Positions 1 to 64,000 of a DNA stretch of 64,000 nucleotides are shown here, in pieces (position 1 is the stretch's first letter; each line of letters starts with the position of its first letter). The DNA is from Streptomyces sp. AM 2-1-1. Its GTDB lineage: Bacteria > Actinomycetota > Actinomycetes > Streptomycetales > Streptomycetaceae. Where the stretch lies: the NCBI RefSeq assembly GCF_029167645.1, contig NZ_CP119147.1:3658001-3722000 (forward strand). Reading direction: 5' to 3'. The notes beneath the pieces are model-generated. The model made no database searches, had not been told where the DNA came from, and saw nothing but the letters and a program-made list of their open reading frames with translations. A program made the position numbers and the translations under genes.

Positions 1-1491
<1,491 letters not shown>

Positions 1492-1494
1492 GCG

Positions 1495-1524
1495 GCCCCG
1501 TGCCCGACCGGTCGGGCACGGGGC
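1495..1524 (+). terminator. Perfect 15-bp palindrome after thiC
   Basis: GCCCCGTGCCCGACC is followed at once by its exact reverse complement, three bases after the thiC stop. There is no T-tract, which is usual for Streptomyces terminators. Being fully symmetric, it could also stop leftward transcription from the gene at 1630-2526. Confidence 0.8.
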
Positions 1525-1629
1525 TCGGACGGGCGCCCGTACCCGGCCGGCCGGCCCTCGTCGGCCGGGTACGGGCAGCCGCCCCGGGACGGGCAGGGGA
1601 TCGGCGGCGGTCCCGCGCCGGGGCAGCCG

Positions 1630-2526
1630 TCACCCCCCGGCGGGTGCGGGGTCGTCCGGGTGCGGGGTGCCGAAGCCCGGACCCTCGTATCCCGGACTGT
1701 CGAAGCCAGGACCGCCCTGGGCACCCGGGCTGGTGAAGTCCGGACTGCTGAAGTCGGGGCTGGTGAAGGAGGGGCGGGGGCTCGGGCGCGAGCCGCCCTG
1801 GGAGTTCGAGAAGTCCGGGCTGCTGTACCCGATCTTCGGGATGCGGTTCGGTGACTGCCGGGGGGTGCGTGCGGCCGGCGCGGCGGTGGGGTCGTCCAGC
1901 GCGTCGCGGAGGAACGGGAGTATGCCGCGTTCCAGCAGGGCGTGCCGCCAGGCTTCCCTGGCGCGGGCGACCTCCTCGGGCATGTCGTCCTCCTCCAGGG
2001 CGGAGGCGAGCTCGTCGGAGCTGTTGCGGAGCGCCGTGGTCAGCAGTCCGACGGCGGCCGCGAGGATCGCCACCGCGGTGAGCGCGACGAAGAGCCACCC
2101 CGCGGTGACCAGCGGCTTCGCGAGGGCCAGGGACGGGCTCACCGTCCGCAGGAGGTAACCGGTCAGCAGGAAGATCACGGCCGCGGAGCCCGCCAGCAGC
2201 GGGGCGAGCACGGTGACCACCGCGCCGACTCCCACCCCTTCACCGGAGCGCTCCGGCGCGGTCCCCGCCTCGTCCGGGTCCTGGTCGGCGTCGCCGGTGG
2301 GGACCCGGAGTTCTCCGCGTGCCTTCACGTAGTGCTCGTACTCGGTGGCGGCGGCCGCGGTGATCAGGGCGGTGGCGCTCAACGCCATGGTCCGCAGCTG
2401 CTCCCGGTTGAGCCGCTCGCCGACTCCGTCCAGATCCGGCCGCTCGTGCGCGTGGCGCAGTGCGTCGCCGAGGATCCGCTCGTACTCGGGCCTGTCCTCG
2501 GCCAGCAGGTGCGGAGCGCTTGTCAT
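1630..2526 (-). CDS. Two-span membrane protein with repetitive SPDF-type tail
   Basis: 298 residues, function unknown. The cytoplasmic-looking N-terminal half (acidic, helical) leads to two hydrophobic segments (about residues 100-125 and 135-165). An acidic linker follows, then a C-terminal tail of about 65 residues made of short Ser/Pro/Phe repeats such as TSPDFSSPDFTSPG and GPGFDSPGYEGPGF. The start at 2526 is preferred over an in-frame ATG two codons earlier because GGGGG sits at a proper distance from it. The low-complexity tail suggests a surface or protein-interaction role, but nothing in the neighbourhood (thiC, a phosphatase) fixes its job. Confidence 0.75.
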   Translation of the reverse strand: MTSAPHLLAEDRPEYERILGDALRHAHERPDLDGVGERLNREQLRTMALSATALITAAAATEYEHYVKARGELRVPTGDADQDPDEAGTAPERSGEGVGVGAVVTVLAPLLAGSAAVIFLLTGYLLRTVSPSLALAKPLVTAGWLFVALTAVAILAAAVGLLTTALRNSSDELASALEEDDMPEEVARAREAWRHALLERGILPFLRDALDDPTAAPAARTPRQSPNRIPKIGYSSPDFSNSQGGSRPSPRPSFTSPDFSSPDFTSPGAQGGPGFDSPGYEGPGFGTPHPDDPAPAGG

Positions 2527-2717
2527 CTGCATCCCCCGATGCCCCGTGGCGCCCGACCGACCCGCGCACGGCGGGGCTGCCCCGGACGAAACGGAGGAGA
2601 GCCTGCTACTGATACGCCGATGGTAGAGCGCCCAGGGCGAGGGGTGACAGGGTGTTTCCGGAAATAGGCCCGCCGACCGCGAACGATCAGGTCGACGGAG
2701 CCCTACCCGGGGGAACC

Positions 2718-3797
2718 TCAGTCATGCAGGGGGAGTTGGGCGACCAGCAGCTTTCCGGCCATGGTCACACCGCCGTCCATGGCGATGGCGAGACCGTCCG
2801 CGTACAGGTGCGGTCCGTGCACCACCGGGCCCGCACCGTGCTCACCGTCCTCCGAACCGACCTCGCCCAGCAGGTACGGGATGGGGCTGTGGCCGTGGAC
2901 GACCCGCCGGCCACCGTACGCGGCCATCAGCTCGCGCACCGCCTGCGCCCCGCCGTCGTCGCGGAACGCGAACCGCTTGGTGAGCTTGCGGAACAGGTCC
3001 CAGCACTCGTCGGCGTCGTTGCGGGTGAGGATGGCGTGGACCGTGTCGTTGACGTCCTCGATCGTCGCCCCGTAGTCGAGGTAGGCCGTCGTGTCGGAGT
3101 GCATCAGCAGATGCCCGTCCTCCTCCACGACCGCGTCCAGCCGGGACATCCACTGGAGGTGGACGTCGCGCAGCCGCTCCATGTCCTGCTTCTGGCCGCC
3201 GTTGAGCAGCCAGGCGGCCTGGAAGGTGGCGGTGCCCGCGCCGGAGTTCACCGGGGTGTCCGCGAACCGCTTCGCGCCGATGAGCAGCAGCTCGTGGTTG
3301 CCCATCAGGGCCTTGCAGTAGCCGCCCGCGGCGGCAGCCTCGGCCGAGAGCTGCATGACCAGGTCGATGACGCCGATGCCGTCCGGGCCCCGGTCGGTGA
3401 AGTCGCCGAGGAACCAGAGCCGGGCGTTGCCCGCCGACCAGTTGCCGTTGACGTCGATGAGGCCCTGGTCGGAGAGGGCGGCCTTCAGCTCGTCGAGGTA
3501 ACCGTGGACGTCCCCCACGACGTAGAGCGGGCCGAGCCCGTCGGTCCCGCCGGGGTGGGCGTCCGGGGCCGGGGCGCCGACGGGGACTCCGGCGGGGGTG
3601 ATCACGGGCAGGTCGCGCTCGGTCGGGGTGTAGCCCTCCGGCATCCCGTCGTCGGGGACGACGTTCCCAGGATGCGGAAGCGATCCGTCCGGATGTGTCC
3701 CCTCCGTGGGTACGGGCGTTCGCGCGTACGGCGGAACGCGGAAGTCGCGCAACGTCGCCGTACGCACCACGGGTTCCTGACCGGCCCCCTGAGTCAT
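2718..3797 (-). CDS. Calcineurin-like metallophosphoesterase (PPP-type)
   Basis: 359 residues. The PPP-family metal-ligand motifs occur in order: GDVHG (VVGDVHGYLDEL), GDFTDRGPDG, GNHE (LMGNHELLL) and the late VHGHSP. This predicts a two-metal Ser/Thr phosphatase or related phosphohydrolase; the substrate is unknown. The start is placed at 3797, where GGAGGGG lies about 4 bases before the ATG; 28 further residues could be added by an upstream ATG without a site. The first 70 or so residues are proline-rich and outside the domain. It is a monocistronic leftward gene. Confidence 0.9.
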   Translation of the reverse strand: MTQGAGQEPVVRTATLRDFRVPPYARTPVPTEGTHPDGSLPHPGNVVPDDGMPEGYTPTERDLPVITPAGVPVGAPAPDAHPGGTDGLGPLYVVGDVHGYLDELKAALSDQGLIDVNGNWSAGNARLWFLGDFTDRGPDGIGVIDLVMQLSAEAAAAGGYCKALMGNHELLLIGAKRFADTPVNSGAGTATFQAAWLLNGGQKQDMERLRDVHLQWMSRLDAVVEEDGHLLMHSDTTAYLDYGATIEDVNDTVHAILTRNDADECWDLFRKLTKRFAFRDDGGAQAVRELMAAYGGRRVVHGHSPIPYLLGEVGSEDGEHGAGPVVHGPHLYADGLAIAMDGGVTMAGKLLVAQLPLHD

Positions 3798-3971
3798 CGA
3801 CCCCTCCACCACCGTCGCGCCGCCGTACACCTGACGGGCCCTGGCTGGCAGGGGTGGTCCGCGGTGTCGTGCGCCCATCATAGGAACGCGGATCGCCCCG
3901 TGTGACGCACCAGGGGCGGTGAATCCGGGCGGGTGCGCCGTTCACCTGTCCATTGGTCCGGATTAATCCTT

Positions 3972-5084
3972 TCAGTCCCTGGTCGGGGAGCGTGGCGCGC
4001 TCACCGTCGTGCGCGGCGGTCGGCGCTGCGAGGAGGTCCGGACGATCAGCTCGGTCGGTATCACCTGCTCGAGGGGACCGTCGTGCTCCACGCCCTCGAT
4101 CGCGTCGATGAGGAGCTGCACCACGGCGGTGCCGATGCGGCGCGGCTTCAGCGAGAGCGTGGTGATGGGCGGCTCGGTGGAGGCGTAGACCGTGGACTCG
4201 CTGCAGCAGACCAGCAGGAGGTCCTCGGGGACGCGCAGGCCGTACCGGCGGGCCGCGGCCAGCAGATCGGTGCCGTTGGGGTCGAAGAGCCCGTAGACGG
4301 CGTCCGGCCGGTCCGGGCGGGCGAGCAGCCGGTCGGCGGCGACCGCCCCCGCGCACGGGTCGTGGGCCGGGTAGGACTCGTACACCGGGTCCTGGCCCAC
4401 GCGCTCGCACCAGTGCAGGTACGCGGTGGTGGAGAGCCGGGTGTAGGTGTCGGTGGTGGTGCCGGTGAGGAGCCCGATCCGGCGGGCGCCCGCCGCCGCG
4501 AGGTGGTCGAGGAGGTCCAGCACGGCCGCGCGGTGGTCGTTGTCGACCCAGGCGGTGACCGGGAGTGATCCGGCGGGCCGCCCGTCGGAGACCACGGGCA
4601 GCCCCTGGCGGACGAGTTCGGTGACCACCGGGTCCTGGTCCGAGGGGTCGATGACGACCGTCCCGTCCAGCGCCACGTTCGACCAGACGTCGTGCCGCGA
4701 GGTGGCGGGCAGGATCACCAGCGCGTACCCGCGGGCGAGCGCGGCCGAGGTGGCCGCCCTCGCCATCTCCGCGAAGTACGCGAACTCGGTGAAGGTGAAA
4801 GGTTCATCCCCGTACGTGGTCACGGTCAGACCGATCAGGCCCGACCTGCCCGTACGGAGGGTGCGGGCCGCGGCCGAGGGGCGGTAGCCCAGGCGCTCTG
4901 CGACCTCGCGGACATGGCGTCGGGTGGCCTCCGGGAGCCTGCCCTTGCCGTTGAGCGCGTCGGAGACGGTCGTGATCGAGACCCCGGCCGCGGCGGCGAC
5001 GTCGCGGATCCCCGCGCGTCCTGGCCGGCCGCCGCGCCGGGGGGTCTCGGTCCGGCTCACCTGGTGCTTCCCTGCTGCTGTCAT
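3972..5084 (-). CDS. LacI-family transcriptional regulator
   Basis: 370 residues. An N-terminal helix-turn-helix and hinge (about residues 25-70, IRDVAAAAGVSITTVSDAL) is followed by a periplasmic-binding-protein-like effector domain ending in the family's LKPRRIGTAVVQLL and PTELIVR blocks. It should bind an operator as a dimer and respond to a small ligand, usually a sugar or related carbon source. No transporter or catabolic operon lies beside it, so the ligand cannot be named. The start at 5084 is supported by a TACTAT -10 element nine bases upstream; an ORF extension of 22 codons is possible but lacks a ribosome site. It is transcribed away from hisC. Confidence 0.93.
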   Translation of the reverse strand: MTAAGKHQVSRTETPRRGGRPGRAGIRDVAAAAGVSITTVSDALNGKGRLPEATRRHVREVAERLGYRPSAAARTLRTGRSGLIGLTVTTYGDEPFTFTEFAYFAEMARAATSAALARGYALVILPATSRHDVWSNVALDGTVVIDPSDQDPVVTELVRQGLPVVSDGRPAGSLPVTAWVDNDHRAAVLDLLDHLAAAGARRIGLLTGTTTDTYTRLSTTAYLHWCERVGQDPVYESYPAHDPCAGAVAADRLLARPDRPDAVYGLFDPNGTDLLAAARRYGLRVPEDLLLVCCSESTVYASTEPPITTLSLKPRRIGTAVVQLLIDAIEGVEHDGPLEQVIPTELIVRTSSQRRPPRTTVSAPRSPTRD

Positions 5085-5093
5085 GGCGAGCCG

Positions 5094-5099
5094 ATAGTA
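5094..5099 (-). promoter_or_regulatory. Candidate -10 box of the LacI-type gene
   Basis: Read on the minus strand, TACTAT precedes the ATG by nine bases, fitting a leaderless or near-leaderless transcript. No clear -35 is seen. Confidence 0.5.
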
Positions 5100-5363
5100 G
5101 GGGGCGGGAGGCCCTTCGTAAGGGACGCATATGCACCGGTTGACAGGCACGTTTCTGCAAGGTCATCGAGGATGGATCGCCTTGTAAAGCAAGGGGGTTG
5201 GCACCGGCTGAGCGGATGTGTCATGTATCCATCGGGGTGGGTCGACTCCGGTGTGGAGGGGCGGGGGAGGTCTCAACTCACCACTTCGGGGGACGCGCGC
5301 TACGGCGCGAGCCACCGGCGCGCGGTTCCATGAGCGCGCGCCCCCGTGGGCGCGTCCCCCGCG

Positions 5364-5467
5364 GCCGGGCACCTCTCCGCCGGGCCGGGGATCTCTCCCC
5401 GTGGGCCGGGGACCTCTCCCCGTTGGCCGGGCACCTCTCGCCACGGGCCGGGCCCCCTCTCATAAGG
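5364..5467. repeat. Five tandem copies of a ~21-bp repeat upstream of hisC
   Basis: Units beginning GCCGGG(C/G)ACCTCTC start at 5364, 5384, 5405, 5426 and 5447 (20-21 bp period). The last unit runs directly into the TAAGGT promoter element. Direct tandem repeats without spacers rule out CRISPR. They may be regulator binding sites on one helix face or simply a slippage-prone repeat. Confidence 0.8.
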
Positions 5468-5468
5468 T
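5463..5468 (+). promoter_or_regulatory. hisC: Candidate -10 box for hisC
   Basis: TAAGGT fits the actinobacterial TAnnnT pattern, placing transcription start near 5475-5480, about 30 bases before the GTG start and before the GAGGAGGA ribosome site. It is embedded at the end of the tandem repeat. Confidence 0.45.
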
Positions 5469-5509
5469 GAGGGGCATCGATGAGCGTCGACGGTCGAGGA
5501 GGACCTGCG

Positions 5510-6589
5510 GTGAGCGAGACGAGCCCCAAGCTGCGCGCCGAGCTGGACGGTGTCCCCGCCTATGTGCCGGGCCGGCCGGCCTCCCAGGACGGGCCGGTCG
5601 CGTTCAAGCTGTCGTCCAACGAGAACCCCTACCCGCCGCTGCCCGGTGTGATGGAGTCGGTGCTCGCTTCCGCGGCGGACTTCAACCGCTACCCCGACAT
5701 GTCCTGCGCGGGCCTGCTGGCCGAACTCTCCGACCGGTTCGGGGTGCCCGCGGACCACCTCGCGACGGGAACCGGATCGGTGGGTGTGGCGCAGCAACTG
5801 CTTCAGGCCACCTCCGGCCCCGGTGACGAGGTGATCTACGCCTGGCGCTCCTTCGAGGCGTACCCGATCATCACGCAGGTCAGCGGAGCGACCTCGGTGA
5901 AGGTGCCGCTGACCGCCGGTGACGTCCACGACCTGGACGCGATGGCGGGCGCCGTCACGGACCGGACGCGGCTGATCTTCGTCTGCAACCCCAACAACCC
6001 GACCGGGACGGTGGTCCGCCGGGCGGAGCTGGAACGTTTCCTGGACCGGGTGCCCTCCGACGTTCTGGTGGTGCTGGACGAGGCGTACAAGGAGTTCGTC
6101 CGCGACGCCGACGTGCCGGACGGGCTGGAGATCTACCGGGACCGGCCCAACGTGGCGGTGCTGCGAACCTTCTCGAAGGCGTACGGACTGGCCGGCCTCC
6201 GGGTCGGGTTCGCGGTGGCGCACCCGCCGGTGGCGGCCGCACTGCGCAAGACGGCCGTGCCCTTCGGTGTGAGCCAGGTCGCCCAGGACGCGGCGGTCGC
6301 CTCGCTGCGGGCCGAGGACGAACTGCTGGGCCGGGTGGGCTCGCTGGTGGCCGAGCGGAACCGCGTCCACCGCGGGCTGGTGGAGCGGGGCTGGACGGTC
6401 CCGGAGAGCCAGGCCAACTTCGTCTGGCTGCGGCTCGGCGAGCGTGCCGGCGACTTCGCCGCGTTCTGCGAGCGGGCCGGCGTGGTGGTGCGCCCCTTCG
6501 CCGGTGAGGGCGTACGGGTCACGATCGGCGAGGACGAGGCCAACGACGTCTTCCTGAAGGCGGCCGAGGCGTACCGCAAGCTGCTGTAG
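5510..6589 (+). CDS. hisC: Histidinol-phosphate/aromatic aminotransferase (HisC2-type)
   Basis: 359 residues, PLP fold-type I. It transfers an amino group between glutamate and histidinol-phosphate or aromatic keto acids. Visible motifs: [12 protein letters not shown] near the N terminus, [18 protein letters not shown], and [12 protein letters not shown] with the PLP-binding lysine. The start is the GTG at 5510, because GAGGAGGA stands 6 bases before it; an in-frame ATG at 5480 has no such site. It is not in a his operon, so it is probably a second HisC paralogue used for aromatic amino acids (phenylalanine synthesis genes lie 23 kb away), but this is inference. Confidence 0.92.
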
Positions 6590-6641
6590 CGCCGGGCCGC
6601 AGGGCCCCCGGGGCCGGCGGTGGAGCACGGTGTCTTCCTGA

Positions 6642-6676
6642 GGCCCCGGAACCCTGACACCACGGGGTCCGGGGCC
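6642..6676 (+). terminator. hisC terminator hairpin
   Basis: A 13-bp stem (GGCCCCGGAACCC against GGGGTCCGGGGCC, one mismatch) encloses a 9-base loop, 52 bases after the hisC stop. Confidence 0.6.
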
Positions 6677-6705
6677 GCTTCCGTCCGTGGGCCGGTGCGA
6701 GGCGG

Positions 6706-6743
6706 GTGGACGGTGCCGAGGCGGGTGGACGGTGCCGAGGCGG
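6706..6743. repeat. 19-bp perfect tandem duplication
   Basis: GTGGACGGTGCCGAGGCGG occurs twice head to tail. No function is apparent; replication slippage is the simplest origin. Confidence 0.85.
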
Positions 6744-6944
6744 TCCGCCGTGGTGTCGGTCACACGGTCCGCTCGTGGCGGAGGTCCACCGACCGGGTCG
6801 GCCCTCCGCCACGACCCCGCACCGCCCCGTGTTGGCCCGAAACCGCTGGTCCCCGCCGGTTCCACCCGTCCTGCCGCGGGCATCTCCGGAGGGGACCCCC
6901 GTTCGAAGATCCGGAAGAGCGTGCGCCATACTTTTGCTTGTGAA

Positions 6945-6960
6945 TGTGAACGCGTTCACA
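6945..6960. promoter_or_regulatory. Rex operator (ROP) of the cyd operon
   Basis: TGTGAACGCGTTCACA is a perfect 16-bp palindrome, 85 bases before the cydA start. It matches the Rex consensus TGTGAACnnnTTCACA established in Streptomyces, where Rex senses NADH/NAD+ and represses cydABCD when NAD+ is plentiful. Cytochrome bd would therefore be induced when oxygen falls and NADH rises. Confidence 0.95.
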
Positions 6961-7044
6961 AGCGCACCCCGATCGGTCCCGTAATGGGTGGGATCGAAGG
7001 GGTGCACCGCGGCTGTCACTACGGCGACGTAAGGAGACGACGAC

Positions 7045-8556
7045 GTGGAGCTGGCTCTGGCGCCCGAGACGATGGCGCGATGGCAGTTCGGCATTACGAC
7101 CGTCTACCACTTCCTCTTCGTGCCCCTGACGATCTCCCTCGCCGCGCTGACGGCGGGGCTGGAGACGGCATGGGTGCGGACCAACAAGGAGAAGTACCTC
7201 AAGGCCACCAAGTTCTGGGGCAAGCTCTTCCTGATCAACATTGCCATGGGCGTCGTCACCGGCATCGTCCAGGAGTTCCAGTTCGGCATGAACTGGTCCG
7301 ACTACTCGCGGTTCGTCGGTGACGTCTTCGGCGCCCCCCTCGCCTTCGAGGCGCTGATCGCGTTCTTCTTCGAGTCCACCTTCATCGGGCTCTGGATCTT
7401 CGGCTGGGACAAGCTGCCCCGCAGGATCCACCTCGCCTGCATCTGGATGGTCTCGCTCGGCACGGTCCTCTCCGCGTACTTCATCCTGGCGGCCAACTCC
7501 TGGATGCAGCACCCCGTCGGCTTCCGCATGAACGGTGAGCGCGGCCGTGCCGAACTCACCGACTTCTGGCACGTGCTGACCCAGAACACGGCGCTCGCCC
7601 AGTTCTTCCACACCATCACGGCGGCCTTCCTCGTGGGCGGCGCGTTCATGGTCGGGATCGCCGCTTTCCACCTCGCACGCAAGAAGCACATCCCGGTCAT
7701 GCGGACCTCGCTGCGGCTCGGCCTCGTCACCGTGGTCGTCGCCGGTCTGCTGACCTCCATCAGCGGTGACCTGCTCGGCAAGGTGATGTTCAAGCAGCAG
7801 CCGATGAAGATGGCGGCCGCCGAGGCGCTCTGGGAAGGCCAGGAGGGCGCACCCTTCTCGATCTTCGCGGTGGGCGACGTCGCCGAGGGCCACAACGACG
7901 TGGAGATCTCCGTCCCCGGGGTGCTGTCCTTCCTCGCCGACGACACCTTCACCTCGTACATCCCCGGCATCAACGAGTTGAACGAGCAGATGCAGGAGAA
8001 GTACGGCCCCGGGGACTACCGGCCCAACATCCCCGTCGCCTTCTGGGGCTTCCGTTGGATGATCGGCTTCGGGATGGCCTCGTTCGCCCTCGGCACCCTC
8101 GGACTCTGGCTGACCCGGAAGAAGTTCATGCTGCCGCCGGGCATGCGGACCGGCGACGACGAGGTACCGCATCTGGTCCTCTTCAAGAACAAGGCGCTCA
8201 GCCCGAAGCTCACCAGGCTCTACTGGCTGGTCGCCCTCTGGACCCTGCTCTTCCCGCTGATCGCCAACTCCTGGGGCTGGATCTTCACCGAGACCGGACG
8301 CCAGCCCTGGGCCGTCTTCGGGGTGTTCAAGACCGCTGACGCCGTCTCCCCCGGGGTCTCGCAGGGCGAGGTCATCACCTCACTGATCGCCTTCACCCTG
8401 GTCTACGCGATCCTCGCGGTGGTCGAGGTCAAGTTGCTCGTGAAGTACATCAAGGCCGGCCCGCCGGAACTCAGCGAGGACGACCTCAACCCGCCCACCA
8501 CGATCGGCGGTCACGACGACGCCGACGCCGACCGGCCGATGGCCTTCTCGTACTGA
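7045..8556 (+). CDS. cydA: Cytochrome bd quinol oxidase subunit I
   Basis: 503 residues, about nine membrane spans. CydA carries the haem b558/b595/d ligands and the quinol-oxidising Q loop. Visible: the N-terminal MARWQFGITTVYHFLFVPLT with the conserved histidine (His22) and, near residues 405-420, the GRQPWAVFGVFKT block of the Q-loop region. The short Q loop is typical of actinobacterial and Bacillus enzymes. The GTG at 7045 follows AAGGAG by eight bases. It is the first gene of cydA-cydB-cydDC, 17 bp before cydB, under the Rex operator. It gives a high-affinity, non-proton-pumping terminal oxidase at low oxygen. Confidence 0.97.
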   Translation: MELALAPETMARWQFGITTVYHFLFVPLTISLAALTAGLETAWVRTNKEKYLKATKFWGKLFLINIAMGVVTGIVQEFQFGMNWSDYSRFVGDVFGAPLAFEALIAFFFESTFIGLWIFGWDKLPRRIHLACIWMVSLGTVLSAYFILAANSWMQHPVGFRMNGERGRAELTDFWHVLTQNTALAQFFHTITAAFLVGGAFMVGIAAFHLARKKHIPVMRTSLRLGLVTVVVAGLLTSISGDLLGKVMFKQQPMKMAAAEALWEGQEGAPFSIFAVGDVAEGHNDVEISVPGVLSFLADDTFTSYIPGINELNEQMQEKYGPGDYRPNIPVAFWGFRWMIGFGMASFALGTLGLWLTRKKFMLPPGMRTGDDEVPHLVLFKNKALSPKLTRLYWLVALWTLLFPLIANSWGWIFTETGRQPWAVFGVFKTADAVSPGVSQGEVITSLIAFTLVYAILAVVEVKLLVKYIKAGPPELSEDDLNPPTTIGGHDDADADRPMAFSY

Positions 8557-8573
8557 GAGGAAGGAGCGGAACG

Positions 8574-9575
8574 ATGGAACTCCACGACGTCTGGTTCGTC
8601 CTCATCGCCGTCCTCTGGATCGGTTACTTCTTCCTGGAGGGCTTCGACTTCGGCATCGGTGTCCTGACCAAGCTGCTCGCCCGCGACCGCAAGGAACGAC
8701 GGGTGCTGATCAACACGATCGGGCCCTTCTGGGACGGCAACGAGGTCTGGCTGCTCAGCGCGGGGGGCGCGACCTTCGCGGCCTTCCCCGACTGGTACGC
8801 CACCCTCTTCTCCGGCTTCTACCTGCCGCTGCTGATCATCCTGCTCTGCCTGATCGTGCGGGGCGTCGCCTTCGAGTACCGGGCGAAGCGGCCGGAGGAG
8901 CGCTGGCAGAGCAACTGGGAACACGCGATCTTCTGGACCTCGTTGATCCCCGCCGTCCTCTGGGGCGTGGCCTTCGGCAACATCGTGCGCGGAGTGAAGA
9001 TCGACGCGCACATGGAGTACGTGGGCGGGTTCTGGGACCTCCTCAACCCGTTCGCCCTGCTCGGCGGGGCGGTGACGCTCGCCCTCTTCACCTTCCACGG
9101 CGCGGTGTTCGCGGCGCTGAAGACGGTGGGGGACATACGCGTGCGGGCCAGGAAGCTCGCCCTGCGCCTGGGGCCCGTCGCCGCGGTGCTGGCGCTGGGG
9201 TTCCTGATCTGGACGCAGGCGCGCACCGGGGACGGGTGGTCCCTGCTGGCGATGTCCGTCGCCGTCCTGGCGCTGGTCGGCGCGATCGCGGCCATCGCCG
9301 CCGGCCGGGAGGGGTGGTCGTTCGCCTTCTCGGGTCTCACCATCGCCGCCGCCGTGGCGATGCTCTTCCTGGCGCTCTTCCCGGACGTCATGCCGTCCTC
9401 GCTGAACGGCGCGTGGAGCCTCACCGTCACCAACGCCTCGTCCACGCCGTACACGCTCACGATCATGACCTGGTGCGCGGGGATCGCCACGCCCCTGGTC
9501 CTGCTCTACCAGGGGTGGACCTACTGGGTGTTCCGCAAGCGCATCGGCACCCGGCACATCGCGGACGCGCACTGA
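8574..9575 (+). CDS. cydB: Cytochrome bd quinol oxidase subunit II
   Basis: 333 residues, eight or nine hydrophobic spans; the normal CydB length. The N terminus FFLEGFDFGIGVL and the NxxWDGNEVWL segment (NTIGPFWDGNEVWLLSAGG) are characteristic. It forms the heterodimer with CydA and stabilises the haem site. A GAGAGGAAGGAGCG ribosome site precedes the ATG. It is followed 139 bp later by the cydDC start. Confidence 0.97.
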   Translation: MELHDVWFVLIAVLWIGYFFLEGFDFGIGVLTKLLARDRKERRVLINTIGPFWDGNEVWLLSAGGATFAAFPDWYATLFSGFYLPLLIILLCLIVRGVAFEYRAKRPEERWQSNWEHAIFWTSLIPAVLWGVAFGNIVRGVKIDAHMEYVGGFWDLLNPFALLGGAVTLALFTFHGAVFAALKTVGDIRVRARKLALRLGPVAAVLALGFLIWTQARTGDGWSLLAMSVAVLALVGAIAAIAAGREGWSFAFSGLTIAAAVAMLFLALFPDVMPSSLNGAWSLTVTNASSTPYTLTIMTWCAGIATPLVLLYQGWTYWVFRKRIGTRHIADAH

Positions 9576-9707
9576 CCGACGCGCACACCGCCGACGCGTC
9601 CTCCGCCGACGGGCGCCGGACGTGGCGCCCGGCGGCGGCCCGACCGCCACCGGACGTCTGCCGCCACCGGGCGTACCGGCCGCACGGCCGCACCGACCTC
9701 AAGGGGT

Positions 9708-9721
9708 GTTTCACGTGAAAC
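9708..9721. promoter_or_regulatory. parS: parS site (ParB binding) overlapping the cydDC start codon
   Basis: GTTTCACGTGAAAC is a perfect 14-bp palindrome identical to the published Streptomyces parS consensus. The cydDC GTG start is the central CACGTG of the site, so the palindrome lies between the AAGGGG ribosome site and codon 3. In Streptomyces parS sites cluster around oriC and nucleate ParB complexes for chromosome segregation. Confidence 0.92.
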
Positions 9722-12700
9722 CAATCGATCCGCGTCTGCTCCGGTACGCCCGCGCCACCCGCTTCTTCCTCGGGGCCGTGGTGGCGCTGGGCGCCGTCGG
9801 AGCGCTGCTGGTCATCGCCCAGGCGATGCTGGTGGCCGAGATCGTGGTGGGCGGGTTCGAGGACGGGCTGGACGTCTCCGGTCTCCGTACCCCTCTGCTC
9901 CTGCTGGCCGGGGTCGCGGTGGGCCGGGCGCTGGTCGCCTGGCTCACCGAGCTGGCCGCCTACCGGGCGAGCGCGGCGGTCAAGTCGGAGCTGCGCGGCA
10001 GGCTGCTGGAACGGGCCTCGGGGCTCGGACCGGCCTGGCTCCACGGGCAGCGCACCGGTTCGCTCGTCGCCCTCGCCACCCGGGGCGTCGATGCGCTCGA
10101 CGACTACTTCTCGCGGTACGTCCCGCAGCTCGGCCTGGCGGTCGTGGTGCCCGTCGCGGTCCTGGCGCGCATCGTCACCGAGGACTGGGTGTCGGCGGCG
10201 ATCATCGTGGTCACGCTGCCGCTCATCCCCGCCTTCATGATGCTCATCGGCTGGGCCACCCAGTCCCGGATGGACCGGCAGTGGAAGCTGCTCTCCCGGC
10301 TCTCCGGCCACTTCCTGGACGTGGTCGCCGGGCTGCCCACCCTCAAGGTCTTCGGCCGGGCCAAGGCGCAGGCCGAGTCGATCCGGAAGATCACCTCGGA
10401 TTACCGGCTGGCGACCGTCCGGACCCTGCGGCTCGCCTTCCTCTCCTCCTTCGCGCTGGAATTGCTGGCCACCCTCTCGGTGGCCCTGGTCGCCGTCACG
10501 ATCGGCATGCGACTCGTACACGGCGAACTCGACCTGTACACCGGCCTGCTGGTGTTGATCCTCGCCCCCGAGGCGTATCTGCCGATCCGCCAGGTCGGCG
10601 CGCAGTACCACGCGGCGGCGGAGGGGCTCGCGGCGGCGGAGGAGATCTTCGCGGTGCTGGAGACCGAGCTCCCCGAGGGCGGTACGGCGGACGTGCCGGC
10701 GTCCCTCCGGATCGAGCTGGACGGGGTGACCGTCCGCCACGGGGGCAGGACCGACGCCTCGCCCGCAGGGGCCTCGCTGGTGGTCGAGGAGGGGGAGACC
10801 GTCGCGCTGGTCGGCCCGAGCGGAGCCGGCAAGTCCACGCTGCTCGACGTCCTCCTCGGCTTCACGGCGCCGGACGCGGGAACCGTCCGGGTGGGCGGTG
10901 TGGATCTCGCCGCCCTCTCCCTCGCACACTGGCGCGCGTGTGTCGCCTGGGTGCCGCAGCGCCCCGTCCTCTTCGCCGGCACGGTCGCGGAGAACGTCCG
11001 GCTGGCCCGGCCGGACGCCGACGACGCCGCGGTGACGGCGGCGCTGCGCGACGCGGGGGCGCAGGAGTTCGTGGCGGCCCTCCCCGACGGGGAGCGCACC
11101 CTCCTGGGCGAGGACGGCGCCGGACTGTCGGCCGGGCAGCGCCAGCGGCTCGCCCTGGCCCGCGCCTTCCTCGCCGACCGGCCGGTCCTGCTGCTCGACG
11201 AGCCGACCGCGAGTCTGGACGGCGCCACGGAGGCGGCCGTCGTGGACGCCGTACGACGGCTGGCGGCGGGGCGGACGGTCCTGCTCGTCGCGCACCGGCC
11301 CGCGCTGCTGCCGCTGGCCGACCGCATCGTGACGCTGGGACCGCCTCCCACCGGCGCACTCTCCGCCGGGGCGGCGCACGAGCGGGCGGACGCCTCGCGC
11401 ACGGCTCCGGTCCGCGCGGAGCCGCCCGTACGCACGCCCGCTCCGCACCTCCTGCGGGAGACCGCGCCGCGAACGGGCAAGGTGCTCGCCCGGGTCCGTG
11501 AGGCAGCGGGCGCCCCGCGCCGTCGGCTGGCCCTCGCCCTGCTGCTGGGCAGCCTCGCGCTGGGTTCCTCGGTGGGGCTGATGGCGGTTTCCGGCTGGCT
11601 GATCTCCCGCGCGTCCGAGCAGCCCCCGGTGCTCTACCTGATGGTGGCGGTCACCGCGACCCGCGCCTTCGGCATCGGCCGGGCCTTCTTCCGCTACGCC
11701 GAACGCCTCGTCTCGCACGACACCGTGCTGCAGCTCCTCGCCGAGCTGCGCGTCGCCGTCTACCGAGGGCTTGAGCGCGTCACACCCGCCGGACTGCGCA
11801 CCACCCGCCGGGGCGACCTGCTCTCCCGGCTGGTGGCGGACGTGGACGAGCTCCAGGACTACTGGCTCCGCTGGCTGCTCCCGGCCGGTACCGCCGTGAT
11901 CGTGGGCGTGGCCTCCGCCGGCTTCCTCGGCATGCTCCTTCCGGCGGCGGGCGTGGTCCTCGCCGCGGGCCTGCTGCTCGCCGGAGCGGGTGTGCCGCTG
12001 GTCAGCGCGGCGGCGGCCCGCCGGGCGGAACACCGGCTCGCGCCGGCCCGCGCCGACCTCGCGGTCCGGGTCACCGACCTCCTCGGCGGTACCGCCGAAC
12101 TGACCGTCGCCGGTGCGCTGCCCGCGCGCACCGCGCGGGTGCGGGAGGCCGACGGGGTCCTCACCCGGATCGCCGCCCGGGCGGCCTCCGCCACCGCCCT
12201 CGGCGGCGGCCTCTCCTCGCTCCTCTGCGGGCTGACCGTGGTCGCCGCCGCCCTGGTGGCGCTGCCCGCCGTACGGAGCGGCCGGCTCGGCGGCCTGGAA
12301 CTCGCCGTCGTCCTGCTCACTCCGCTCGCCGCCTTCGAAGCCGTGACCGGGATGCCGCTCGCCGTCCGGTACCGCGCCCGCGCCCGCCGGAGTGCGGAGC
12401 GTGTGTACGAGGTGCTGGACGCGCCCGTCCCCGTACGCGAACCCGGGACGGCAGCCGCGGCGCCCGCCACCCCCTTCCCCCTGGAGCTGCGGGGAGTGAC
12501 GGCCCGCTACCCGGACGCCCCCCGGCCCGCCCTGGACTCCGTCGACCTGACCCTGGAGCGGGGCCGCCGGATCGCCGTCGTGGGCCCGTCCGGCTCCGGC
12601 AAGACCACGCTCGCACAGGTCCTGCTCCGCTTTCTCGACGCGGAGTCGGGTACCTACCGGCTCGGCGGCACGGACGCCGCGGCACTCGACGGGGACACGG

Positions 12701-13251
12701 TCCGCGCGTACGTCGGGCTCTGCGCGCAGGACGCGCACGTCTTCGACAGTTCGGTACGCGAGAACCTGCGTCTCGCCCGTACCGACGCCGGCGAGGAGGA
12801 GCTGCGGGACGCCCTCGCCGGGGCACGTCTGCTCGACTGGACCGACTCGCTGCCGAAGGGTCTGGACACCTTGGTGGGCGAACGCGGCGCCCGGCTCTCC
12901 GGTGGCCAGCGCCAGCGCCTCGCGCTCGCCCGCGCCCTGCTCGCGGACTTCCCGGTGCTCGTGCTCGACGAGCCCGCGGAGCACCTCGACATCGCCACGG
13001 CCGACGCGCTGACCGAGGACCTGCTCGACGTCACCCGGGGGCGCACCACCGTGCTCATCACCCACCGGCTGGCGGGTCTCGACGCGGTGGACGAGATCGT
13101 GGTGCTGGACGGCGGGCGGGTCGCACAGCGCGGCACGTACGCCGGGCTCGCTGCGGTGGACGGGCCGCTGCGCCGGATGCTGGAGCGTGAACGGGCGACG
13201 GACCTGCGCGCGGTGCGTTCCCCGGCCGGTTCCCGGCCGGCTCTCGTCTGA
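9715..13251 (+). CDS. cydDC: Fused CydD-CydC cysteine/glutathione ABC exporter
   Basis: 1178 residues: two complete ABC half-transporters in one chain, as is normal in Streptomyces. Half one (CydD-like) has spans within residues 1-320, Walker A GPSGAGKST near 365, signature LSAGQRQRLALARA near 470 and Walker B VLLLDEPTAS. Half two (CydC-like) has spans from about 590, Walker A GPSGSGKTT near 960, signature LSGGQRQRLALARA and Walker B LVLDEPAEHLD. The pair exports thiols to the outside, needed for cytochrome bd assembly. The GTG at 9715 is chosen because AAGGGG precedes it; a 31-codon upstream extension lacks a site. Same operon as cydAB. Confidence 0.95.
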   Translation: MKPIDPRLLRYARATRFFLGAVVALGAVGALLVIAQAMLVAEIVVGGFEDGLDVSGLRTPLLLLAGVAVGRALVAWLTELAAYRASAAVKSELRGRLLERASGLGPAWLHGQRTGSLVALATRGVDALDDYFSRYVPQLGLAVVVPVAVLARIVTEDWVSAAIIVVTLPLIPAFMMLIGWATQSRMDRQWKLLSRLSGHFLDVVAGLPTLKVFGRAKAQAESIRKITSDYRLATVRTLRLAFLSSFALELLATLSVALVAVTIGMRLVHGELDLYTGLLVLILAPEAYLPIRQVGAQYHAAAEGLAAAEEIFAVLETELPEGGTADVPASLRIELDGVTVRHGGRTDASPAGASLVVEEGETVALVGPSGAGKSTLLDVLLGFTAPDAGTVRVGGVDLAALSLAHWRACVAWVPQRPVLFAGTVAENVRLARPDADDAAVTAALRDAGAQEFVAALPDGERTLLGEDGAGLSAGQRQRLALARAFLADRPVLLLDEPTASLDGATEAAVVDAVRRLAAGRTVLLVAHRPALLPLADRIVTLGPPPTGALSAGAAHERADASRTAPVRAEPPVRTPAPHLLRETAPRTGKVLARVREAAGAPRRRLALALLLGSLALGSSVGLMAVSGWLISRASEQPPVLYLMVAVTATRAFGIGRAFFRYAERLVSHDTVLQLLAELRVAVYRGLERVTPAGLRTTRRGDLLSRLVADVDELQDYWLRWLLPAGTAVIVGVASAGFLGMLLPAAGVVLAAGLLLAGAGVPLVSAAAARRAEHRLAPARADLAVRVTDLLGGTAELTVAGALPARTARVREADGVLTRIAARAASATALGGGLSSLLCGLTVVAAALVALPAVRSGRLGGLELAVVLLTPLAAFEAVTGMPLAVRYRARARRSAERVYEVLDAPVPVREPGTAAAAPATPFPLELRGVTARYPDAPRPALDSVDLTLERGRRIAVVGPSGSGKTTLAQVLLRFLDAESGTYRLGGTDAAALDGDTVRAYVGLCAQDAHVFDSSVRENLRLARTDAGEEELRDALAGARLLDWTDSLPKGLDTLVGERGARLSGGQRQRLALARALLADFPVLVLDEPAEHLDIATADALTEDLLDVTRGRTTVLITHRLAGLDAVDEIVVLDGGRVAQRGTYAGLAAVDGPLRRMLERERATDLRAVRSPAGSRPALV

Positions 13252-13258
13252 GGGCCTC

Positions 13259-13302
13259 GGCGGCGGCCCGGGCCAGGCCCCTTCCCCGGCCGGGCCGCCG
13301 CC
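13259..13302 (+). terminator. cyd operon terminator
   Basis: A perfect 13-bp stem, GGCGGCGGCCCGG with its complement, 18-base loop, starts 7 bases after the cydDC stop. Confidence 0.75.
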
Positions 13303-13350
13303 CTTCCCCAGAAGGGGCACTTCCGACTTTCCGTGCGTACCGCCGCTCCG

Positions 13351-13356
13351 TACGCT
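13351..13356 (+). promoter_or_regulatory. -10 box, leaderless promoter of the sensor kinase
   Basis: TACGCT ends six bases before the ATG and no ribosome site is present, the standard arrangement for a leaderless actinobacterial mRNA. Confidence 0.6.
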
Positions 13357-13362
13357 CGGTGC

Positions 13363-15135
13363 ATGGCGGAGCGGCAGGAGCACGAGCGGCACCCGGCGGG
13401 CCAGGACGGGGCCGCGCCCCGGAACGCGTGGGACCAGGACTCGCTCGAAGCGGCCAGCCGGGCCGCCCGTGACCTGCAGGGTCTCTCCCCCGAGCTCACC
13501 GCCCGCGTACCGCAACTGCTGGAGGCCATGCGCTCGGTCGGTACGGGGCTGGAGCTGCACTCCACGCTGAACCGCATCTGCGAGACGGCCGCCGAACTCG
13601 CCCACGCCAGGTACGCCGCGATCGGGGTGGTGGACGAGACGGCCGAAGGGCTCCTCGACTTCGTCACGCACGGCATGCCGGACGAGCAGGCGCGCGTGAT
13701 CGGGCGCCGGCCGAGCGGCCGCACCGGCCTGCTGGGGGCGCTCATCCACGATCCCGCGCCGGTGGTGCTGACCGATCTGACCACCGATCCCCGGTACGCC
13801 GGGTTCCCGCCCGGCCATCCCCCGATGCGTACTTTCCTGGGCGTTCCCATCAGCGTCCAGGGGCAGATCTTCGGCAATCTGTACCTCGCCGAGAAACACC
13901 ACGGTGGCGCGTTCAACGAGTACGACCTGCACATGGTCCGGGTGCTCGCCACCGAGGCGGGCATCGCCATCGGCAACGCCCGCCTCTACGAGGCCGCCCG
14001 GCAGCGCGAGCGGTGGATCGACGGCTCGGTCGCGGTGACCACGGCGCTGCTCGCCGGCGGGGACGCGGACGAGGCCCTGACCGTCGTCGCCGAGCAGGCC
14101 CGCCGGCTCGCCGACTCGGCCGCGGGCGCCGTTCTGCTGCCGGTGGGGAAGGACGGGGCGGGGGGACTGGAGGTGGTCGCGGTCGCCTCCGACGACCCGT
14201 CCACCTCGCTGGGCGTGATCATCGGGCCGGAGAATCCGGTGGCGTCGGCGCTGCTGGCGGGGGAGCCGGTGTTCATCGACGACTCGGCGGACGACCTGTG
14301 CGTGATCAGCCGCGCCTCCGAGCGGTACGGCGGCCCGAACATGCTGCTGCCCCTGCGCAGCGACGACCGCGTCCTCGGTGCCCTGTCCACGCCCCGGGCC
14401 CGGGGGCAGCGGCCGTTCACGGCGGCCGAACGGACCCTGGCCACCCAGTTCGCCTCGCAGGCGGCGCTGGCGCTGATGATGGCGGAGGCGCAGCGCGACC
14501 GCGAGCGGCTCGCCGTCTACGAGGACCGGGACCGGATCGCCCGGGACCTGCACGACCTGGTCATCCAGCGGTTGTTCGCCACCGGGATGATGCTGGAGAG
14601 CGCCCGGCGCCGGTCGGTGGTGCCGGAGGTGAGGGAAGGCGTCGGCCGTGCCGTCGACGAGCTGGACATCACCATCCAGGAGATCCGTACCGCCATCTTC
14701 GCCCTCCAGCAGGAGCCTGCCGAGGCTCCGTCCGGACTGAGCGTCCGGGTGCTGCGGGAGATCAACATGGCTGCGGTGCCCCTCGGCTTCACGCCCTCGC
14801 ACCGCTTCGTGGGGGAGATCGACACCCTGGTGGGCGAACTCACCGGGAAGAACCTGATCGCCGCCCTGCGGGAGGCCCTGTCCAACGCCTTCCGGCATGC
14901 CCGGGCCTCGTTGATCGAGGTGGTCGTCGACGCCACCGTCACCCTGCCGGACGGACGGGACGGCGTACGGCTGACGGTCTCCGACGACGGGGTCGGCATC
15001 CCGGAGGGCGGCCGGCGCAGCGGACTGCGCAACCTGGCCCGCCGGGCCGAGTCACTGGGCGGGGCGAGCCGCTTCGGCCCCGGGCTCGGGAGGGACGGCG
15101 GCGGTACGTCGGTGGTCTGGGAAGCGCCGCTCTGA
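13363..15135 (+). CDS. GAF-GAF sensor histidine kinase, DosS/DevS type
   Basis: 590 residues. Two GAF domains (about 50-200 and 225-370) precede a HisKA_3 dimerisation domain with phospho-acceptor DRIARDLHDLVIQRLFA (His about 396) and a HATPase domain (REALSNAFRHAR N box, SDDGVGIPEGG, GLRNLARRAESLGG). The sequence FGNLYLAEKHHGG-FNEYDLHMVRVLA at the end of the first GAF is typical of DosS/DevS proteins, in which that GAF binds haem and senses O2/NO/redox. No transmembrane span is seen, so it is cytosolic. No response regulator is adjacent: it is an orphan kinase directly downstream of cytochrome bd, fitting a hypoxia role by inference. The start follows a leaderless promoter. Confidence 0.9.
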   Translation: MAERQEHERHPAGQDGAAPRNAWDQDSLEAASRAARDLQGLSPELTARVPQLLEAMRSVGTGLELHSTLNRICETAAELAHARYAAIGVVDETAEGLLDFVTHGMPDEQARVIGRRPSGRTGLLGALIHDPAPVVLTDLTTDPRYAGFPPGHPPMRTFLGVPISVQGQIFGNLYLAEKHHGGAFNEYDLHMVRVLATEAGIAIGNARLYEAARQRERWIDGSVAVTTALLAGGDADEALTVVAEQARRLADSAAGAVLLPVGKDGAGGLEVVAVASDDPSTSLGVIIGPENPVASALLAGEPVFIDDSADDLCVISRASERYGGPNMLLPLRSDDRVLGALSTPRARGQRPFTAAERTLATQFASQAALALMMAEAQRDRERLAVYEDRDRIARDLHDLVIQRLFATGMMLESARRRSVVPEVREGVGRAVDELDITIQEIRTAIFALQQEPAEAPSGLSVRVLREINMAAVPLGFTPSHRFVGEIDTLVGELTGKNLIAALREALSNAFRHARASLIEVVVDATVTLPDGRDGVRLTVSDDGVGIPEGGRRSGLRNLARRAESLGGASRFGPGLGRDGGGTSVVWEAPL

Positions 15136-15138
15136 CGG

Positions 15139-15984
15139 TCAGCGGGCGGCGAGCAGGTGTTCGAGGACGACCGCCACACCGTCCTCCTCGTTGGTGAGCG
15201 TGCGGCGCGAAGCGGCCGACAACGCGGCCGGATGGGCGTTGGCCATCGCGTACGAGGTACCGGCCCAGTGCAGCATCTCGACGTCGTTCGGCATGTCCCC
15301 GAAGGCGACGACCTCCTCGGCGAGCACCCCGCGCTCGGCGCAGTACTCCGCGAGGGTGCGGGCCTTGGAGACGCCCGCGCCGCCGGCCTCCAGCAGGGCG
15401 GACGGGCTGGACCGGGTGAAGGACACCAGGTCCCCGACAGCCTCACGGGCCAGGGTGAGGAACGCGTCGGGGGCGATCTGGGTGTGGTGGGCCAGAAGCT
15501 TCAGCACGGGGGCACCCGTGCCCGGTACCTCCTCGTCCAGCAGCCTCTCGGCGGCCGCCACGGTCGCCCTGGGGTCCTGGAAGAGCGGCGGGTAGAGCGG
15601 CTCGTAGTGGACACCGGTGGTGAACTCCACCGCGAAGGTGGTGCCGGGCGCGGCGCTCCGTACCCGGTGCACGACGGCCAGTGCTTCGGCCCGCCCGAGC
15701 GGGTGGACCTTGATCAGCCTGCTGCCCGCGCTGAGGTCGACCACTGCCGCTCCGTTCGCGCAGATCGCGGTCGCGTGCGCCGGCAGATGGGAGACCACCG
15801 CGTCCATCCAGCGAGGCGGCCGACCCGTGACGAAGAGGACGTGCACGCCCGCCCGTTCGGCCGCCCCGAGCGCGGCGATCGTGCGCGCCGACAGGGTCTT
15901 GTCGTCGCGCAGCAGGGTGCCGTCCAGATCCGTGGCTATCAGCCGGGGCACGACGGGAGGCGGTGCGTCGGTAGGCGTGGTCAC
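15139..15984 (-). CDS. Cof-type HAD phosphatase (1)
   Basis: 281 residues. Motif [15 protein letters not shown] (nucleophile and acid/base Asp), motif II VTGRP, and motif IV FGDMPNDVEML with a C2B-type cap between, as in Cof/YidA sugar-phosphate phosphatases. The GTG at 15984 follows GGGAG by nine bases. It converges with the kinase gene with only a 3-bp gap, so their transcripts must end inside each other or in overlapping hairpins. A second, closely similar paralogue is at 25508-26320. Confidence 0.9.
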   Translation of the reverse strand: MTTPTDAPPPVVPRLIATDLDGTLLRDDKTLSARTIAALGAAERAGVHVLFVTGRPPRWMDAVVSHLPAHATAICANGAAVVDLSAGSRLIKVHPLGRAEALAVVHRVRSAAPGTTFAVEFTTGVHYEPLYPPLFQDPRATVAAAERLLDEEVPGTGAPVLKLLAHHTQIAPDAFLTLAREAVGDLVSFTRSSPSALLEAGGAGVSKARTLAEYCAERGVLAEEVVAFGDMPNDVEMLHWAGTSYAMANAHPAALSAASRRTLTNEEDGVAVVLEHLLAAR

Positions 15985-16262
15985 CGGGCCATTCTCCCGC
16001 ATTCGGTGCACGGGCGTGCGGGGGGTCGCACATATGAGAGGCGCACGCCTCTGAGCAGCCGGGTAGGCCTCCGGCATATGCCAGGGCCTTGCGTGCGGAT
16101 CTTGGGCGGGATCCGGGGCGGAGGTACCGGGGACGGAGGACCCGGGGGAGCCGGGCGGGCCGGGAGGGTGGGCCGTGGGCGGGGACCGGCGGGCACCCGG
16201 CGCGCGAGGGCCGGAACCGGCCGGGGCCCTCACTCACCGGGCGGCGGCGGACGCACCCCGGT

Positions 16263-16268
16263 TATCGT
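16263..16268 (+). promoter_or_regulatory. -10 box, leaderless promoter of the LLM-class gene
   Basis: TATCGT followed by seven bases and the ATG at 16276. No ribosome site is present. Confidence 0.55.
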
Positions 16269-16275
16269 CGGTGAC

Positions 16276-17169
16276 ATGCGTCTGAGCACGGTGATCCTCC
16301 CCCTTTATCCCTGGGGCGAAGGACAGAAGATCTGGCAACGGGCCGAAGAACTCGGTTTCCACGCCGCCTATTCGTACGACCACCTGTCCTGGCGGTCGTT
16401 CCGCGAGAAGACGTGGTTCGGGGCGATTCCCACGCTGACGGCCGCGGCCGTCGTCACCGAGGACCTGCGGCTCGGCACCCTCGTGACCTCGCCGAACTTC
16501 CGGCACCCGGTGACGCTGGCGAAGGAGTTGATGTCGCTCGACGACATCTCGGGCGGCCGGGTCACCCTGGGGATCGGGGCGGGCGGCAGTGGCTTCGACG
16601 CCACGGCGCTCGGGCAGGAGCCGTGGACACCGCGCGAGCGGGCGGACCGCTTCGGGGAGTTCGTCCCGCTGCTGCACCGGCTGCTCACCGAGGGCGCCGT
16701 CTCGCAGCGGGGCACCTTCTACACGGCGGAGGAGGCCCGGAACATCCCCGGGTGCGTCCAGTCGCCCCGGCTGCCGTTCGCGGTCGCCGCGACCGGCCCG
16801 CGAGGGTTGCGGGTGGCAGCGGAGTACGGTCAGGCCTGGGTGACCACCGGCGACCCGAAGCTGTACGACGAGGGGACGCCGGAGCAGTCCGTCGAGGCGT
16901 TGCGCGGGCAGATCGCCAAGTTGGGCGCGGCGTGCGAGAAGGCCGGGCGGGACGTGGCGGAGCTGGACAAGATCCTGCTGACCGCGTTCACCCCGGACCG
17001 CAACCGCCCGATGGAGTCGGTCGAGGCGTTCGTGGACTTCGCGGGCCGCCACCAGGAGCTGGGCTTCACCGAGCTGGTCGTCCACTGGCCCGTTCCGGAG
17101 TCGGAGTTCGCCACGGATCCGGTCGTGTTCGAGCAGATCGCGACGGAGGCGCTCGACCGACTGGGCTGA
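16276..17169 (+). CDS. LLM-class (luciferase-like) F420-dependent oxidoreductase
   Basis: 297 residues, TIM-barrel luciferase-like fold. Seen: the N-terminal beta strand MRLSTVILPLYPWGEG, WRSFREKTWFGAIPTLTAAAV, LGTLVTSPNFRHPVTLAKE (conserved in F420 enzymes) and GGRVTLGIGAGGSGFDATALG, the cofactor-phosphate loop. Substrate unknown; in Streptomyces such proteins usually take coenzyme F420. The start at 16276 is supported by the leaderless promoter. The 290-bp region before it holds only short palindromes such as GGCATATGCC (around 16,074). Confidence 0.88.
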   Translation: MRLSTVILPLYPWGEGQKIWQRAEELGFHAAYSYDHLSWRSFREKTWFGAIPTLTAAAVVTEDLRLGTLVTSPNFRHPVTLAKELMSLDDISGGRVTLGIGAGGSGFDATALGQEPWTPRERADRFGEFVPLLHRLLTEGAVSQRGTFYTAEEARNIPGCVQSPRLPFAVAATGPRGLRVAAEYGQAWVTTGDPKLYDEGTPEQSVEALRGQIAKLGAACEKAGRDVAELDKILLTAFTPDRNRPMESVEAFVDFAGRHQELGFTELVVHWPVPESEFATDPVVFEQIATEALDRLG

Positions 17170-17257
17170 CCGGAGGCCGGAGGCCCGTGACCGTGTTCGG
17201 GCCCCGGGGCGGTGCCGGACCGGGCGGCCTTCCGGCGGGCCTCCCGCCGGGAGCCGG

Positions 17258-17800
17258 TCAGCCGGGGAAACGCAGATAGGCGGGGGGTACGGACTCCGCC
17301 AGCCACACCCCGTTGGCACTGACGCGGAAGACGTGCCCGTCGCGGTGCATCGCTCCCGCGTCCACGGAGAGCACCACGGGCCTGCCCCGTCGGGCTCCGA
17401 CCCGGGTGGCCGTCTCCCGGTCGGGCGAGAGGTGGACGTGGTGGCGGGCCATGGGCCGCAGCCCTTCCGTCCGGATCACGGGAAGGGACCGGCCCACCGT
17501 GCCGTGGTAGAGGAACGGGGGCGGCTCGGCCGGCGGCAGGTCGAGGTCGACGGAGACGGTATGGCCCTGGTTGGCGCGGAGGCGGTCCCCCTCAAGGGTG
17601 AAACGCTGTTTGTCATTGACCTCGACCACGTACGCGAGCTCGGCCCGGGTGATCGGGAAGCCGTGGCGTTCCGCGGCTCTCAGCAGCTCCTCGACGGCCA
17701 CCCACCCGTTCGGGTCGAGGGTGAGCCCGATGCGTTCCGGCTGATGCCGCAGGTGCTTGGAGAGGTACTTCGACACCTTCACGGTGCGTCTGTCGTCCAT
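17258..17800 (-). CDS. kptA: RNA 2'-phosphotransferase (Tpt1/KptA)
   Basis: 180 residues, full family length. It moves a 2'-phosphate from RNA to NAD+, making ADP-ribose cyclic phosphate. The Arg-His-Arg-Arg catalytic tetrad region is recognisable: SKYLSKHLRHQPE (Arg/His near residues 14-16), LYHGT, RHHVHLS and the later ARRGRPVVLSVD. Bacteria lack the eukaryotic-type 2'-phosphate tRNA splicing that supplies its classic substrate, so its role may be in RNA repair or NAD+-cap/ADP-ribose chemistry. The ATG at 17800 gives the conserved N terminus. Confidence 0.93.
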   Translation of the reverse strand: MDDRRTVKVSKYLSKHLRHQPERIGLTLDPNGWVAVEELLRAAERHGFPITRAELAYVVEVNDKQRFTLEGDRLRANQGHTVSVDLDLPPAEPPPFLYHGTVGRSLPVIRTEGLRPMARHHVHLSPDRETATRVGARRGRPVVLSVDAGAMHRDGHVFRVSANGVWLAESVPPAYLRFPG

Positions 17801-18499
17801 GGCTTCAGAGTGCCCGGCCCGTCCTCGGCGGCGCACCCGGATTTCTTCGGCGTTGCCGAACTACGGGTGGCTTCGGGGTTTGATCCACAAGCAACTCGAC
17901 TTATCCACAGGCTGTTTGGCATTTCTGTGGACAACTGCGGTCCGCTGTGGGAAGTTTGACCAACTTCTGCATCAAAAAAGCTAGATGTATGAATTGTCTC
18001 CAAAGGGGCGCTCCACTGCTCGTGTTCCGGACCTCGCAACACCGCTCCGACCCTCGTGAGATCCCATGGTCCGGGCACAGCACCCCACTTGTAAGGGAAG
18101 AGAAACGCTTCCTCCACCGTGGTCGGAGGAGCCATGCCGGCGCGGACGGAGGGGCGGAGAGCGCGCACGTCACCGTCCCGCCGACACGAACAGCTCTTAC
18201 GCTGAGCGCCGTTCTGTCCACAGAACCGTGGCCGGCATGGTCGACTCCGGCGTCCGCACGTCCCCCGAATGATCTACGGCAGGGCGCCCGCGGGGCGCAC
18301 GACCGGGACGGGGGAGAAACGTCCCGCCGCCGCGACGCGGTGCCAAGCGCGGACGCGTACGCCGTCGAACGCGCCAGCACCGCACCCCGATTGGGCCGTT
18401 CCACCCCCAAGGTGGATTCTCAGCGTGCTTGTTCGTCATCACCTCTGTCGGAGCGGCGACCGACGCGACGCAACGGAACGCCGAACCCGAGTGCCCCGG
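17801..18499. other. Gene-poor 700-bp region with DnaA boxes
   Basis: No convincing gene. It is notably AT-richer around 17,870-18,000, with an A6 run near 17,975, and contains the DnaA-box cluster A. It may carry the kptA promoter and the end of the SDR-fusion transcript. Confidence 0.6.
17881..18222. promoter_or_regulatory. DnaA-box cluster A
   Basis: Perfect TTATCCACA at 17901-17909 and perfect TTGTCCACA on the minus strand at 17926-17934. One-mismatch boxes are TGATCCACA at 17881-17889 and CTGTCCACA at 18214-18222. All are intergenic. Confidence 0.65.
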
Positions 18500-20299
18500 C
18501 TACCGCTTGGGTGACGTCTCCGGGCCGCCCCGGAGACGGCGAAAGTGCCTCGGTCCGCGCGACCTCTCCGGTGTCACCACCAGCGCCCGGTCGTGGACGA
18601 TCGCGTCCAGCACGGTTTCGGCGACTCCCTCCGGCGTACGGAGACCCGGGCGGCCCGATGTCGAACGCGCCCCGGGCACAGCCCCGTCGGGCACCCCGGG
18701 GCCGGTCGCACCGTCCGCCCCGGCGCTCCGATCAGTATCCGTCCCGGTGCCGTCCGACTCCGGCCACACCGGGCTCACCGTGCTCACCGACACGGTGCGG
18801 CCCGCCAGTTCGGCCCGCAGGCCCCGGCTGAGCGACAGAACGGCGGCCCGCACCGCGTCGTACGGGGAGGCTCCGGCCGGCCGCGACGAGGGGAGGGCGC
18901 TGGGCACCACGTTGACGATGTGCCCGCCCTGTCCGCGCGCGGCCATCTGTCCGCCGAACACCCGGCAACCGTGGATGATCTCCCACAACCCCGTGTCGAG
19001 GAGCTTCCGCCACTCGTCGGCCGTCGTCTCCAGGAGGGAGGCGTTCGGCGTGGACGACCTCCAAGGGGCCGTCGCGAGGTTGACCAGGACGTCGACGGTG
19101 CCGTACTCCGCCGCGACCTTCGCACCGAGCTTCTCCACCGCCTGTTCGTCGCCGGGGTCGACGGACTCCGCCCAGGCGGCGGGCGCCCCGAGGCGGAGCG
19201 CGGTCTCCGCGGTACGGGCGGCGCCCGCCGCGTCCCGGTCCACGGCCACCACCCGCGCCCCGGCCTCGGCGAACGCGAGCGCCGTCGCCCGTCCGACCCC
19301 TCCGGCCGCCCCCGTCACCAGCACCAACTGGCCGCCGAAGCGGTCCGCGTGCCGGCCGGACCGCCCCGCGGCGGCCGGCGCGGGGGTGCCGGTCCCGGAC
19401 GGGGTCTCCAGCGCGGAGACGAACGCGGAGATCCAGGAGACCAGTTGGTCCGGCCGGGTGCGCGGTACCCAGTGCTGAGCGGGCAGCCGGCGGCGGAGCA
19501 GGTGCGGAACCCAGCGCTCCAGGCCGTCGGAGAGCGACTCCGACAGGAAGGCGTCACCGGTCGGCGTGATCAGCTGGACCGGTACGTGCGCGTACGCGTC
19601 GGGGCGGGGCCTGCGCAGCCGGGTGCGGACGTTGTCGCGGTAGAGCCAGGCGCCGTGCGCCGCGTCCCGGGGCAGCGAGGCGGTGGGGTAGTCGCCCGCC
19701 GGGACCTTCTCCAGCCGCTCCAGGATCTGCGGCCAGCGGCGTCCCAGTGGTCCGCGCCAGGCGAGTTCGGGCAGGACCGGGGTGTGCAGCAGGTACACGT
19801 ACCAGGACTTGGCGCCCTGGCCGGCGAGCTGGGCCGCCCGCCGGGGCGTGGGCCGGGTGAGCCGGTCGTGGATCCAGTGCCCGAAGTGGTCCAGCGAGGG
19901 ACCGGACATCGAGGTGAAGGAGGCGATCCTGCCCCTGGTCCGCTCGACCGTGGCGAACTCCCAGGACTGCACCGACCCCCAGTCGTGGCCCACCACGTGC
20001 ACGGGCCGGTCCGGACTGACCTCGTCCACCACGGCCAGGAAGTCATCGGTCAGCTTCTCCAGGGTGAAGCCGCCGCGGAGCGGCACCGGTGCGGTGGAAC
20101 GGCCGTGCCCGCGCACGTCGTAGAGCACCACGTGCCAGTGCTCGGCGAGCCCCGGTGCGACCCGTGACCACACTTCCTTGCTGTCCGGATATCCGTGCAC
20201 CAGCACCACGGTGGGCCGGTCCGGGTTCCCCAGCTCGGCCACGTGGAGCTCGATCCCACCCGTGCGTACCCAGCGCTCGCGCGCTCCTGGGAGTCGCAT
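18500..20299 (-). CDS. Alpha/beta-hydrolase-SDR fusion protein
   Basis: 599 residues. Residues 1-295 are an alpha/beta hydrolase of the epoxide-hydrolase type: oxyanion HGYP (35-38) and nucleophile elbow GHDWGS with Asp106. Residues 320-585 are a short-chain dehydrogenase: TGAAGGVGRATA NAD(P)-binding loop near 329-340. The SDR catalytic YxxxK reads Y480-DAV-R484, so the lysine is replaced by arginine, and the usual NNAG reads NLAT. The reductase half may therefore be altered or inactive. The hydrolase half looks intact, with GDAFLSES carrying a likely acid/His region later. GAGGTGG lies before the ATG. The natural substrate is unknown; oxidation or hydrolysis of a lipid-like epoxide or ester is plausible. 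Confidence 0.88.
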   Translation of the reverse strand: MRLPGARERWVRTGGIELHVAELGNPDRPTVVLVHGYPDSKEVWSRVAPGLAEHWHVVLYDVRGHGRSTAPVPLRGGFTLEKLTDDFLAVVDEVSPDRPVHVVGHDWGSVQSWEFATVERTRGRIASFTSMSGPSLDHFGHWIHDRLTRPTPRRAAQLAGQGAKSWYVYLLHTPVLPELAWRGPLGRRWPQILERLEKVPAGDYPTASLPRDAAHGAWLYRDNVRTRLRRPRPDAYAHVPVQLITPTGDAFLSESLSDGLERWVPHLLRRRLPAQHWVPRTRPDQLVSWISAFVSALETPSGTGTPAPAAAGRSGRHADRFGGQLVLVTGAAGGVGRATALAFAEAGARVVAVDRDAAGAARTAETALRLGAPAAWAESVDPGDEQAVEKLGAKVAAEYGTVDVLVNLATAPWRSSTPNASLLETTADEWRKLLDTGLWEIIHGCRVFGGQMAARGQGGHIVNVVPSALPSSRPAGASPYDAVRAAVLSLSRGLRAELAGRTVSVSTVSPVWPESDGTGTDTDRSAGADGATGPGVPDGAVPGARSTSGRPGLRTPEGVAETVLDAIVHDRALVVTPERSRGPRHFRRLRGGPETSPKR

Positions 20300-20562
20300 C
20301 CCGCCACCTCTCGTCGGTCCGGCGCCGCTGTCGCGACGCCCCTCTTCGCAGGCCCCCGGACCGCCCGGACGCCGCTTCGGGACAGCGCGTGGGCGCGCCG
20401 TACGCGCCGGTAACCGTGCCCCCGAAGCTTGTGGCCGCCGCGACCGGGGGGTCAAGAGGGGCCCCGGCCCAAAGCGGCCTACCGGGGCCGCACGGCCGCC
20501 GCGCACAACTGCCCGGCGGAGCAGGGAGAGCGACGCCCCGGCCCGGGTCACTCCTCCGCCCG

Positions 20563-20580
20563 ACTCCCCTACGGGGGAGT
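20563..20580. promoter_or_regulatory. Candidate operator upstream of the ABC cluster
   Basis: Perfect 7-bp inverted repeat ACTCCCC/GGGGAGT with a 4-base centre, 62 bases before the -10 box. Its position suits a regulator site; the regulator is not identified. Confidence 0.4.
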
Positions 20581-20641
20581 ACAACTCAAGTGTGACGCGG
20601 ATGCGACCGTCAGGTCTGACGACGCCCGGCGCCCGCACCAC

Positions 20642-20647
20642 TAGCGT
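20642..20647 (+). promoter_or_regulatory. -10 box, leaderless promoter of the ABC cluster
   Basis: TAGCGT, then seven bases, then the GTG start at 20655. No ribosome site is present. Confidence 0.6.
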
Positions 20648-20654
20648 CGTCCCC

Positions 20655-21797
20655 GTGACTGTGATCGCGATGCAAGCCCTGAGCAAGCGGTACCCCCGGG
20701 TGACCGCTCTTGACCGGCTCTCCTTGGACATCGGACCGGGTGTGACCGGTCTGGTGGGTGCCAACGGGGCCGGCAAGTCCACATTGATCAAGATCCTGCT
20801 GGGACTCTCGCCCGCGACCGAGGGATCGGCCTCGGTGCTCGGGCTGGACGTCGCCACGCACGGTGCCGCGATCCGGGAGCGGGTCGGGTACATGCCGGAG
20901 CACGACTGCCTGCCGCCGGACGTGTCGGCGACCGAGTTCGTGGTCCACATGGCGCGGATGTCGGGCCTGCCTCCGACGGCGGCCCGGGAGCGCACCGCCG
21001 ACACCCTGCGCCACGTCGGCCTCTACGAGGAGCGCTACCGTCCCATCGGGGGGTACTCGACGGGCATGAAGCAGCGGGTCAAGCTGGCTCAGGCCCTGGT
21101 CCACGACCCGCGGCTGGTCCTGCTCGACGAGCCGACCAACGGCCTCGACCCGGTCGGCCGCGACGAGATGCTCGGCCTCATCCGCCGGGTGCACACCGAC
21201 TTCGGCATCTCCGTCCTGGTCACCTCGCACCTCCTGGGCGAGCTGGAGCGCACCTGCGACCACGTCGTCGTCATCGACGGCGGCACCCTGCTCCGGTCCA
21301 GCTCCACCAGCGAGTTCACGCAGTCGACGACCACGCTCGCGGTCGAGGTCACCGACAGCGACGCCCACCCGGACGGCACCGACGCGCTGCGCCGGACGCT
21401 CGTCGCCGCCGGCGTGAAGCTGGTGGGCACCGACGGCGTCGACACCGGCGGCCTGCCCGGCGCCGGACACATCCTGCTCGTCGAGGCGGTGGGCGAGGAG
21501 ACGTACGACCTGGTGCGCGACAGTGTGGCCGGGCTGGGGCTCGGTCTCGTCCGCATGGAGCAGCGCCGGCACCACATCGCCGAGGTGTTCCGCGCGGGTG
21601 AGGGTGGTCAGCAGGTGCCGGCCCAGCTCGCCGCAGGCCCGTCGCCCGGCGTCCCGGCCCGGGCCCCGGCCCTCGGAGCCGTACAGGAGAATCCGCTGTC
21701 CGCAGCCGTACCGCAGGCTCCGGATGCCGGAGCCGTCCACCAGGCCCCGGCACCCGGAGCCGTCCAGCAGAAGGGGAGCGGTCCCGATGAGCACTGA
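20655..21797 (+). CDS. ABC transporter ATPase (1)
   Basis: 380 residues. Walker A GANGAGKST (about residues 36-44), Q loop, signature YSTGMKQRVKLAQAL, Walker B LVLLDEPTNGLDP and the H-loop TSHLLGELE. It belongs to the ABC-2 'multidrug/Nod' exporter class. The last 65 residues are an Ala/Pro/Gln-rich, semi-repetitive tail (PQAP, HQAP, GAVQ) beyond the normal domain. GTG 20655 is set by the leaderless promoter. Its last 11 bases overlap the next gene, so the four genes 20655-24358 form one operon of two ATPases and two permeases; the substrate is unknown. Confidence 0.92.
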   Translation: MTVIAMQALSKRYPRVTALDRLSLDIGPGVTGLVGANGAGKSTLIKILLGLSPATEGSASVLGLDVATHGAAIRERVGYMPEHDCLPPDVSATEFVVHMARMSGLPPTAARERTADTLRHVGLYEERYRPIGGYSTGMKQRVKLAQALVHDPRLVLLDEPTNGLDPVGRDEMLGLIRRVHTDFGISVLVTSHLLGELERTCDHVVVIDGGTLLRSSSTSEFTQSTTTLAVEVTDSDAHPDGTDALRRTLVAAGVKLVGTDGVDTGGLPGAGHILLVEAVGEETYDLVRDSVAGLGLGLVRMEQRRHHIAEVFRAGEGGQQVPAQLAAGPSPGVPARAPALGAVQENPLSAAVPQAPDAGAVHQAPAPGAVQQKGSGPDEH

Positions 21798-22701
21798 GAT
21801 CAGGGCCGGAGGCGCGCCGCGCGGCGACGCCTCCCGCATCCACGACATCGGCTACCGCTCGTACGAGGGCCCGCGGCTCGGGCGCGGTTACGCCCGCCGT
21901 TCGCTCTACGTCCAGTCCTTGAAGGGCGCGTTCGGCCTCGGGCGCTCGGCCCGGTCCAAGGTCCTGCCGATGCTGATGCTCGCGGTGATGTGCCTGGTCG
22001 CGGCGATCATCGTGGCGGTGTCGATGGCGGCGCCGGGTGCCACGAAGCTGGTCGTGAAGTACACGTCGTACGCGATCTACCTCCAGGCGGTCATCGCGCT
22101 GTTCGTCGCCTCGCAGGCCCCGCAGAGCGTCTCGCGGGACCTGCGGTTCCGGACGGTTCCGCTCTACTTCTCGCGGCCGATCGCGCACGTCGACTACGTC
22201 CTGGCGAAGCTGGCGGCGATGGCCTCCGCCCTCTTCGTCCTCACCGGGCTGCCGCTGGTCGTCCTCTACGTGGGCTCGCTGCTCGCGAAGTTCGACTTCG
22301 CCGACCAGACCGGCTGGTTCGCGCAGGGGCTGGTGTCGGTGGCGCTGCTCTCCGTGCTCTTCGCCGCGCTCGCGCTGGTGGTGGCCGCGCTGACCCCGCG
22401 GCGGGGCTTCGGCGTCGCGGCGGTGATCGCGGTGATGACCATCTCGTACGGGGCGGTCTCCACCGTCCAGGCCATCGCCTACTCGACCGGTTCCGACGGG
22501 GCCATCGCCTGGTTCGGGCTCTTCTCCCCGATCACGCTGGTCGACGGGGTGCAGACCGCGTTCCTCGGTGCCTCCTCCGCCTTCCCCGGTGGGGAAGGTC
22601 CGGGGGCGGCCATGGGCGTCGTCTATCTGATCGTTGTCCTCGCGCTCGTCACCGGCTCGTACGCCGCCCTGATGCGCCGTTACCGGAGGGTCGGGCTGTG
22701 A
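21787..22701 (+). CDS. ABC-2 type permease (1)
   Basis: 304 residues, about six membrane spans between residues 65 and 300. The conserved N-terminal IHDIGYRSYEGPRLGR motif is typical of the actinobacterial permeases that pair with this ATPase class. It overlaps the preceding ATPase by 11 bp and the next ATPase by 4 bp (GTGA), so translation is coupled. Confidence 0.9.
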   Translation: MSTEIRAGGAPRGDASRIHDIGYRSYEGPRLGRGYARRSLYVQSLKGAFGLGRSARSKVLPMLMLAVMCLVAAIIVAVSMAAPGATKLVVKYTSYAIYLQAVIALFVASQAPQSVSRDLRFRTVPLYFSRPIAHVDYVLAKLAAMASALFVLTGLPLVVLYVGSLLAKFDFADQTGWFAQGLVSVALLSVLFAALALVVAALTPRRGFGVAAVIAVMTISYGAVSTVQAIAYSTGSDGAIAWFGLFSPITLVDGVQTAFLGASSAFPGGEGPGAAMGVVYLIVVLALVTGSYAALMRRYRRVGL

Positions 22702-23609
22702 CCACCATCGAGATCGACCACGCTTCCCGCTGGTTCGGGAACGTCGTCGCCGTCAACGACGTGAGCATGACGATCGGCCCGGGCGTCACCGGGCTGCTCG
22801 GCCCCAACGGCGCGGGCAAGTCCACCCTGATCAACATGATGGCCGGATTCCTCGCTCCCTCCACCGGAACGGTGACGCTCGACCGCCGGCCGATCTGGCG
22901 CAACGAGTCGGTCTACCAGGAGATCGGCATCGTCCCCGAGCGGGAGGGCATGTACGACTTCCTGACCGGCCGCGAATTCGTCGTCGCCAACGCCGAACTG
23001 CACGGGCTGGGCGCGGCCCAGGCGGCGCGCGCGCTCGCCACGGTCGAGATGGAGTACGCCCAGGACCGCAAGATCCAGACGTACAGCAAGGGCATGCGCC
23101 AGCGCGTGAAGATGGCCTCGGCGCTGGTCCACGACCCGGCCGTGCTGCTGCTCGACGAACCGTTCAACGGCATGGACCCCCGGCAGCGGATGCAGCTGAT
23201 GGACCTGCTGCGGCGGATGGGCGAGCAGGGCCGCACGGTGCTCTTCTCCTCACACATCCTCGAAGAGGTCGAGCAGCTCGCCTCGCACATCGAGGTGATC
23301 GTGGCCGGACGGCACGCGGCCAGCGGCGACTTCCGCCGGATCCGCCGGCTGATGACGGACCGCCCGCACCGCTATCTCGTCCGCTCCAGCGACGACCGCG
23401 CGCTCGCGGCGGCCCTGATCGCCGACCCGTCGACGGCCGGCATCGAGGTCGACCACGGCGAGGGTGCGCTGCTGGTCCAGGCGGTCGACTTCGGCCGGTT
23501 CACCACGCTGCTGCCGCGGGTGGCGAAGGAGCGGGGCATCCGGCTGCTGGCCGTCTCGCCGTCCGACGAGTCCCTCGAATCGGTCTTCTCGTACCTCGTA
23601 TCGGCCTGA
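22698..23609 (+). CDS. ABC transporter ATPase (2)
   Basis: 303 residues. Walker A GPNGAGKST, signature YSKGMRQRVKMASALVHD, Walker B VLLLDEPFNGMDP, H-loop SSHILEEVEQ. Related to ATPase 1 but a distinct subfamily (FNGMDP instead of TNGLDP), so it is an older duplication. Presumably it pairs with the permease at 23639 or with both permeases as a heteromer. Confidence 0.92.
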   Translation: MTTIEIDHASRWFGNVVAVNDVSMTIGPGVTGLLGPNGAGKSTLINMMAGFLAPSTGTVTLDRRPIWRNESVYQEIGIVPEREGMYDFLTGREFVVANAELHGLGAAQAARALATVEMEYAQDRKIQTYSKGMRQRVKMASALVHDPAVLLLDEPFNGMDPRQRMQLMDLLRRMGEQGRTVLFSSHILEEVEQLASHIEVIVAGRHAASGDFRRIRRLMTDRPHRYLVRSSDDRALAAALIADPSTAGIEVDHGEGALLVQAVDFGRFTTLLPRVAKERGIRLLAVSPSDESLESVFSYLVSA

Positions 23610-23638
23610 GTAGTGGCCTGAAGGAGCTGTGAAGCGTC

Positions 23639-24358
23639 ATGTACGACCCCACGGTCGCCCGGCTCACCTACCGGGCCCTGCTCGGCCGGCGCCGGGCCGC
23701 CATCCTGTTCGTCCTGCCCGCCCTGCTGATCGCGATCTCGCTGGCGGTACGGCTGCTGGCGGGAGCCGACGACCAGATCACCTCCGACGTCCTGGGGGGC
23801 TTCGCCCTCGCCGCGATGGTCCCGCTGATCGGAGTCATCGCGGGCACCGGCGCCATCGGCCCCGAGATCGACGACGGTTCGATCGTCTACCTGCTGGCGA
23901 AGCCCGTGAAGCGCCCCACGATCATCTTCACCAAGCTGATCGTGGCGATCGCCGTCACGATGGTCTTCTCCGCGCTGCCCACGCTGATCGCGGGGTTCAT
24001 CCTCAACGGCAACGGCCAGCAGATCGCGGTCGCCTACACCGTCGGGGCGCTCGTCGCCTCGATCGCGTACAGCGCGCTCTTCCTGCTGCTCGGCACGGTC
24101 AGCCGCCACGCGGTCGTGCTCGGCCTGGTGTACGCGTTGGTGTGGGAGGCCCTCTTCGGCAGCCGGATGCCGGGGGCGCGCACGCTGAGCGTGCAGCAGT
24201 GGGCGCTCTCGGTCTCCGAGAGGATCGGTGCCGAGGGAGCGATCACCGCCGACGTCCACCTGCCCCTCGCCACGGTGCTGCTGGTCGGGGTCACCGTCGG
24301 CGCCACCTGGTACGCGGGCCAGAAGCTGCGCACCCTCAAGCTGGCCGGCGAGGAGTGA
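23639..24358 (+). CDS. ABC-2 type permease (2)
   Basis: 239 residues, six hydrophobic spans, starting MYDPTVARLTYRALLGRRR and containing the GPEIDDGSIVYLLAKPVKR region typical of ABC-2 permeases. 29 bp after the second ATPase with GGAGCTGTG near the start. Last gene of the operon; a very strong terminator follows. Confidence 0.9.
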   Translation: MYDPTVARLTYRALLGRRRAAILFVLPALLIAISLAVRLLAGADDQITSDVLGGFALAAMVPLIGVIAGTGAIGPEIDDGSIVYLLAKPVKRPTIIFTKLIVAIAVTMVFSALPTLIAGFILNGNGQQIAVAYTVGALVASIAYSALFLLLGTVSRHAVVLGLVYALVWEALFGSRMPGARTLSVQQWALSVSERIGAEGAITADVHLPLATVLLVGVTVGATWYAGQKLRTLKLAGEE

Positions 24359-24678
24359 GGCGCGGGGCCCGGCGCTGAGCCGGTTTTGCACCCCGGGGCA
24401 ACCCCCGCCCACCGGGCGGGGGTTGCCCCGCGTTCGTCGGCCCTTCTCCGCGGGGCCGGTGCGTGACGCGACGCCTACCGGGTCGTTGGTCCGCATGCGT
24501 GGAGGCAACTGGAATCCGTGACGACGAGCGTGCGTGAAGCAGGGGAATGCCGGCCCCGGGTGCGTGAGCCCCGGACGGAGCCGGCCATCGAGTGAGTGGC
24601 ACCCGTGAGCGGCCTCCGCCCCTGACGCCCGGGGTGAGGGCCGTCCTTCGCCGTTCCCCGCGTACGGAAGGCATGCCC
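24359..24678. other. Spacer after the ABC operon
   Basis: 320 bp. It holds the strong terminator and then ordinary GC-rich sequence leading to the gene at 24679. No other signal is recognised. Confidence 0.6.
24394..24430 (+). terminator. ABC operon terminator
   Basis: A perfect 17-bp stem (CGGGGCAACCCCCGCCC) with a 3-base loop, 36 bases after the permease stop. It is the most stable simple hairpin in the window. Confidence 0.92.
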
Positions 24679-25374
24679 ATGCCCACGGAAGTCGCCCTGC
24701 TGGAGTCCCGCGCTCTGCGCGTCGAGCAGATGGTGCGCGTTGACATCCTCGACAAGGTGAAGAGCCTTGTCATGCTCCCGGACGGAATTCACGTTCGCAC
24801 AGAGGACGTGGCACGTTACTTCGAAGTATCCACAGAGGCGTTGAAAAAGGTCACCCAGCGCCATCGGGACGAGATGGAGGAGAACGGCCTGGTTCTGCTG
24901 CGCGGCTCTGACCTGCGGTCCTTCCATAGGGACATGTTGTCCCTATGGAGCGGTGGAGAAGCCGAAAGTTATCCACAGGCAGCCACCCAGCTCACTCTGT
25001 ACACCCGTCGCACGGTGCTCAACGTGGCGATGCTTCTTCGCGAAAGCGACATCGCCCGGTGTGTGCGTACGTACCTGCTCGACGCCGAGGGGGACCTCCG
25101 GGAACGGTACGACGCGCTCCACTTCCGCGTCACCGGCATCGAGAGCTGCCTCGCCGGTGTGGGTTCGGCGCTCCAGGAGCTGGGGCCGGTGCTGCGCAGG
25201 ATGTCGGAGCGGTTCGACAGTCTGGACCGCAAGCTGGGGGCGACCCATGAGGTCGTCGGTGCGATGAGCGTCCGACTGGCCGACGTCGCGCACGACGTAC
25301 GGCGGGTCGACGCCCGGCTGGGCGACGTGGCGCACCGGCTGAGGGAACCGCACCCCGCACCGCGCGAGGAGTGA
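24679..25374 (+). CDS. Uncharacterised protein, likely DNA-binding, with coiled-coil tail
   Basis: 231 residues; I do not recognise the family with confidence. Residues 15-70 (VDILDKVKSLVMLPDGIHVRTEDVARYFEVSTEALKKV... in pieces) look like a helix-turn-helix that reads as 'enters stage only when a specificity helix binds', followed by a basic helical middle section. The C-terminal 90 residues form heptad-like helices (LRRMSERFDSLDRKLGATH and similar), i.e. a coiled coil. The coding sequence contains a perfect DnaA box (24969-24977), a one-mismatch box (24826-24834) and a 10-bp inverted repeat (24924-24948). Its base composition dips compared with its neighbours. The ATG at 24679 has GGAAGG at seven bases; the ATG at 24673 is too close to it. 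Confidence 0.7.
   Translation: MPTEVALLESRALRVEQMVRVDILDKVKSLVMLPDGIHVRTEDVARYFEVSTEALKKVTQRHRDEMEENGLVLLRGSDLRSFHRDMLSLWSGGEAESYPQAATQLTLYTRRTVLNVAMLLRESDIARCVRTYLLDAEGDLRERYDALHFRVTGIESCLAGVGSALQELGPVLRRMSERFDSLDRKLGATHEVVGAMSVRLADVAHDVRRVDARLGDVAHRLREPHPAPREE
24924..24948. repeat. Perfect 10-bp inverted repeat inside the coding region
   Basis: CCATAGGGAC-ATGTT-GTCCCTATGG, AT-rich for this genome. It could be an autoregulatory operator, an RNA hairpin or a footprint of a small insertion. Confidence 0.75.
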
Positions 25375-25409
25375 CCCCCGGGGTCCGTGCCCGCGGCCTC
25401 CGGTCGCGC

Positions 25410-25443
25410 GACTGCCCGCGGCCTCCGGGGGCCGCGGGCAGTC
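25410..25443. terminator. Bidirectional terminator
   Basis: A perfect 14-bp stem, GACTGCCCGCGGCC with its complement and a 6-base loop, between the convergent genes ending at 25374 and 25508. Confidence 0.88.
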
Positions 25444-25445
25444 GG

Positions 25446-25491
25446 TCGGTACGCCGTGCGGTACGGCTTCGGTACGTCGTGCGGTACGGCT
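25446..25491. repeat. 23-bp tandem duplication next to the terminator
   Basis: Units beginning TCGGTACG(C/T)CGTGCGG at 25446 and 25469 differ at one base. Intergenic, function unknown. Confidence 0.8.
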
Positions 25492-25507
25492 CTTGGGCCG
25501 CCGGGTG

Positions 25508-26320
25508 CTACCGCGTCCCGCCGGCGAGGAGTTCCTCCAGGACCACCGCGATGCCGTCGTCCTCGTTGGAGGCGGTGATCTCGTGGGCCACCGACTTGAG
25601 TTCCTCGTGCGCGTTGGCCATGGCGACGCCGTGCCGGGCCCAGCCGAACATCGGGATGTCGTTGGGCATGTCCCCGAAGGCGATCGTGTCCGCGGCCTTC
25701 ACGCCAAGCCGGCGCGCGGCGAGCGAGAGCCCCGTCGCCTTGCTCAGGCCGAGGGGGAGGATCTCGACGATCCCCGGGCCCGCCATCACGATGTTGACCA
25801 GGCTGCCCACCACCGCCCGCGCGGCGGCGGCCAGCTGGTCGTCGCCGAGCTCGGGGTGCTGGAGGTAGACCTTGTTGAGCGGCGCGGTCCACATCTCGTT
25901 CGGGTCGTCCACGTGGACCACCGGCAACGGGCCGTCGTGGGGCCGGTAGCCGGGGCCGACCAGCACCTCGCCGTCCAGCCCGTCGCGGCTCGCGGCGAGC
26001 AGCAGCGGACCGACCTCCGCCTCGATCTTGGACAGCGCGAGCCCGGCCAGCTGCCGGTCGAGCGTCAGCGAGGTGAGCAGCTTGTGCTCCCCGGCGTGGT
26101 AGACCTGCGCGCCCTGGCCGCAGACGGCGAGGCCGTCGTAGCCCAGGTCGTCCAGGATCTGCCGGGTCCAGGGCACGGCCCGGCCGGTGACGACGATGTG
26201 CGCGGCGCCCGACCGGGTGGCGGCGGCCAGCGCGTCGCGGGTCCGGTCGGAGACCGTGTCGTCGTGGCGGAGCAGCGTCCCGTCGAGATCGGTGGCGACG
26301 AGCTTGAAGGGAAAGGTCAC
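25508..26320 (-). CDS. Cof-type HAD phosphatase (2)
   Basis: 270 residues. [23 protein letters not shown] and [14 protein letters not shown] are HAD motifs I, II and IV; the cap matches Cof-type hydrolases. It is paralogous to the protein at 15139-15984. It starts with a GTG that overlaps the serS stop by four bases (GTGA), so it is translationally coupled behind serS. The pairing serS-HAD is an inference of shared regulation, not of function. Confidence 0.9.
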
Positions 26321-27594
26321 TTGGCGACCGGCTCCAGCACCTCACGCCCGCCGAGGTACGGACGGAGCACCTCGGGCACGCGCACGGAACCGTCCGCGAG
26401 CTGGTGGTTCTCCAGGATCGCCACGATCGTGCGAGGTACGGCGCAGAGCGTGCCGTTCAGCGTGGCCAGCGGCTGGACCTTCTTGCCCTCCCGCATGCGC
26501 ACCGACAGGCGGCGGGCCTGGAAGCTGTCGCAGTTGGAAGCGGAGGTCAGCTCGCGGTACTTGCCCTGGGTGGGGATCCACGCCTCGCAGTCGAACTTCC
26601 GGGAGGCCGAAGCCCCCAGGTCGCCGGTGGCCACGTCGATCACCTGGAAGGGAAGCTCCAGGCCGGTCAGCCACTGCTTCTCCCACTCCAGGAGCCGGCG
26701 GTGCTCCGCCTCGGCGTCGGCGGGGTCGACGTAGGAGAACATCTCGACCTTGTCGAACTGGTGGACGCGGAAGATGCCCCGGGTGTCCTTGCCGTACGTA
26801 CCCGCCTCGCGGCGGAAGCAGGGCGAGAAGCCGGCGTACCGCAGGGGCAGCTTGTCGGCCTCGATGATCTCGTCCATGTGGTACGCGGCGAGGGGGACCT
26901 CGGAGGTGCCCACCAGGTAGAAGTCGTCCTTCTCCAGGTGGTAGACGTTCTCGGCGGCCTGGCCGAGGAAGCCGGTTCCCTCCATGGCGCGCGGGCGGAC
27001 CAGCGCGGGGGTGAGCATGGGGACGAAACCGGCCTCGGTCGCCTGTGCGATGGCCGCGTTGACGAGGGCGAGCTCCAGCAGGGCGCCGACGCCCGTCAGG
27101 TAGTAGAAGCGAGAACCGGAGACCTTGGCGCCCCGCTCCATGTCGATCGCGCCCAGCGACTCACCGAGCTCCAGGTGGTCCTTGGGCTCGAAGCCCTCGG
27201 CCCCGAAGTCGCGGATGGTGCCGTGCGTCTCCAGGACGACGAAGTCCTCCTCGCCGCCGACCGGCACGTCCTCCTGGACGATGTTGCCGAGCTGCAGCAG
27301 GAGGCGCTTGGCCTCGGCGTCCGCCTCGTTCTGAGCGGCGTCGGCGGCACGCACGTCGGCCTTGAGCTGGTCGGCGCGGGACAGCAGCTCCGCCCGCTCC
27401 TCGGGCGTAGCCCTGGGGATCAGCTTGCCGAGCGACTTCTGCTCGGAGCGGAGTTCGTCGAAGCGGACGCCGGACGACCTGCGCAGCTCGTCGGCGGAGA
27501 GAAGGGCGTCGACGAGCGCGACGTCCTCTCCACGGGCGCGCTGGGAGGCGCGAACACGGTCGGGGTCCTCACGGAGCAGGCGAAGGTCAATCAC
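26317..27594 (-). CDS. serS: Seryl-tRNA synthetase
   Basis: 425 residues, full length. The N-terminal antiparallel coiled-coil arm (about residues 30-110) contacts the long variable arm of tRNA-Ser. The class II core follows: motif 2 region [27 protein letters not shown] and motif 3 with [21 protein letters not shown]. It charges serine onto tRNA-Ser, one of which is encoded at 47309-47398. GTG 27594 is preceded by a leaderless promoter. The HAD gene overlaps its end. Confidence 0.97.
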
Positions 27595-27600
27595 CCCACC

Positions 27601-27606
27601 AGGCTA
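27601..27606 (-). promoter_or_regulatory. -10 box, leaderless promoter of serS
   Basis: On the minus strand TAGCCT is followed by six bases and the GTG start. No ribosome site precedes it. Confidence 0.6.
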
Positions 27607-27982
27607 CCGGTGGGACTTCGGCTACTCGAATCGATAGGGACGAGCGTGTCACTATGCCCGAATTGACGAGAATGGTATCTCTGGGAAGGTTCCGGAATCG
27701 CGCGGGAGGGTGGCTCCGGTGGGTCCGCCCGGTCGTCGGCTCCCTCGGTCCGCGAAGTCGCGGGGCGCTCCTTGAAAGGCTCCCGGGAACGTGGCACGGC
27801 TGCGGTGCGGGGGGTGGTGCCGGTGGGGACGACGTCGGCCGAAGGGCATGGTCGGACGGAGAGAATCCACGCACCGACCGGGAAACTCCCGCATCGGAGT
27901 GGAGTGGCCTCCTCATCCGGAATCGGGTGGAATCAGCTCTCTCTCCCGCGGTATCACCCCTGCCCCGTCCCGGAGTTGATGG

Positions 27983-28336
27983 TGATCCACATGGTGGTTG
28001 TCCACAGGTGGAGTCCGGCGGGAGAGGTTATCCACAGGCTGTGTGGAAAATCTGTGGACGACTGAAGTCACCCCTGGGCCGAGCGGGTGGATGGGCTCCG
28101 AACTCATGGATTCATCCTTCAAACCGCCTTTCGGGCACTCATTCGAGTGGTAATTCGCGATTATGCGTCGTTGATCAAGGCATTTGAGCCAAACGGGCTG
28201 GATGAGGATCATGGAGGATCCTGCGGGGCTTCCCGCCGCCCTGGGAATGACTGGGGTGGTTTGTCGATGATGTCGAGCCTCAGTGTCGACTTGTCCCCAG
28301 GCATCGGCGGAGCCCTGTGGATAACTCTGTGGGTAA
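27983..28336. promoter_or_regulatory. DnaA-box cluster B (about eight boxes)
   Basis: Perfect boxes: TTGTCCACA 27998-28006, TTATCCACA 28028-28036, and TTATCCACA on the minus strand 28316-28324. One-mismatch boxes: 27983-27991, 28042-28050 (-), 28053-28061 (-), 28291-28299, 28328-28336 (-). Both orientations occur within 354 bp and none is in a gene. Confidence 0.7.
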
Positions 28337-28597
28337 ACGCCCGGGAGGGCCCGCAGCGACAGCCCAGGAAGGGTGGAGCGGCGTGGAGGACTCGTGACCG
28401 CCGTCCCGAGACGTACCCGCGCGGCGCGAGCGGGCCCTGGCGGCAGCCGTCCTGAGGGCGCCCGGACGAGCGGACGACTTCTCCACTCCTGCCCCGGCGG
28501 TCTGGGCGGCCCGGGCTCCGACTGTTCCCTCTCCCGACCGCTCCACGTCCCGACCGTCCCGGCGCCGCGCCCCCGGCCCAGGGCCGGGACCCCGTGG

Positions 28598-29533
28598 TCA
28601 GCCGCGCCCGTCCTGGCTGCGGGCGAGCCAGTCCGATGCGGCGGCGAAATCCGTGTCCGAGGTGCCCTCCCGCAGCGGGCCCACCTCCTCCGGCGTCACC
28701 CCGGCCCGGGGATAGGAGCCGAGGAAGCGCAGGTTCGGACAGATGCGCTTCAGCCCCATCAGCGCCTCGCCCACCCGGCGGTCCGCGATGTGCCCTTCGG
28801 CGTCCACCGCGAAGCAGTAGTCCCCGATGCCCTTGCCGGTGGGCCGGGACTGGATGAGCATCAGGTTCACCCCCCGCACCGAGAACTCCCGGAGCAGCTC
28901 CAGCAGCGCGCCCGGACGGTCCTCGCCCAGCCAGAGGACGACGGAGGTCTTGTCGGCGCCGGTCGGTGCCGCCGGCCGGGCCGGCCGCCCGACCAGGACG
29001 AAGCGGGTCTGCGCGTTCACGGCGTCGTGGATCTCGGTGGCGAGCGGTTCGAGCCCGTAGGTCGCCGCCGCGAACTCCCCGGCGAAGGCGGCGTCGTACC
29101 GTCCGTCCCGGACCAGGCGGGCGCCGTCCGCGTTGGAGGCGGCCGACTCCCAGACCGCCTGCGGGAGATGGGCCGCCAGCCAGTTGCGTACCTGCGGCTG
29201 GGCGGCCGGGTGGGCGGTGACGGACGTGATGTCCTCCAGCCGGGTGCCCGGCCGCACCAGCAGCGCGAACGAGATGGAGAGCAGCACCTCGCGGTAGATC
29301 ATCAGCGGTGCGCCCACCGCCAGTTCGTCGAGGGTCGCGGTGATCCCGCCCTCGACCGAGTTCTCGATCGGTACGAGGGCGGCCGCTGCTTCCCCGTTCC
29401 GTACCGCGTCCAGCGCCGCCGGTACGGAGACCATGGGGACGAGTTCGCGGGTGGCGGCTTCCGGGAGCGTACGGAGCGCCACCTCGGTGAAGGTGCCCTC
29501 GGGGCCGAGATAGGCGTAACGCGTGGCGGACAT
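28598..29533 (-). CDS. pheA: Prephenate dehydratase
   Basis: 311 residues. The catalytic domain (YAYLGPEGTFTEVALR at the start, IENSVEGGITATLD around residues 70-85) converts prephenate to phenylpyruvate. A C-terminal ACT domain (EDRPGALLELLREFSVRGVNL, ESRPTGKG equivalent QSRPTGKGIGDY) gives feedback control by phenylalanine. No chorismate mutase domain is fused. The start at 29533 sits six bases after a TAGAGT box. Confidence 0.95.
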   Translation of the reverse strand: MSATRYAYLGPEGTFTEVALRTLPEAATRELVPMVSVPAALDAVRNGEAAAALVPIENSVEGGITATLDELAVGAPLMIYREVLLSISFALLVRPGTRLEDITSVTAHPAAQPQVRNWLAAHLPQAVWESAASNADGARLVRDGRYDAAFAGEFAAATYGLEPLATEIHDAVNAQTRFVLVGRPARPAAPTGADKTSVVLWLGEDRPGALLELLREFSVRGVNLMLIQSRPTGKGIGDYCFAVDAEGHIADRRVGEALMGLKRICPNLRFLGSYPRAGVTPEEVGPLREGTSDTDFAAASDWLARSQDGRG

Positions 29534-29539
29534 ACGGTC

Positions 29540-29545
29540 ACTCTA
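29540..29545 (-). promoter_or_regulatory. -10 box, leaderless promoter of pheA
   Basis: On the minus strand TAGAGT, six bases, ATG. Confidence 0.6.
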
Positions 29546-29637
29546 AGGGCTGCGGGGGAACCCTCCGCGGCCTGTGCGCGCACAGGCCGGTCGGCCCGTG
29601 CGGGCACCGAGAAGGGGACGCGGAGCGTTCGGACCGG

Positions 29638-30969
29638 TCAGGACTCCAGCAGCCGCTGCCCCACGTACTCGCCCCGCGCGACGCCTCCCGGTACCGCGTA
29701 GACGCCGCTCGCCTCGTGCCGGATGAACGGTGCGAGGGCGTCCCCCCGGTCGAGCTTGCGCTGCACCGGCACGAAGCCCCGGAACGGATCGGCCTGCCAG
29801 CAGACGAAGAGGAGCCCCGCGTCCGGCGTCCCGTCCGCCGCGATGCCGTCGTGGTACGAGAACGGCCGGCGCAGCATCGCCGCGCCGCCGTTCTTCTCGG
29901 GCGAGGAGATCCGGGCGTGGGCGTTGGACGGGATGAGGGGCTTGCCGTCCGGGCCGATCTCGTCCAGCTCCATCGCGGTCGTCTCGCTGCCGCCGCTGAG
30001 CGGTGCGCCGTCGTCCTTGCGTCGGCCGATGACCCGTTCCTGGTGGGCGACGGAGAGCTTCTCCCAGTCGTCCAGCAGCATCCTGATGCGGCGGACGACC
30101 GCGTAGGAGCCGCCCGCGAGCCACTCCTGGGCCGGGTCCGCGGTGGCGGAGTCCGAGGGGCCGGGCACGAAGATCCGTGCGTCGAAGTCGTGGTCGGCGG
30201 GACGCGGGTTGTTGGTCCCGTCCAGCTGACCCATCAGGTTGCGGGCCGTCATCGGGTGGGCGGTGGCGCCCGGCGTGCGGTTGAAGCCGTTCATCTGCCA
30301 GCGCACCCGCGCCGCCGTCCCGGCCGCCTTCTGGACCGCGCGCAGCGCGTGGAAGGCGACGAGCGCGTCGTCCGCGCCGATCTGCACCCAGAGGTCGCCG
30401 TTCGAGCGTCCGGAGTCCAGGTGGTCGGAGGAGAAGGCGGGCAGCGGGTCGAGCCCGGCGGGCCGGCGTTCCGTCAGCCCGGTCCGGTCGAAGAACGTCC
30501 GGCCGAAGCCGAAGGTGAGTGTCAACGAGGACGGGCCGGCGTCCCGGGCGATGCCGGTGTCGTCGCCGGACCCGGCGGGACGGCCCGCCATCAGCTCCTC
30601 GGCCAGCACGGACCAACGCCGCATCAGGGCGGCCGCCTCCGTGCGTCCGGCTCCCGCCGTGAGGTCGAAGGCGACGAGATGTCCGCTCGCCTGGAGCGGA
30701 GTGGTGATCCCCGGTTGATGTTTCCCGTGAAACATCGCCTCGGTCGAGCCGATCGAGGTGAGCGCCGCAGGGGTGTCGGGACGCGCCGCCGCGTATCCGG
30801 TGGCCCCGCCGGCGGCTCCCAGGACCAGGCCGGCGGCACCGGCCGCTCCGGCGCCACCGAGGAGCTTCCGCCGGGAGACCCCCGCCGGCTCGGTGCCCTC
30901 GAAGGAGCCCGCATCGTCGCTCCCGGCACGCGCCGGTGCCGGGCGCACAGGGGTGTTCCGCTTGTTCAC
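29638..30969 (-). CDS. efeB: Tat-exported DyP-type haem peroxidase (EfeB-like)
   Basis: 443 residues. A twin-arginine signal (SRRKLLGGAGAAGAAGLVLG) at about residues 30-60 predicts export of a folded haem protein. Visible DyP motifs are the GQLDGTNNPR segment (GxxDG family motif) and RRPFSYHDG with the likely proximal histidine/arginine. It is placed directly after the CopC-CopD gene and is read in the same direction (30969 is 6 bp from the stop of 30975). EfeUO partners are absent here. DyP enzymes can oxidise dyes and extracellular copper/iron-linked substrates; the role with copper proteins is inference. A parS-like sequence lies inside it. Confidence 0.92.
   Translation of the reverse strand: MNKRNTPVRPAPARAGSDDAGSFEGTEPAGVSRRKLLGGAGAAGAAGLVLGAAGGATGYAAARPDTPAALTSIGSTEAMFHGKHQPGITTPLQASGHLVAFDLTAGAGRTEAAALMRRWSVLAEELMAGRPAGSGDDTGIARDAGPSSLTLTFGFGRTFFDRTGLTERRPAGLDPLPAFSSDHLDSGRSNGDLWVQIGADDALVAFHALRAVQKAAGTAARVRWQMNGFNRTPGATAHPMTARNLMGQLDGTNNPRPADHDFDARIFVPGPSDSATADPAQEWLAGGSYAVVRRIRMLLDDWEKLSVAHQERVIGRRKDDGAPLSGGSETTAMELDEIGPDGKPLIPSNAHARISSPEKNGGAAMLRRPFSYHDGIAADGTPDAGLLFVCWQADPFRGFVPVQRKLDRGDALAPFIRHEASGVYAVPGGVARGEYVGQRLLES
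30720..30733. promoter_or_regulatory. parS-like site inside efeB
   Basis: GTTTCCCGTGAAAC matches the Streptomyces parS consensus at 13 of 14 positions. It corresponds to codons for MFHGKH in the EfeB protein. Confidence 0.55.
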
Positions 30970-30974
30970 GCTGG

Positions 30975-33011
30975 TCAGCCGATCTTCACGTAGCCGTCGA
31001 CGGTGGTCTGGTCGATGTCCGAGGTGCGGACGGTGACCGCGAGCTTCCACCGGCCCGCCATGGGGATCTGGACGTCGCTCGCGGTCCAGTGGCCTTCGGC
31101 GAGACGGTCGGGGAGGACCGGTAGCGGCCCGATGTCCTTGGCCTCCAGCGTGAGAGCCATCCGCACCTCGGGTACGTCCATCGCCGTGCCGCCGGCGTCC
31201 TGGAGCCACAGGTGCATGTCGTTGGAGCCGGTCCGGCCGGGGTCGACGTCCACCTGCACGGTCCCCTTGCCGGCCCTGCCGCCGGTGTCGAAGGGCAGGC
31301 TCACGGTGACCGGCTGGGCGGGGGCCGGAGCGGCGGCCGTGTTGGTGCGCGCGGCCTCCTCCTCCGTACGGCCCGGTTCGGTGGACGACAGGAGGGTGGT
31401 GACCGCCAGCAGGACGACGGCGACACCGGTCTCGACGAGGACCGAGCGGCGCAGGCCGGTCCGGCCGGGGTCGGCGTCGCGGGCCCTCTTCACCTTCGCC
31501 GCGGTCATCAGGGCCTGCTGGCGCGCGAGCTGCGCGGCCCGCTCGGGGTGCGTACCCGCTCCGGCGACGGAGACCGAGGTGCGTACCGGCCCCTCGGCGA
31601 CCGGGGCGCAGACGCGTACCGGCTCCTCGGCGACGGAGGCCGACGGGCGCACCGGCTCCTCGGATGCCGGCTCCGCGGGTGGGTCGTCCCCCTCCACCGG
31701 CACGTCGGTCGCCGGATCCGTCGCGGGCGGCCCCCCGACCGTCAGCCGTCCCGTCCAGCGCCGGGAGATCCAGGCCACGCCCACGAGGACCGCGACCAGA
31801 CCGACCTTGACCAGCAGCAGCCGGCCGTACGTCGTCCCGGTGAGCGCCGACCAGGAACCGACCTGGCGCCAGGACTGGTAGAGCCCCGTGCCGGCCAGTA
31901 CCACCACGCTGACGAAGGCCACCCGGGAGAAGCGCCGCACCGCGCCCGCGGGCAGTTCCGGGACCCGGTACAGGGCGGTCAGCAACGCGGCGAGACCGCC
32001 CAGCCAGGCGGCGACCGCCAGCAGGTGGGCCATGTCGACCGGCATGGCGATGCCCGGCTGGAGTCCGGTGGAGGCGTGTTCGGCGAGCGACCACGTCCCG
32101 GCGATCCCGGTGGCGACCACCGCGCCACCGAGCGCGAGGCCGAAGGTGAGGTCCTTGCGCTCCGTCTCGTCCTCGCGCTGGGGGTACGTGCCGAACAGCA
32201 CGGCGACGAAGAGCGCGGAGGCGCCCAGCAGGAGCAGCCGGGAGATGAGCGCGGCCCCCGGCTTGGTGTCCAGCACCGCCTGGAGACCGCCGGGATCGAA
32301 GGCGTCGGAGAGCTTCCCGCTGCCGGTGTACGGGTTGCGCAGCATCAGCATCGCCAGGGTGGACGCGGTGAGCGTGATCCAGCCGCCGACGACGAGCCGT
32401 TGCAGCGGCCGGACCGAGGCGCCGCCCCGCCAGCAGGCGAGGACGAACGCGGAGCCGCCCGCGAGCAGGATGAAACCGGTGTACGCGGCGTAGCGGGCGA
32501 TGCCGTACAGCGCGCCGACCAGGCCGCCGCCCGCCGTCGAGGCGGGCAGGGTGACGGTGGTGGTGGACGGCGCCCCGATGGAGAAGGTGAAGGCGCCGGA
32601 GACCGGATGGCTGTCCGCGGAGACCGCCTGCCAGGCCACCGTGTAGGTGCCGTCGGGGAGCCCGGAGTGGAGCGTGACGGCGTACCGGGCGGCGCCCCCG
32701 GCACCGGTCGAGCGCGGGCCGCCGGTGTCGGCACGCTCCCCGGTCGGGTCGAGGACCCGGATCGCGTCGTCGCTCAGCGAGACGGACTCGGAGAAGGAGA
32801 GGGTGATGCTGCGGGGAGCCGTGTCCACCACCGCCCCGTCCCGCGGGTCGCTCCCCGTGAGGGCCGCGTGCGCGGACGCGGGGGCCGCGCACGCCAGCAT
32901 CAGGCCGAGGAAGAGGCCGGTCAGCGTGGCGAGGAGCGCGGACGCGCCGAGCGGCCGGCGTACCGGGGTGGGCCCCGGGCGGGGTCCGCGGAGCGGGGCG
33001 GTGGCTGTCAT
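30975..33011 (-). CDS. CopC-CopD fusion (copper import/resistance, YcnJ-like)
   Basis: 678 residues. A signal peptide ends at PASAH, leaving a mature N-terminal histidine, then a CopC domain (HAALTGSDPRDGAVV, copper-binding). Eight or so membrane spans of a CopD domain follow (about residues 150-430). An unusual Pro/Glu/Val-rich repetitive linker (VRPSASVAEEPVRVCAPVA and repeats, around 430-490) and a last span lead to a C-terminal YtkA/FixH-like domain. It passes copper across the membrane. Part of the run ycnI-SCO1-PCuAC-CopCD-EfeB. Confidence 0.92.
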   Translation of the reverse strand: MTATAPLRGPRPGPTPVRRPLGASALLATLTGLFLGLMLACAAPASAHAALTGSDPRDGAVVDTAPRSITLSFSESVSLSDDAIRVLDPTGERADTGGPRSTGAGGAARYAVTLHSGLPDGTYTVAWQAVSADSHPVSGAFTFSIGAPSTTTVTLPASTAGGGLVGALYGIARYAAYTGFILLAGGSAFVLACWRGGASVRPLQRLVVGGWITLTASTLAMLMLRNPYTGSGKLSDAFDPGGLQAVLDTKPGAALISRLLLLGASALFVAVLFGTYPQREDETERKDLTFGLALGGAVVATGIAGTWSLAEHASTGLQPGIAMPVDMAHLLAVAAWLGGLAALLTALYRVPELPAGAVRRFSRVAFVSVVVLAGTGLYQSWRQVGSWSALTGTTYGRLLLVKVGLVAVLVGVAWISRRWTGRLTVGGPPATDPATDVPVEGDDPPAEPASEEPVRPSASVAEEPVRVCAPVAEGPVRTSVSVAGAGTHPERAAQLARQQALMTAAKVKRARDADPGRTGLRRSVLVETGVAVVLLAVTTLLSSTEPGRTEEEAARTNTAAAPAPAQPVTVSLPFDTGGRAGKGTVQVDVDPGRTGSNDMHLWLQDAGGTAMDVPEVRMALTLEAKDIGPLPVLPDRLAEGHWTASDVQIPMAGRWKLAVTVRTSDIDQTTVDGYVKIG

Positions 33012-33026
33012 GGTGGGTTCAGTCCC

Positions 33027-33473
33027 TCACTGCTTCGCCGGGTTATAGGTCGTCTCCTCGACGGGGAGCTCGACCGTGATCGGGCCGGACTTCTCGAAGT
33101 GCAGCTGCACGGAGATCTTCTGGCCCTTCTTGGGCTGCCGCTTGAGTTCGTCGAACATGATGTGGTTGCCGCCGCGTTCGAGGTCCAGCTCGCCCTGGGC
33201 GGGCACCTCGAAGGAGGCCACCATCCGCATGGCCCGACCCTTCGTCTCGTGGATCGTGACGTGGTCGGAGATCGGGCTGGTCACGGCGGTCAGCCGGTCG
33301 GTGGCGGAGCCCGCGTTCTCGACGACGAGGAAGGCCGCCGCGATGTCGCTGACGGGCTGCGGCATGAAGGCCCCCACGACCTTCAGCTCGGGGGAGCCCT
33401 CGGTGGAGCATCCCGCGAGGGTCAGGCCCGTCACGAGGGCGAGTCCGCCGGCGAGGGTCGCGCGGCCTGTCAC
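33027..33473 (-). CDS. PCuAC-type copper chaperone lipoprotein
   Basis: 148 residues. A lipobox LAGC (about residues 19-22) anchors it outside the membrane. The DUF461/PCuAC copper motif is visible: His in ISDHVTIHET, Met in RAMRMV, and GGNHIMF with His-x-Met. It delivers Cu(I) to the CuA/CuB centres of cytochrome oxidase together with SCO1. Its GTG overlaps the SCO1 stop by four bases. Confidence 0.9.
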   Translation of the reverse strand: MTGRATLAGGLALVTGLTLAGCSTEGSPELKVVGAFMPQPVSDIAAAFLVVENAGSATDRLTAVTSPISDHVTIHETKGRAMRMVASFEVPAQGELDLERGGNHIMFDELKRQPKKGQKISVQLHFEKSGPITVELPVEETTYNPAKQ

Positions 33474-34126
33474 GGGTTCGCCCCCTCGATGAGCTTGGGG
33501 AGGTCCGCGGTGTAGTCGTCGGCGGTGGTGTCCTCGCTGTAGAGGACGTATCCGGCGTCGGTCTTCGGAGAGAACGCCATGACCTGGGCGCCGTGCATGG
33601 AGACGACGGTGCCGTCCTTCTCCGTGGTGGCGGGGTCGATGCCGATGCCCATCGACCGGGCGCCGGCCTGGATGGTCTTGAAGTCGCCGGTGAGGCCGAT
33701 GAAGTCGGGGTCCTGGGCCTTGAGCCAGGCGCCCAGCGAGGCCGGGGTGTCGCGCTCGGGGTCGGTCGTGATGAAGACGACCCGGAGCTCGTCCTGTTCG
33801 GCGGCGGGCAGCGCGCGCTTGGCGAGCGCGATGTTGCTCATGGTCAGCGGGCAGACGTCCGGGCAGTTGGTGTAGCCGTAGTAGATGAGCGTCGGCTTGC
33901 CCGCGGTCTCCTTGCGGAGGTCGTACGTCTTGCCGTGGGTGTCCGTCAGGACGAGGTCCGGCTTGGTGAACGGCTGGTCGAGGACGGTGGCGGCCCGGGT
34001 GGTGGTGGAGGTGGAGACGTCGGACACCGGCTTGGCGGCGGACCCGTCGTCCGAGCCGCAGGCGGTGAGTGCCAGTGCGGCAGCGGCGGCGAGCGCCACG
34101 GCCGACGCCATTTTCTTGGTGCGCAT
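33470..34126 (-). CDS. SCO1/SenC-type copper chaperone lipoprotein
   Basis: 218 residues. Lipobox LTAC, then a thioredoxin-like SCO fold with the copper-binding CxxxC in TNCPDVCPL and the later histidine in VSMHGAQVM. It metallates or reduces the CuA site of cytochrome c oxidase. The ATG at 34126 gives a standard lipoprotein signal; a 17-codon upstream extension is less likely. Coupled to PCuAC. Confidence 0.93.
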   Translation of the reverse strand: MRTKKMASAVALAAAAALALTACGSDDGSAAKPVSDVSTSTTTRAATVLDQPFTKPDLVLTDTHGKTYDLRKETAGKPTLIYYGYTNCPDVCPLTMSNIALAKRALPAAEQDELRVVFITTDPERDTPASLGAWLKAQDPDFIGLTGDFKTIQAGARSMGIGIDPATTEKDGTVVSMHGAQVMAFSPKTDAGYVLYSEDTTADDYTADLPKLIEGANP

Positions 34127-34299
34127 GGAGGGTGTGTTCCTGGTCTGTGCGGTGCGGTGGGTGGCCCCGGGGTCCACCGGGGGCCGGGACCGGATGCGCG
34201 CGCGCCCGGTCCCGGCCCGAAGGGCCCCGGGAATGCCGTCTGTCGGATGACCGCCGGCCTGGCGGACGACCGCCGGCCGGAGGTCACCGGTGAGGGCTC

Positions 34300-35058
34300 T
34301 CAGGCGGTGCGGCGGCGGGCGAGGACGCCGAAGGCGACGCCCGCGATGCCGATGACGATGCCGACGACGCCCAGCACCCGTGCGGTGCCGTCGCTCGCCG
34401 AGTCGGACGACGCCGAGGCGGTGGTGGTGTGTTCGGACGCGTCGGCGCCCTTGTCACCGGCGGCGTCGTCAGCGTTGTCGTCGGTGTCCGTGGCGCCGGC
34501 GGAGCCGTGGGCGTCCGCCGCGGCGTCGGTCAGGGTCAGCACCGGGGCGGGGTTGTCGGGCTCCTCACCGCCGGCCGGGGCCTCCTCGATCCAGCGGACG
34601 ACCTCCTTGCTGCTGTACGTCTGGAGGGCCTTGAAGACGAGCTGGTCGGTATCCTCGGGGAGCTGTCCCACGGAGAGCGGGAACTGCTGGAAGTAGCCGG
34701 GCTTGATCGCGGCGGCGGCGTCGGCGGTCCAGGTCACCTTGGAGACGGCCTCGGTGACCTTCTGGCCGTGGACCTCCAGCGGCTTGGCGAGCGTGGACTT
34801 GGTGACGTCGATCTTCCAGCCCGGTACTGCCTGCGGGCTGACCGAGGAGAGCGGGTGGTCGGTGGGGAAGTTGACTTCGAGCTTCACCGTCGAGGCGTCG
34901 TCGCGCTCGTTGGGGACCTTGAAGTTGATGGTGGCGTAACCGCCCTTGGCCGCCTCGCCCTGGGGCTGCACGCTGACGTGGGCGGAGGCGGGACCGGCGA
35001 GCAGCAGAACGGCGGACGCGGCGATGCCGCCCGCGACGGCGATACGGGAAACGTTCAT
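34300..35058 (-). CDS. YcnI-like copper-binding protein (DUF1775)
   Basis: 252 residues. A cleavable signal peptide ends ASAH, so the mature chain begins with histidine and can bind copper there (HVSVQPQGEAAKGGYATINF). The DUF1775 domain covers residues 28-175. A Thr/Asp/Ala-rich stalk and a C-terminal membrane span with an RRR tail anchor it. It is the first gene of the copper run on this strand, 173 bp before SCO1. Confidence 0.92.
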   Translation of the reverse strand: MNVSRIAVAGGIAASAVLLLAGPASAHVSVQPQGEAAKGGYATINFKVPNERDDASTVKLEVNFPTDHPLSSVSPQAVPGWKIDVTKSTLAKPLEVHGQKVTEAVSKVTWTADAAAAIKPGYFQQFPLSVGQLPEDTDQLVFKALQTYSSKEVVRWIEEAPAGGEEPDNPAPVLTLTDAAADAHGSAGATDTDDNADDAAGDKGADASEHTTTASASSDSASDGTARVLGVVGIVIGIAGVAFGVLARRRTA

Positions 35059-35187
35059 GGCAGGGATCACTCCACGGAGCGCAGGAGAGGTGGTCCGGCG
35101 CGCGGGTGCGCGACGGCATCGCGCCACCCGCTTCCCGGGGGGACCGTCGTGACGGCTCGGCCGCAGGGCCGGGGAAGGGTGGTCGCG

Positions 35188-36024
35188 TCAGGCTGCGAGG
35201 GCGTACGCGGGGGGAGGCCCGCGCCTGATCACCAGATGCTGCAGAGGATCGCCGGTGGCCGGCGCCGGGGCGTCCACCGGGGTACGGGCCGGGCGCGGCC
35301 CGGCCGTCGGGGCGCCCGGGAAGCCCGCGCGCAGCACCCGTACGAGCGCGAGCGCGGCCCGCAGGGAGCGCAGCCGTGCGGCGGCGGCGAGTTGGCGGCC
35401 GCCGTGCGCGGAGAGCCGCGCCAGTTGGAAGAGCGACACCTCGCCCCGGCGCAGCAGCCAGCCCGTGACGAGCGCGGCCAGCAGGTGGACCAGGACCATG
35501 GGGAGGCTGGGCAGCAGCGCCGGCGAGGAGCCCACCGCGGCGGAGGCGAGGTGGGCGTGCGCCCCGGAGACGGTCGCCGGGTCGACGCCCGCGTCGGTGA
35601 CGATGCGGTGGGCCTGGGCCGCGCTGATCCCGCCCGGGGTGTCTCCGCAGAGCAGCGAGGCGGCGAACCGGATGAGCGACGCGTCGCCCGTCGCCGGCGC
35701 GGTCGCGGTGCCCGCGGGGGCGGACCCCATGGCGGTGGCCGTCATGGGGTGGGCGAGTTCGAAGAGCGCGTGGAGCGCGACCTGTCCGCCGGCCAGGGCC
35801 GGTGCGATCGACGGCAGTGAGCGCTCGCGCCCGGCGAAGGGGGCCACCACCGCGAGCACGACGAGGAATCCGCAGAGCAGCGCCCACCAGGGTACGGCCG
35901 AGGAGGAGGCGAGCCCGTGCCCCGCGGCGGACAGCACGACGCAGACCGCGGCGAACACCGAGGCCCTCAGGAGCCGCAGGCCGGCTCCGGCGCGTGTGGC
36001 GGACCGTGCGTCAGGCGTAGACAT
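35188..36024 (-). CDS. Multi-span membrane protein of unknown function
   Basis: 278 residues with about four hydrophobic segments (15-40, 45-65, 80-100 region and 165-185). Histidines occur in ALHALFELAHPM and near the end of the spans. Same strand and 129 bp upstream of the YcnI gene, so it may belong to the copper run, but no recognised motif confirms this. Confidence 0.75.
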   Translation of the reverse strand: MSTPDARSATRAGAGLRLLRASVFAAVCVVLSAAGHGLASSSAVPWWALLCGFLVVLAVVAPFAGRERSLPSIAPALAGGQVALHALFELAHPMTATAMGSAPAGTATAPATGDASLIRFAASLLCGDTPGGISAAQAHRIVTDAGVDPATVSGAHAHLASAAVGSSPALLPSLPMVLVHLLAALVTGWLLRRGEVSLFQLARLSAHGGRQLAAAARLRSLRAALALVRVLRAGFPGAPTAGPRPARTPVDAPAPATGDPLQHLVIRRGPPPAYALAA

Positions 36025-36328
36025 GGCGGGCCCATCATCGCACTGCGTCCCCGTCCGTGGGGCGGCAGGTCCGCAACATCATCTTCCGTACCGTTCGGTG
36101 GGGGTTGTGCGGGAAGCGGAACTGTTGCGGGGGACGCATTACGGGACGGGTGGGACGGTCGTTGTACCTGGTGACAGAGGTGTCAGTGGATCACGGGTCC
36201 GGACATACACCGTCAAGCGGAATATTCGCGTCCGCCGAATGAGGGCCATCACGGCCGAACCGTGCTTACGGGGGGCCCTTCACGGCAATACGTATCGGTA
36301 TGTCGAGCCGCAGCCAGGAGGCTGGAGC
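36025..36328. other. Intergenic region upstream of the ATP-binding gene
   Basis: 304 bp with AT-richer parts (36,175-36,240, including GAATATTC). It is the divergent promoter region of 35188-36024 and 36329-36847. No named site is assigned. Confidence 0.5.
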
Positions 36329-36847
36329 ATGAGCATGTGGTGGTCACTCCATTTGCGGCGCGAAGCCGCGAGCGTTCCGCTCGCCCGTCGATTTCTCCTC
36401 GGCAGCATGGAGACGGCGGGAGTGGATCCGGACATCTCCTACGACCTCTCGGTGGCGCTCACCGAGGCATGTGCCAACGCCGTGGAGCACGGCGGGGACC
36501 AGGGGGGCACCGTCCCCGGACCTCCGGGCGCTCCCGGTCAGTACCGGGTCACCGCGTACCTGGACGGTGAGACGTGCCGTATCGAGGTCGCGGACTCCGG
36601 ACCGGGCTTCCCCGCCCGGCGAGCCCGTCGCCCCGCAGCCCGTCCCGCCGGTACACGCGGCGCGCCGGCGGCCGTGCCGGACCGCGCCGCCGAACCGTGG
36701 GACCTGGCCGAGAGCGGTCGCGGTCTCGGGCTCATCGAACAGCTCGCCGACCACGTCCACATCGGCAACCGTCCGGGTCGGGGCGTCGTGGTGAGCTTCG
36801 ACAAGATCCTGAAATGGCGCGAGGACGCGCTGCTCATGGTGTCCTGA
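36329..36847 (+). CDS. HATPase-domain protein (anti-sigma/serine-kinase-like) (1)
   Basis: 172 residues, a single GHKL ATP-binding domain: N box TEACANAVEHG, G1 VADSGPGFP, G2 ESGRGLGLIEQLADHV. A poorly conserved Arg/Pro/Ala-rich insert sits between the G1 and G2 boxes. Proteins of this RsbW/SpoIIAB-like class usually bind anti-sigma-antagonists or sigma factors; many Streptomyces copies stand alone. AGGAGG lies nine bases before the ATG. Compare the paralogue at 43730. Confidence 0.88.
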   Translation: MSMWWSLHLRREAASVPLARRFLLGSMETAGVDPDISYDLSVALTEACANAVEHGGDQGGTVPGPPGAPGQYRVTAYLDGETCRIEVADSGPGFPARRARRPAARPAGTRGAPAAVPDRAAEPWDLAESGRGLGLIEQLADHVHIGNRPGRGVVVSFDKILKWREDALLMVS

Positions 36848-36884
36848 GCGGCGCGCCCCCGCGTGGGGCCGTGCGGGGCGGGCC

Positions 36885-38372
36885 TCAGCCCTTGAGGCCG
36901 GCGATCCAGCTCTCGATCTCGTCGGAACGGCGCGGCAGTTTGTCGGAGAGGTTCCGGTTGCCGTCCTCGGTGACGAGGATGTCGTCCTCGATCCGGACGC
37001 CGATGCCGCGGTACTCCTCGGGCACCGTCAGGTCGTCGGCCTGGAAGTACAGACCCGGCTCGACCGTGAGGCACATGCCCGGCTCCAGCGTGCCGTTGAC
37101 GTACGTCTCGGTGCGCGCGGCGGCGCAGTCGTGGACGTCCATGCCGAGCATGTGACCGGTGCCGTGCAGGGTCCAGCGGCGCTGGAGGCCCAGCTCCAGG
37201 ACCTTCTCCACGGTGAGGTCGCCGAGCAGGCCCCACGCGACGAGGTGCTCGGTGAGCACCCGCTGCGCGGCGTCGTGGAAGTCGCGGAAGCCGGCACCCG
37301 GCTTCACCGCGGCGATGCCCGCCTCCTGCGCCGCGTAGACCGCGTCGTAGATCGTGCGCTGGAGCGGCGAGAAGGTGCCGTTGATCGGCAGGGTCCGCGT
37401 CACGTCGGCGGTGTAGAGGTCGTGGGTCTCCACGCCGGCGTCGAGCAGCAGCAGTTCGCCGGAGCGGACCGCGCCGTCGTTGCGCACCCAGTGCAGCGTG
37501 GTGGCGTGCGGGCCGGCGGCGCAGATCGATCCGTAGCCGATGTCGTTGCCCTCGACGCGGGCGCGCAGGAAGAACGTGCCCTCCAGGTAACGCTCGCTCG
37601 TCGCCTCGGCCTTGTCGAGCACCTTCACGACGTCCTCAAAGCCGCGCGCGGTGATGTCGCACGCCTTCTGCAGCTCGGCGATCTCGAAGTCGTCCTTCAC
37701 CAGGCGCGCCTCGGAGAGGTACACCCGCAGCTCCTCGTCGCGCTCGGCGGTGACCTTGTCGGTCAGGGCCGCCTCGATGCCGGCGTCGTAGCCGCGGACG
37801 ACGCGGACCGGGCCGGTGGCCTCCTTCAGCGCGGCGGCGAGCTCGCGGACGTCCTTCGCCGGGATGCCCAGCACCTGCTCGGCCTCGGTGAGGGAGTGGC
37901 GGCGGCCGACCCACAGCTCGCCCTGGCCGTCGAGCCAGAACTCGCCGTTCTCCCGGTCGGAGCGGGGCAGCAGGTAGACGGTCGCGTCGTGGCCGCTCCC
38001 GCCGGTCTTCGGCTCCAGGACGAGAACGCCGTCCTGGGTCTGGTCGCCGGTGAGGTAGGCGTACTCGGTGGCGGCGCGGAAGGCGTACTCCGTGTCGTTG
38101 GCGCGGGTCTTCAGGTGGCCCGCGGGGACGACGAGGCGCTCACCGGGGAAACGCGCGGAGAGCGCGGTGCGGCGGGCGGCGGTGTGCGCGGCCTGCGGCA
38201 GCGGCGCGAGACCGGTCAGCTCGGTGTCCGCCCAGCCCGACTTCATGCTGTCGGCGAGTTCGTCGGAGACGGCCGGGTACAGGCCGTTCTTCCGGGTCTT
38301 GATCGGCTCGGTCTCTTCGGTCGCTTCGGTCTCTTCGACTGCTGGGGGTTCCGGGGTGCGCTCGTCGGACAC
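36885..38372 (-). CDS. pepP: Xaa-Pro aminopeptidase (M24 family)
   Basis: 495 residues. An acidic Glu/Thr-rich N-terminal tail precedes the N-terminal domain. The M24 metallopeptidase domain carries its ligands in LLLLDAGVETHDLYTADVTRT (two Asp), HGTGHMLGMDVHDC (His), CLTVEPGLYF (Glu) and IRIEDDILVT-like GVRIEDDILV (Glu). It removes N-terminal residues before proline. GTG 38372 follows AAGGAG by 8 bases. It converges with the ATP-binding gene across a 37-bp gap. Confidence 0.93.
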   Translation of the reverse strand: MSDERTPEPPAVEETEATEETEPIKTRKNGLYPAVSDELADSMKSGWADTELTGLAPLPQAAHTAARRTALSARFPGERLVVPAGHLKTRANDTEYAFRAATEYAYLTGDQTQDGVLVLEPKTGGSGHDATVYLLPRSDRENGEFWLDGQGELWVGRRHSLTEAEQVLGIPAKDVRELAAALKEATGPVRVVRGYDAGIEAALTDKVTAERDEELRVYLSEARLVKDDFEIAELQKACDITARGFEDVVKVLDKAEATSERYLEGTFFLRARVEGNDIGYGSICAAGPHATTLHWVRNDGAVRSGELLLLDAGVETHDLYTADVTRTLPINGTFSPLQRTIYDAVYAAQEAGIAAVKPGAGFRDFHDAAQRVLTEHLVAWGLLGDLTVEKVLELGLQRRWTLHGTGHMLGMDVHDCAAARTETYVNGTLEPGMCLTVEPGLYFQADDLTVPEEYRGIGVRIEDDILVTEDGNRNLSDKLPRRSDEIESWIAGLKG

Positions 38373-38578
38373 GATTCGTCTCTCCTTGGTACGACACTGG
38401 GCCCCACCATCGTACGGGCGTGCGGAAGGGGGCCCAGGGCCGAAGGGCCTCTTACCCACGGAGCGCGCGGCTGGATGGCACCGCACCGTCGGAGCCCTGC
38501 TGAGCTGCGCGAACGCAGGAAGCGGACGAAGAGCTTCCGGAAGTGAGGGCAGTCGGCGGGGTGCGGTTCTCGCCGGAG

Positions 38579-39943
38579 TCAGTCGAAGCGCACCGCGAGC
38601 AGGGTCACGTCGCCGGTGCGGTCCGCGGGGGTGCTCCGGGGGAGCAGGGCGCGCAGGACGTGGTCGGCGACCGCGTCCGGGTCACGGCGGGCGGCCCGGG
38701 GCACCCCGGCGGCGGCCGCGTGCAGCCGGGCGAACGCCCGGTCCGTCGAGTCGCCGGTCCGGCGCAGCAGCCCGTCCGTGTAGAGGAGAACGGTTTCGCC
38801 CGATGCGGGGGTGAACTCCACGCTCGGCGCCTCCCAGGAGGCGAGCATGCCGAGCGGTGCCGAGACGGTGGTGTCGACGAACTGCGTGCGCCGCTCGCCC
38901 AGCACCAGCGGCGGGGCGTGCCCGGCACCGGCCAGCACGATCCGCCGCAGCGCCGGTTCGCAGTAGGCGAAGAGCGCGGTGGCGGTGCGCGCCGGTTCGG
39001 TCAGCCGGAGCAGCAGTTCCAGGTCGGAGAGGACGGCGACGGGGTCCTCTCCCTCCATGACGGCGTAGGCGCGCAGACCGGAGCGGAGCCGCCCCATCGC
39101 GGCCATGGCTCCGGGACCTCGACCGCCGGCGGAGCCCACCGAGAGTCCGAGGGCGCCGCCGGGGAGCGCCAGGGCGTCGTACCAGTCGCCGCCACCGTCC
39201 GGTCCGGCACGGTGGCGCGCGGCGAGCCGTACGCCGGGGATGCGCGGCAGCCGGCTCGGCAGCAGTTCCTCGGCGACGATCGCCGCGTCGGCCCGGGCGC
39301 GCTCGAGTTCCAGGAGCCGGACCAGGTGCTCGGCGGCGTACCGCCCGTAGAGGCCGACCACGTGCTGTTGCCGTTCCAGCGGTTCGGCCGGTTCGTCGTA
39401 GAGCCAGACGACCGCACCGAGAGCGGCGCCGGCCCGCGAGGTGAGGGGCAGGGCGAAACTGGCGGCGTAGCCGAGCCGGGAGGCGACCTCGCGCTGCCGG
39501 GGGTCGAGTTCCGCGTCGGCGAGGAGGTCCGGGCTGCTCACCGGGTCGGTGGCGGGCGGCCCGTCGAGGAGCCGGCCGTAGGGAGTCGAGCCGCGCGGGA
39601 CGGTCTCGATCGCGCCGAGGTCGGCGTGGCTGAGGCCGAGACCGAGGGTGGAGTGCGGCCCCCGGCCGTCCCGCGGTTCGAGGAGCAGCATCCCGCGGCG
39701 TGCGCCGACGAGGGCGGCGCCGGCGCTCAGCAGCTCCGGCAGGGCGCTGTCGAGGGTGTGGGTCGCGGCCAGGCGCTCGGTGAGCTCGTGGAGCGTGGTG
39801 AGGTCCGAGACCCACCGGGCCAGCCGGTCCTGGAGAAAGGCGCCCGGTGCGGGCGGCACGGTGGTCGGCGGTTCCGGAGTGTGCGTCGAAACCGGAACGG
39901 GGGGATGGATTTCAGCCATATGTGGCAGGTGTCGGGCGCTCAT
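38579..39943 (-). CDS. GAF-PP2C (SpoIIE-type) protein phosphatase
   Basis: 454 residues. A GAF-like sensor (about 45-200) precedes a SpoIIE/RsbU-type PP2C domain with AGPDGGGDWYDALAL, AMAAMGRL and the late VLLYTDGLLRRTGDS. It should dephosphorylate an anti-sigma antagonist, in line with the HATPase proteins at 36329 and 43730, but no direct partner gene is adjacent. The ATG at 39943 is preceded by GGAGG (close spacing); an alternative ATG at 39919 lacks a site. Confidence 0.88.
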   Translation of the reverse strand: MSARHLPHMAEIHPPVPVSTHTPEPPTTVPPAPGAFLQDRLARWVSDLTTLHELTERLAATHTLDSALPELLSAGAALVGARRGMLLLEPRDGRGPHSTLGLGLSHADLGAIETVPRGSTPYGRLLDGPPATDPVSSPDLLADAELDPRQREVASRLGYAASFALPLTSRAGAALGAVVWLYDEPAEPLERQQHVVGLYGRYAAEHLVRLLELERARADAAIVAEELLPSRLPRIPGVRLAARHRAGPDGGGDWYDALALPGGALGLSVGSAGGRGPGAMAAMGRLRSGLRAYAVMEGEDPVAVLSDLELLLRLTEPARTATALFAYCEPALRRIVLAGAGHAPPLVLGERRTQFVDTTVSAPLGMLASWEAPSVEFTPASGETVLLYTDGLLRRTGDSTDRAFARLHAAAAGVPRAARRDPDAVADHVLRALLPRSTPADRTGDVTLLAVRFD

Positions 39944-40662
39944 GGCCTCCGGCTTTCCGACCGGCGAGTTCCGTCGAATAGCATCGCAAACCCCCCTGTC
40001 ATTCTGCGCCACTATCAAGGCATCCACATGTACACGTACAAGTAAGCAGATGTCCAGCATTGTCCTTGCGGGATTGCTGGTGTCCGCACGCCGCTCAACT
40101 TGGCCGAAAAATGCGAGAGGTGGCCATTAATTGCGGTCGACTGGGCGGGCTCGACGGACGGCGCCCCCGAGGATGCCGTGTGGGGGTGTTGTGCGGGGCG
40201 AGCGTCATCCCGGACATGCTGGGTACGTAAATCGTTGAACCGCCGGGCAGTGGGGTCCGCCCCGGAACCCGGCAGCGTGAGCGGACGTCCTTGTCCGTGA
40301 CACCACCGCCCGGGAGCAGCGCCCGTCCGCTCGGGGCGGCACGTGCGAGGCACGCGTCCGATCCGTCCCGCCGCGGTGGGCGGTGTGACGCGGCCCCGCT
40401 CTCGACCGTTCGACTCCGCAAGGCCGTTCGACTCAGGCTCGGTCCGGTTCGACCCGTCCTCACTCCGCAGCGTTCGGCCCGGCTCCGCCCGGTGCCCGCC
40501 ACGCGCCCGTGGGGCTGCCCGATGAGCACGCGCACACGGTCAGGTACGCGCGGATCGCGCACGTACGGAGATGTACGCACAGTCAGGGTCGTCGCCGCGC
40601 AGCGGAACCTCGCGCGGGCGGCGACGTGGACCTCGGCGTTCAACGGAAAGGAACGAGCGCTC
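39944..40662. other. 700-bp gene-poor region with AT-rich core
   Basis: No gene is supported. 39,975-40,140 is markedly AT-richer than the surroundings and holds an inverted repeat TGTAC-AC-GTACA (40029-40040). The rest is GC-rich lead-in to the Prim-Pol-like gene. The AT-rich core may be a remnant of an insertion or a promoter for the phosphatase gene. Confidence 0.55.
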
Positions 40663-41328
40663 ATGCGCGAGATCCTCGGAAGGCGACGCAGGAACCGGTT
40701 CCGGCGCGGGGACGGCACCGCTGGGCTCGACGCGGCGCTGACCTGCGCCACCGGATGGCAGTGGCCCGTGCTGCCGGGCGTGGGGCTCGCCCCCGCCCGG
40801 GACGGATGCGCCTGCCCCGACCCCGAGTGCGTGGTTCCCGGCGCACACCCCTTCGACCCCGGACTCCTCGCCGCCACCACGGACGCCCGCATGGTCCGGT
40901 GGTGGTGGACGGCACGGCCGGCTGCCCCGGTGCTGCTGGCCACCGGTGGCCGTGCGCCGTGCGCGGTGAGCCTGCCGGCGGTGAGCGGGGCGCAGGCCCT
41001 CGCGGTGCTGGACGCGCGGGGCATGCGGCTCGGGCCGGTGATCGCGACGCCGTCCCGGTGGGCGCTGCTGGTCCGCCCGTACACCCTGGAGCGGCTGGGG
41101 GAATTGCTGCACGCCCAGGAGTGGGTGCCCGGTTCGCTCCGATTCCACGGCGAGGGCGGCTACCTGCTGCTTCCTCCCGCGGGGAAGGGGGACGGCCGGG
41201 TGCGGTGGGAGCGGCCGCCGTCGGCGGGACGTGTCGCACCCTGGCTGCCGGACGTCGGGACCGTCCTGGACGCGCTGGTGGAGGCCAGCACCGGGGCACC
41301 GGGCGGCGGGAGCCGACTGGCCTACTGA
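40663..41328 (+). CDS. Prim-Pol-like protein lacking the catalytic aspartates
   Basis: 221 residues resembling the bifunctional primase/polymerase family: GWQWPVLPG, the Zn-type CACPDPECVV and later VRWWWT are in the proper order. At the position of the catalytic DxD (DLD in the element protein at 51012) this protein reads VSLPA (residues 102-106), so both acidic metal ligands are gone. It may retain DNA or nucleotide binding. A AAAGGA site precedes the ATG at about ten bases. No int or xis gene accompanies it here, so it is an orphan in the core. Confidence 0.75.
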   Translation: MREILGRRRRNRFRRGDGTAGLDAALTCATGWQWPVLPGVGLAPARDGCACPDPECVVPGAHPFDPGLLAATTDARMVRWWWTARPAAPVLLATGGRAPCAVSLPAVSGAQALAVLDARGMRLGPVIATPSRWALLVRPYTLERLGELLHAQEWVPGSLRFHGEGGYLLLPPAGKGDGRVRWERPPSAGRVAPWLPDVGTVLDALVEASTGAPGGGSRLAY

Positions 41329-41471
41329 GGCACCCGCGGAGCCCCCGGCGTGGGCGTGAGGCCCAGGCGGGAGCCGCGGGTGTACGCGGGACCCTCGGGT
41401 GTACGTGAAGTCGGGGGTGGTCCGGCTCCCGCGCGACGTTCCCGGCGAACGGCGCGTCCGGCGACGCCCTT

Positions 41472-41525
41472 CCGCAGAACGTCACCCCTCCGTAGAACGT
41501 CGCCCTTTCCGCAGAACATCACCCA
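41472..41525. repeat. Three tandem ~18-bp repeats
   Basis: Units CCGCAGAACGTCACCCC, CCGTAGAACGTCGCCC and CCGCAGAACATCACCC start at 41472, 41490 and 41509. Confidence 0.75.
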
Positions 41526-41617
41526 GCGCATTTCGCCGGATCTGCGGACGCCGGAGGATTTCCGTACCGGAGAGGGGGCCCGCCTGTGCGAATTCTTGAC
41601 CTGCTTTTCGAACCCGG

Positions 41618-41648
41618 ACGCCCCTGACCCTCTTTCTGGGGCGTTTTT
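41618..41648 (+). terminator. Intrinsic terminator with T-tract
   Basis: 7-bp stem ACGCCCC/GGGGCGT, 13-base loop, then TTTT. An E. coli-like terminator, unusual in a GC-rich genome. Confidence 0.75.
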
Positions 41649-41714
41649 CTCCGCGGTTCCTGATTATCCGTCGAATGGAGAATGCGTCGTCCCGCCCCTG
41701 TCCGGGCTCCCAGG

Positions 41715-41743
41715 AAGGGCCCCGCCGTTCCGGCGGGGCCCTT
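41715..41743. terminator. Strong hairpin
   Basis: A 13-bp perfect stem (AAGGGCCCCGCCG and complement) with TTC loop. Confidence 0.8.
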
Positions 41744-42287
41744 CGGCCGGTGCGCGTACGGCAGGCACACGGCCCACGTGCACCGGGAGCACAACTGCCG
41801 TGCGGGGTACGCCGCCTGAGGTGTGCCGCACCGCCCCGGTGGGGGTGCTCGTGGCCGGGGCGTCGTGGCCTGGGGAGCGGGATGCCTTGGGATGGGTCGG
41901 GGCAGGGGTTCCGGCCCCGGGGGTCCGGAGCGGCGGGCAACGCGGCGTACGACGTTCCGGGTGCGGGTGGCAAGCTGCCGGGCTGCGGGGTGTGTTGGGG
42001 CTGGTCGCACGGGCGACGCGCGGTCGTGACCGGCGCTCTTCGCGGGGGGAGGTCCGTCCCACGCGGGGCGGCGGGCCGCTCACGGCTTCGCCGCGGGCCG
42101 GGCCGCACCCGGAAATGAGGACGCCCGGTCGCTGGCGACGGGGGATGCACCAGCGACCGGGCTTTCAGAACCGTAACAAGAGATCTGCCGTTCGCAAATT
42201 CGATCTGGCCTGGGAGGGCGGCGATTTACCGGCCGGAACGGCCTGTTGTGACGCGCGTCACCGACGGTTCCCCGGGGTTCGTCACTG

Positions 42288-43256
42288 TCAGCTGAGCGTC
42301 ACTTGGCGGTTGGTGAGCCCGCCGCGCGCCCGGCGCTCCTCCGCGGTCAGCGGGGCCTCGGAGGCGAGCGCCCCGGCGAGCCGCTCGGCGAACGCGGCCG
42401 CGGGCTTCTCGCACTCCTCGGCGGTCATCGCGCTCGGCAGGTCCCACACCGGTACGACGAGCCCGTGGGCCCGGAACGAACCGACCAGCCGCGTTCCCTC
42501 GCCGAGCGAGGAGGTGCCGGCGGCGTGCAGTCGGGCGAGCGCGTCGAGGAGCTTCTCCTCGGGGTGCGGCATGACCCAGCGCAGGTGGTTCTTCTCCGGC
42601 GTCTCGCACCAGTACGCGGCGTCCACGGAGGAGAGCAGCGCGGTCGGGATCGCTGCGGCGTTGGCGCGCTCCAGGGAAGCGGAGACCTCGGCCGCGGCGT
42701 TCTCCGCGTCCGGCACCCAGAACTCGAAGCCGGAGTGGACGACGGGCTCGAACGGCGCGTCCGCGGCGAGCAGGTCCTGCAGGCGCGGTCCGTCGGCGGC
42801 GACCCGGCGAGCGGCGACCGGTGTGCCGGGCTCGGCCTCCAGCGCCTGCTGGAGGGAGTCGGCCAGGCCGCGGCTGAGGTCACCGGAGGAGGTGTCGTTC
42901 TGCAGGGCGAGCAGGATGGACCCGTCGTCACGGCGGAGGGCGGGCCAGGCCATCGGCAGCACGGTCGCGAGCGTGACGGAGGGGACGCCCTCGGGCAGCC
43001 CGTCCTTCAGCGTCAGCGGGACGGTCGCGGCGGGCACCAGCTCGCGCAGCGCGACCCAGTCGCACTCGCCGGGAAGCCCTTCGAACGGGCGCTGGACCAG
43101 CTCGGTGACCGCGTGCGCGGCGGTGCGTCCGTGACACGCCTTGTACCGTCGTCCCGAACCGCAGGGGCAGGGCTCGCGGGCCCCCACGACGGGGATCTCC
43201 CCGTCGTTCACCTGCGGCTTCGCGGCCTTGGTCGTCTGAGGGCGCTTCTTGGCCAT
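42288..43256 (-). CDS. SEC-C motif protein (DUF5926)
   Basis: 322 residues. Near the N terminus (about residues 25-45) the SEC-C zinc motif [15 protein letters not shown] is intact. The remaining 270 residues form one conserved actinobacterial domain ([49 protein letters not shown]), the DUF5926 family. The SEC-C finger usually binds ribosomes or SecB-like partners, so a translation-related role is likely. The start at 43256 (MAKKRP) has GGGAG at ten bases. Confidence 0.88.
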
Positions 43257-43729
43257 GGTGGGCATTCTCCCGGTAGCGACGGTGCGGTCTGAGGCGCGAG
43301 CCTAGTGCCTCCAGCGCCCCTGACCCGACGGAGCCCGGGCGCCCGGAGGACGCCGCGCGGGTGTCGCCGGCAGGTGATCCGGGGTGGGGTTCCGGTGCGG
43401 CGGTCAGGTACGACGGTCAGGTGCGTCGTCGCGGGTCGTCGCGGGTGACCGGTCCGGTCGTGAGCCGGGGCGGTCCGGGGAGTCCGTCCTCCCCGGGGAG
43501 CCCGTCCGGTCCGGGGAGGCCGTCCTCCCCGGGAGCACGTCCGGTCCGGTCCATGGGGGCCGGTCCGCCGGTCCGGGCGTCGCTGGGGTGGGGTGGGCCG
43601 CCCGGATGTCAAAGGTCCGTCGGCCGGTTCTCGCACCGGGCCGGGTGACGCCGAGCTCCCTCGCTCGGCTCACCTGTCGCGGGACGGGCCGCGGGATGGT
43701 GCCCCGCGGAGCTGCCGTGTCCGCGCCGC
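43257..43729. other. GC-rich intergenic region with 36-bp repeat
   Basis: 473 bp, no gene supported. Two near-identical 35-36 bp units (43475 and 43511, containing CCGGGGAG and CTCCCCGG) may fold into hairpins. Simple GGTACGACGGTCAGG-type repeats lie around 43,405-43,430. Confidence 0.55.
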
Positions 43730-44341
43730 TCAGCCCGCCTCGCCGAAGGCGGAGAGCCCGTCGAGATCCAGCTCCTCGAAGCCGGAGAGCCCGTCGAATC
43801 CCGGGAGGCCCTGGAGCCCGTCGAGTCCTTCGGAGCCCGTACGGCCGCGCGGGCCGCCGAGCGGCCCGAGGCCGTCGAGTCCTTCCACTGCGCCGAATCG
43901 TTCCTCGGCCGCCACCAGCGCCCAGACCGTGACCTCGCCCGGGGCGTCGTCCCTGACGCCCCACTTCTCGGAGAGGGCACTGATGATGTTCAGCCCGCGA
44001 CCGCCCCGAGCCGTCACCGAGGGGGTGGAGGGGACGGGCCGTGTCGGACCGCCTCCGTCCGTGACCTCCACGGTCAGGCCGCCCCGGCGGTCCACGCGCC
44101 ACGCGGCGCGGACGTCGCCGTCACCGACGTCCACGTGCTGCCCCAGCGGCCTGCCGTGCCGACAGGCGTTGCTGAGGAGTTCGGACAGGATCAGGACCGC
44201 GTCGTCGACGACCGCGTCCGAGACCCCGTTGTCCCGCAGTTGTGCGCGCATGTGGTGCCGCGCCTGCCTCACGCCCGCAGGGCCGTGAGGAACGGCCATG
44301 CTCGACGACGTGGGCACTTCTTGTGCCACCACCAACGTCAC
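43730..44341 (-). CDS. HATPase-domain protein (2) with repetitive Gly-Leu-Asp tail
   Basis: 203 residues. GHKL ATP-binding motifs: N box LSELLSNACRHGRP, G1 EVTDGGGPTRP, G2 ARGGRGLNIISALSEKWG. Residues 150-203 are a low-complexity tail of GLDGL/GLQGLPGFDGL units, also visible as DNA repeats of GAGCCCGTCGA. The start GTG 44341 has AAGGAGG eight bases before it. Together with 36329 and the phosphatase at 38579 it makes a possible partner-switch set. Confidence 0.85.
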   Translation of the reverse strand: MTLVVAQEVPTSSSMAVPHGPAGVRQARHHMRAQLRDNGVSDAVVDDAVLILSELLSNACRHGRPLGQHVDVGDGDVRAAWRVDRRGGLTVEVTDGGGPTRPVPSTPSVTARGGRGLNIISALSEKWGVRDDAPGEVTVWALVAAEERFGAVEGLDGLGPLGGPRGRTGSEGLDGLQGLPGFDGLSGFEELDLDGLSAFGEAG

Positions 44342-44497
44342 CCCCGAGACCTCCTTTGCCCCACGCCACGAAGGGGATGCCCTCCTGAGCTGCGCCGGAA
44401 ACCGGTCAAAGCATCTCCGGTGACGCACTCGAAACGAGTCGACACGTACCGAATGCGCCGGTGCACTCCCCGTGACGGGGCGGGAGGGGTGGTTCGT

Positions 44498-45325
44498 CTA
44501 CCCGCGTCCGAGTTGGGCCAGGACCTTTTTCGGGCGGTTGGTGATGATCGCCTCGATGCCGAGTTCGGCGCAGAGGGCCACGTCCTCCGGCTCGTTCACG
44601 GTCCAGACGTGGACCCGGTGTCCGGCGCCGTGCAGCCTGCGGACGTAGTCGGGGTGGTTGCGTACGATCCGCATCCCGGGCCCGGCGATGCGCGCACCGG
44701 CGGGCAGCCGCCCGTCCCGCAGGCGGGGGGTGAGGAACTGCATCAGGTAGACGGTGGGCAGGGTGGGGGCCGCCGTACGGACCCGGTGCAGGGAGCGGGC
44801 GGAGAAGCTCATGACACGGACGGCCGAGGGACCGTCGGCGGGTGGGGCGTCCAGGCCGAACTCCCTGAGGAGGCGCAGCAGCCGGTCCTCGACCTGTCCC
44901 GCCCACCGGGTCGGGTGCTTGGTCTCGATGGCGAGCTGGAGCGGCCGGCCCGTCGCGCGCACCTCGGTGACCAGCTCCAGCAGGCGTTCCAGGGTGAGTA
45001 CGGAGGTGAGGTCGCCGGGCACCGGATCCCAGTCCGGGGACTCCTCGCGGTCCTTCCAGGAGCCGAAGTCGAGCGCGGCGAGCTGCGAGAGTTCGAGCGC
45101 GGAGACCGCGCCCCGCCCGTTCGAGGTGCGGTTGACCCGGCGGTCGTGCACACAGACGAGATGTCCGTCGGCGGTGAGCCGGACATCGCACTCCAGCGCG
45201 TCCGCGCCGTCTTCGACGGCTTTCCGGTACGCGGCGAGGGTGTGCTCGGGAGCGTCGTCCGAGGCTCCGCGATGGGCCACGACCTGGAGGGAAGAAGGGC
45301 TGGAGGGCTGCCGTGCGTCGGTCAC
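44498..45325 (-). CDS. Glycerophosphodiester phosphodiesterase
   Basis: 275 residues, TIM-barrel GDPD family. Catalytic motifs: VVAHRGASDDAPEHT (HRG, Glu), DALECDVRLTADGHLVCVHD (ExD and His). It hydrolyses glycerophosphodiesters to glycerol-3-phosphate plus an alcohol; no signal peptide is seen, so cytosolic. Divergent from the HtrA-like gene with a 198-bp gap. Confidence 0.92.
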   Translation of the reverse strand: MTDARQPSSPSSLQVVAHRGASDDAPEHTLAAYRKAVEDGADALECDVRLTADGHLVCVHDRRVNRTSNGRGAVSALELSQLAALDFGSWKDREESPDWDPVPGDLTSVLTLERLLELVTEVRATGRPLQLAIETKHPTRWAGQVEDRLLRLLREFGLDAPPADGPSAVRVMSFSARSLHRVRTAAPTLPTVYLMQFLTPRLRDGRLPAGARIAGPGMRIVRNHPDYVRRLHGAGHRVHVWTVNEPEDVALCAELGIEAIITNRPKKVLAQLGRG

Positions 45326-45427
45326 CGCGTCATGGTGTCATCGCGACGTGGCGGGTGCGCGGTCCTCGTACCGGGAGCGCCGTTTTGTCTGATGTAAAGA
45401 TTGGTGTGTGGATGCACAGGTCCTGCT

Positions 45428-45433
45428 TACAGT
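45428..45433 (+). promoter_or_regulatory. Candidate -10 box for the HtrA-like gene
   Basis: TACAGT, giving a leader of about 85 bases before GTG 45524. The -35 is unclear. Confidence 0.3.
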
Positions 45434-45523
45434 GGCCTGACGTGTTCTGGGCAAAGCTGGGCCCAGACACCTGCGATGCGGATCTCTTGCCGACTGCCGA
45501 GTGGAACCGAGGAGTAAAGAGCT

Positions 45524-47254
45524 GTGAGCACCGAGAACGAGGGCCACGAGGGCGCCGCGGTCCCCGACGTACCGCCCGCTCCGTCCGCACCTCCCGTGCC
45601 GGCCGCCGCTCCCGAGGACCCGCGCCGGGCCACGCCTCCCGCGCCCGGCGCCCCGGCCACCGCACATCAGGACGACGCGGCTCGGGCGGCGCACGCCGAG
45701 CCGTCCCACGAACCGCCGTACGCGGACGGCCGGGGCGGCGACTCCTCCCCGTCTGCCGAGCCCGCCGGACCGTACGGCACCACTCCCGCACCGGCCGACC
45801 AGCGACCGGCCGCGCCCGCGCAGCCGGATGCCGCGCACGCTCCGGCCCCCGACCCCGCGCAGGGCCGGCCGCAGGCGCCCGCGCACGCTCCGGGGGCCGA
45901 CGCGACGCAGCAGCTCCCGCCGCACACCCCCGCCTACCCTGCGCCGCACACGCCCGCGCCCGCCTACCCGGCACCGCAGGGTGCACCGGCGTACCCGGCA
46001 CCGCACAACGCGGCGCCGGCCGGCTCGTGGCCGCCCCCGGCCCCGCCGGCCGTCCCGGCGTACGCCGGTGGCGGCGACGGCCACGGTGGCACCGTCTGGG
46101 GCGCCTCCGCCGAGCAGGAGCCCAAGGGCCCCCGCAAGCGCCGGGCCGGCGGGCTCGTCGCGATGGTCGCCGTGGCGGCGCTGGTCGCGGGCGGGGTCGG
46201 CGGCGCCCTCGGCTTCTGGGCCGCGGACAGCAATGACGACGGCTCCTCCGGTTCGACGACGATCAGCGCCTCCGACAGCCCGAAGGCGCTCAAGCGCGCC
46301 GACGGCACCGTGGCGGGCGTCGCGGCCAAGTCCCTTCCCAGCGTCGTCACGATCGACGCGCAGAACGGCGACGGCGAGGGCGGCACGGGCACCGGCTTCG
46401 TGTACGACAAGGAAGGCCACATCCTCACCAACAACCACGTGGTCGCCTCCGCCGCGGAGAGCGGGCAGCTCACCGCGACCTTCTCCGACGGCAAGAAGTA
46501 CGAAGCTGAGGTGGTCGGCCGCGCCGAGGGCTACGACGTCGCCGTCATCAAGCTGAAGAACGCCCCGTCCGGCCTGAACCCGCTGGCCCTCGGCAACTCC
46601 GACAACGTGGCGGTCGGCGACTCGACCATCGCGATCGGCGCCCCGTTCGGCCTCTCCAACACGGTCACGACCGGCATCATCAGCGCGAAGAACCGCCCGG
46701 TCGCTTCCAGCGACGGCTCCTCGTCCAGCAGCAGCTCCTACATGAGCGCGCTCCAGACGGACGCCTCGATCAACCCGGGCAACTCCGGCGGCCCGCTGCT
46801 CGACGCCACCGGCGCCGTGATCGGCATCAACTCCGCCATCCAGTCGACCGGCAGCGGCGCCCAGACCCAGGCCGGTTCCATCGGCCTCGGCTTCGCCATC
46901 CCGATCAACCAGGCGAAGAACGTCGCCGAGCAGCTGATCAAGACCGGCCAGCCCGTCTACCCGGTCATCGGCGCGACGGTCTCCATGTCGGAGACCGGCG
47001 ACGGCGCGGTCATCTCCGACCAGGGCTCCGGCAGCACCGCCGCCGTTGCCGCGGACGGGCCGGCCGCCAAGGCGGGCCTCAAGGCGGGCGACGTCATCAC
47101 CAAGTTCAACGACACCCCGGTCGACAGCGGCCCGACTCTCATCGGCGAGATCTGGACCCACAAGCCGGGCGACCGCGTCACGTTGACCTACGAGCGCGAC
47201 GGCAAGGAGTCCACCGTCGAACTCACCCTGGGCGAGCGCAAGGGCGACAGCTGA
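45524..47254 (+). CDS. HtrA/DegP-like membrane serine protease
   Basis: 576 residues. The first 200 residues are cytosolic, low-complexity Pro/Ala with PAYPAPH repeats. One membrane span (about 206-230) follows, then an external trypsin-like domain: LTNNHVVASAAES (His), GYDVAVIKL (Asp) and SINPGNSGGPLLDA (Ser). Residues 480-570 form a PDZ domain (AKAGLKAGDVITKFND). GAGGAG lies before the GTG. The protein should degrade or process misfolded exported proteins. Confidence 0.94.
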   Translation: MSTENEGHEGAAVPDVPPAPSAPPVPAAAPEDPRRATPPAPGAPATAHQDDAARAAHAEPSHEPPYADGRGGDSSPSAEPAGPYGTTPAPADQRPAAPAQPDAAHAPAPDPAQGRPQAPAHAPGADATQQLPPHTPAYPAPHTPAPAYPAPQGAPAYPAPHNAAPAGSWPPPAPPAVPAYAGGGDGHGGTVWGASAEQEPKGPRKRRAGGLVAMVAVAALVAGGVGGALGFWAADSNDDGSSGSTTISASDSPKALKRADGTVAGVAAKSLPSVVTIDAQNGDGEGGTGTGFVYDKEGHILTNNHVVASAAESGQLTATFSDGKKYEAEVVGRAEGYDVAVIKLKNAPSGLNPLALGNSDNVAVGDSTIAIGAPFGLSNTVTTGIISAKNRPVASSDGSSSSSSSYMSALQTDASINPGNSGGPLLDATGAVIGINSAIQSTGSGAQTQAGSIGLGFAIPINQAKNVAEQLIKTGQPVYPVIGATVSMSETGDGAVISDQGSGSTAAVAADGPAAKAGLKAGDVITKFNDTPVDSGPTLIGEIWTHKPGDRVTLTYERDGKESTVELTLGERKGDS

Positions 47255-47275
47255 CCGGCTACGCTGTAGGCCGTT

Positions 47276-47303
47276 CCCCGGCGGTGGCACCGCCGCTCCG
47301 GGG
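47276..47303 (+). terminator. Hairpin between the protease gene and the tRNA
   Basis: CCCCGG/CCGGGG outer stem with an inner GCGGT/ACCGC hairpin. It would end the htrA transcript just before the tRNA. Confidence 0.6.
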
Positions 47304-47308
47304 ACCGG

Positions 47309-47398
47309 GGTGGGTTGCCCGAGCGGCCTAAGGGAACGGTCTTGAAAACCGTCGTGGCAGCGATGTCACCGTGGGTTCAAATCCCACACCCACCGCCA
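47309..47398 (+). tRNA. tRNA-Ser(UGA)
   Basis: 90 nt including encoded CCA. Acceptor GGTGGGT pairs with ACCCACC, anticodon loop CTTGAAA (TGA), a long variable arm, T arm GTGGGTTCAAATCCCAC. It serves as the integration site of the mobile element that starts here. Confidence 0.97.
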
Positions 47399-47417
47399 GG
47401 TGAGAGAAGCAGCAGGT

Positions 47418-47454
47418 CAGAGGGCGGGTCTCCGGAACGGAGGCCCGCCCTCTG
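47418..47454. terminator. Hairpin after tRNA-Ser
   Basis: A 16-bp stem (CAGAGGGCGGGTCTCC against its complement with one G-U) with a 5-base loop, between the tRNA and the int stop. It can end both transcripts. Confidence 0.8.
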
Positions 47455-47534
47455 CATTCACCTTGTCTCACCTCACACCCCTGATTCCCGGTGCCGACCA
47501 GGGCGTGTGGGCCATACGCGGGCCAGGATCGGCC

Positions 47535-48938
47535 CTACTCCTCGGCGCGAAGCCCCAGCTCAACGAGCCGGTTGGCCGCAGCCGAACCGCCCTTGAGGAG
47601 CTTGGCGTAGAACCGGTAGAGCACCGCGAGGCTGTGGCCGGCGCGATAAGCGGCCTCCACCGGGTCCATGCCGGACTTGATCCACAGCGAGATCGCGGCG
47701 TGCCGCAGGGAGTACGGGACCTCGGCCAACGCGGTCCGAAGCTCCTGTTCGCTGAGTACTGCCTTCCGTGCCTCGCTCCAGACCCCGGAGTATTCGTTCG
47801 ACGTCAGACGGCCGCCACGCACCGCCGGGAACAGTCGGCCGTCTGGTGCGACGCCGAAGCGAGCGATGTGGGCGCGGACCATGCGCACGTATATCGGCGG
47901 GACGGGAACGGCGCGTACGGCCCTCCGCGCCCGGTGCTTTAGGCCACGCTCGTCGTGCGACTTCCCGCTGTCGGTCCAGCCGCCCCCGACTTCCGGGTGG
48001 CTTTCCGACACCAGCACTTCACCCCACGCCTCCGGCTCGCTCTCTGGCGGCAGGATGAAGTCCGATTCCTTGAGCGCTGCGGCTTCGCCGGGCCGCGTTG
48101 CCACGTAGTAGACGGCCCCGTAGAACGCTTCCAGACGCTCACCGCGTTCTCCCTGCGCGGCCACGGCGGCGAGTAGAGCGCGAGCGAGCCGAGGGCCGGG
48201 CACCCACCGGAAATCGACCTCGTCCGAGGTCTGCGGAGCGGCCCAGTCCACCGACAGGAATGGGTGGCGTGTGAGGAGGGCCCGTTCCTCAACTGCGTAA
48301 CGGAAGGCGTTGCTCAGAACCATGCGCTTTCGGTTGGCGGTGTTCTCCGCCGCAGGTTTCCCGTTCAGGAGCCGGGAAAGCGCCGTGAGTGCCGCTCGCA
48401 CGTGCTCCGGCTTCGCGGCTTCGTCCACCCGCATCGAATGCTGCCCAACCCACTCCAGTGCCTTCCGGACGTCGTCGGGGGGTTCTTGGGCGTCGGAGCG
48501 CGAGATGATCTGATTCTTCGGGCCGTCCACGGCTCGAAACGCCCACTGGTACAGAGCGGTACGTAGTACGCGGGCATCAGGTCGGGCGCTGGGCCCAGTC
48601 GTGAAGACGGGTGTCACAACTGCAAGGGATTCCGCAATGCTTGCTCGATGCTTCGCAGCCGCCCCGGGCCACTTCATCAGCGCGTACGCCTTGGCGTGCT
48701 CGAACCATGTTGGCATTGCGAGGGCGGCAAGCTCCTTCTCAGGAAGACCGGTCTCCTCGTCGAACTGCTGGCCCGCTCGCAGAGCAGCCATGAGCTGAGA
48801 GCGGCGACCATCGGCCTGCGGTTTGAGGGTGAAGCTTTTCGAGTGCCCCTCGGCTCCCACACGCCAGCGGAGTTCCCAGGGCTTCGGCCGGCCTTTGCGT
48901 TGCCGGATGGACCAGATGACGACATCGAAGGTGAGCAT
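47535..48938 (-). CDS. int: Tyrosine-family integrase
   Basis: 467 residues. Catalytic residues: Arg282 in VATRPGEAA, Arg412/His413 in PYSLRHAAISLW (the box-II His-x-x-Arg reads Tyr-Ser-Leu-Arg, as in other AICE integrases), Gly-His434-435 and nucleophile Tyr444 in YRFYAK. A SAM-like/core-binding domain covers residues 75-215. It recombines attP with the tRNA-Ser attB. GGAG precedes the ATG. A hairpin (48951-48980) separates it from xis. Confidence 0.95.
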   Translation of the reverse strand: MLTFDVVIWSIRQRKGRPKPWELRWRVGAEGHSKSFTLKPQADGRRSQLMAALRAGQQFDEETGLPEKELAALAMPTWFEHAKAYALMKWPGAAAKHRASIAESLAVVTPVFTTGPSARPDARVLRTALYQWAFRAVDGPKNQIISRSDAQEPPDDVRKALEWVGQHSMRVDEAAKPEHVRAALTALSRLLNGKPAAENTANRKRMVLSNAFRYAVEERALLTRHPFLSVDWAAPQTSDEVDFRWVPGPRLARALLAAVAAQGERGERLEAFYGAVYYVATRPGEAAALKESDFILPPESEPEAWGEVLVSESHPEVGGGWTDSGKSHDERGLKHRARRAVRAVPVPPIYVRMVRAHIARFGVAPDGRLFPAVRGGRLTSNEYSGVWSEARKAVLSEQELRTALAEVPYSLRHAAISLWIKSGMDPVEAAYRAGHSLAVLYRFYAKLLKGGSAAANRLVELGLRAEE

Positions 48939-48950
48939 GTGTCTCCATGA

Positions 48951-48980
48951 AGAGAGGGCCCGCCGTAGCGGGCCCTCTCT
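48951..48980 (-). terminator. Hairpin between xis and int
   Basis: Perfect 13-bp stem AGAGAGGGCCCGC with a 4-base loop. Lying between the xis stop (49000) and the int start (48938), it may reduce read-through from xis into int. Confidence 0.75.
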
Positions 48981-48999
48981 TGGTCAGGTTGGTGCGGAC

Positions 49000-49185
49000 T
49001 CAGGCGGCTTCCTCGTACCTGGCGAGCCAGGCGTCAAGGTCGGCTCGGCGTACGCGCACCTGGTGGTTCGGGAGCTTGATGAGCTTGGGTGCGAGGCCCC
49101 GTGCGCGAAGCCGGTAGAACGCGGCGCGAGACATGTTGAGTTCGGCGAGGACTTCGGGGAGCTTGAGCATCTGAGGGCGGGCCAT
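49000..49185 (-). CDS. xis: Excisionase, MerR/AlpA-like HTH
   Basis: 61 residues. A winged HTH of the excisionase class: LPEVLAELNMSRAAFYRLRARG, then the KLIKLPNHQVRVRRADLDAWL wing. It bends att DNA and drives Int toward excision. GAAGGAG lies seven to eight bases before the ATG 49185. Confidence 0.93.
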   Translation of the reverse strand: MARPQMLKLPEVLAELNMSRAAFYRLRARGLAPKLIKLPNHQVRVRRADLDAWLARYEEAA

Positions 49186-49214
49186 CGTGTGGGCTCCTTC
49201 GAGACGTCTGGTCG

Positions 49215-49458
49215 CCACAGAAACCACGTAATACACAGAAACCCTGTCCGGGTGGTCTGACCTGCGGGTTTGGTGGTGGGGGTGGGCTGCCACAGAAAGC
49301 GCGGGAAGTTCCACAGAAATAAGGGGCCGGTGGGCGGCTCGTATTTGTGTGGTTCTTCTGCGGGTTTCTGTGGCAGCCGCCCCGGGACCGCTCGGGGCGG
49401 TGCTGTCCCAGCTCAGGGGTGGTGTGGCGTTATTTCTGTGATTCTGTGGTTTCTGTGG
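49215..49458. repeat. Iteron-type array: CCACAGAAA four forward, four reverse
   Basis: Forward (CCACAGAAA or one-mismatch) at 49215, 49233, 49290 and 49311. Reverse (TTTCTGTGG or one-mismatch) at 49365, 49433, 49441 and 49450. The eight copies span the xis-replication gene gap, and the order is 4 forward then 4 reverse. Candidate replication origin or Xis/Int arm sites. Confidence 0.75.
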
Positions 49459-49464
49459 CGGGGT

Positions 49465-51015
49465 TCAGGCGGTGGGTTCGCTGAGCTGGGGGTGGGTGAG
49501 GTAGCGCGGGGAGGGTGGCCGGCCGCGTCCTCCCGTCTTGGCGACGGGTTGGGCCCGGACGTACCCGTGGTCTTCCAACAGGTCCAGGGCGGGGTCCAGG
49601 TCCGCGACGGTGGGGAACTCGGCGCGGGAGAGCTTGGTCATGACCTCGCGTTTGCTGACCTCGGCCCACTGGTTGGCCCGAAGCAGGTCCAGGACGGTGC
49701 GGGCGCGGTTGGCGGTGTGGTCGGCTCCCATGAGGTCGAACACCGTCAGGGCGTGGCCGGTGAAGTAGTCCGCGAGCTTGATGGCGTCGCGCATGGTGTC
49801 GGCGGTGACGGGCTGGGTGTGCCCGTTCTCCGTGTGCGCGGCCAGGTGGAGCAGCCCGGCAAGTCGGGCGGTCGCGCCGCCCAGCTTCGCGGCCCAGTTC
49901 CGGATGTGCCCCAGGTCCCCGCCCCGCTTCCGCAGCCGGGGTTCCTGCCGACGCTCGTAAGCGGCCAGGGCCTCGTTGGCCTCGGGGGTGAGCTGGAGTA
50001 CGGCCGGATCGGTCCAGCCCGCCAGAGACATCACCAGCGAGGTGACGCGTTCCTCGTAAAGGTCGGCCACGTCCTCGGCCAGGGGCTCGGGGGTGACTTC
50101 CCGATAGCCCACCAGGTCTTCGGGGAGGGAGTACAGGAACCTGCCCAACAGGCCCCTGTCCCCTGCTCCCTTGATGCGGCTGATGTCTTCCAGGACGGAG
50201 GGCTGAACGGTCTGACCCATGGTGAGTGCGGGGGAGTCGATGAACTCCTCCCGCCCCCTACGGTCCACCCGCAGGCGGTCCCCGGCGTGGCCTTTGAGGA
50301 AGGGCTCCATGTTGGGGGTGCCGGAGTAGCGTCCGGCGATGATGTCGAAGATCCCGCCCTCGGCCGACATCACCGACAACCTGCCGCCCTGTTCCGCGAG
50401 TAGTGAGGAGATGACTTCCGGGGTGGCGTCGTCGGCCAGCAGCCGGGGCTTGTTGGGCACGGTGACGGCCTCGGCGGCCTGCCCGAGGCTGATGGCTTCG
50501 GCCATGAGCTGATCGCGCTTGTCGGCGTCCGCGCGGGCTGCCTTGGTAGCCGCGTTGTCCGCGACTTCCTTGGCGAGGCGTGCGGTGAGTTCGGCCTCGA
50601 TGATCGCCCCGGCCGCCTTGGTGGCCATCAGCTTCTCGCACGTGTAGAGCGGGTCCGTCATCAGTCCGAACACCGCGCTCTTGCGGCTGCCCGGGGGCAG
50701 CGCCATGACGACGAACAGGTTCAGCGGTTCCCGCCACCGGCCTCGGACATGGACGGTGGCGCGGCCTCCGGCAGCGGTCGCCAGGACCGCGAGAGCGAGC
50801 GACCCCGCAGCATCCACCGACGTTTGCGTCTCCTCCGCGACCCCGCGCACGAAGTCACCGAGCCAGGGAGGGAAGACCTCCGTGGGGAACGCCGGCAGTT
50901 CGCGGCGGGCGGTCAGCGGGATCGGGTCGTCCCACGAAGCCGCGGCTTCCTGCTGTGCGCCCTGGGCGTCGAAGTAGGCCCACAGCTCGGAACTTTCCAT
51001 CGGCTGGGTGCTCAT
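49465..51015 (-). CDS. DUF3987 (YfjI-type) replication helicase-like protein
   Basis: 516 residues. The DUF3987 domain resembles helicase-primase proteins of phage and plasmids. The nucleotide-binding loop reads PPGSRKS (residues 107-113), a divergent Walker A (arginine in place of glycine). The N-terminal region QTSVDAAGSLALAVLATAAGG is typical. It starts four bases inside the Prim-Pol gene end, so the two are translated as a unit: Prim-Pol synthesises primers, this protein likely unwinds or loads at the origin. Confidence 0.85.
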   Translation of the reverse strand: MSTQPMESSELWAYFDAQGAQQEAAASWDDPIPLTARRELPAFPTEVFPPWLGDFVRGVAEETQTSVDAAGSLALAVLATAAGGRATVHVRGRWREPLNLFVVMALPPGSRKSAVFGLMTDPLYTCEKLMATKAAGAIIEAELTARLAKEVADNAATKAARADADKRDQLMAEAISLGQAAEAVTVPNKPRLLADDATPEVISSLLAEQGGRLSVMSAEGGIFDIIAGRYSGTPNMEPFLKGHAGDRLRVDRRGREEFIDSPALTMGQTVQPSVLEDISRIKGAGDRGLLGRFLYSLPEDLVGYREVTPEPLAEDVADLYEERVTSLVMSLAGWTDPAVLQLTPEANEALAAYERRQEPRLRKRGGDLGHIRNWAAKLGGATARLAGLLHLAAHTENGHTQPVTADTMRDAIKLADYFTGHALTVFDLMGADHTANRARTVLDLLRANQWAEVSKREVMTKLSRAEFPTVADLDPALDLLEDHGYVRAQPVAKTGGRGRPPSPRYLTHPQLSEPTA

Positions 51016-51926
51016 GCCGCGCTCGCCTCCCGTGCGCCGCCACGGACGAGGCCGGAGCGGATCGCGGTACGGCTCTCGGACGCGGACAGGCCGGCCGACT
51101 GTCCGGCGCTCATCAGCTCGCTGGTGACGGTGGCCTCGGTCAGGTCCTCGGTGCGGATGAGGCGGGCCAGGGCGTAGGCGGCGAAGTACACCGACCGATT
51201 ACGACCGCCCTCGCGGGCGGACAGCACCTTTTCCAGCTCCCCGCGCAGGGCGGTGGTGCTGTAGGCGGTGGCGTTGCGCATCCGGGCCGACAACTCGGAG
51301 AGAGGCATCGGGGCCGGTGCGGGCGGGGTGGTGAGCAGGTCACCGAGCCACGCAGGGAGGGGGGCGGCCGGGGCTTCGTGAATGACCTCATAGCCCCCGG
51401 TGCCGACCAGGCTTCCGGCGCCGACCACGTACCCGCCCCAAGCCCGGGTGTCGACCTTCCAGCCCAGGGTGCCGCCCGTGCTGCGTAGCGTCTTTCCCTC
51501 GGGGGCGGTGAAGTACAGGTGCTGTCCGCCACGGCGGGTGCGCACGGTGTACGTCTCGGTCGGCAGCCGCTCACCAGCGCGCTCGCACAGGGCGGCGAAC
51601 ACGTCCAGCCCATCGGCCATGCCCGCCCACTCGGACGGTGCCGTGTCGGCAGAGTCCTTGGGCAGGTCCAGGTCCACCACCACGAGGCCGGCGGGACCGG
51701 TGGCGATCCCGACGTTGTACGGGGCCGACTCCCAGCACGCGCGGATGCTGTCCGCGTCCAGGGTGGCCCGCTGCTCCGGGGTGCGGTGACCGTCCGAGCA
51801 ACGCCCGATGCCGGGGCAGTACCGCTCAGGGTGCCCGGCGGGCCGCTTGTCACCGGGGCGGACGGGGAAGACGGGCCAGCCGCGCGCGGCGGCCGTCAGA
51901 GCGGCGTTCAACAGGTGGGTGCTCAT
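51012..51926 (-). CDS. Bifunctional primase/polymerase (Prim-Pol)
   Basis: 304 residues. Active-site acids are present: VVVDLDLPK (Asp85, Asp87), GGQHLYF (His136) and KVDTRAWGGYVVGAGS (Asp159/Arg161). It can prime and extend DNA for the element's autonomous replication. GAGGAGG precedes the ATG. It contrasts with the degenerate core paralogue at 40663. Its stop overlaps the DUF3987 start by four bases (ATGA). Confidence 0.93.
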   Translation of the reverse strand: MSTHLLNAALTAAARGWPVFPVRPGDKRPAGHPERYCPGIGRCSDGHRTPEQRATLDADSIRACWESAPYNVGIATGPAGLVVVDLDLPKDSADTAPSEWAGMADGLDVFAALCERAGERLPTETYTVRTRRGGQHLYFTAPEGKTLRSTGGTLGWKVDTRAWGGYVVGAGSLVGTGGYEVIHEAPAAPLPAWLGDLLTTPPAPAPMPLSELSARMRNATAYSTTALRGELEKVLSAREGGRNRSVYFAAYALARLIRTEDLTEATVTSELMSAGQSAGLSASESRTAIRSGLVRGGAREASAA

Positions 51927-52630
51927 GCTGCCGCCTCCTCGGTGCGGGTGAGGAACGCGGTACCGATCCATCGGGTGTAGGCGGGCGGCAGCGCCTCGCG
52001 CAGGGCCAGGTGGTCATGGGACCAGCCGATGCCCTTGGCCTCGCGGATCTCCTGCACGGTGGCCTTGCCCCCGCCCTTGCCGTAGGCGGCGACGTAGGGG
52101 CCGTCGAAGTATTCGCCGTGCCGCCACCCCCGCACCCTGCCCCGGTGCACGGGGTGCGCCGGCTGCGGGGCGGTCCAGTTGCCCAGCTCGAAGTAGCGGT
52201 GCATCAGCACGGCCAAGGAGAACTGCTCACCGCACAGCCGCAGGTCTTTACGGACCTCGGAGCCGGCCACGTTCTCGATGACGTAGGGCCGGCCGACGAT
52301 GTCGAGCGCGGCCCGGGTGGGCGCGATGAGACGAGGGTGCCGGCGGCCCGTGCGGACGTTGCGGGCGGCGTTCGTGCCCTTGGTCGGCGCTCCCTCTCCC
52401 TGGCAGGGGGGCGAGGCGTGGATGAAGTCGAACTCGTGCCCGTGCTCGCGGATGAACGCCACGGCGTCGCCCTGGTGGAAGGCGTCACCGCAGTAGTCGG
52501 GCTGGGCCTTGATGTCGACGCCGGTGACGTGCCAGCCGAGATCCTGGTAGCCGCGTGCCGCGCCACCGATGCAGCAGAACGCGTCAAGCACTCGAAGGCG
52601 GGATCGCCGGATGGGGGTGGGTTGAGTCAT
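51923..52630 (-). CDS. C5 DNA-cytosine methyltransferase
   Basis: 235 residues, compact. Motif I VLDAFCCIGGAARGY, catalytic SPPCQG (Cys76), ENV (IENVAG, Glu119) and a C-terminal LREALPPAYTRWIGTAF like motif IX/X are present. A normal target-recognition domain between motifs VIII and IX is very short. No restriction endonuclease is adjacent; it may mark element DNA or protect it from a host or element methyl-dependent nuclease. Overlaps Prim-Pol by four bases; AGGAG precedes its ATG. It begins an operon behind a duplicated leader. Confidence 0.9.
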   Translation of the reverse strand: MTQPTPIRRSRLRVLDAFCCIGGAARGYQDLGWHVTGVDIKAQPDYCGDAFHQGDAVAFIREHGHEFDFIHASPPCQGEGAPTKGTNAARNVRTGRRHPRLIAPTRAALDIVGRPYVIENVAGSEVRKDLRLCGEQFSLAVLMHRYFELGNWTAPQPAHPVHRGRVRGWRHGEYFDGPYVAAYGKGGGKATVQEIREAKGIGWSHDHLALREALPPAYTRWIGTAFLTRTEEAAA

Positions 52631-52640
52631 GCTGGGGGTT

Positions 52641-52710
52641 CTCCTGTTTCTGCGAAGGGACAAGGGAGCCGGGGCGGTCGCGGTCTTGTGGTGAGAGGCG
52701 ACCGCCCCGG
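52641..52710 (-). promoter_or_regulatory. Duplicated hairpin leader, copy 1 (before the methyltransferase)
   Basis: Contains a perfect 13-bp stem CCGGGGCGGTCGC with its complement (52669-52710) and a 24-base segment identical to 58981-59004, followed by the ribosome site and ATG. It may be terminator or attenuator, and lies directly after the Spd-type gene stop. Confidence 0.65.
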
Positions 52711-52716
52711 GCACAG

Positions 52717-53322
52717 CTACTGGTGCTCGGTGGGTGCGGGCAGCTCCGGCAGCCCGGCGCGGGTGAGTGCGGCGGGGTCGTAGCCGGGCAGGGAGGCGCG
52801 GGTGATGAGCGCGGTGGCGAGCTGTTCGGCATAGGCCGCCCCGGCGTGCGCCACCTCGATCTGCGCTCCGGCCCGGAGGGCTTCGACGCGTTCGACGTGT
52901 GCGTGTTCCTCACGCCGCACGGTGGTGTGCCGTTCGTGGGCGGCGCGGTCGCGGCGGTCGGTGCGCCAGTACCGGGCGGCGATCCCGTACGCCACGGCGG
53001 TGGCCACCGCCCACAGCAGGATCGGCAGCGACCATCCATCGGCGTATCCGGAGACCCCCGCGAGTGCGAGCGCTCCGGAGGTGGCGAACGCGGTCCCCGC
53101 CAGGACCCCGTCACCACCCCCACGCCCCGTGGCGGCGAAAGCGCCGGCCGTTGCCGCTCCGGCCGTCAGCACGACCATCAACGCGGCGTTGCCGGCGCTG
53201 TGTTCGGCTCCGTTGGCGTTCCAGATGCGCCCCAGGATCAACACGGTTGAGGTGGCCACGACCGGGGCGACCTTGGGGGCGGCGTGGGTGAGCCAGTGGT
53301 GCTGGGTGAGGGGTTCGTTCAT
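52717..53322 (-). CDS. Four-span membrane protein (Spd-type)
   Basis: 201 residues with about four membrane segments between 20 and 130 and a charged helical C-terminal domain with RREEHAHVERVEALRAGAQ. Resembles SpdB-like proteins that help spread conjugative plasmids through the mycelium. GGAGG lies before ATG 53322. In an operon run with the 62-aa and 99-aa genes. Confidence 0.75.
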   Translation of the reverse strand: MNEPLTQHHWLTHAAPKVAPVVATSTVLILGRIWNANGAEHSAGNAALMVVLTAGAATAGAFAATGRGGGDGVLAGTAFATSGALALAGVSGYADGWSLPILLWAVATAVAYGIAARYWRTDRRDRAAHERHTTVRREEHAHVERVEALRAGAQIEVAHAGAAYAEQLATALITRASLPGYDPAALTRAGLPELPAPTEHQ

Positions 53323-53333
53323 GACGTGACCTC

Positions 53334-53522
53334 CTACAGGTCCGGGATGGCGGCGACGACTGCGGCGGTGAGTTCGTTGATGGGGCCGGAGGCTCCGGTG
53401 GAGGCGAGGAAGAAGCCGAACATGGCGGCGATGAAGGCGGAGCCCCATCCGAGGGTCTTAGAGCGCAGGAGGAAGAACAGGACGAGGCCGAACAGGGCAA
53501 CGAGGGAGACGGTGAGGGTCAT
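53334..53522 (-). CDS. Small two-span membrane protein
   Basis: 62 residues, two hydrophobic segments (VSLVALFGLVLFFLL and SAFIAAMFGFFLAS). No recognised motif. Starts in ATGA overlap with the 99-aa gene's stop (53519-53522), so it is translationally coupled. Confidence 0.75.
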   Translation of the reverse strand: MTLTVSLVALFGLVLFFLLRSKTLGWGSAFIAAMFGFFLASTGASGPINELTAAVVAAIPDL

Positions 53523-53818
53523 CGGGACTGTCCCTTCGAGGTGGTCTTGAAGGCGGGCTTCCTGGGGGTGTCGGTGCCGTCGCGGTAGAGGCGCAGCCAG
53601 AGGTTGTAGAGGTGGCGGCCGACGCGGATGCGCTTGCGCTCGCCCCGGCAGCGGCGGCAGGTCTTGCCGGGCCGGAGGTTGCCGCGCCGGTCCTTCTTGA
53701 GCGCGTAGCCGAATCCCTTGCACTTGCGGCAGTCCCCGAACGGGCTTGCCGCGCACAGACTGGCGTAACTGAGGGTGACTATGAGCAGGCAGGCGCTAGC
53801 AAGGAGAACGAGGGTCAT
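53519..53818 (-). CDS. Small zinc-ribbon protein with N-terminal membrane segment
   Basis: 99 residues. A short hydrophobic N terminus is followed by CRKCKGFGY and CRRCRGE, DnaJ-like CxxCxGxG zinc halves, then a basic tail. GGAAGG lies six bases before ATG 53818. Its promoter region contains the TGCTAG array. Confidence 0.75.
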   Translation of the reverse strand: MTLVLLASACLLIVTLSYASLCAASPFGDCRKCKGFGYALKKDRRGNLRPGKTCRRCRGERKRIRVGRHLYNLWLRLYRDGTDTPRKPAFKTTSKGQSR

Positions 53819-53948
53819 GGAATGCCTTCCAGGCGGGGTTCCGGGGGTTTGCGCAGGTGGGATGCTAGGTGCGAGATCCCTGTTGGGGGCCGGTTCGGGG
53901 TGCTAGCGGGGGTGCTAGACCTAGCAGCGGTGGCTGCTAGGTCTAGCA
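53796..53948. repeat. TGCTAG array with 16-bp palindrome after traB (candidate transfer locus)
   Basis: Seven TGCTAG/CTAGCA hexamers at 53796, 53863, 53901, 53913, 53921, 53935 and 53943. The last four lie in a perfect 16-bp inverted repeat (53913-53948) with a 4-base loop, 10 bases after the TraB gene stop. In pSVH1 and similar elements TraB binds an octamer array (clt) next to its gene. Confidence 0.65.
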
Positions 53949-53958
53949 GCGCCCCGGG

Positions 53959-56130
53959 TCAGCTCCCGGACCGGCTTCCGTCACGCACCGTGATTGCTTT
54001 GGTGATGTCGGCGCGGGCGATGCCCCGGCGGGTGGTGCCCTTGCCCTTGTCGCTGGTGCCCCAGACGTCCTGCGCGGTGACGCCGTGGGGCTTGAGGTTC
54101 GAGGTGACCGTCTCGGCCTTCCAGCCGCCGTAGACCTCCGGGCGCAGGGCGGTGAGCCGGGCGGCGATCTTCTCGTTCCACACCTTGTCCTCGTCGGCCG
54201 GCACAACCTTGAGGATGTCGGCGAGGAGGTCGAAGGAGGCTTCCCCGTTCTCCGGCTGCTGGCCGATGGCGTGGCCGGTGAGGTTGCCGTACTCCTCGCG
54301 CATCTTCCGGGCCCTGGCCACGACCTTCTCCGCGCCGACCGCGTCCACGAACGCGGACGCGACGATGCGGGGGTCGTCGCCCTCACCGGCCATCCAGCAG
54401 ATGCCACGGTCGGTGCGGGAGAACATCGTGGCCCGGTATCCGGCCTTGTACATCGAGGTGCCCAGCACCATGTCGTTGGCGGGCTGGCCCATGACCTTCA
54501 GGCAGAACCGCAGTACGGCGTTGGCGCTGATGCCGGTGGGCAGCGACTTCGCGTCGGGCCGCTGGGTGCCGAACAGCATCGTCATCCCCAGCGCCGGACC
54601 CCGCTTGCCCAGGTCAGTTGCGATCTCCTCCAGCTCCGCCCCGTACTTCTCATGCTCGAAGGGGACCTGGCACTCATCGAAACCGGCGACGATCGGGTGC
54701 AGCCCCAACGTCTTGTCGTTCGCCAGCTCCGGGGTCACCTTCGACTCCGGGCAGCGCGAGCGCGGCAGGGACTTGATGACCTTCGCCCGCCTGCGCAGCT
54801 CCGCCCGCAGCTCCCGCAGCGATTCCAGGACGTAGAGGATGTCCTCGTCCTCATCCCCGGCCCGGTAGCGGTGGCAGACCGGCTCCAGGGCGCCGAAGTC
54901 GCCGGTGCCCTTGAAGTCGAACGCGTACAGCTCCGCACGCGGGTCCAGGGCCGCGATCAGCAGGAACAGGCGCATCAGGAACGTCTTGCCCATGCGCGGG
55001 ATGGACCCGACGATGACGGACGCGAACATCAGGGTCACGGCCACGTCGCCCATGCGCTGGTCGTTGCCGAACACGACCGGCCTGAACAGATCCACGCTGC
55101 CCGACTTCAGCAGCGGCCAGGCGGGCTTGGTGGTCTCGTTCATGGGCTTGTCACCCACCCACAGGATCAACCTGCCCTCGTGCTCGGTCGGGTCGGAGGA
55201 GGGCCACACACAGCCGACCTTGCGGCGCAGACCGGAGGCGAGGGGCTTGCGGGCCTCCATGATGTCCTCCGGGGTGACACCCCACGGAAGGTCCAGGTCA
55301 GCGCGGTATCCGGGCCCGTCACGGGTGATCTCGGAGGTGAAGCGCATCCCGTTCATGTCGCCGCCCTTCTTGATGGCGGCCGACAGCTTGACGTTGCCGA
55401 TGTTGTCCAGGGCGCGCAGCACGATGGGCCCGGTGAGCTTCTGCAGCTCGGTCTTCAGCACGGCGGGGCCGATGACCGGCTGATCCTGCGGCGAGCCCCA
55501 GAATCCGGCGACCAGCACCGCAGCGGACGCCATGACCGCGAGCCAGGCCGGGGCCATGACGTACAGGGTCAGAGCGAGAGCGGCGCCGAAGACCAACCCG
55601 ACGAGGGTGACGAACGTCCGCAGCCGCACGCGGTGGTCGCGCTGCCGCGACAGCTTCAGGTACTCGGCGGTGTTCTCCTTGTAGACCTCATAGGCCCGCA
55701 AGGGCGCGGCCTCCGCGTCCCACATCCACCTGTTGGTCTCCTTCACCAGCCGCGCCACACCCTGCGGGGCACGCAACCCCAACTGGAGCACGTACACGGG
55801 AGTGCGGACGCCGTGGAAGGCGGTGGCGTAGAACGCGTTCGACGCGGCGCGCTGGGTGGTGGAGACGAACCCCGGCTTCGAGGTCAGCCAACTCGGCAGG
55901 ATCGGCAGCCGCTTGTAGGTGGTGACACCCGGGTCGGGCAGGGTGGGCGAGTCGACCGGACGAAGCCGCGGCGGCTCCTCCTCGTCGTCGATCTCGACCG
56001 GCGCGGTGGGAACGGACGCTTTGGCCGGTTCCGGGGCCGGGGCGGTGGGGCGCTTGGTGGTGATGTCGAAGACCTCGGCGTCGGGACGCTCGGGCGCTTC
56101 GGCCTGTTCGGTGACATGCGTGTCAGACAC
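53959..56130 (-). CDS. tra: FtsK/SpoIIIE-type transfer translocase (TraB/TraSA)
   Basis: 723 residues. N-terminal membrane spans (around residues 150-200), a central P-loop GSIPRMGKTFLM (about 370-380), Walker B-type YAFDFKGTGDF, and the ISANAVLRFCLKVMGQPANDMVLG region of FtsK-like DNA translocases. A C-terminal wHTH-like domain (LTALRPEVYGGWKAETVTSNL) likely reads clt. It moves double-stranded DNA between mycelial tips. The GTG 56130 is the best start; a 58-codon extension lacks a site. Confidence 0.93.
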   Translation of the reverse strand: MSDTHVTEQAEAPERPDAEVFDITTKRPTAPAPEPAKASVPTAPVEIDDEEEPPRLRPVDSPTLPDPGVTTYKRLPILPSWLTSKPGFVSTTQRAASNAFYATAFHGVRTPVYVLQLGLRAPQGVARLVKETNRWMWDAEAAPLRAYEVYKENTAEYLKLSRQRDHRVRLRTFVTLVGLVFGAALALTLYVMAPAWLAVMASAAVLVAGFWGSPQDQPVIGPAVLKTELQKLTGPIVLRALDNIGNVKLSAAIKKGGDMNGMRFTSEITRDGPGYRADLDLPWGVTPEDIMEARKPLASGLRRKVGCVWPSSDPTEHEGRLILWVGDKPMNETTKPAWPLLKSGSVDLFRPVVFGNDQRMGDVAVTLMFASVIVGSIPRMGKTFLMRLFLLIAALDPRAELYAFDFKGTGDFGALEPVCHRYRAGDEDEDILYVLESLRELRAELRRRAKVIKSLPRSRCPESKVTPELANDKTLGLHPIVAGFDECQVPFEHEKYGAELEEIATDLGKRGPALGMTMLFGTQRPDAKSLPTGISANAVLRFCLKVMGQPANDMVLGTSMYKAGYRATMFSRTDRGICWMAGEGDDPRIVASAFVDAVGAEKVVARARKMREEYGNLTGHAIGQQPENGEASFDLLADILKVVPADEDKVWNEKIAARLTALRPEVYGGWKAETVTSNLKPHGVTAQDVWGTSDKGKGTTRRGIARADITKAITVRDGSRSGS

Positions 56131-56171
56131 GGTGAGTCCGTTCTCATGGATGGGGTGGGGATCGCGTCCGG

Positions 56172-56561
56172 TCAGACGGCGAGCTGCGGGGAATCCGCGC
56201 AGGTCACGCACATGCCGAGCGATGTGGGGATGCGGTATCCGGCATCGGTGCGGCACTCGGGGCAGACCTGCCGGGCGGTGTTCGCCTTGGCGAGAGCCGC
56301 CCATTTGGCCGGCGTCATCGGCCGGACCGTCTTGGCCAGGTCGATCCGGTAGAGGTAGGCGACGCGGACGGGGCTGGTGCCCTTAGCCCAGTAGCGGCGC
56401 GAGCGCCACAGGACCTGTGCGGCGATGTCCTGCCCACCGGGCCGGAGCCCTGCCGCCCTGAGCTGGCGGCGCGTGGCATAGCCGTCCGGGGCCATGCGCC
56501 ACGGGAACGTGGGCACCCCGTAGCGGGAACCGGTCGGGTCGTAGAAGCGGTGGTTGCCCAT
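56172..56561 (-). CDS. RRQRL-motif zinc-binding protein
   Basis: 129 residues. A RRQLRAAGLRPGGQDIAAQV segment and a C-terminal CPECRTD...CVTC zinc pair. This small family is found in actinomycete elements next to DUF2637 proteins and may work in transfer or replication. ATG 56561 overlaps the preceding stop by one base. Confidence 0.85.
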   Translation of the reverse strand: MGNHRFYDPTGSRYGVPTFPWRMAPDGYATRRQLRAAGLRPGGQDIAAQVLWRSRRYWAKGTSPVRVAYLYRIDLAKTVRPMTPAKWAALAKANTARQVCPECRTDAGYRIPTSLGMCVTCADSPQLAV

Positions 56562-57958
56562 CAGGCGGCCTGTGCCTCAGACACCGCCCGTTCGGCCCGC
56601 TCAGCCTTCAGCGCGTCCCGCAGGAGGCGGCCGTTGGCCGACGAGGTACGGACCGCCTTGCGGATCGCTTCGGCCGTCAGCTTCTCGTCGGGCCAGTCGG
56701 CCGTTGCCGACCGCGCCTCGGTCAGCAGCTCATCCGGGGTGCGGGTCGGCCGGGGTGTGCGGGCCGACTGCGGTACCCGACCGGTCGCCCGGCGCGGACC
56801 CGACTCGACAGCGGCCACCGGCCGCAGCACGGGCGGTTCAGCCGACTTCACCGGCTCGACTTCCGCGACCGGTCCGGCCACCGGCTCCGGGGCGACCGCC
56901 GGGGCCGGGTCAGCCGACTCGGGGGTCGGGGGCTCGGTTCCGGCGGGAGGGGTCTCGGGGGCCGACTCTTGCAGGTCAGAACCCAACCGATTTGTAATCG
57001 ACTGAGGCGATTCATCCTGGTTCGGGTTCTGGATCGGGCTGCTCTCCGTTTGGCGACGGAAGAGCCGACCGAACAGGCCCCGGCCAGTGGAGTCCCCGAC
57101 TGCGGACCGCTGTGCCTGCGCGAGTGCGGCGGTGGACCGGGCGGCCCGCTGGTGGAGTCGCGGGGTCATTCCGGGGGTGCTGGTGCCGGTCTCGATCTCC
57201 CAGGCGTGCGCGAACGCTTCCTCGAAGTCGAGTTGACCGAACGGGGCGGCTGAGACGAACCGGTCGGCCAACTGGGCGATGCTCCGGTGTTGACGTCGGC
57301 GCTTGCGCTCGTGCCTGCGCCGGGCGCGTTCTTCAGGGCTGTTGGTGTCGGCGGACAGGGTGGTGACCCACTGGCGGATCTCGAAGAGCACCGGACCCAG
57401 CAGGGTCACGGCCGCCAACCCGATGCCAGCCGCCTGCCGGTCCGGGGCGGACAGGCCGGGGAGGTGGAGGCCGTAGGTGTAGTTGATCGAGGCGGCGAAG
57501 CCTGCCGCTGCGAGGACCAGCAGGCGCAGGAACCAGCGCACCCACCCGGGCAGGTGCCGTTCATCGGCGTAGGCGACCCCGGCGGCCATGACCCACGCCG
57601 CGCCCTCGATCGCCAGCGGCAGGGGCAGCAGCATCGGGGAGATCCCCACGAAGTGCAGCACCTGAGCAGGCAGCGATCCGAGCGCGGACGCGGTCACCAG
57701 CGCCAGCGTGCCCTTGCGGTAGACATTGCCCGGTGTCAGCGCCTCACCGCGCGCCGCGCGGCGCTCAGCGCGGGTACGGGCCTGCGCCTCGCGGGCCCGT
57801 ACCCGGTCTGTCTGGCGCTGCTCGTTCAGACGGGAGGCGCGTTCATCGGCCGCCTTCTCCCGCTCGATCCGGCGGGCATCAACCGCAGCGGCATCGATGC
57901 GCCGCTGTTCGGCGTCAGCCGCGCGGTCCGCGCGGCGCTCTTCAGCGAAGGCAGTCAT
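56561..57958 (-). CDS. DUF2637 membrane protein with charged arms (Spd-like)
   Basis: 465 residues. A highly charged helical N-terminal arm (about 1-75), three or four spans (SALGSLPAQVLHFVGISPMLLPLPLAIEGAAWV region to about residue 200) and a long disordered Pro/Glu C-terminal tail. The RRRHERKRRRQHRS basic segment may contact DNA. DUF2637 proteins are spread/transfer-associated. ATGA overlap with the GGDEF gene. Confidence 0.85.
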   Translation of the reverse strand: MTAFAEERRADRAADAEQRRIDAAAVDARRIEREKAADERASRLNEQRQTDRVRAREAQARTRAERRAARGEALTPGNVYRKGTLALVTASALGSLPAQVLHFVGISPMLLPLPLAIEGAAWVMAAGVAYADERHLPGWVRWFLRLLVLAAAGFAASINYTYGLHLPGLSAPDRQAAGIGLAAVTLLGPVLFEIRQWVTTLSADTNSPEERARRRHERKRRRQHRSIAQLADRFVSAAPFGQLDFEEAFAHAWEIETGTSTPGMTPRLHQRAARSTAALAQAQRSAVGDSTGRGLFGRLFRRQTESSPIQNPNQDESPQSITNRLGSDLQESAPETPPAGTEPPTPESADPAPAVAPEPVAGPVAEVEPVKSAEPPVLRPVAAVESGPRRATGRVPQSARTPRPTRTPDELLTEARSATADWPDEKLTAEAIRKAVRTSSANGRLLRDALKAERAERAVSEAQAA

Positions 57959-58626
57959 GCTGCTGCCCCCGTCCCGCTGGTGGTGCCGGGGCGGCCCTCA
58001 CGGCGGCCGTTGACCGTCCGCAGCCCGGGGGCCGATCCGGGCGCCGGAGCGATGCTCCAGCCCCCGCCTTCCTGCTTGGTCCGGTACATCTGCTCATCCG
58101 CCCGGCGCAGCAGCGCCGACAGCTCGCGGGCAGGTTCCTCGGGGGCGTCGCTGGAGAGCGCGGCACCGATCGAGGCACCCACTGTGAGGTCGCGTCCGTC
58201 GTGGTGGAGGGGCGCGGTGATCTCGCCGTGGAGACCTCCCAGCAGCCACGGCAGAGCGGCCGGAGCGGGCAGTGCGACAGCGGCGGCGAACTCATCGCCC
58301 CCAATCCGCCCCGCAACCGAGCGGCGGGGGCCGCTGAGCGCGTCGGTGAAACTCGCCCCGGTGGCCCGGATCACGGCGTCTCCTGCCGCGTGGCCGTGGG
58401 TGTCGTTGACCGCCTTGAAGCCGTCCAGGTCCACCAGGACCACGGCGACGTGCGGGTGTTGGGTGAGGATGCGGGTGGCCTGCTCCTCGAAGGCGTCGCG
58501 GGTCCACAGGTTCGACAGGGGGTCGCGGCGGGCGTTCTCGTACCGGCGGTGCATCCGCAGGCCGTGGACGGCCCACCCGGAGGCGAGCGGCAGAGCGGCC
58601 GACAGCGCGGTCAGGGCGTGGCTCAT
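57955..58626 (-). CDS. GGDEF-domain protein (diguanylate cyclase-like)
   Basis: 223 residues. Hydrophobic N terminus and one GGDEF domain: VVLVDLDGFKAVNDTHGHAAGD and RIGGDEFAAAV (residues 109-113, all five motif residues present). The inhibitory RxxD site is absent (RRSV in that spot), so c-di-GMP synthesis is not product-inhibited by the normal route. No sensor domain. c-di-GMP controls Streptomyces development through BldD, so an element protein of this kind could delay sporulation. Start ATG 58626 follows an ATGA overlap with the 105-aa gene. Confidence 0.88.
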   Translation of the reverse strand: MSHALTALSAALPLASGWAVHGLRMHRRYENARRDPLSNLWTRDAFEEQATRILTQHPHVAVVLVDLDGFKAVNDTHGHAAGDAVIRATGASFTDALSGPRRSVAGRIGGDEFAAAVALPAPAALPWLLGGLHGEITAPLHHDGRDLTVGASIGAALSSDAPEEPARELSALLRRADEQMYRTKQEGGGWSIAPAPGSAPGLRTVNGRREGRPGTTSGTGAAA

Positions 58627-58940
58627 GCCGCTTCCCCCGCCCCGGTGAAACGGCCGGCGGACTGAGCGGCGCGCAGGAAGGGGACGGTACGGGTCAGCGC
58701 GTCGGCGTAGAGCGCGTCCCACGCGGCGATCTCGTCACCGCCCTCCCCCTCGGCGGCCAGGTCCGCGATGACCTCGCGGGCCACGTCCAAACGGGCGGCA
58801 CGCTCCTCGGGGGACTCGTGGGTGAGCGGGCCACGGAACAGGTCACGGTCCAGGCCGAGAGGCAACTCATCGAATCCGAGGGCCATTTCCTCGAACTCGG
58901 CGGGGGTAAGCACCTGATGGGTGCCGATGTACGTACGCAT
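58623..58940 (-). CDS. Small acidic protein of unknown function
   Basis: 105 residues, acidic, predicted helical (AALGFDELPLGLDRDLF). First gene of the GGDEF-to-zinc operon, behind leader copy 2; AGGAG precedes the ATG. No recognised domain. Confidence 0.75.
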   Translation of the reverse strand: MRTYIGTHQVLTPAEFEEMALGFDELPLGLDRDLFRGPLTHESPEERAARLDVAREVIADLAAEGEGGDEIAAWDALYADALTRTVPFLRAAQSAGRFTGAGEAA

Positions 58941-58948
58941 GGTGGATC

Positions 58949-59020
58949 TCCTGAAAGGCGAAGGGGCAAGGTGATCCGGAGCGGTCGCGGTCTTGTGGTG
59001 AGAGACGACCCGCCCCGGGA
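58949..59020 (-). promoter_or_regulatory. Duplicated hairpin leader, copy 2
   Basis: Contains GCGGTCGCGG-type segment of 24 bases identical to copy 1 (58981-59004) and an imperfect version of its hairpin. It stands before the ribosome site of the gene at 58623-58940. Confidence 0.6.
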
Positions 59021-59327
59021 TGGAACCCGTAACTTCCGGCTCCCCTCAGCCCCGCCCGTACAGCCGAAACGGCCGGACGGGCAGGGGAGGCAACCGGCGC
59101 AGCATGAGGCGCTGCGAACAGGAAGGGGTTGCGCTGTACATCACGCGGAGACCCGCGTGGCCGCCTACTTGGCCGAGGAGAGGCGGCGTGATCCCCATTC
59201 AGTTGTCAAAGATCAGCAGCTCCGAGATGAGTGCGGTAACCCTGGATCAGGGCTCCCGTTCACACGGGACTCACCAAGCGCTGATGGGCGCAGAACTGGG
59301 TAGAACCGTCCGACCCGGCCTGACCAA

Positions 59328-59394
59328 CCTGGCTAGCCCGGCTCGGATGAGAACAACGTAGCCATCCTGGCTAGTCACGTCAACACCTGACTAG
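59328..59394. promoter_or_regulatory. Three operator-like CCTG(G/A)CTAG sites
   Basis: At 59328-59336, 59366-59374 and 59386-59394. The last two include an inverted pair CTAGTCA...TGACTAG. They lie just upstream of the GntR gene, and a TAGGTT -10 box overlaps the last. They likely bind this GntR protein (autoregulation, KorSA-like). Confidence 0.6.
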
Positions 59395-59437
59395 GTTGGC
59401 TGTCCTAATCGGCTCAGGAGGTCGTAACATCGAGGGC

Positions 59438-60304
59438 ATGACCTTCACTCCCGAAGCACTGGACCCGGACGACGCCCGGCCGCCGTACGAGCAGGTGGCG
59501 AGCAGTCTGAGCGCCGCCATCAGGACTCGGAAGCTGGGCCCCGGAGAGAAGATCCCGTCTCAGAAGGAACTGACGGAGGCGTATGGATTCGCCCGCGCCA
59601 CGATCCAACGGGCTCTCCGAGAGCTGGAAGACGAGGGGCTGATCGTCTCTCGCAAGGGCAGCGGCGTGTTCGTGCGGAACCGCACCGAACGGCCGGCGGG
59701 TCTTCGGCCGTACGTCGAGCAAGCCTTCGCCAGCCAGAACGTGTCGATCGACTTCGCAGGCTTCTCTAGCGAGACGCTCCACGGGGCACTTCAGGAGCCG
59801 ATCGACAAGATCCGCGTGGGGCGTCTGACTCCGTCAACCATCAACATCCGCATCCTGGTGCCAGACATGTCGGTGCCCCAGGCTGCGCCTGTTCGGCGAG
59901 AGGACGGTAGTGATGACCCCCGGCTCCGGGCCCGGATGCACGACATGATGGTGAGCTTCACTCGGAGCATCGCCAACACGATGCATGAACTCAGCGTGCT
60001 CGGGCTGGTCAGCGAAGCGAAGGTCAGCGTGCGCGTTCACAGCGGCACGCAGTTCTTCAAGCTCTACTTGATCAACCAGGACGACGCCTTTTTCGGGTAC
60101 TACCCGATCCGCCCGAACAAGGTCGTCACTCAAGGGGAGGTCATAGAGATCTATGACCTCGTCGGGGCGGAGGCCACGCTGTTCCACTACTCGATGAACG
60201 AGGGGGAGTCGTCCAGTGGTGCTCAGCAGGTGAGCCAGGCCCGTATGTGGTTTGACAGCGTGTGGGAGACCATCGGGAGGGACTTTGACCCGGATGGAAA
60301 GTAA
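59438..60304 (+). CDS. GntR-family regulator (KorSA-like)
   Basis: 288 residues. The GntR winged helix at about residues 8-75 (QKELTEAYGFARATIQRALRELEDEGLI) is intact. The C-terminal 200 residues are an unusual effector or signalling domain (FLGALQ... NTMHELSVLG), not a standard FCD/UTRA domain by eye. In pSAM2 the GntR protein KorSA represses element replication and transfer. It overlaps the HAD gene by 11 bases, which suggests joint signal processing. Confidence 0.85.
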   Translation: MTFTPEALDPDDARPPYEQVASSLSAAIRTRKLGPGEKIPSQKELTEAYGFARATIQRALRELEDEGLIVSRKGSGVFVRNRTERPAGLRPYVEQAFASQNVSIDFAGFSSETLHGALQEPIDKIRVGRLTPSTINIRILVPDMSVPQAAPVRREDGSDDPRLRARMHDMMVSFTRSIANTMHELSVLGLVSEAKVSVRVHSGTQFFKLYLINQDDAFFGYYPIRPNKVVTQGEVIEIYDLVGAEATLFHYSMNEGESSSGAQQVSQARMWFDSVWETIGRDFDPDGK

Positions 60305-60995
60305 TGACCTCAGGGGCCTGTTCGGGGCCACCAGGGCAGTCCTGTTCGACTTTGATGGACCCATCTGCGATGTGTTCGCGGGGCAGCCAGCCCCCGACGT
60401 CGCGCGTCACCTGGCTGCGACTCTGGCGAGCTTCGATCGCTCTCTGGGGGACAAGGCGCACGGCACAGACGATCCGATGCAGGTTCTTCGTCTGGCTCCG
60501 CAGGCTGGGGAGGCAGCCTTGCGGGCGATCGAGGATGAGCTGACGGAAGCGGAGGTGAGTGCGGTGCGCGTGGCCGGTCTGCCTGTGTCAGGTGCTGTGA
60601 CCGCGCTCGAAGCCGCCCGAACGCCAGGCCGGAAGGTCGCCATTGTCAGCAATAATTCGGCTGCGTGTGTAAATGCGTTCCTGCTGCTCCATGGTCTTCT
60701 GCCTTTGGTAGACACAGTGGTGGGCCGGGCCCCGTATCAGCCGGAAGCGATGAAACCCGCCCCCGGCTCATTGGTGCGCGCTGCCAGGGAGCTGGCTACT
60801 CCTCTGCGGGACTGCACGCTCATCGGGGATTCGGTGACCGACATCGAGGCCGCGAGGAGGACCGGCGGGCGCTCTGTTGGTTTCGCCAACAAGGCAGGCA
60901 AGGAACGTGCTCTAGCCGTGGCGGGGGCCGACGTAGTCGTAACCACGATGCTGGCTGTAGCTGATGCGCTGGGCCCCTCCCAGAGGCAGGCTTGA
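60294..60995 (+). CDS. HAD-family phosphatase partner of the GntR gene
   Basis: 233 residues. Motif I LFDFDGPICD (nucleophile and acid Asp), motif III region and motif IV IGDSVTDIEAARRTGG. A compact phosphatase or phosphomutase-like protein. Its gene starts inside the GntR end, so both are made together; the substrate, possibly the regulator's ligand, is unknown. Confidence 0.85.
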   Translation: MESNDLRGLFGATRAVLFDFDGPICDVFAGQPAPDVARHLAATLASFDRSLGDKAHGTDDPMQVLRLAPQAGEAALRAIEDELTEAEVSAVRVAGLPVSGAVTALEAARTPGRKVAIVSNNSAACVNAFLLLHGLLPLVDTVVGRAPYQPEAMKPAPGSLVRAARELATPLRDCTLIGDSVTDIEAARRTGGRSVGFANKAGKERALAVAGADVVVTTMLAVADALGPSQRQA

Positions 60996-61249
60996 CATAG
61001 CGAATGCGAGGTGTGCCGTCAAGCGATCGGCCCCTCGTGACATTCACGGCTGACATCAACATCGGCTTACAGCGGGTGCTTCAGGCTTCCGAGACAGGAC
61101 TGAAACGGCTGGACGGAGCAGGTTCTCTCCAGTAGCCGCGCCGCTCCATGCCTACCCCACCTGTCAGTTCAGTTGCTCCGATCGATCCCGTCGAGCGAAG
61201 TGGGCAGAAGCCACGGTTGGTGTCAGACCTATTCACTACGCTGCCCGGC
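60996..61249. other. Intergenic region before the cargo genes
   Basis: 254 bp with the leaderless promoter of the DUF3578-DUF3883 gene near its right end. No other signal is recognised. Confidence 0.5.
61237..61242 (+). promoter_or_regulatory. -10 box, leaderless promoter of the cargo nuclease-like gene
   Basis: TACGCT, seven bases, then the ATG at 61250. It supports this start over the ATG at 61148. Confidence 0.55.
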
Positions 61250-62353
61250 ATGGATTCGCTCTTGCGTGAGGTGCTCGATCTCCAGCAGTCATGGACGGCC
61301 AAGAAGAACCCCGAGATGGATAAACGCGGTTCCCTGATCTCCTCTCAACTTCCCGCTGAGCTGCGGAAGTCACTACCGCTGCTGGCGTCGGTCCTCGGTG
61401 TAGCCGAAGCAGAGGTGGGTGTGGAAGGGAGCAACGGCGCGGGCTTCAATGCCAAGATTCCGTGGGTTCGCGTCTACGAGCCGCGTCGCTCCCCCGGAGC
61501 CACGATCGGCTGGTACCTCGTCTATCTCTTCAGCACCACTGGGGACCGGGTCTATCTGTCCTTGATACAGGGCACCACCGTGTGGACCGGAGGCATGTTC
61601 GCCCCCCGGAAGCCTGCGGAGCTGCAGTCACGTGTTGACTGGGCTCGCCCGCTGCTGTCGTCCAGCGTCACGAGTCGCACGGACCTCGTCACCTCCCTCA
61701 CGTTGCAGGGCAATCAGGCCAGGTTGAGCAGTAGCTACGAAGCAGGCAACGTCGTCGCCATCGAGTATCAGCGCGAGAAGATCCCTGAGTCGTCCAAGCT
61801 GCTGGACGACCTGCTGTTCATGACCGGCCTGCTGCGAGATGTCTACCGCGCTGAAGACACTGCCTCCTACGTGCCCGGTGATCCTGTCCCCGAGGTGGTG
61901 GAGGCGCGGGAGGCCGCGGCACGGACGGCAGGTCGACGGAAGCGGACGGCGCCGGGCCAGGGCTTTCGCTTGTCCGCCGACGAACGGCGCGCTGTCGAGC
62001 TGCACGCGGTGCAGATGGCAACCGCCCACTTCGTGAAGCAGGGTTGGTCGGTCAAGGACGTGGGAGCCAAGGAGTCATACGACCTGCTGCTATCGCGGGG
62101 AGATGAGCGCCTGCATGTCGAGGTGAAGGGCACTACCTCTGCTGGCGGTCAGGTCATCCTCACCCGTGCCGAGGTCGAGCGTCAGCGAGAGTTGGCTCCG
62201 GACAATGCTCTTGTAGTCGTGCACTCCATCATCCTGGATAGGAGCGCCCCAACCAGCATTGCCGGCGGCGGCATCCTGGAGTGCCTCACCCCATGGACCA
62301 TTGCGGACGAAGATCTGACAGTTGTCTCCTTCGTCTACCGGACAGGGCTTTGA
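61250..62353 (+). CDS. DUF3578 (McrB N-domain)-DUF3883 protein, putative modification-dependent nuclease
   Basis: 367 residues. Residues 1-200 resemble DUF3578, the N-terminal domain of McrB that recognises modified DNA (MDSLLREVLDLQQSW, FNAKIPWVRVYEP, VYLSLIQGTT). Residues 240-340 match DUF3883 (RAVELHAVQMATAHFVKQGWSVKDV), with PD-(D/E)xK-like residues Asp278 in SYDLLL and Glu291-Lys293 in HVEVKGTT. No helicase or GTPase domain is present, so it looks like a single-chain reader-nuclease. A 34-residue extension from 61148 is possible. Confidence 0.8.
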   Translation: MDSLLREVLDLQQSWTAKKNPEMDKRGSLISSQLPAELRKSLPLLASVLGVAEAEVGVEGSNGAGFNAKIPWVRVYEPRRSPGATIGWYLVYLFSTTGDRVYLSLIQGTTVWTGGMFAPRKPAELQSRVDWARPLLSSSVTSRTDLVTSLTLQGNQARLSSSYEAGNVVAIEYQREKIPESSKLLDDLLFMTGLLRDVYRAEDTASYVPGDPVPEVVEAREAAARTAGRRKRTAPGQGFRLSADERRAVELHAVQMATAHFVKQGWSVKDVGAKESYDLLLSRGDERLHVEVKGTTSAGGQVILTRAEVERQRELAPDNALVVVHSIILDRSAPTSIAGGGILECLTPWTIADEDLTVVSFVYRTGL

Positions 62354-62502
62354 TCTGTACGGCTGACACCAACGCAGTCGAGCGAACCCAGACCGGAACC
62401 CCCGGTCACGTGCGGCCGATGGTCTTGCCCCTCTGAGCCATTCAGTTCGAACCCCCACGAACGCCCCCGAACGGCCGTGCGGAAAGTTGGAAAGCGTGAG
62501 GG

Positions 62503-63333
62503 ATGGAACAGGTGGAAGCCCAGACAGACGGTCCGGGCTCGGGGCACTGGACTCGCGAGTGGGTCTCTCAGGTGTCCGGCTGTCTGGTTGAAGCGGAGCC
62601 AGCCTGGGGAGGCTGCGTTTTCAAAGACATGTGGGAGGGGCGGAGCGTGCGAAGTCAACCTGAGGACATCAAGCACGAGGACGAGATCGTATGGACAGAG
62701 GACGTCAGCTCATTCGACTACGTCCGCGAGACCTTAGTCGACGGTGTCGGCACTCGGCGGCGTCCCGTCTCATGGCGTGGCCAGGCAGGACGCCGAGTCG
62801 GCTACGCACTTCTCAAGTCCAACGCGCCTAGTGACCGGGATGCGCCGGGCATGTTCACGCGGCGCGTGTTCTGGGTGAAGGAGCACGATCGATCCGAACA
62901 ACCGGACGGGGCTTACAGCTCCGGCGCACCATCGGAAGCGGTCGACCCTCGAACGGTGGCCCCACGGGTCTGTGGGGAGCTAACAGAGCGAGCATGGGGT
63001 GGACCTGTAGACGCCACTCCCCCCAAGGAGCGAGCCGCTGCGAAGCAATCACAGCGTGCTCGCCCCTCACGGGTGGCGGCAGAGGCAAGTTCGCCCGAGG
63101 CGCCGGCTGCCGTAGAGCAGGGCGTCAAGGAAGCCTTTGCCGACTGGCTACGCTTCCGCGATGTGAGCGTCCCCGAGACACTCGGCGCGGCTGCTGAGGA
63201 AGCCTTCTCTCGTTGGCTCTGGGGGAACTCTAAAGAACTGACGGAGGCGATCGCTGCGGCCATCGCCAAGCGAGTCTCGCTTACGGAGACGCCATCCCCC
63301 GCAGCTGCCGAAGCGCCCCGCGAACAGAAGTAG
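62503..63333 (+). CDS. Uncharacterised 276-aa cargo protein
   Basis: 276 residues, no recognised family. N-terminal half with many Trp/Tyr/Asp (WTREWVSQ, VWTEDVSSF), a low-complexity Ala/Pro/Glu linker (about 175-205) and a helical C-terminal end (ADWLRFRDVSVPETLGAAAEEAFSRWL). GGAAAG lies eight bases before the ATG. 149 bp after the DUF3578-DUF3883 gene on the same strand, so it may be its partner. Confidence 0.65.
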   Translation: MEQVEAQTDGPGSGHWTREWVSQVSGCLVEAEPAWGGCVFKDMWEGRSVRSQPEDIKHEDEIVWTEDVSSFDYVRETLVDGVGTRRRPVSWRGQAGRRVGYALLKSNAPSDRDAPGMFTRRVFWVKEHDRSEQPDGAYSSGAPSEAVDPRTVAPRVCGELTERAWGGPVDATPPKERAAAKQSQRARPSRVAAEASSPEAPAAVEQGVKEAFADWLRFRDVSVPETLGAAAEEAFSRWLWGNSKELTEAIAAAIAKRVSLTETPSPAAAEAPREQK

Positions 63334-63515
63334 CGCCGTCACGCTCAGCGCGGCCGCCCTCCTACCTACTGGCGGACGCGGGCACCGGGCCGTCTCAGTT
63401 TCCGTCTCATTCAGTCCCGTTCAAGGGCGGCCGGAGGTGTCCGCGCGCAGCGTGGGCAGACGGCTGTGAACGGGTTCGTACGGACTCGGATCATGCTATG
63501 AGCAGCATGAACAGA

Positions 63516-63572
63516 CCTCGAAAGCGAGTGTGGCGTAGCCCGATACCCTGGAGTCAAATCCCACCGCCTCCA
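63516..63572. other. Degenerate tRNA-Ser 3' fragment (candidate attR)
   Basis: From a CGA-type anticodon loop CTCGAAA through a variable arm to a T-arm GAGTCAAATCCCACC, but no matching 5' half is present. TGGAGTCAAATCCCAC matches tRNA-Ser(UGA) TGGGTTCAAATCCCAC at 14 of 16 positions. Best right-end candidate, perhaps a decayed one. Confidence 0.45.
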
Positions 63573-63583
63573 TCGGTAGGCCA

Positions 63584-63611
63584 AGGGTCCGACTCATCTG
63601 AGTCGGGCCTT
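63584..63611 (+). terminator. tRNA-type terminator after the fragment
   Basis: CCGACTCA/TGAGTCGG 8-bp perfect core extended to about 13 bp with wobbles, 2-base loop, followed by CTTCG. Confidence 0.7.
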
Positions 63612-63732
63612 CGCTTTGCCCTCCGTCTCAGATGGCCGGCGCTCGTTTCCCGCGAGATATCCGGGCACATCGGCCATTAAGCGCTCAGCGCCAGGCGTAG
63701 GCTGATCCAGCCCCTGCTCTGACGGGTCGCCA

Positions 63733-64000
63733 TTAGCCTGCTGCCCTCTCCGCCCTTCTTTCCACGATGGCACGAGCCCTTTTATGCAGATATAGCGGAA
63801 ACTCGTGATCCGTCAAGATCTCTCGCAAGTCAGAGTTCTCTTGGATTCGCTGCCAAACCACAGAAATGATTGCATTCTCATGCCAATGCAATTCAATGTT
63901 TCTAGTCATTCCGCCAACGACGCCATTGATCGACATGGCCTTGCTGTTAGCGCACTCTTCACCGAAAACTCTGAAGCAAGACGACACGAGTATCTGATTT
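63733..64000 (-). CDS. AT-richer uncharacterised ORF, partial at the window end
   Basis: The minus-strand frame is open to base 64000, so the 84-aa chain from GTG 63987 may be only part of a longer gene. C-terminal section HLHKRARAIVERRAERAAG is basic. Base composition is clearly lower in GC than the core. No family recognised; it is probably accessory DNA beyond the candidate right end. Confidence 0.5.
   Translation of the reverse strand, partial: NQILVSSCFRVFGEECANSKAMSINGVVGGMTRNIELHWHENAIISVVWQRIQENSDLREILTDHEFPLYLHKRARAIVERRAERAAG

Follow-up and report, generated by a model that had tools for sequence, protein, structure and literature searches.

The McrB-type N-terminal domain (McrB-N) is known as the reader that heads a GTP-driven translocase. 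Modification-dependent restriction endonucleases (REases) in which a reader is fused to a nuclease on a single chain also exist, such as AspBHI and PvuRts1I, and parts of the literature describe further enzymes of this kind with SRA, EVE or SBD readers, namely MspJI, the EVE-HNH protein VcaM4I, the SRA-HNH protein TagI and the SBD-SRA-HNH protein ScoMcrA. In the relevant sections of two articles, McrB-N is described within McrBC, alongside the GTPase (PMC12707154; PMC7641849), and a passage in a third names DUF3883 'a novel REase domain' (PMC3710099). No paper was found in the largely open-access literature that has DUF3578 and DUF3883 together, and among the matches listed for element-borne or Streptomyces Type IV defence, and for NaeI with Type IV restriction, there was nothing on the protein described here.

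This protein is encoded in the window, by which we mean the whole stretch of 64,000 nucleotides of Streptomyces sp. AM 2-1-1 that was analysed. It shares with E. coli McrBC the reader family (PF12102) and its fold, with the equivalents of pocket residues conserved, but it is a reader-nuclease without the AAA+ GTPase and without McrC, its nuclease sits on the reader's own chain, and Y41 of E. coli McrB is not conserved in its family. The direct joining of reader and nuclease on one chain is common to MspJI, AspBHI, PvuRts1I, VcaM4I, TagI and ScoMcrA, whereas their readers are SRA, EVE or SBD domains and the combination here is McrB-N with NOV_C/DUF3883. Helicase-type restriction-modification (R-M) proteins such as HmaA have the same NOV_C/DUF3883 nuclease domain; theirs, however, is fused to an SNF2 helicase, and the PADLOC matches obtained here are partial and C-terminal. 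The features of the locus are collected in Table 1.

Table 1. Features of the reader-nuclease locus and of the element that carries it (positions in the window)
Feature	Position	Strand	Basis or remark
tRNA-Ser(TGA)	47309..47398	+	3' part 47337-47396 is one element end
Integrase, 467 aa	47535..48938	-	PF00589 E 0.0019, below cut-off; adjoins the tRNA
DUF3987 protein, probable replication gene	49465-51015	-	PF13148 E 1.5e-102
Prim-pol-like protein, probable replication gene	51012-51971	-	Stretches of 35-36% identity next to DUF6009 in L098 and L099; the name is our reading
Phage-type DNA methyltransferase	51923..52714	-	phrog_363 E 1.4e-37; motifs PCQ and ENV read by eye
FtsK/TraB-like transfer ATPase, 781 aa	53959..56304	-	Weak PF01580 match, E 0.0093, below cut-off
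GntR-family regulator	59396..60304	+	PF00392 E 5.4e-19
Single-chain MrcB_N-NOV_C protein, 367 aa	61250..62353	+	ORF open from 61148 (401 aa); alternative start GTG 61220 gives 377 aa
McrB-type modified-base reader domain (PF12102/DUF3578)	61289..61840	+	Pfam, McrB-N structure match, pocket conservation
NOV_C/DUF3883 PD-(D/E)xK nuclease domain	61997..62227	+	Pfam, fold match, residue conservation
DUF6009 gene	62647..63333	+	228 aa from GTG 62647; 276 aa from ATG 62503
M78/IrrE-type peptidase, 338 aa	63733-64749, past window end	-	Adjoins DUF6009; 107-aa ORF upstream

Results

Architecture of the reader-nuclease

An earlier reading made from the sequence alone had proposed that an McrB-N-type reader and a DUF3883 nuclease lie on one chain without an NTPase, and this holds: both domains score above their Pfam cut-offs and the predicted structure agrees. 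In the 401-aa ORF, MrcB_N/DUF3578 covers residues 48-231 (E 2.3e-31, 109.3 bits against a cut-off of 25) and NOV_C/DUF3883 residues 284-360 (E 2.1e-9, 37.8 bits against 22.1), with no NTPase domain at E <= 1; a search for AAA domains likewise returned none at E <= 1, the control, E. coli McrB, being found as AAA_5 at E 3.6e-32. The protein is a reader and a nuclease on one chain without an NTPase, as in the single-chain modification-dependent (Type IV / Type IIM) REases. No PADLOC-DB 2.0.0 model matched most of it, C-terminal stretches alone being hit by TmtA (E 3e-4) and HmaA (E 0.046), and no NCBIfam match spanned most of its length. A sequence search of the PDB with the single protein gave no McrB-N match and three weak unrelated ones, and a search with the family profile gave none at all. 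ATG 61250 is the start position of many homologs; an S-x(4)-TL motif upstream of it, common to the window and seven of 39 aligned homologs (P0002, P0005, P0012, P0020, P0054, P0065, P0117), would move the start to GTG 61220. The GC content of the gene is 63.2%, against 71.1% for the window.

The structure prediction that had been suggested as a check returned matches to the McrB-N fold and to PD-(D/E)xK nuclease folds: one half of the model resembles McrB-N chains and the other half Hjc-like nucleases, the latter matching Hjc, the SPARDA nuclease and DpnI, with RNA-cutting tRNA-splicing endonucleases further down the list. The catalytic residues are E250, D278, E291 and K293 in the 367-aa protein (E284, D312, E325 and K327 in the 401-aa ORF), so that Glu291 and Lys293, singled out from the sequence beforehand, are indeed the ExK of the nuclease motif. 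Together with Q346 (401-aa numbering) these residues are invariant in an alignment of 40 sequences (the window protein and 39 homologs of 53-70% identity), and each of the five is kept in 120/120 among the homologs listed (120 of 253; P0001 is the query's own cluster). In a wider set, comprising the query and those 50 of 55 loci that have an ORF of 250 aa or more (five loci dropped; L014 is the same as L113), E, D, E and K are retained in 50 of 51 sequences, the exception, L043, aligning over the reader only, while the position of Q346 varies (Q in 24, H in 24, N in 3).

The putative reader pocket consists of W72, Y89, L93 and Y163 (W106, Y123, L127 and Y197 in the 401-aa ORF), kept in 120, 119, 120 and 120 of the 120 homologs listed out of 253. 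Equivalents of W49, Y64 and L68 of the E. coli McrB pocket were found by a profile alignment that is weak and covers 52 columns (E 0.016), and that of Y117 was assigned by eye; for the methyl-contact residues Y64 and L68, the equivalents are those present in 119 and 120 of the 120 sequences.

The mobile element and its cargo

The gene lies on an element of 18.3 kb that is bracketed by an exact 60-bp repeat of the 3' part of tRNA-Ser; the second copy, at 65636-65695, is past the window end and, with the first, encloses both the reader-nuclease and the methyltransferase. The integrase at the tRNA, att repeats, replication genes and FtsK-like ATPase are those of an actinomycete integrative conjugative element, the integrase and FtsK calls being sub-cut-off matches combined with position. 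A GGDEF protein and a HAD hydrolase are further element genes, and the M78/IrrE-type peptidase is possibly an element regulator. No McrC was present among the two genes scanned on each side (GntR, HAD, DUF6009 and the M78 peptidase). In another genome (G149, locus L088), an unrelated pSAM2-like element with RepSA, FtsK and DUF2637 at the same tRNA-Ser carries a diverged nuclease and a DUF6009 gene as cargo.

The downstream gene, previously described as an uncharacterised 276-aa partner, belongs to a named family, DUF6009/PF19472 (Pfam, E 1e-38), and its product is probably 228 aa long, since the homologs P0122 and P0124 begin at GTG 62647 and this codon is closely preceded by a GGGAGGGG run. 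The gap between the two genes is 150 to 290 bp, depending on the start chosen. A neighbourhood search for the pair speaks against a fixed two-gene module: DUF6009 was found near none of the 46 reader-nuclease loci of other genomes (fetched flanks, up to 10 kb per side) and beside one of 13 further loci from the G genomes, two of which repeat others (L089 repeats L010, and L113 repeats L014). The one is G149, where the pair recurs in the same order and on the same strand, with 55% (nuclease) and 67% (DUF6009) identity, on the pSAM2-like element, of which one end was seen. In G159, a close DUF6009 (68%) stands beside an MrcB_N protein of a second family, described below. A DUF6009 of 93% identity in G309 has no MrcB_N match within the 34 kb around it and another tRNA-Ser nearby.

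DUF6009 is itself widespread, occurring in 32/199 relatives (E 1e-5), in 61/295 genomes of the same genus (E <= 1e-25) and on 324 plasmid records. Of the 20 rows listed from these 324, 14 (11 of them S. clavuligerus) have a match that also reaches into a P4-type primase gene. One annotated plasmid stretch has DUF6009 immediately after a prim-pol/P4-primase pair, another does not. In three homologs (P0143, P0144, P0152), DUF6009 and a Gp3-like recombination-directionality-factor domain (PF18897) form one fusion protein. The family may have a part in the excision or replication of elements. We regard reader-nuclease and DUF6009 as probably two cargo genes of common habitats, neighbours rather than partners, although they may be linked facultatively. 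DUF6009 was in no paper found in the largely open-access literature. Divergent to the G309 gene, near tRNA-Ser(CGA), are genes for a 159-aa protein and an 827-aa TPR protein with a weak AAA match (L133:11529-14503), which seem to represent further cargo or defence.

Methyltransferases and genomic neighbourhoods

The element had been said to encode a C5 methyltransferase. A methyltransferase does lie inside the same repeats, with relatives on 294 phage records and one plasmid relative annotated as a DNA cytosine methyltransferase; its C5 type, however, comes from the PCQ and ENV motifs read by eye, and neither PF00145 nor our own C5 profile matched it. The accompanying claim, that self and non-self modification must be resolved within the element, raises a genuine question, but one not confined to the element. 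PF00145 also matches three further ORFs of the same genome, and PF00145 C5 methylases were found in all 11 carriers of the reader-nuclease that were searched, against 69/101 genomes of the genus sample (11/11 against 67/99, Fisher p 0.018, in a small comparison that counts as carriers copies with a query coverage of 84% or more, includes two other genera among them and leaves out the broken or short copies G007, G019 and G165, of which G007 and G019 are still in the control sample). With a profile built from six seeds, a C5-methyltransferase-like ORF was detected in the flanks of 10/57 distinct loci, one of them without the PCQ motif. If these methylases are active, their coexistence with the reader-nuclease means that not every 5-methylcytosine (5mC) is a target, and the enzyme presumably spares some of it.

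A conserved gene neighbourhood was considered and rejected. In an all-against-all clustering of 920 flank ORFs (clusters in at least four loci examined, the nuclease itself set aside), only Lentzea synteny gave a cluster with three or more members at a distance of up to 3 kb. A Pfam tally of 142 neighbours, taken from an ORF heuristic and not from annotation, without eight Lentzea loci (L018, L021, L023, L024, L026, L027, L030, L042) and without 10 of the remaining 152 neighbours, had no family in more than three; UvrD-type helicases (GajB-like in PADLOC) were commonest, and DNA_methylase and DndB had two each.

NaeI, a Type II REase, surfaced through the PF00145 search, neither neighbourhood test having ranked it top (3/46 loci of that set). 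Counting 57 distinct loci (46 and 11, partial copies included), an enzyme of the NaeI type lies within 5 kb of the reader-nuclease in six (L090, L112, L013, L110, L014, L002), which represent four genera and have a C5 methyltransferase beside NaeI in five cases. The three Streptomyces loci show the order nuclease, C5 methyltransferase, NaeI on one strand, and similar clusters occur in Actinacidiphila and Nocardiopsis. In the presumed Streptacidiphilus, which holds the closest named homolog among the matches listed (70%), NaeI starts ~70 bp downstream of the nuclease on the same strand, with no methyltransferase beside it. Identity to the G109 NaeI is 76-100% for five of the NaeI proteins, that of G109 among them, and 37% for the Nocardiopsis protein. 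NaeI is present in 30/199 genus genomes; the genome of the window gave no match at E <= 1e-10. Constant linkage of the reader-nuclease to NaeI and a methyltransferase was rejected with six of 57 loci. Elsewhere, a NaeI and C5-methyltransferase locus (L157, G143) adjoins an AspBHI-type modification-dependent REase, a similar pairing with an unrelated reader, and an AspBHI-like stretch lies near the partial nuclease locus L041.

Family size and a second MrcB_N family

The gene had seemed a singular find, which overstates the case: at least 253 proteins match it, and databases already record the architecture, with both Pfam domains and the name 'MrcB family domain-containing protein'. Its distribution in the genus is patchy, with matches in 7/199 genomes at E 1e-20 and 9/392 at E 1e-40, two overlapping samples whose counts include the genome of the window and partial copies. 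No phage match was obtained with tblastn, and none of the 16 plasmid records matched had more than 42% of the query covered. In G019 (L091, 9348-12705), the gene is split by ~2.2 kb of other sequence, on a related element whose GntR gene is 78% identical.

Within 150 genus genomes, PF12102 is carried by 14 proteins with open frames of 321-529 aa. Alignment places five of them (one being the interrupted G019 copy) in the NOV_C family and nine, of ~360 aa, in a second one, so that the 14 appear to fall into two kinds of single-chain architecture, each with a PD-(D/E)xK motif. Four members of the second family scanned with Pfam have PF12102 alone above cut-off, and their nuclease half gave no Pfam match bar one non-significant XisH. 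Among the 120 members listed of 124 found for this actinobacterial family (P0175-P0294; an example is L135:10529-11635 in G159), the C-terminal motif H-E ... P-[KR]-D ... VEAK ... Q is well kept, with H and E in 119 and 117 of 119, D in 118/118, E in 118/119, K in 116/119 and Q in 116/116. By our reading of the motif, this half is probably another PD-(D/E)xK nuclease, one without a Pfam model. The second family thus resembles the first in joining an McrB-N reader and a PD-(D/E)xK motif on one chain, and differs from it in a nuclease half that has its own motif and, in the four members scanned, no NOV_C Pfam match. Among the members listed, P0195, P0247 and P0275 have a UniRef name that starts 'Type IV methyl-direc...'.

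Discussion

From the architecture, the predicted folds, the conserved residues, the mobile carriage and the co-occurrence with C5 methyltransferase genes, we infer a cleavage activity, a substrate and a role in defence: the gene probably encodes a self-sufficient, NTP-independent, modification-dependent DNA endonuclease, carried as element cargo, that restricts incoming modified DNA. The McrB-type N-domain would flip a modified cytosine, or a similar base, into its pocket; cleavage nearby, with Mg2+ and without NTP, would be the task of the C-terminal PD-(D/E)xK domain, probably in the form of a dimer or by acting at two sites. Phages, other elements and methylated plasmids may be the restricted targets. 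The 5mC of the resident methyltransferases would have to be ignored, and the target is therefore presumably narrower than any 5mC, being defined by sequence context or by another modification.

The protein might instead be an accessory nuclease of Type II R-M loci, in which host sites are protected by the C5 methyltransferase, with the nuclease as a second or backup REase that might read sites left unmodified or wrongly modified; DUF3883 is presumed, in one passage of the literature, to be a group of Type II REases (PMC10609329). The NaeI clusters in the three Streptomyces loci, the presumed Streptacidiphilus, Actinacidiphila and Nocardiopsis, as well as the frequency of PF00145 in carriers (11/11 against 69/101), are consistent with such a role. 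We nevertheless consider it rather unlikely, as NaeI is absent from 51 of the 57 loci, already possesses a catalytic domain of its own and, at its 30 loci in the genus, has no reader-nuclease match in the ~1.5 kb flanks, the nuclease of G109 sitting just outside. Still less probable is a defence module of two genes with DUF6009 as regulator, antitoxin or recruiter: the G149 pair, kept in order and strand on an unrelated element at the same tRNA-Ser, and the close DUF6009 beside a second-family nuclease in G159 would fit it, but the 0/46 and 1/13 adjacencies, the G309 gene that stands without an MrcB_N nuclease, the 150 to 290 bp between the genes, and the occurrence of DUF6009 after a plasmid primase or fused to a recombination-directionality-like domain all argue against it.

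A role outside defence, as an Hjc-like structure-specific nuclease that serves the element in replication or recombination, with the N-domain binding DNA or reading damaged bases, would account for Holliday-junction resolvases being the closest fold to the nuclease half. However, the modified-base pocket is strictly conserved among the 120 homologs listed of 253, the gene is patchy in the genus and sits on at least two unrelated element backbones, and an REase lies near it in six of 57 loci, all of which makes this explanation very unlikely. That the protein targets modified RNA, or excludes foreign DNA by binding only, seems scarcely probable. Some McrBC relatives are predicted, in a passage of PMC11090510, to target RNA, and the tRNA-splicing endonucleases do appear lower among the fold matches, but these matches include Hjc and DpnI, and an exclusion factor that only binds is at odds with E-D-E-K catalytic residues in 120/120 of the homologs listed.

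The reading as an autonomous modification-dependent endonuclease leads to a broader picture, which is possible but which we advance with some doubt: the McrB-type reader of Streptomyces may have left its GTP motor and given rise to two NTP-independent reader-nuclease families, found on mobile elements and beside NaeI loci and tuned to spare resident 5mC, so that one locus could police both unmodified DNA (through NaeI) and wrongly modified DNA. A compact enzyme that combines an McrB-N reader with its own cutter would be easier to study, and the reader-nuclease would be useful for mapping modified bases if its specificity proves narrow. As the carriers examined encode C5 methyltransferases, the discrimination between host and foreign methylation becomes a testable question in this family of reader-nucleases.
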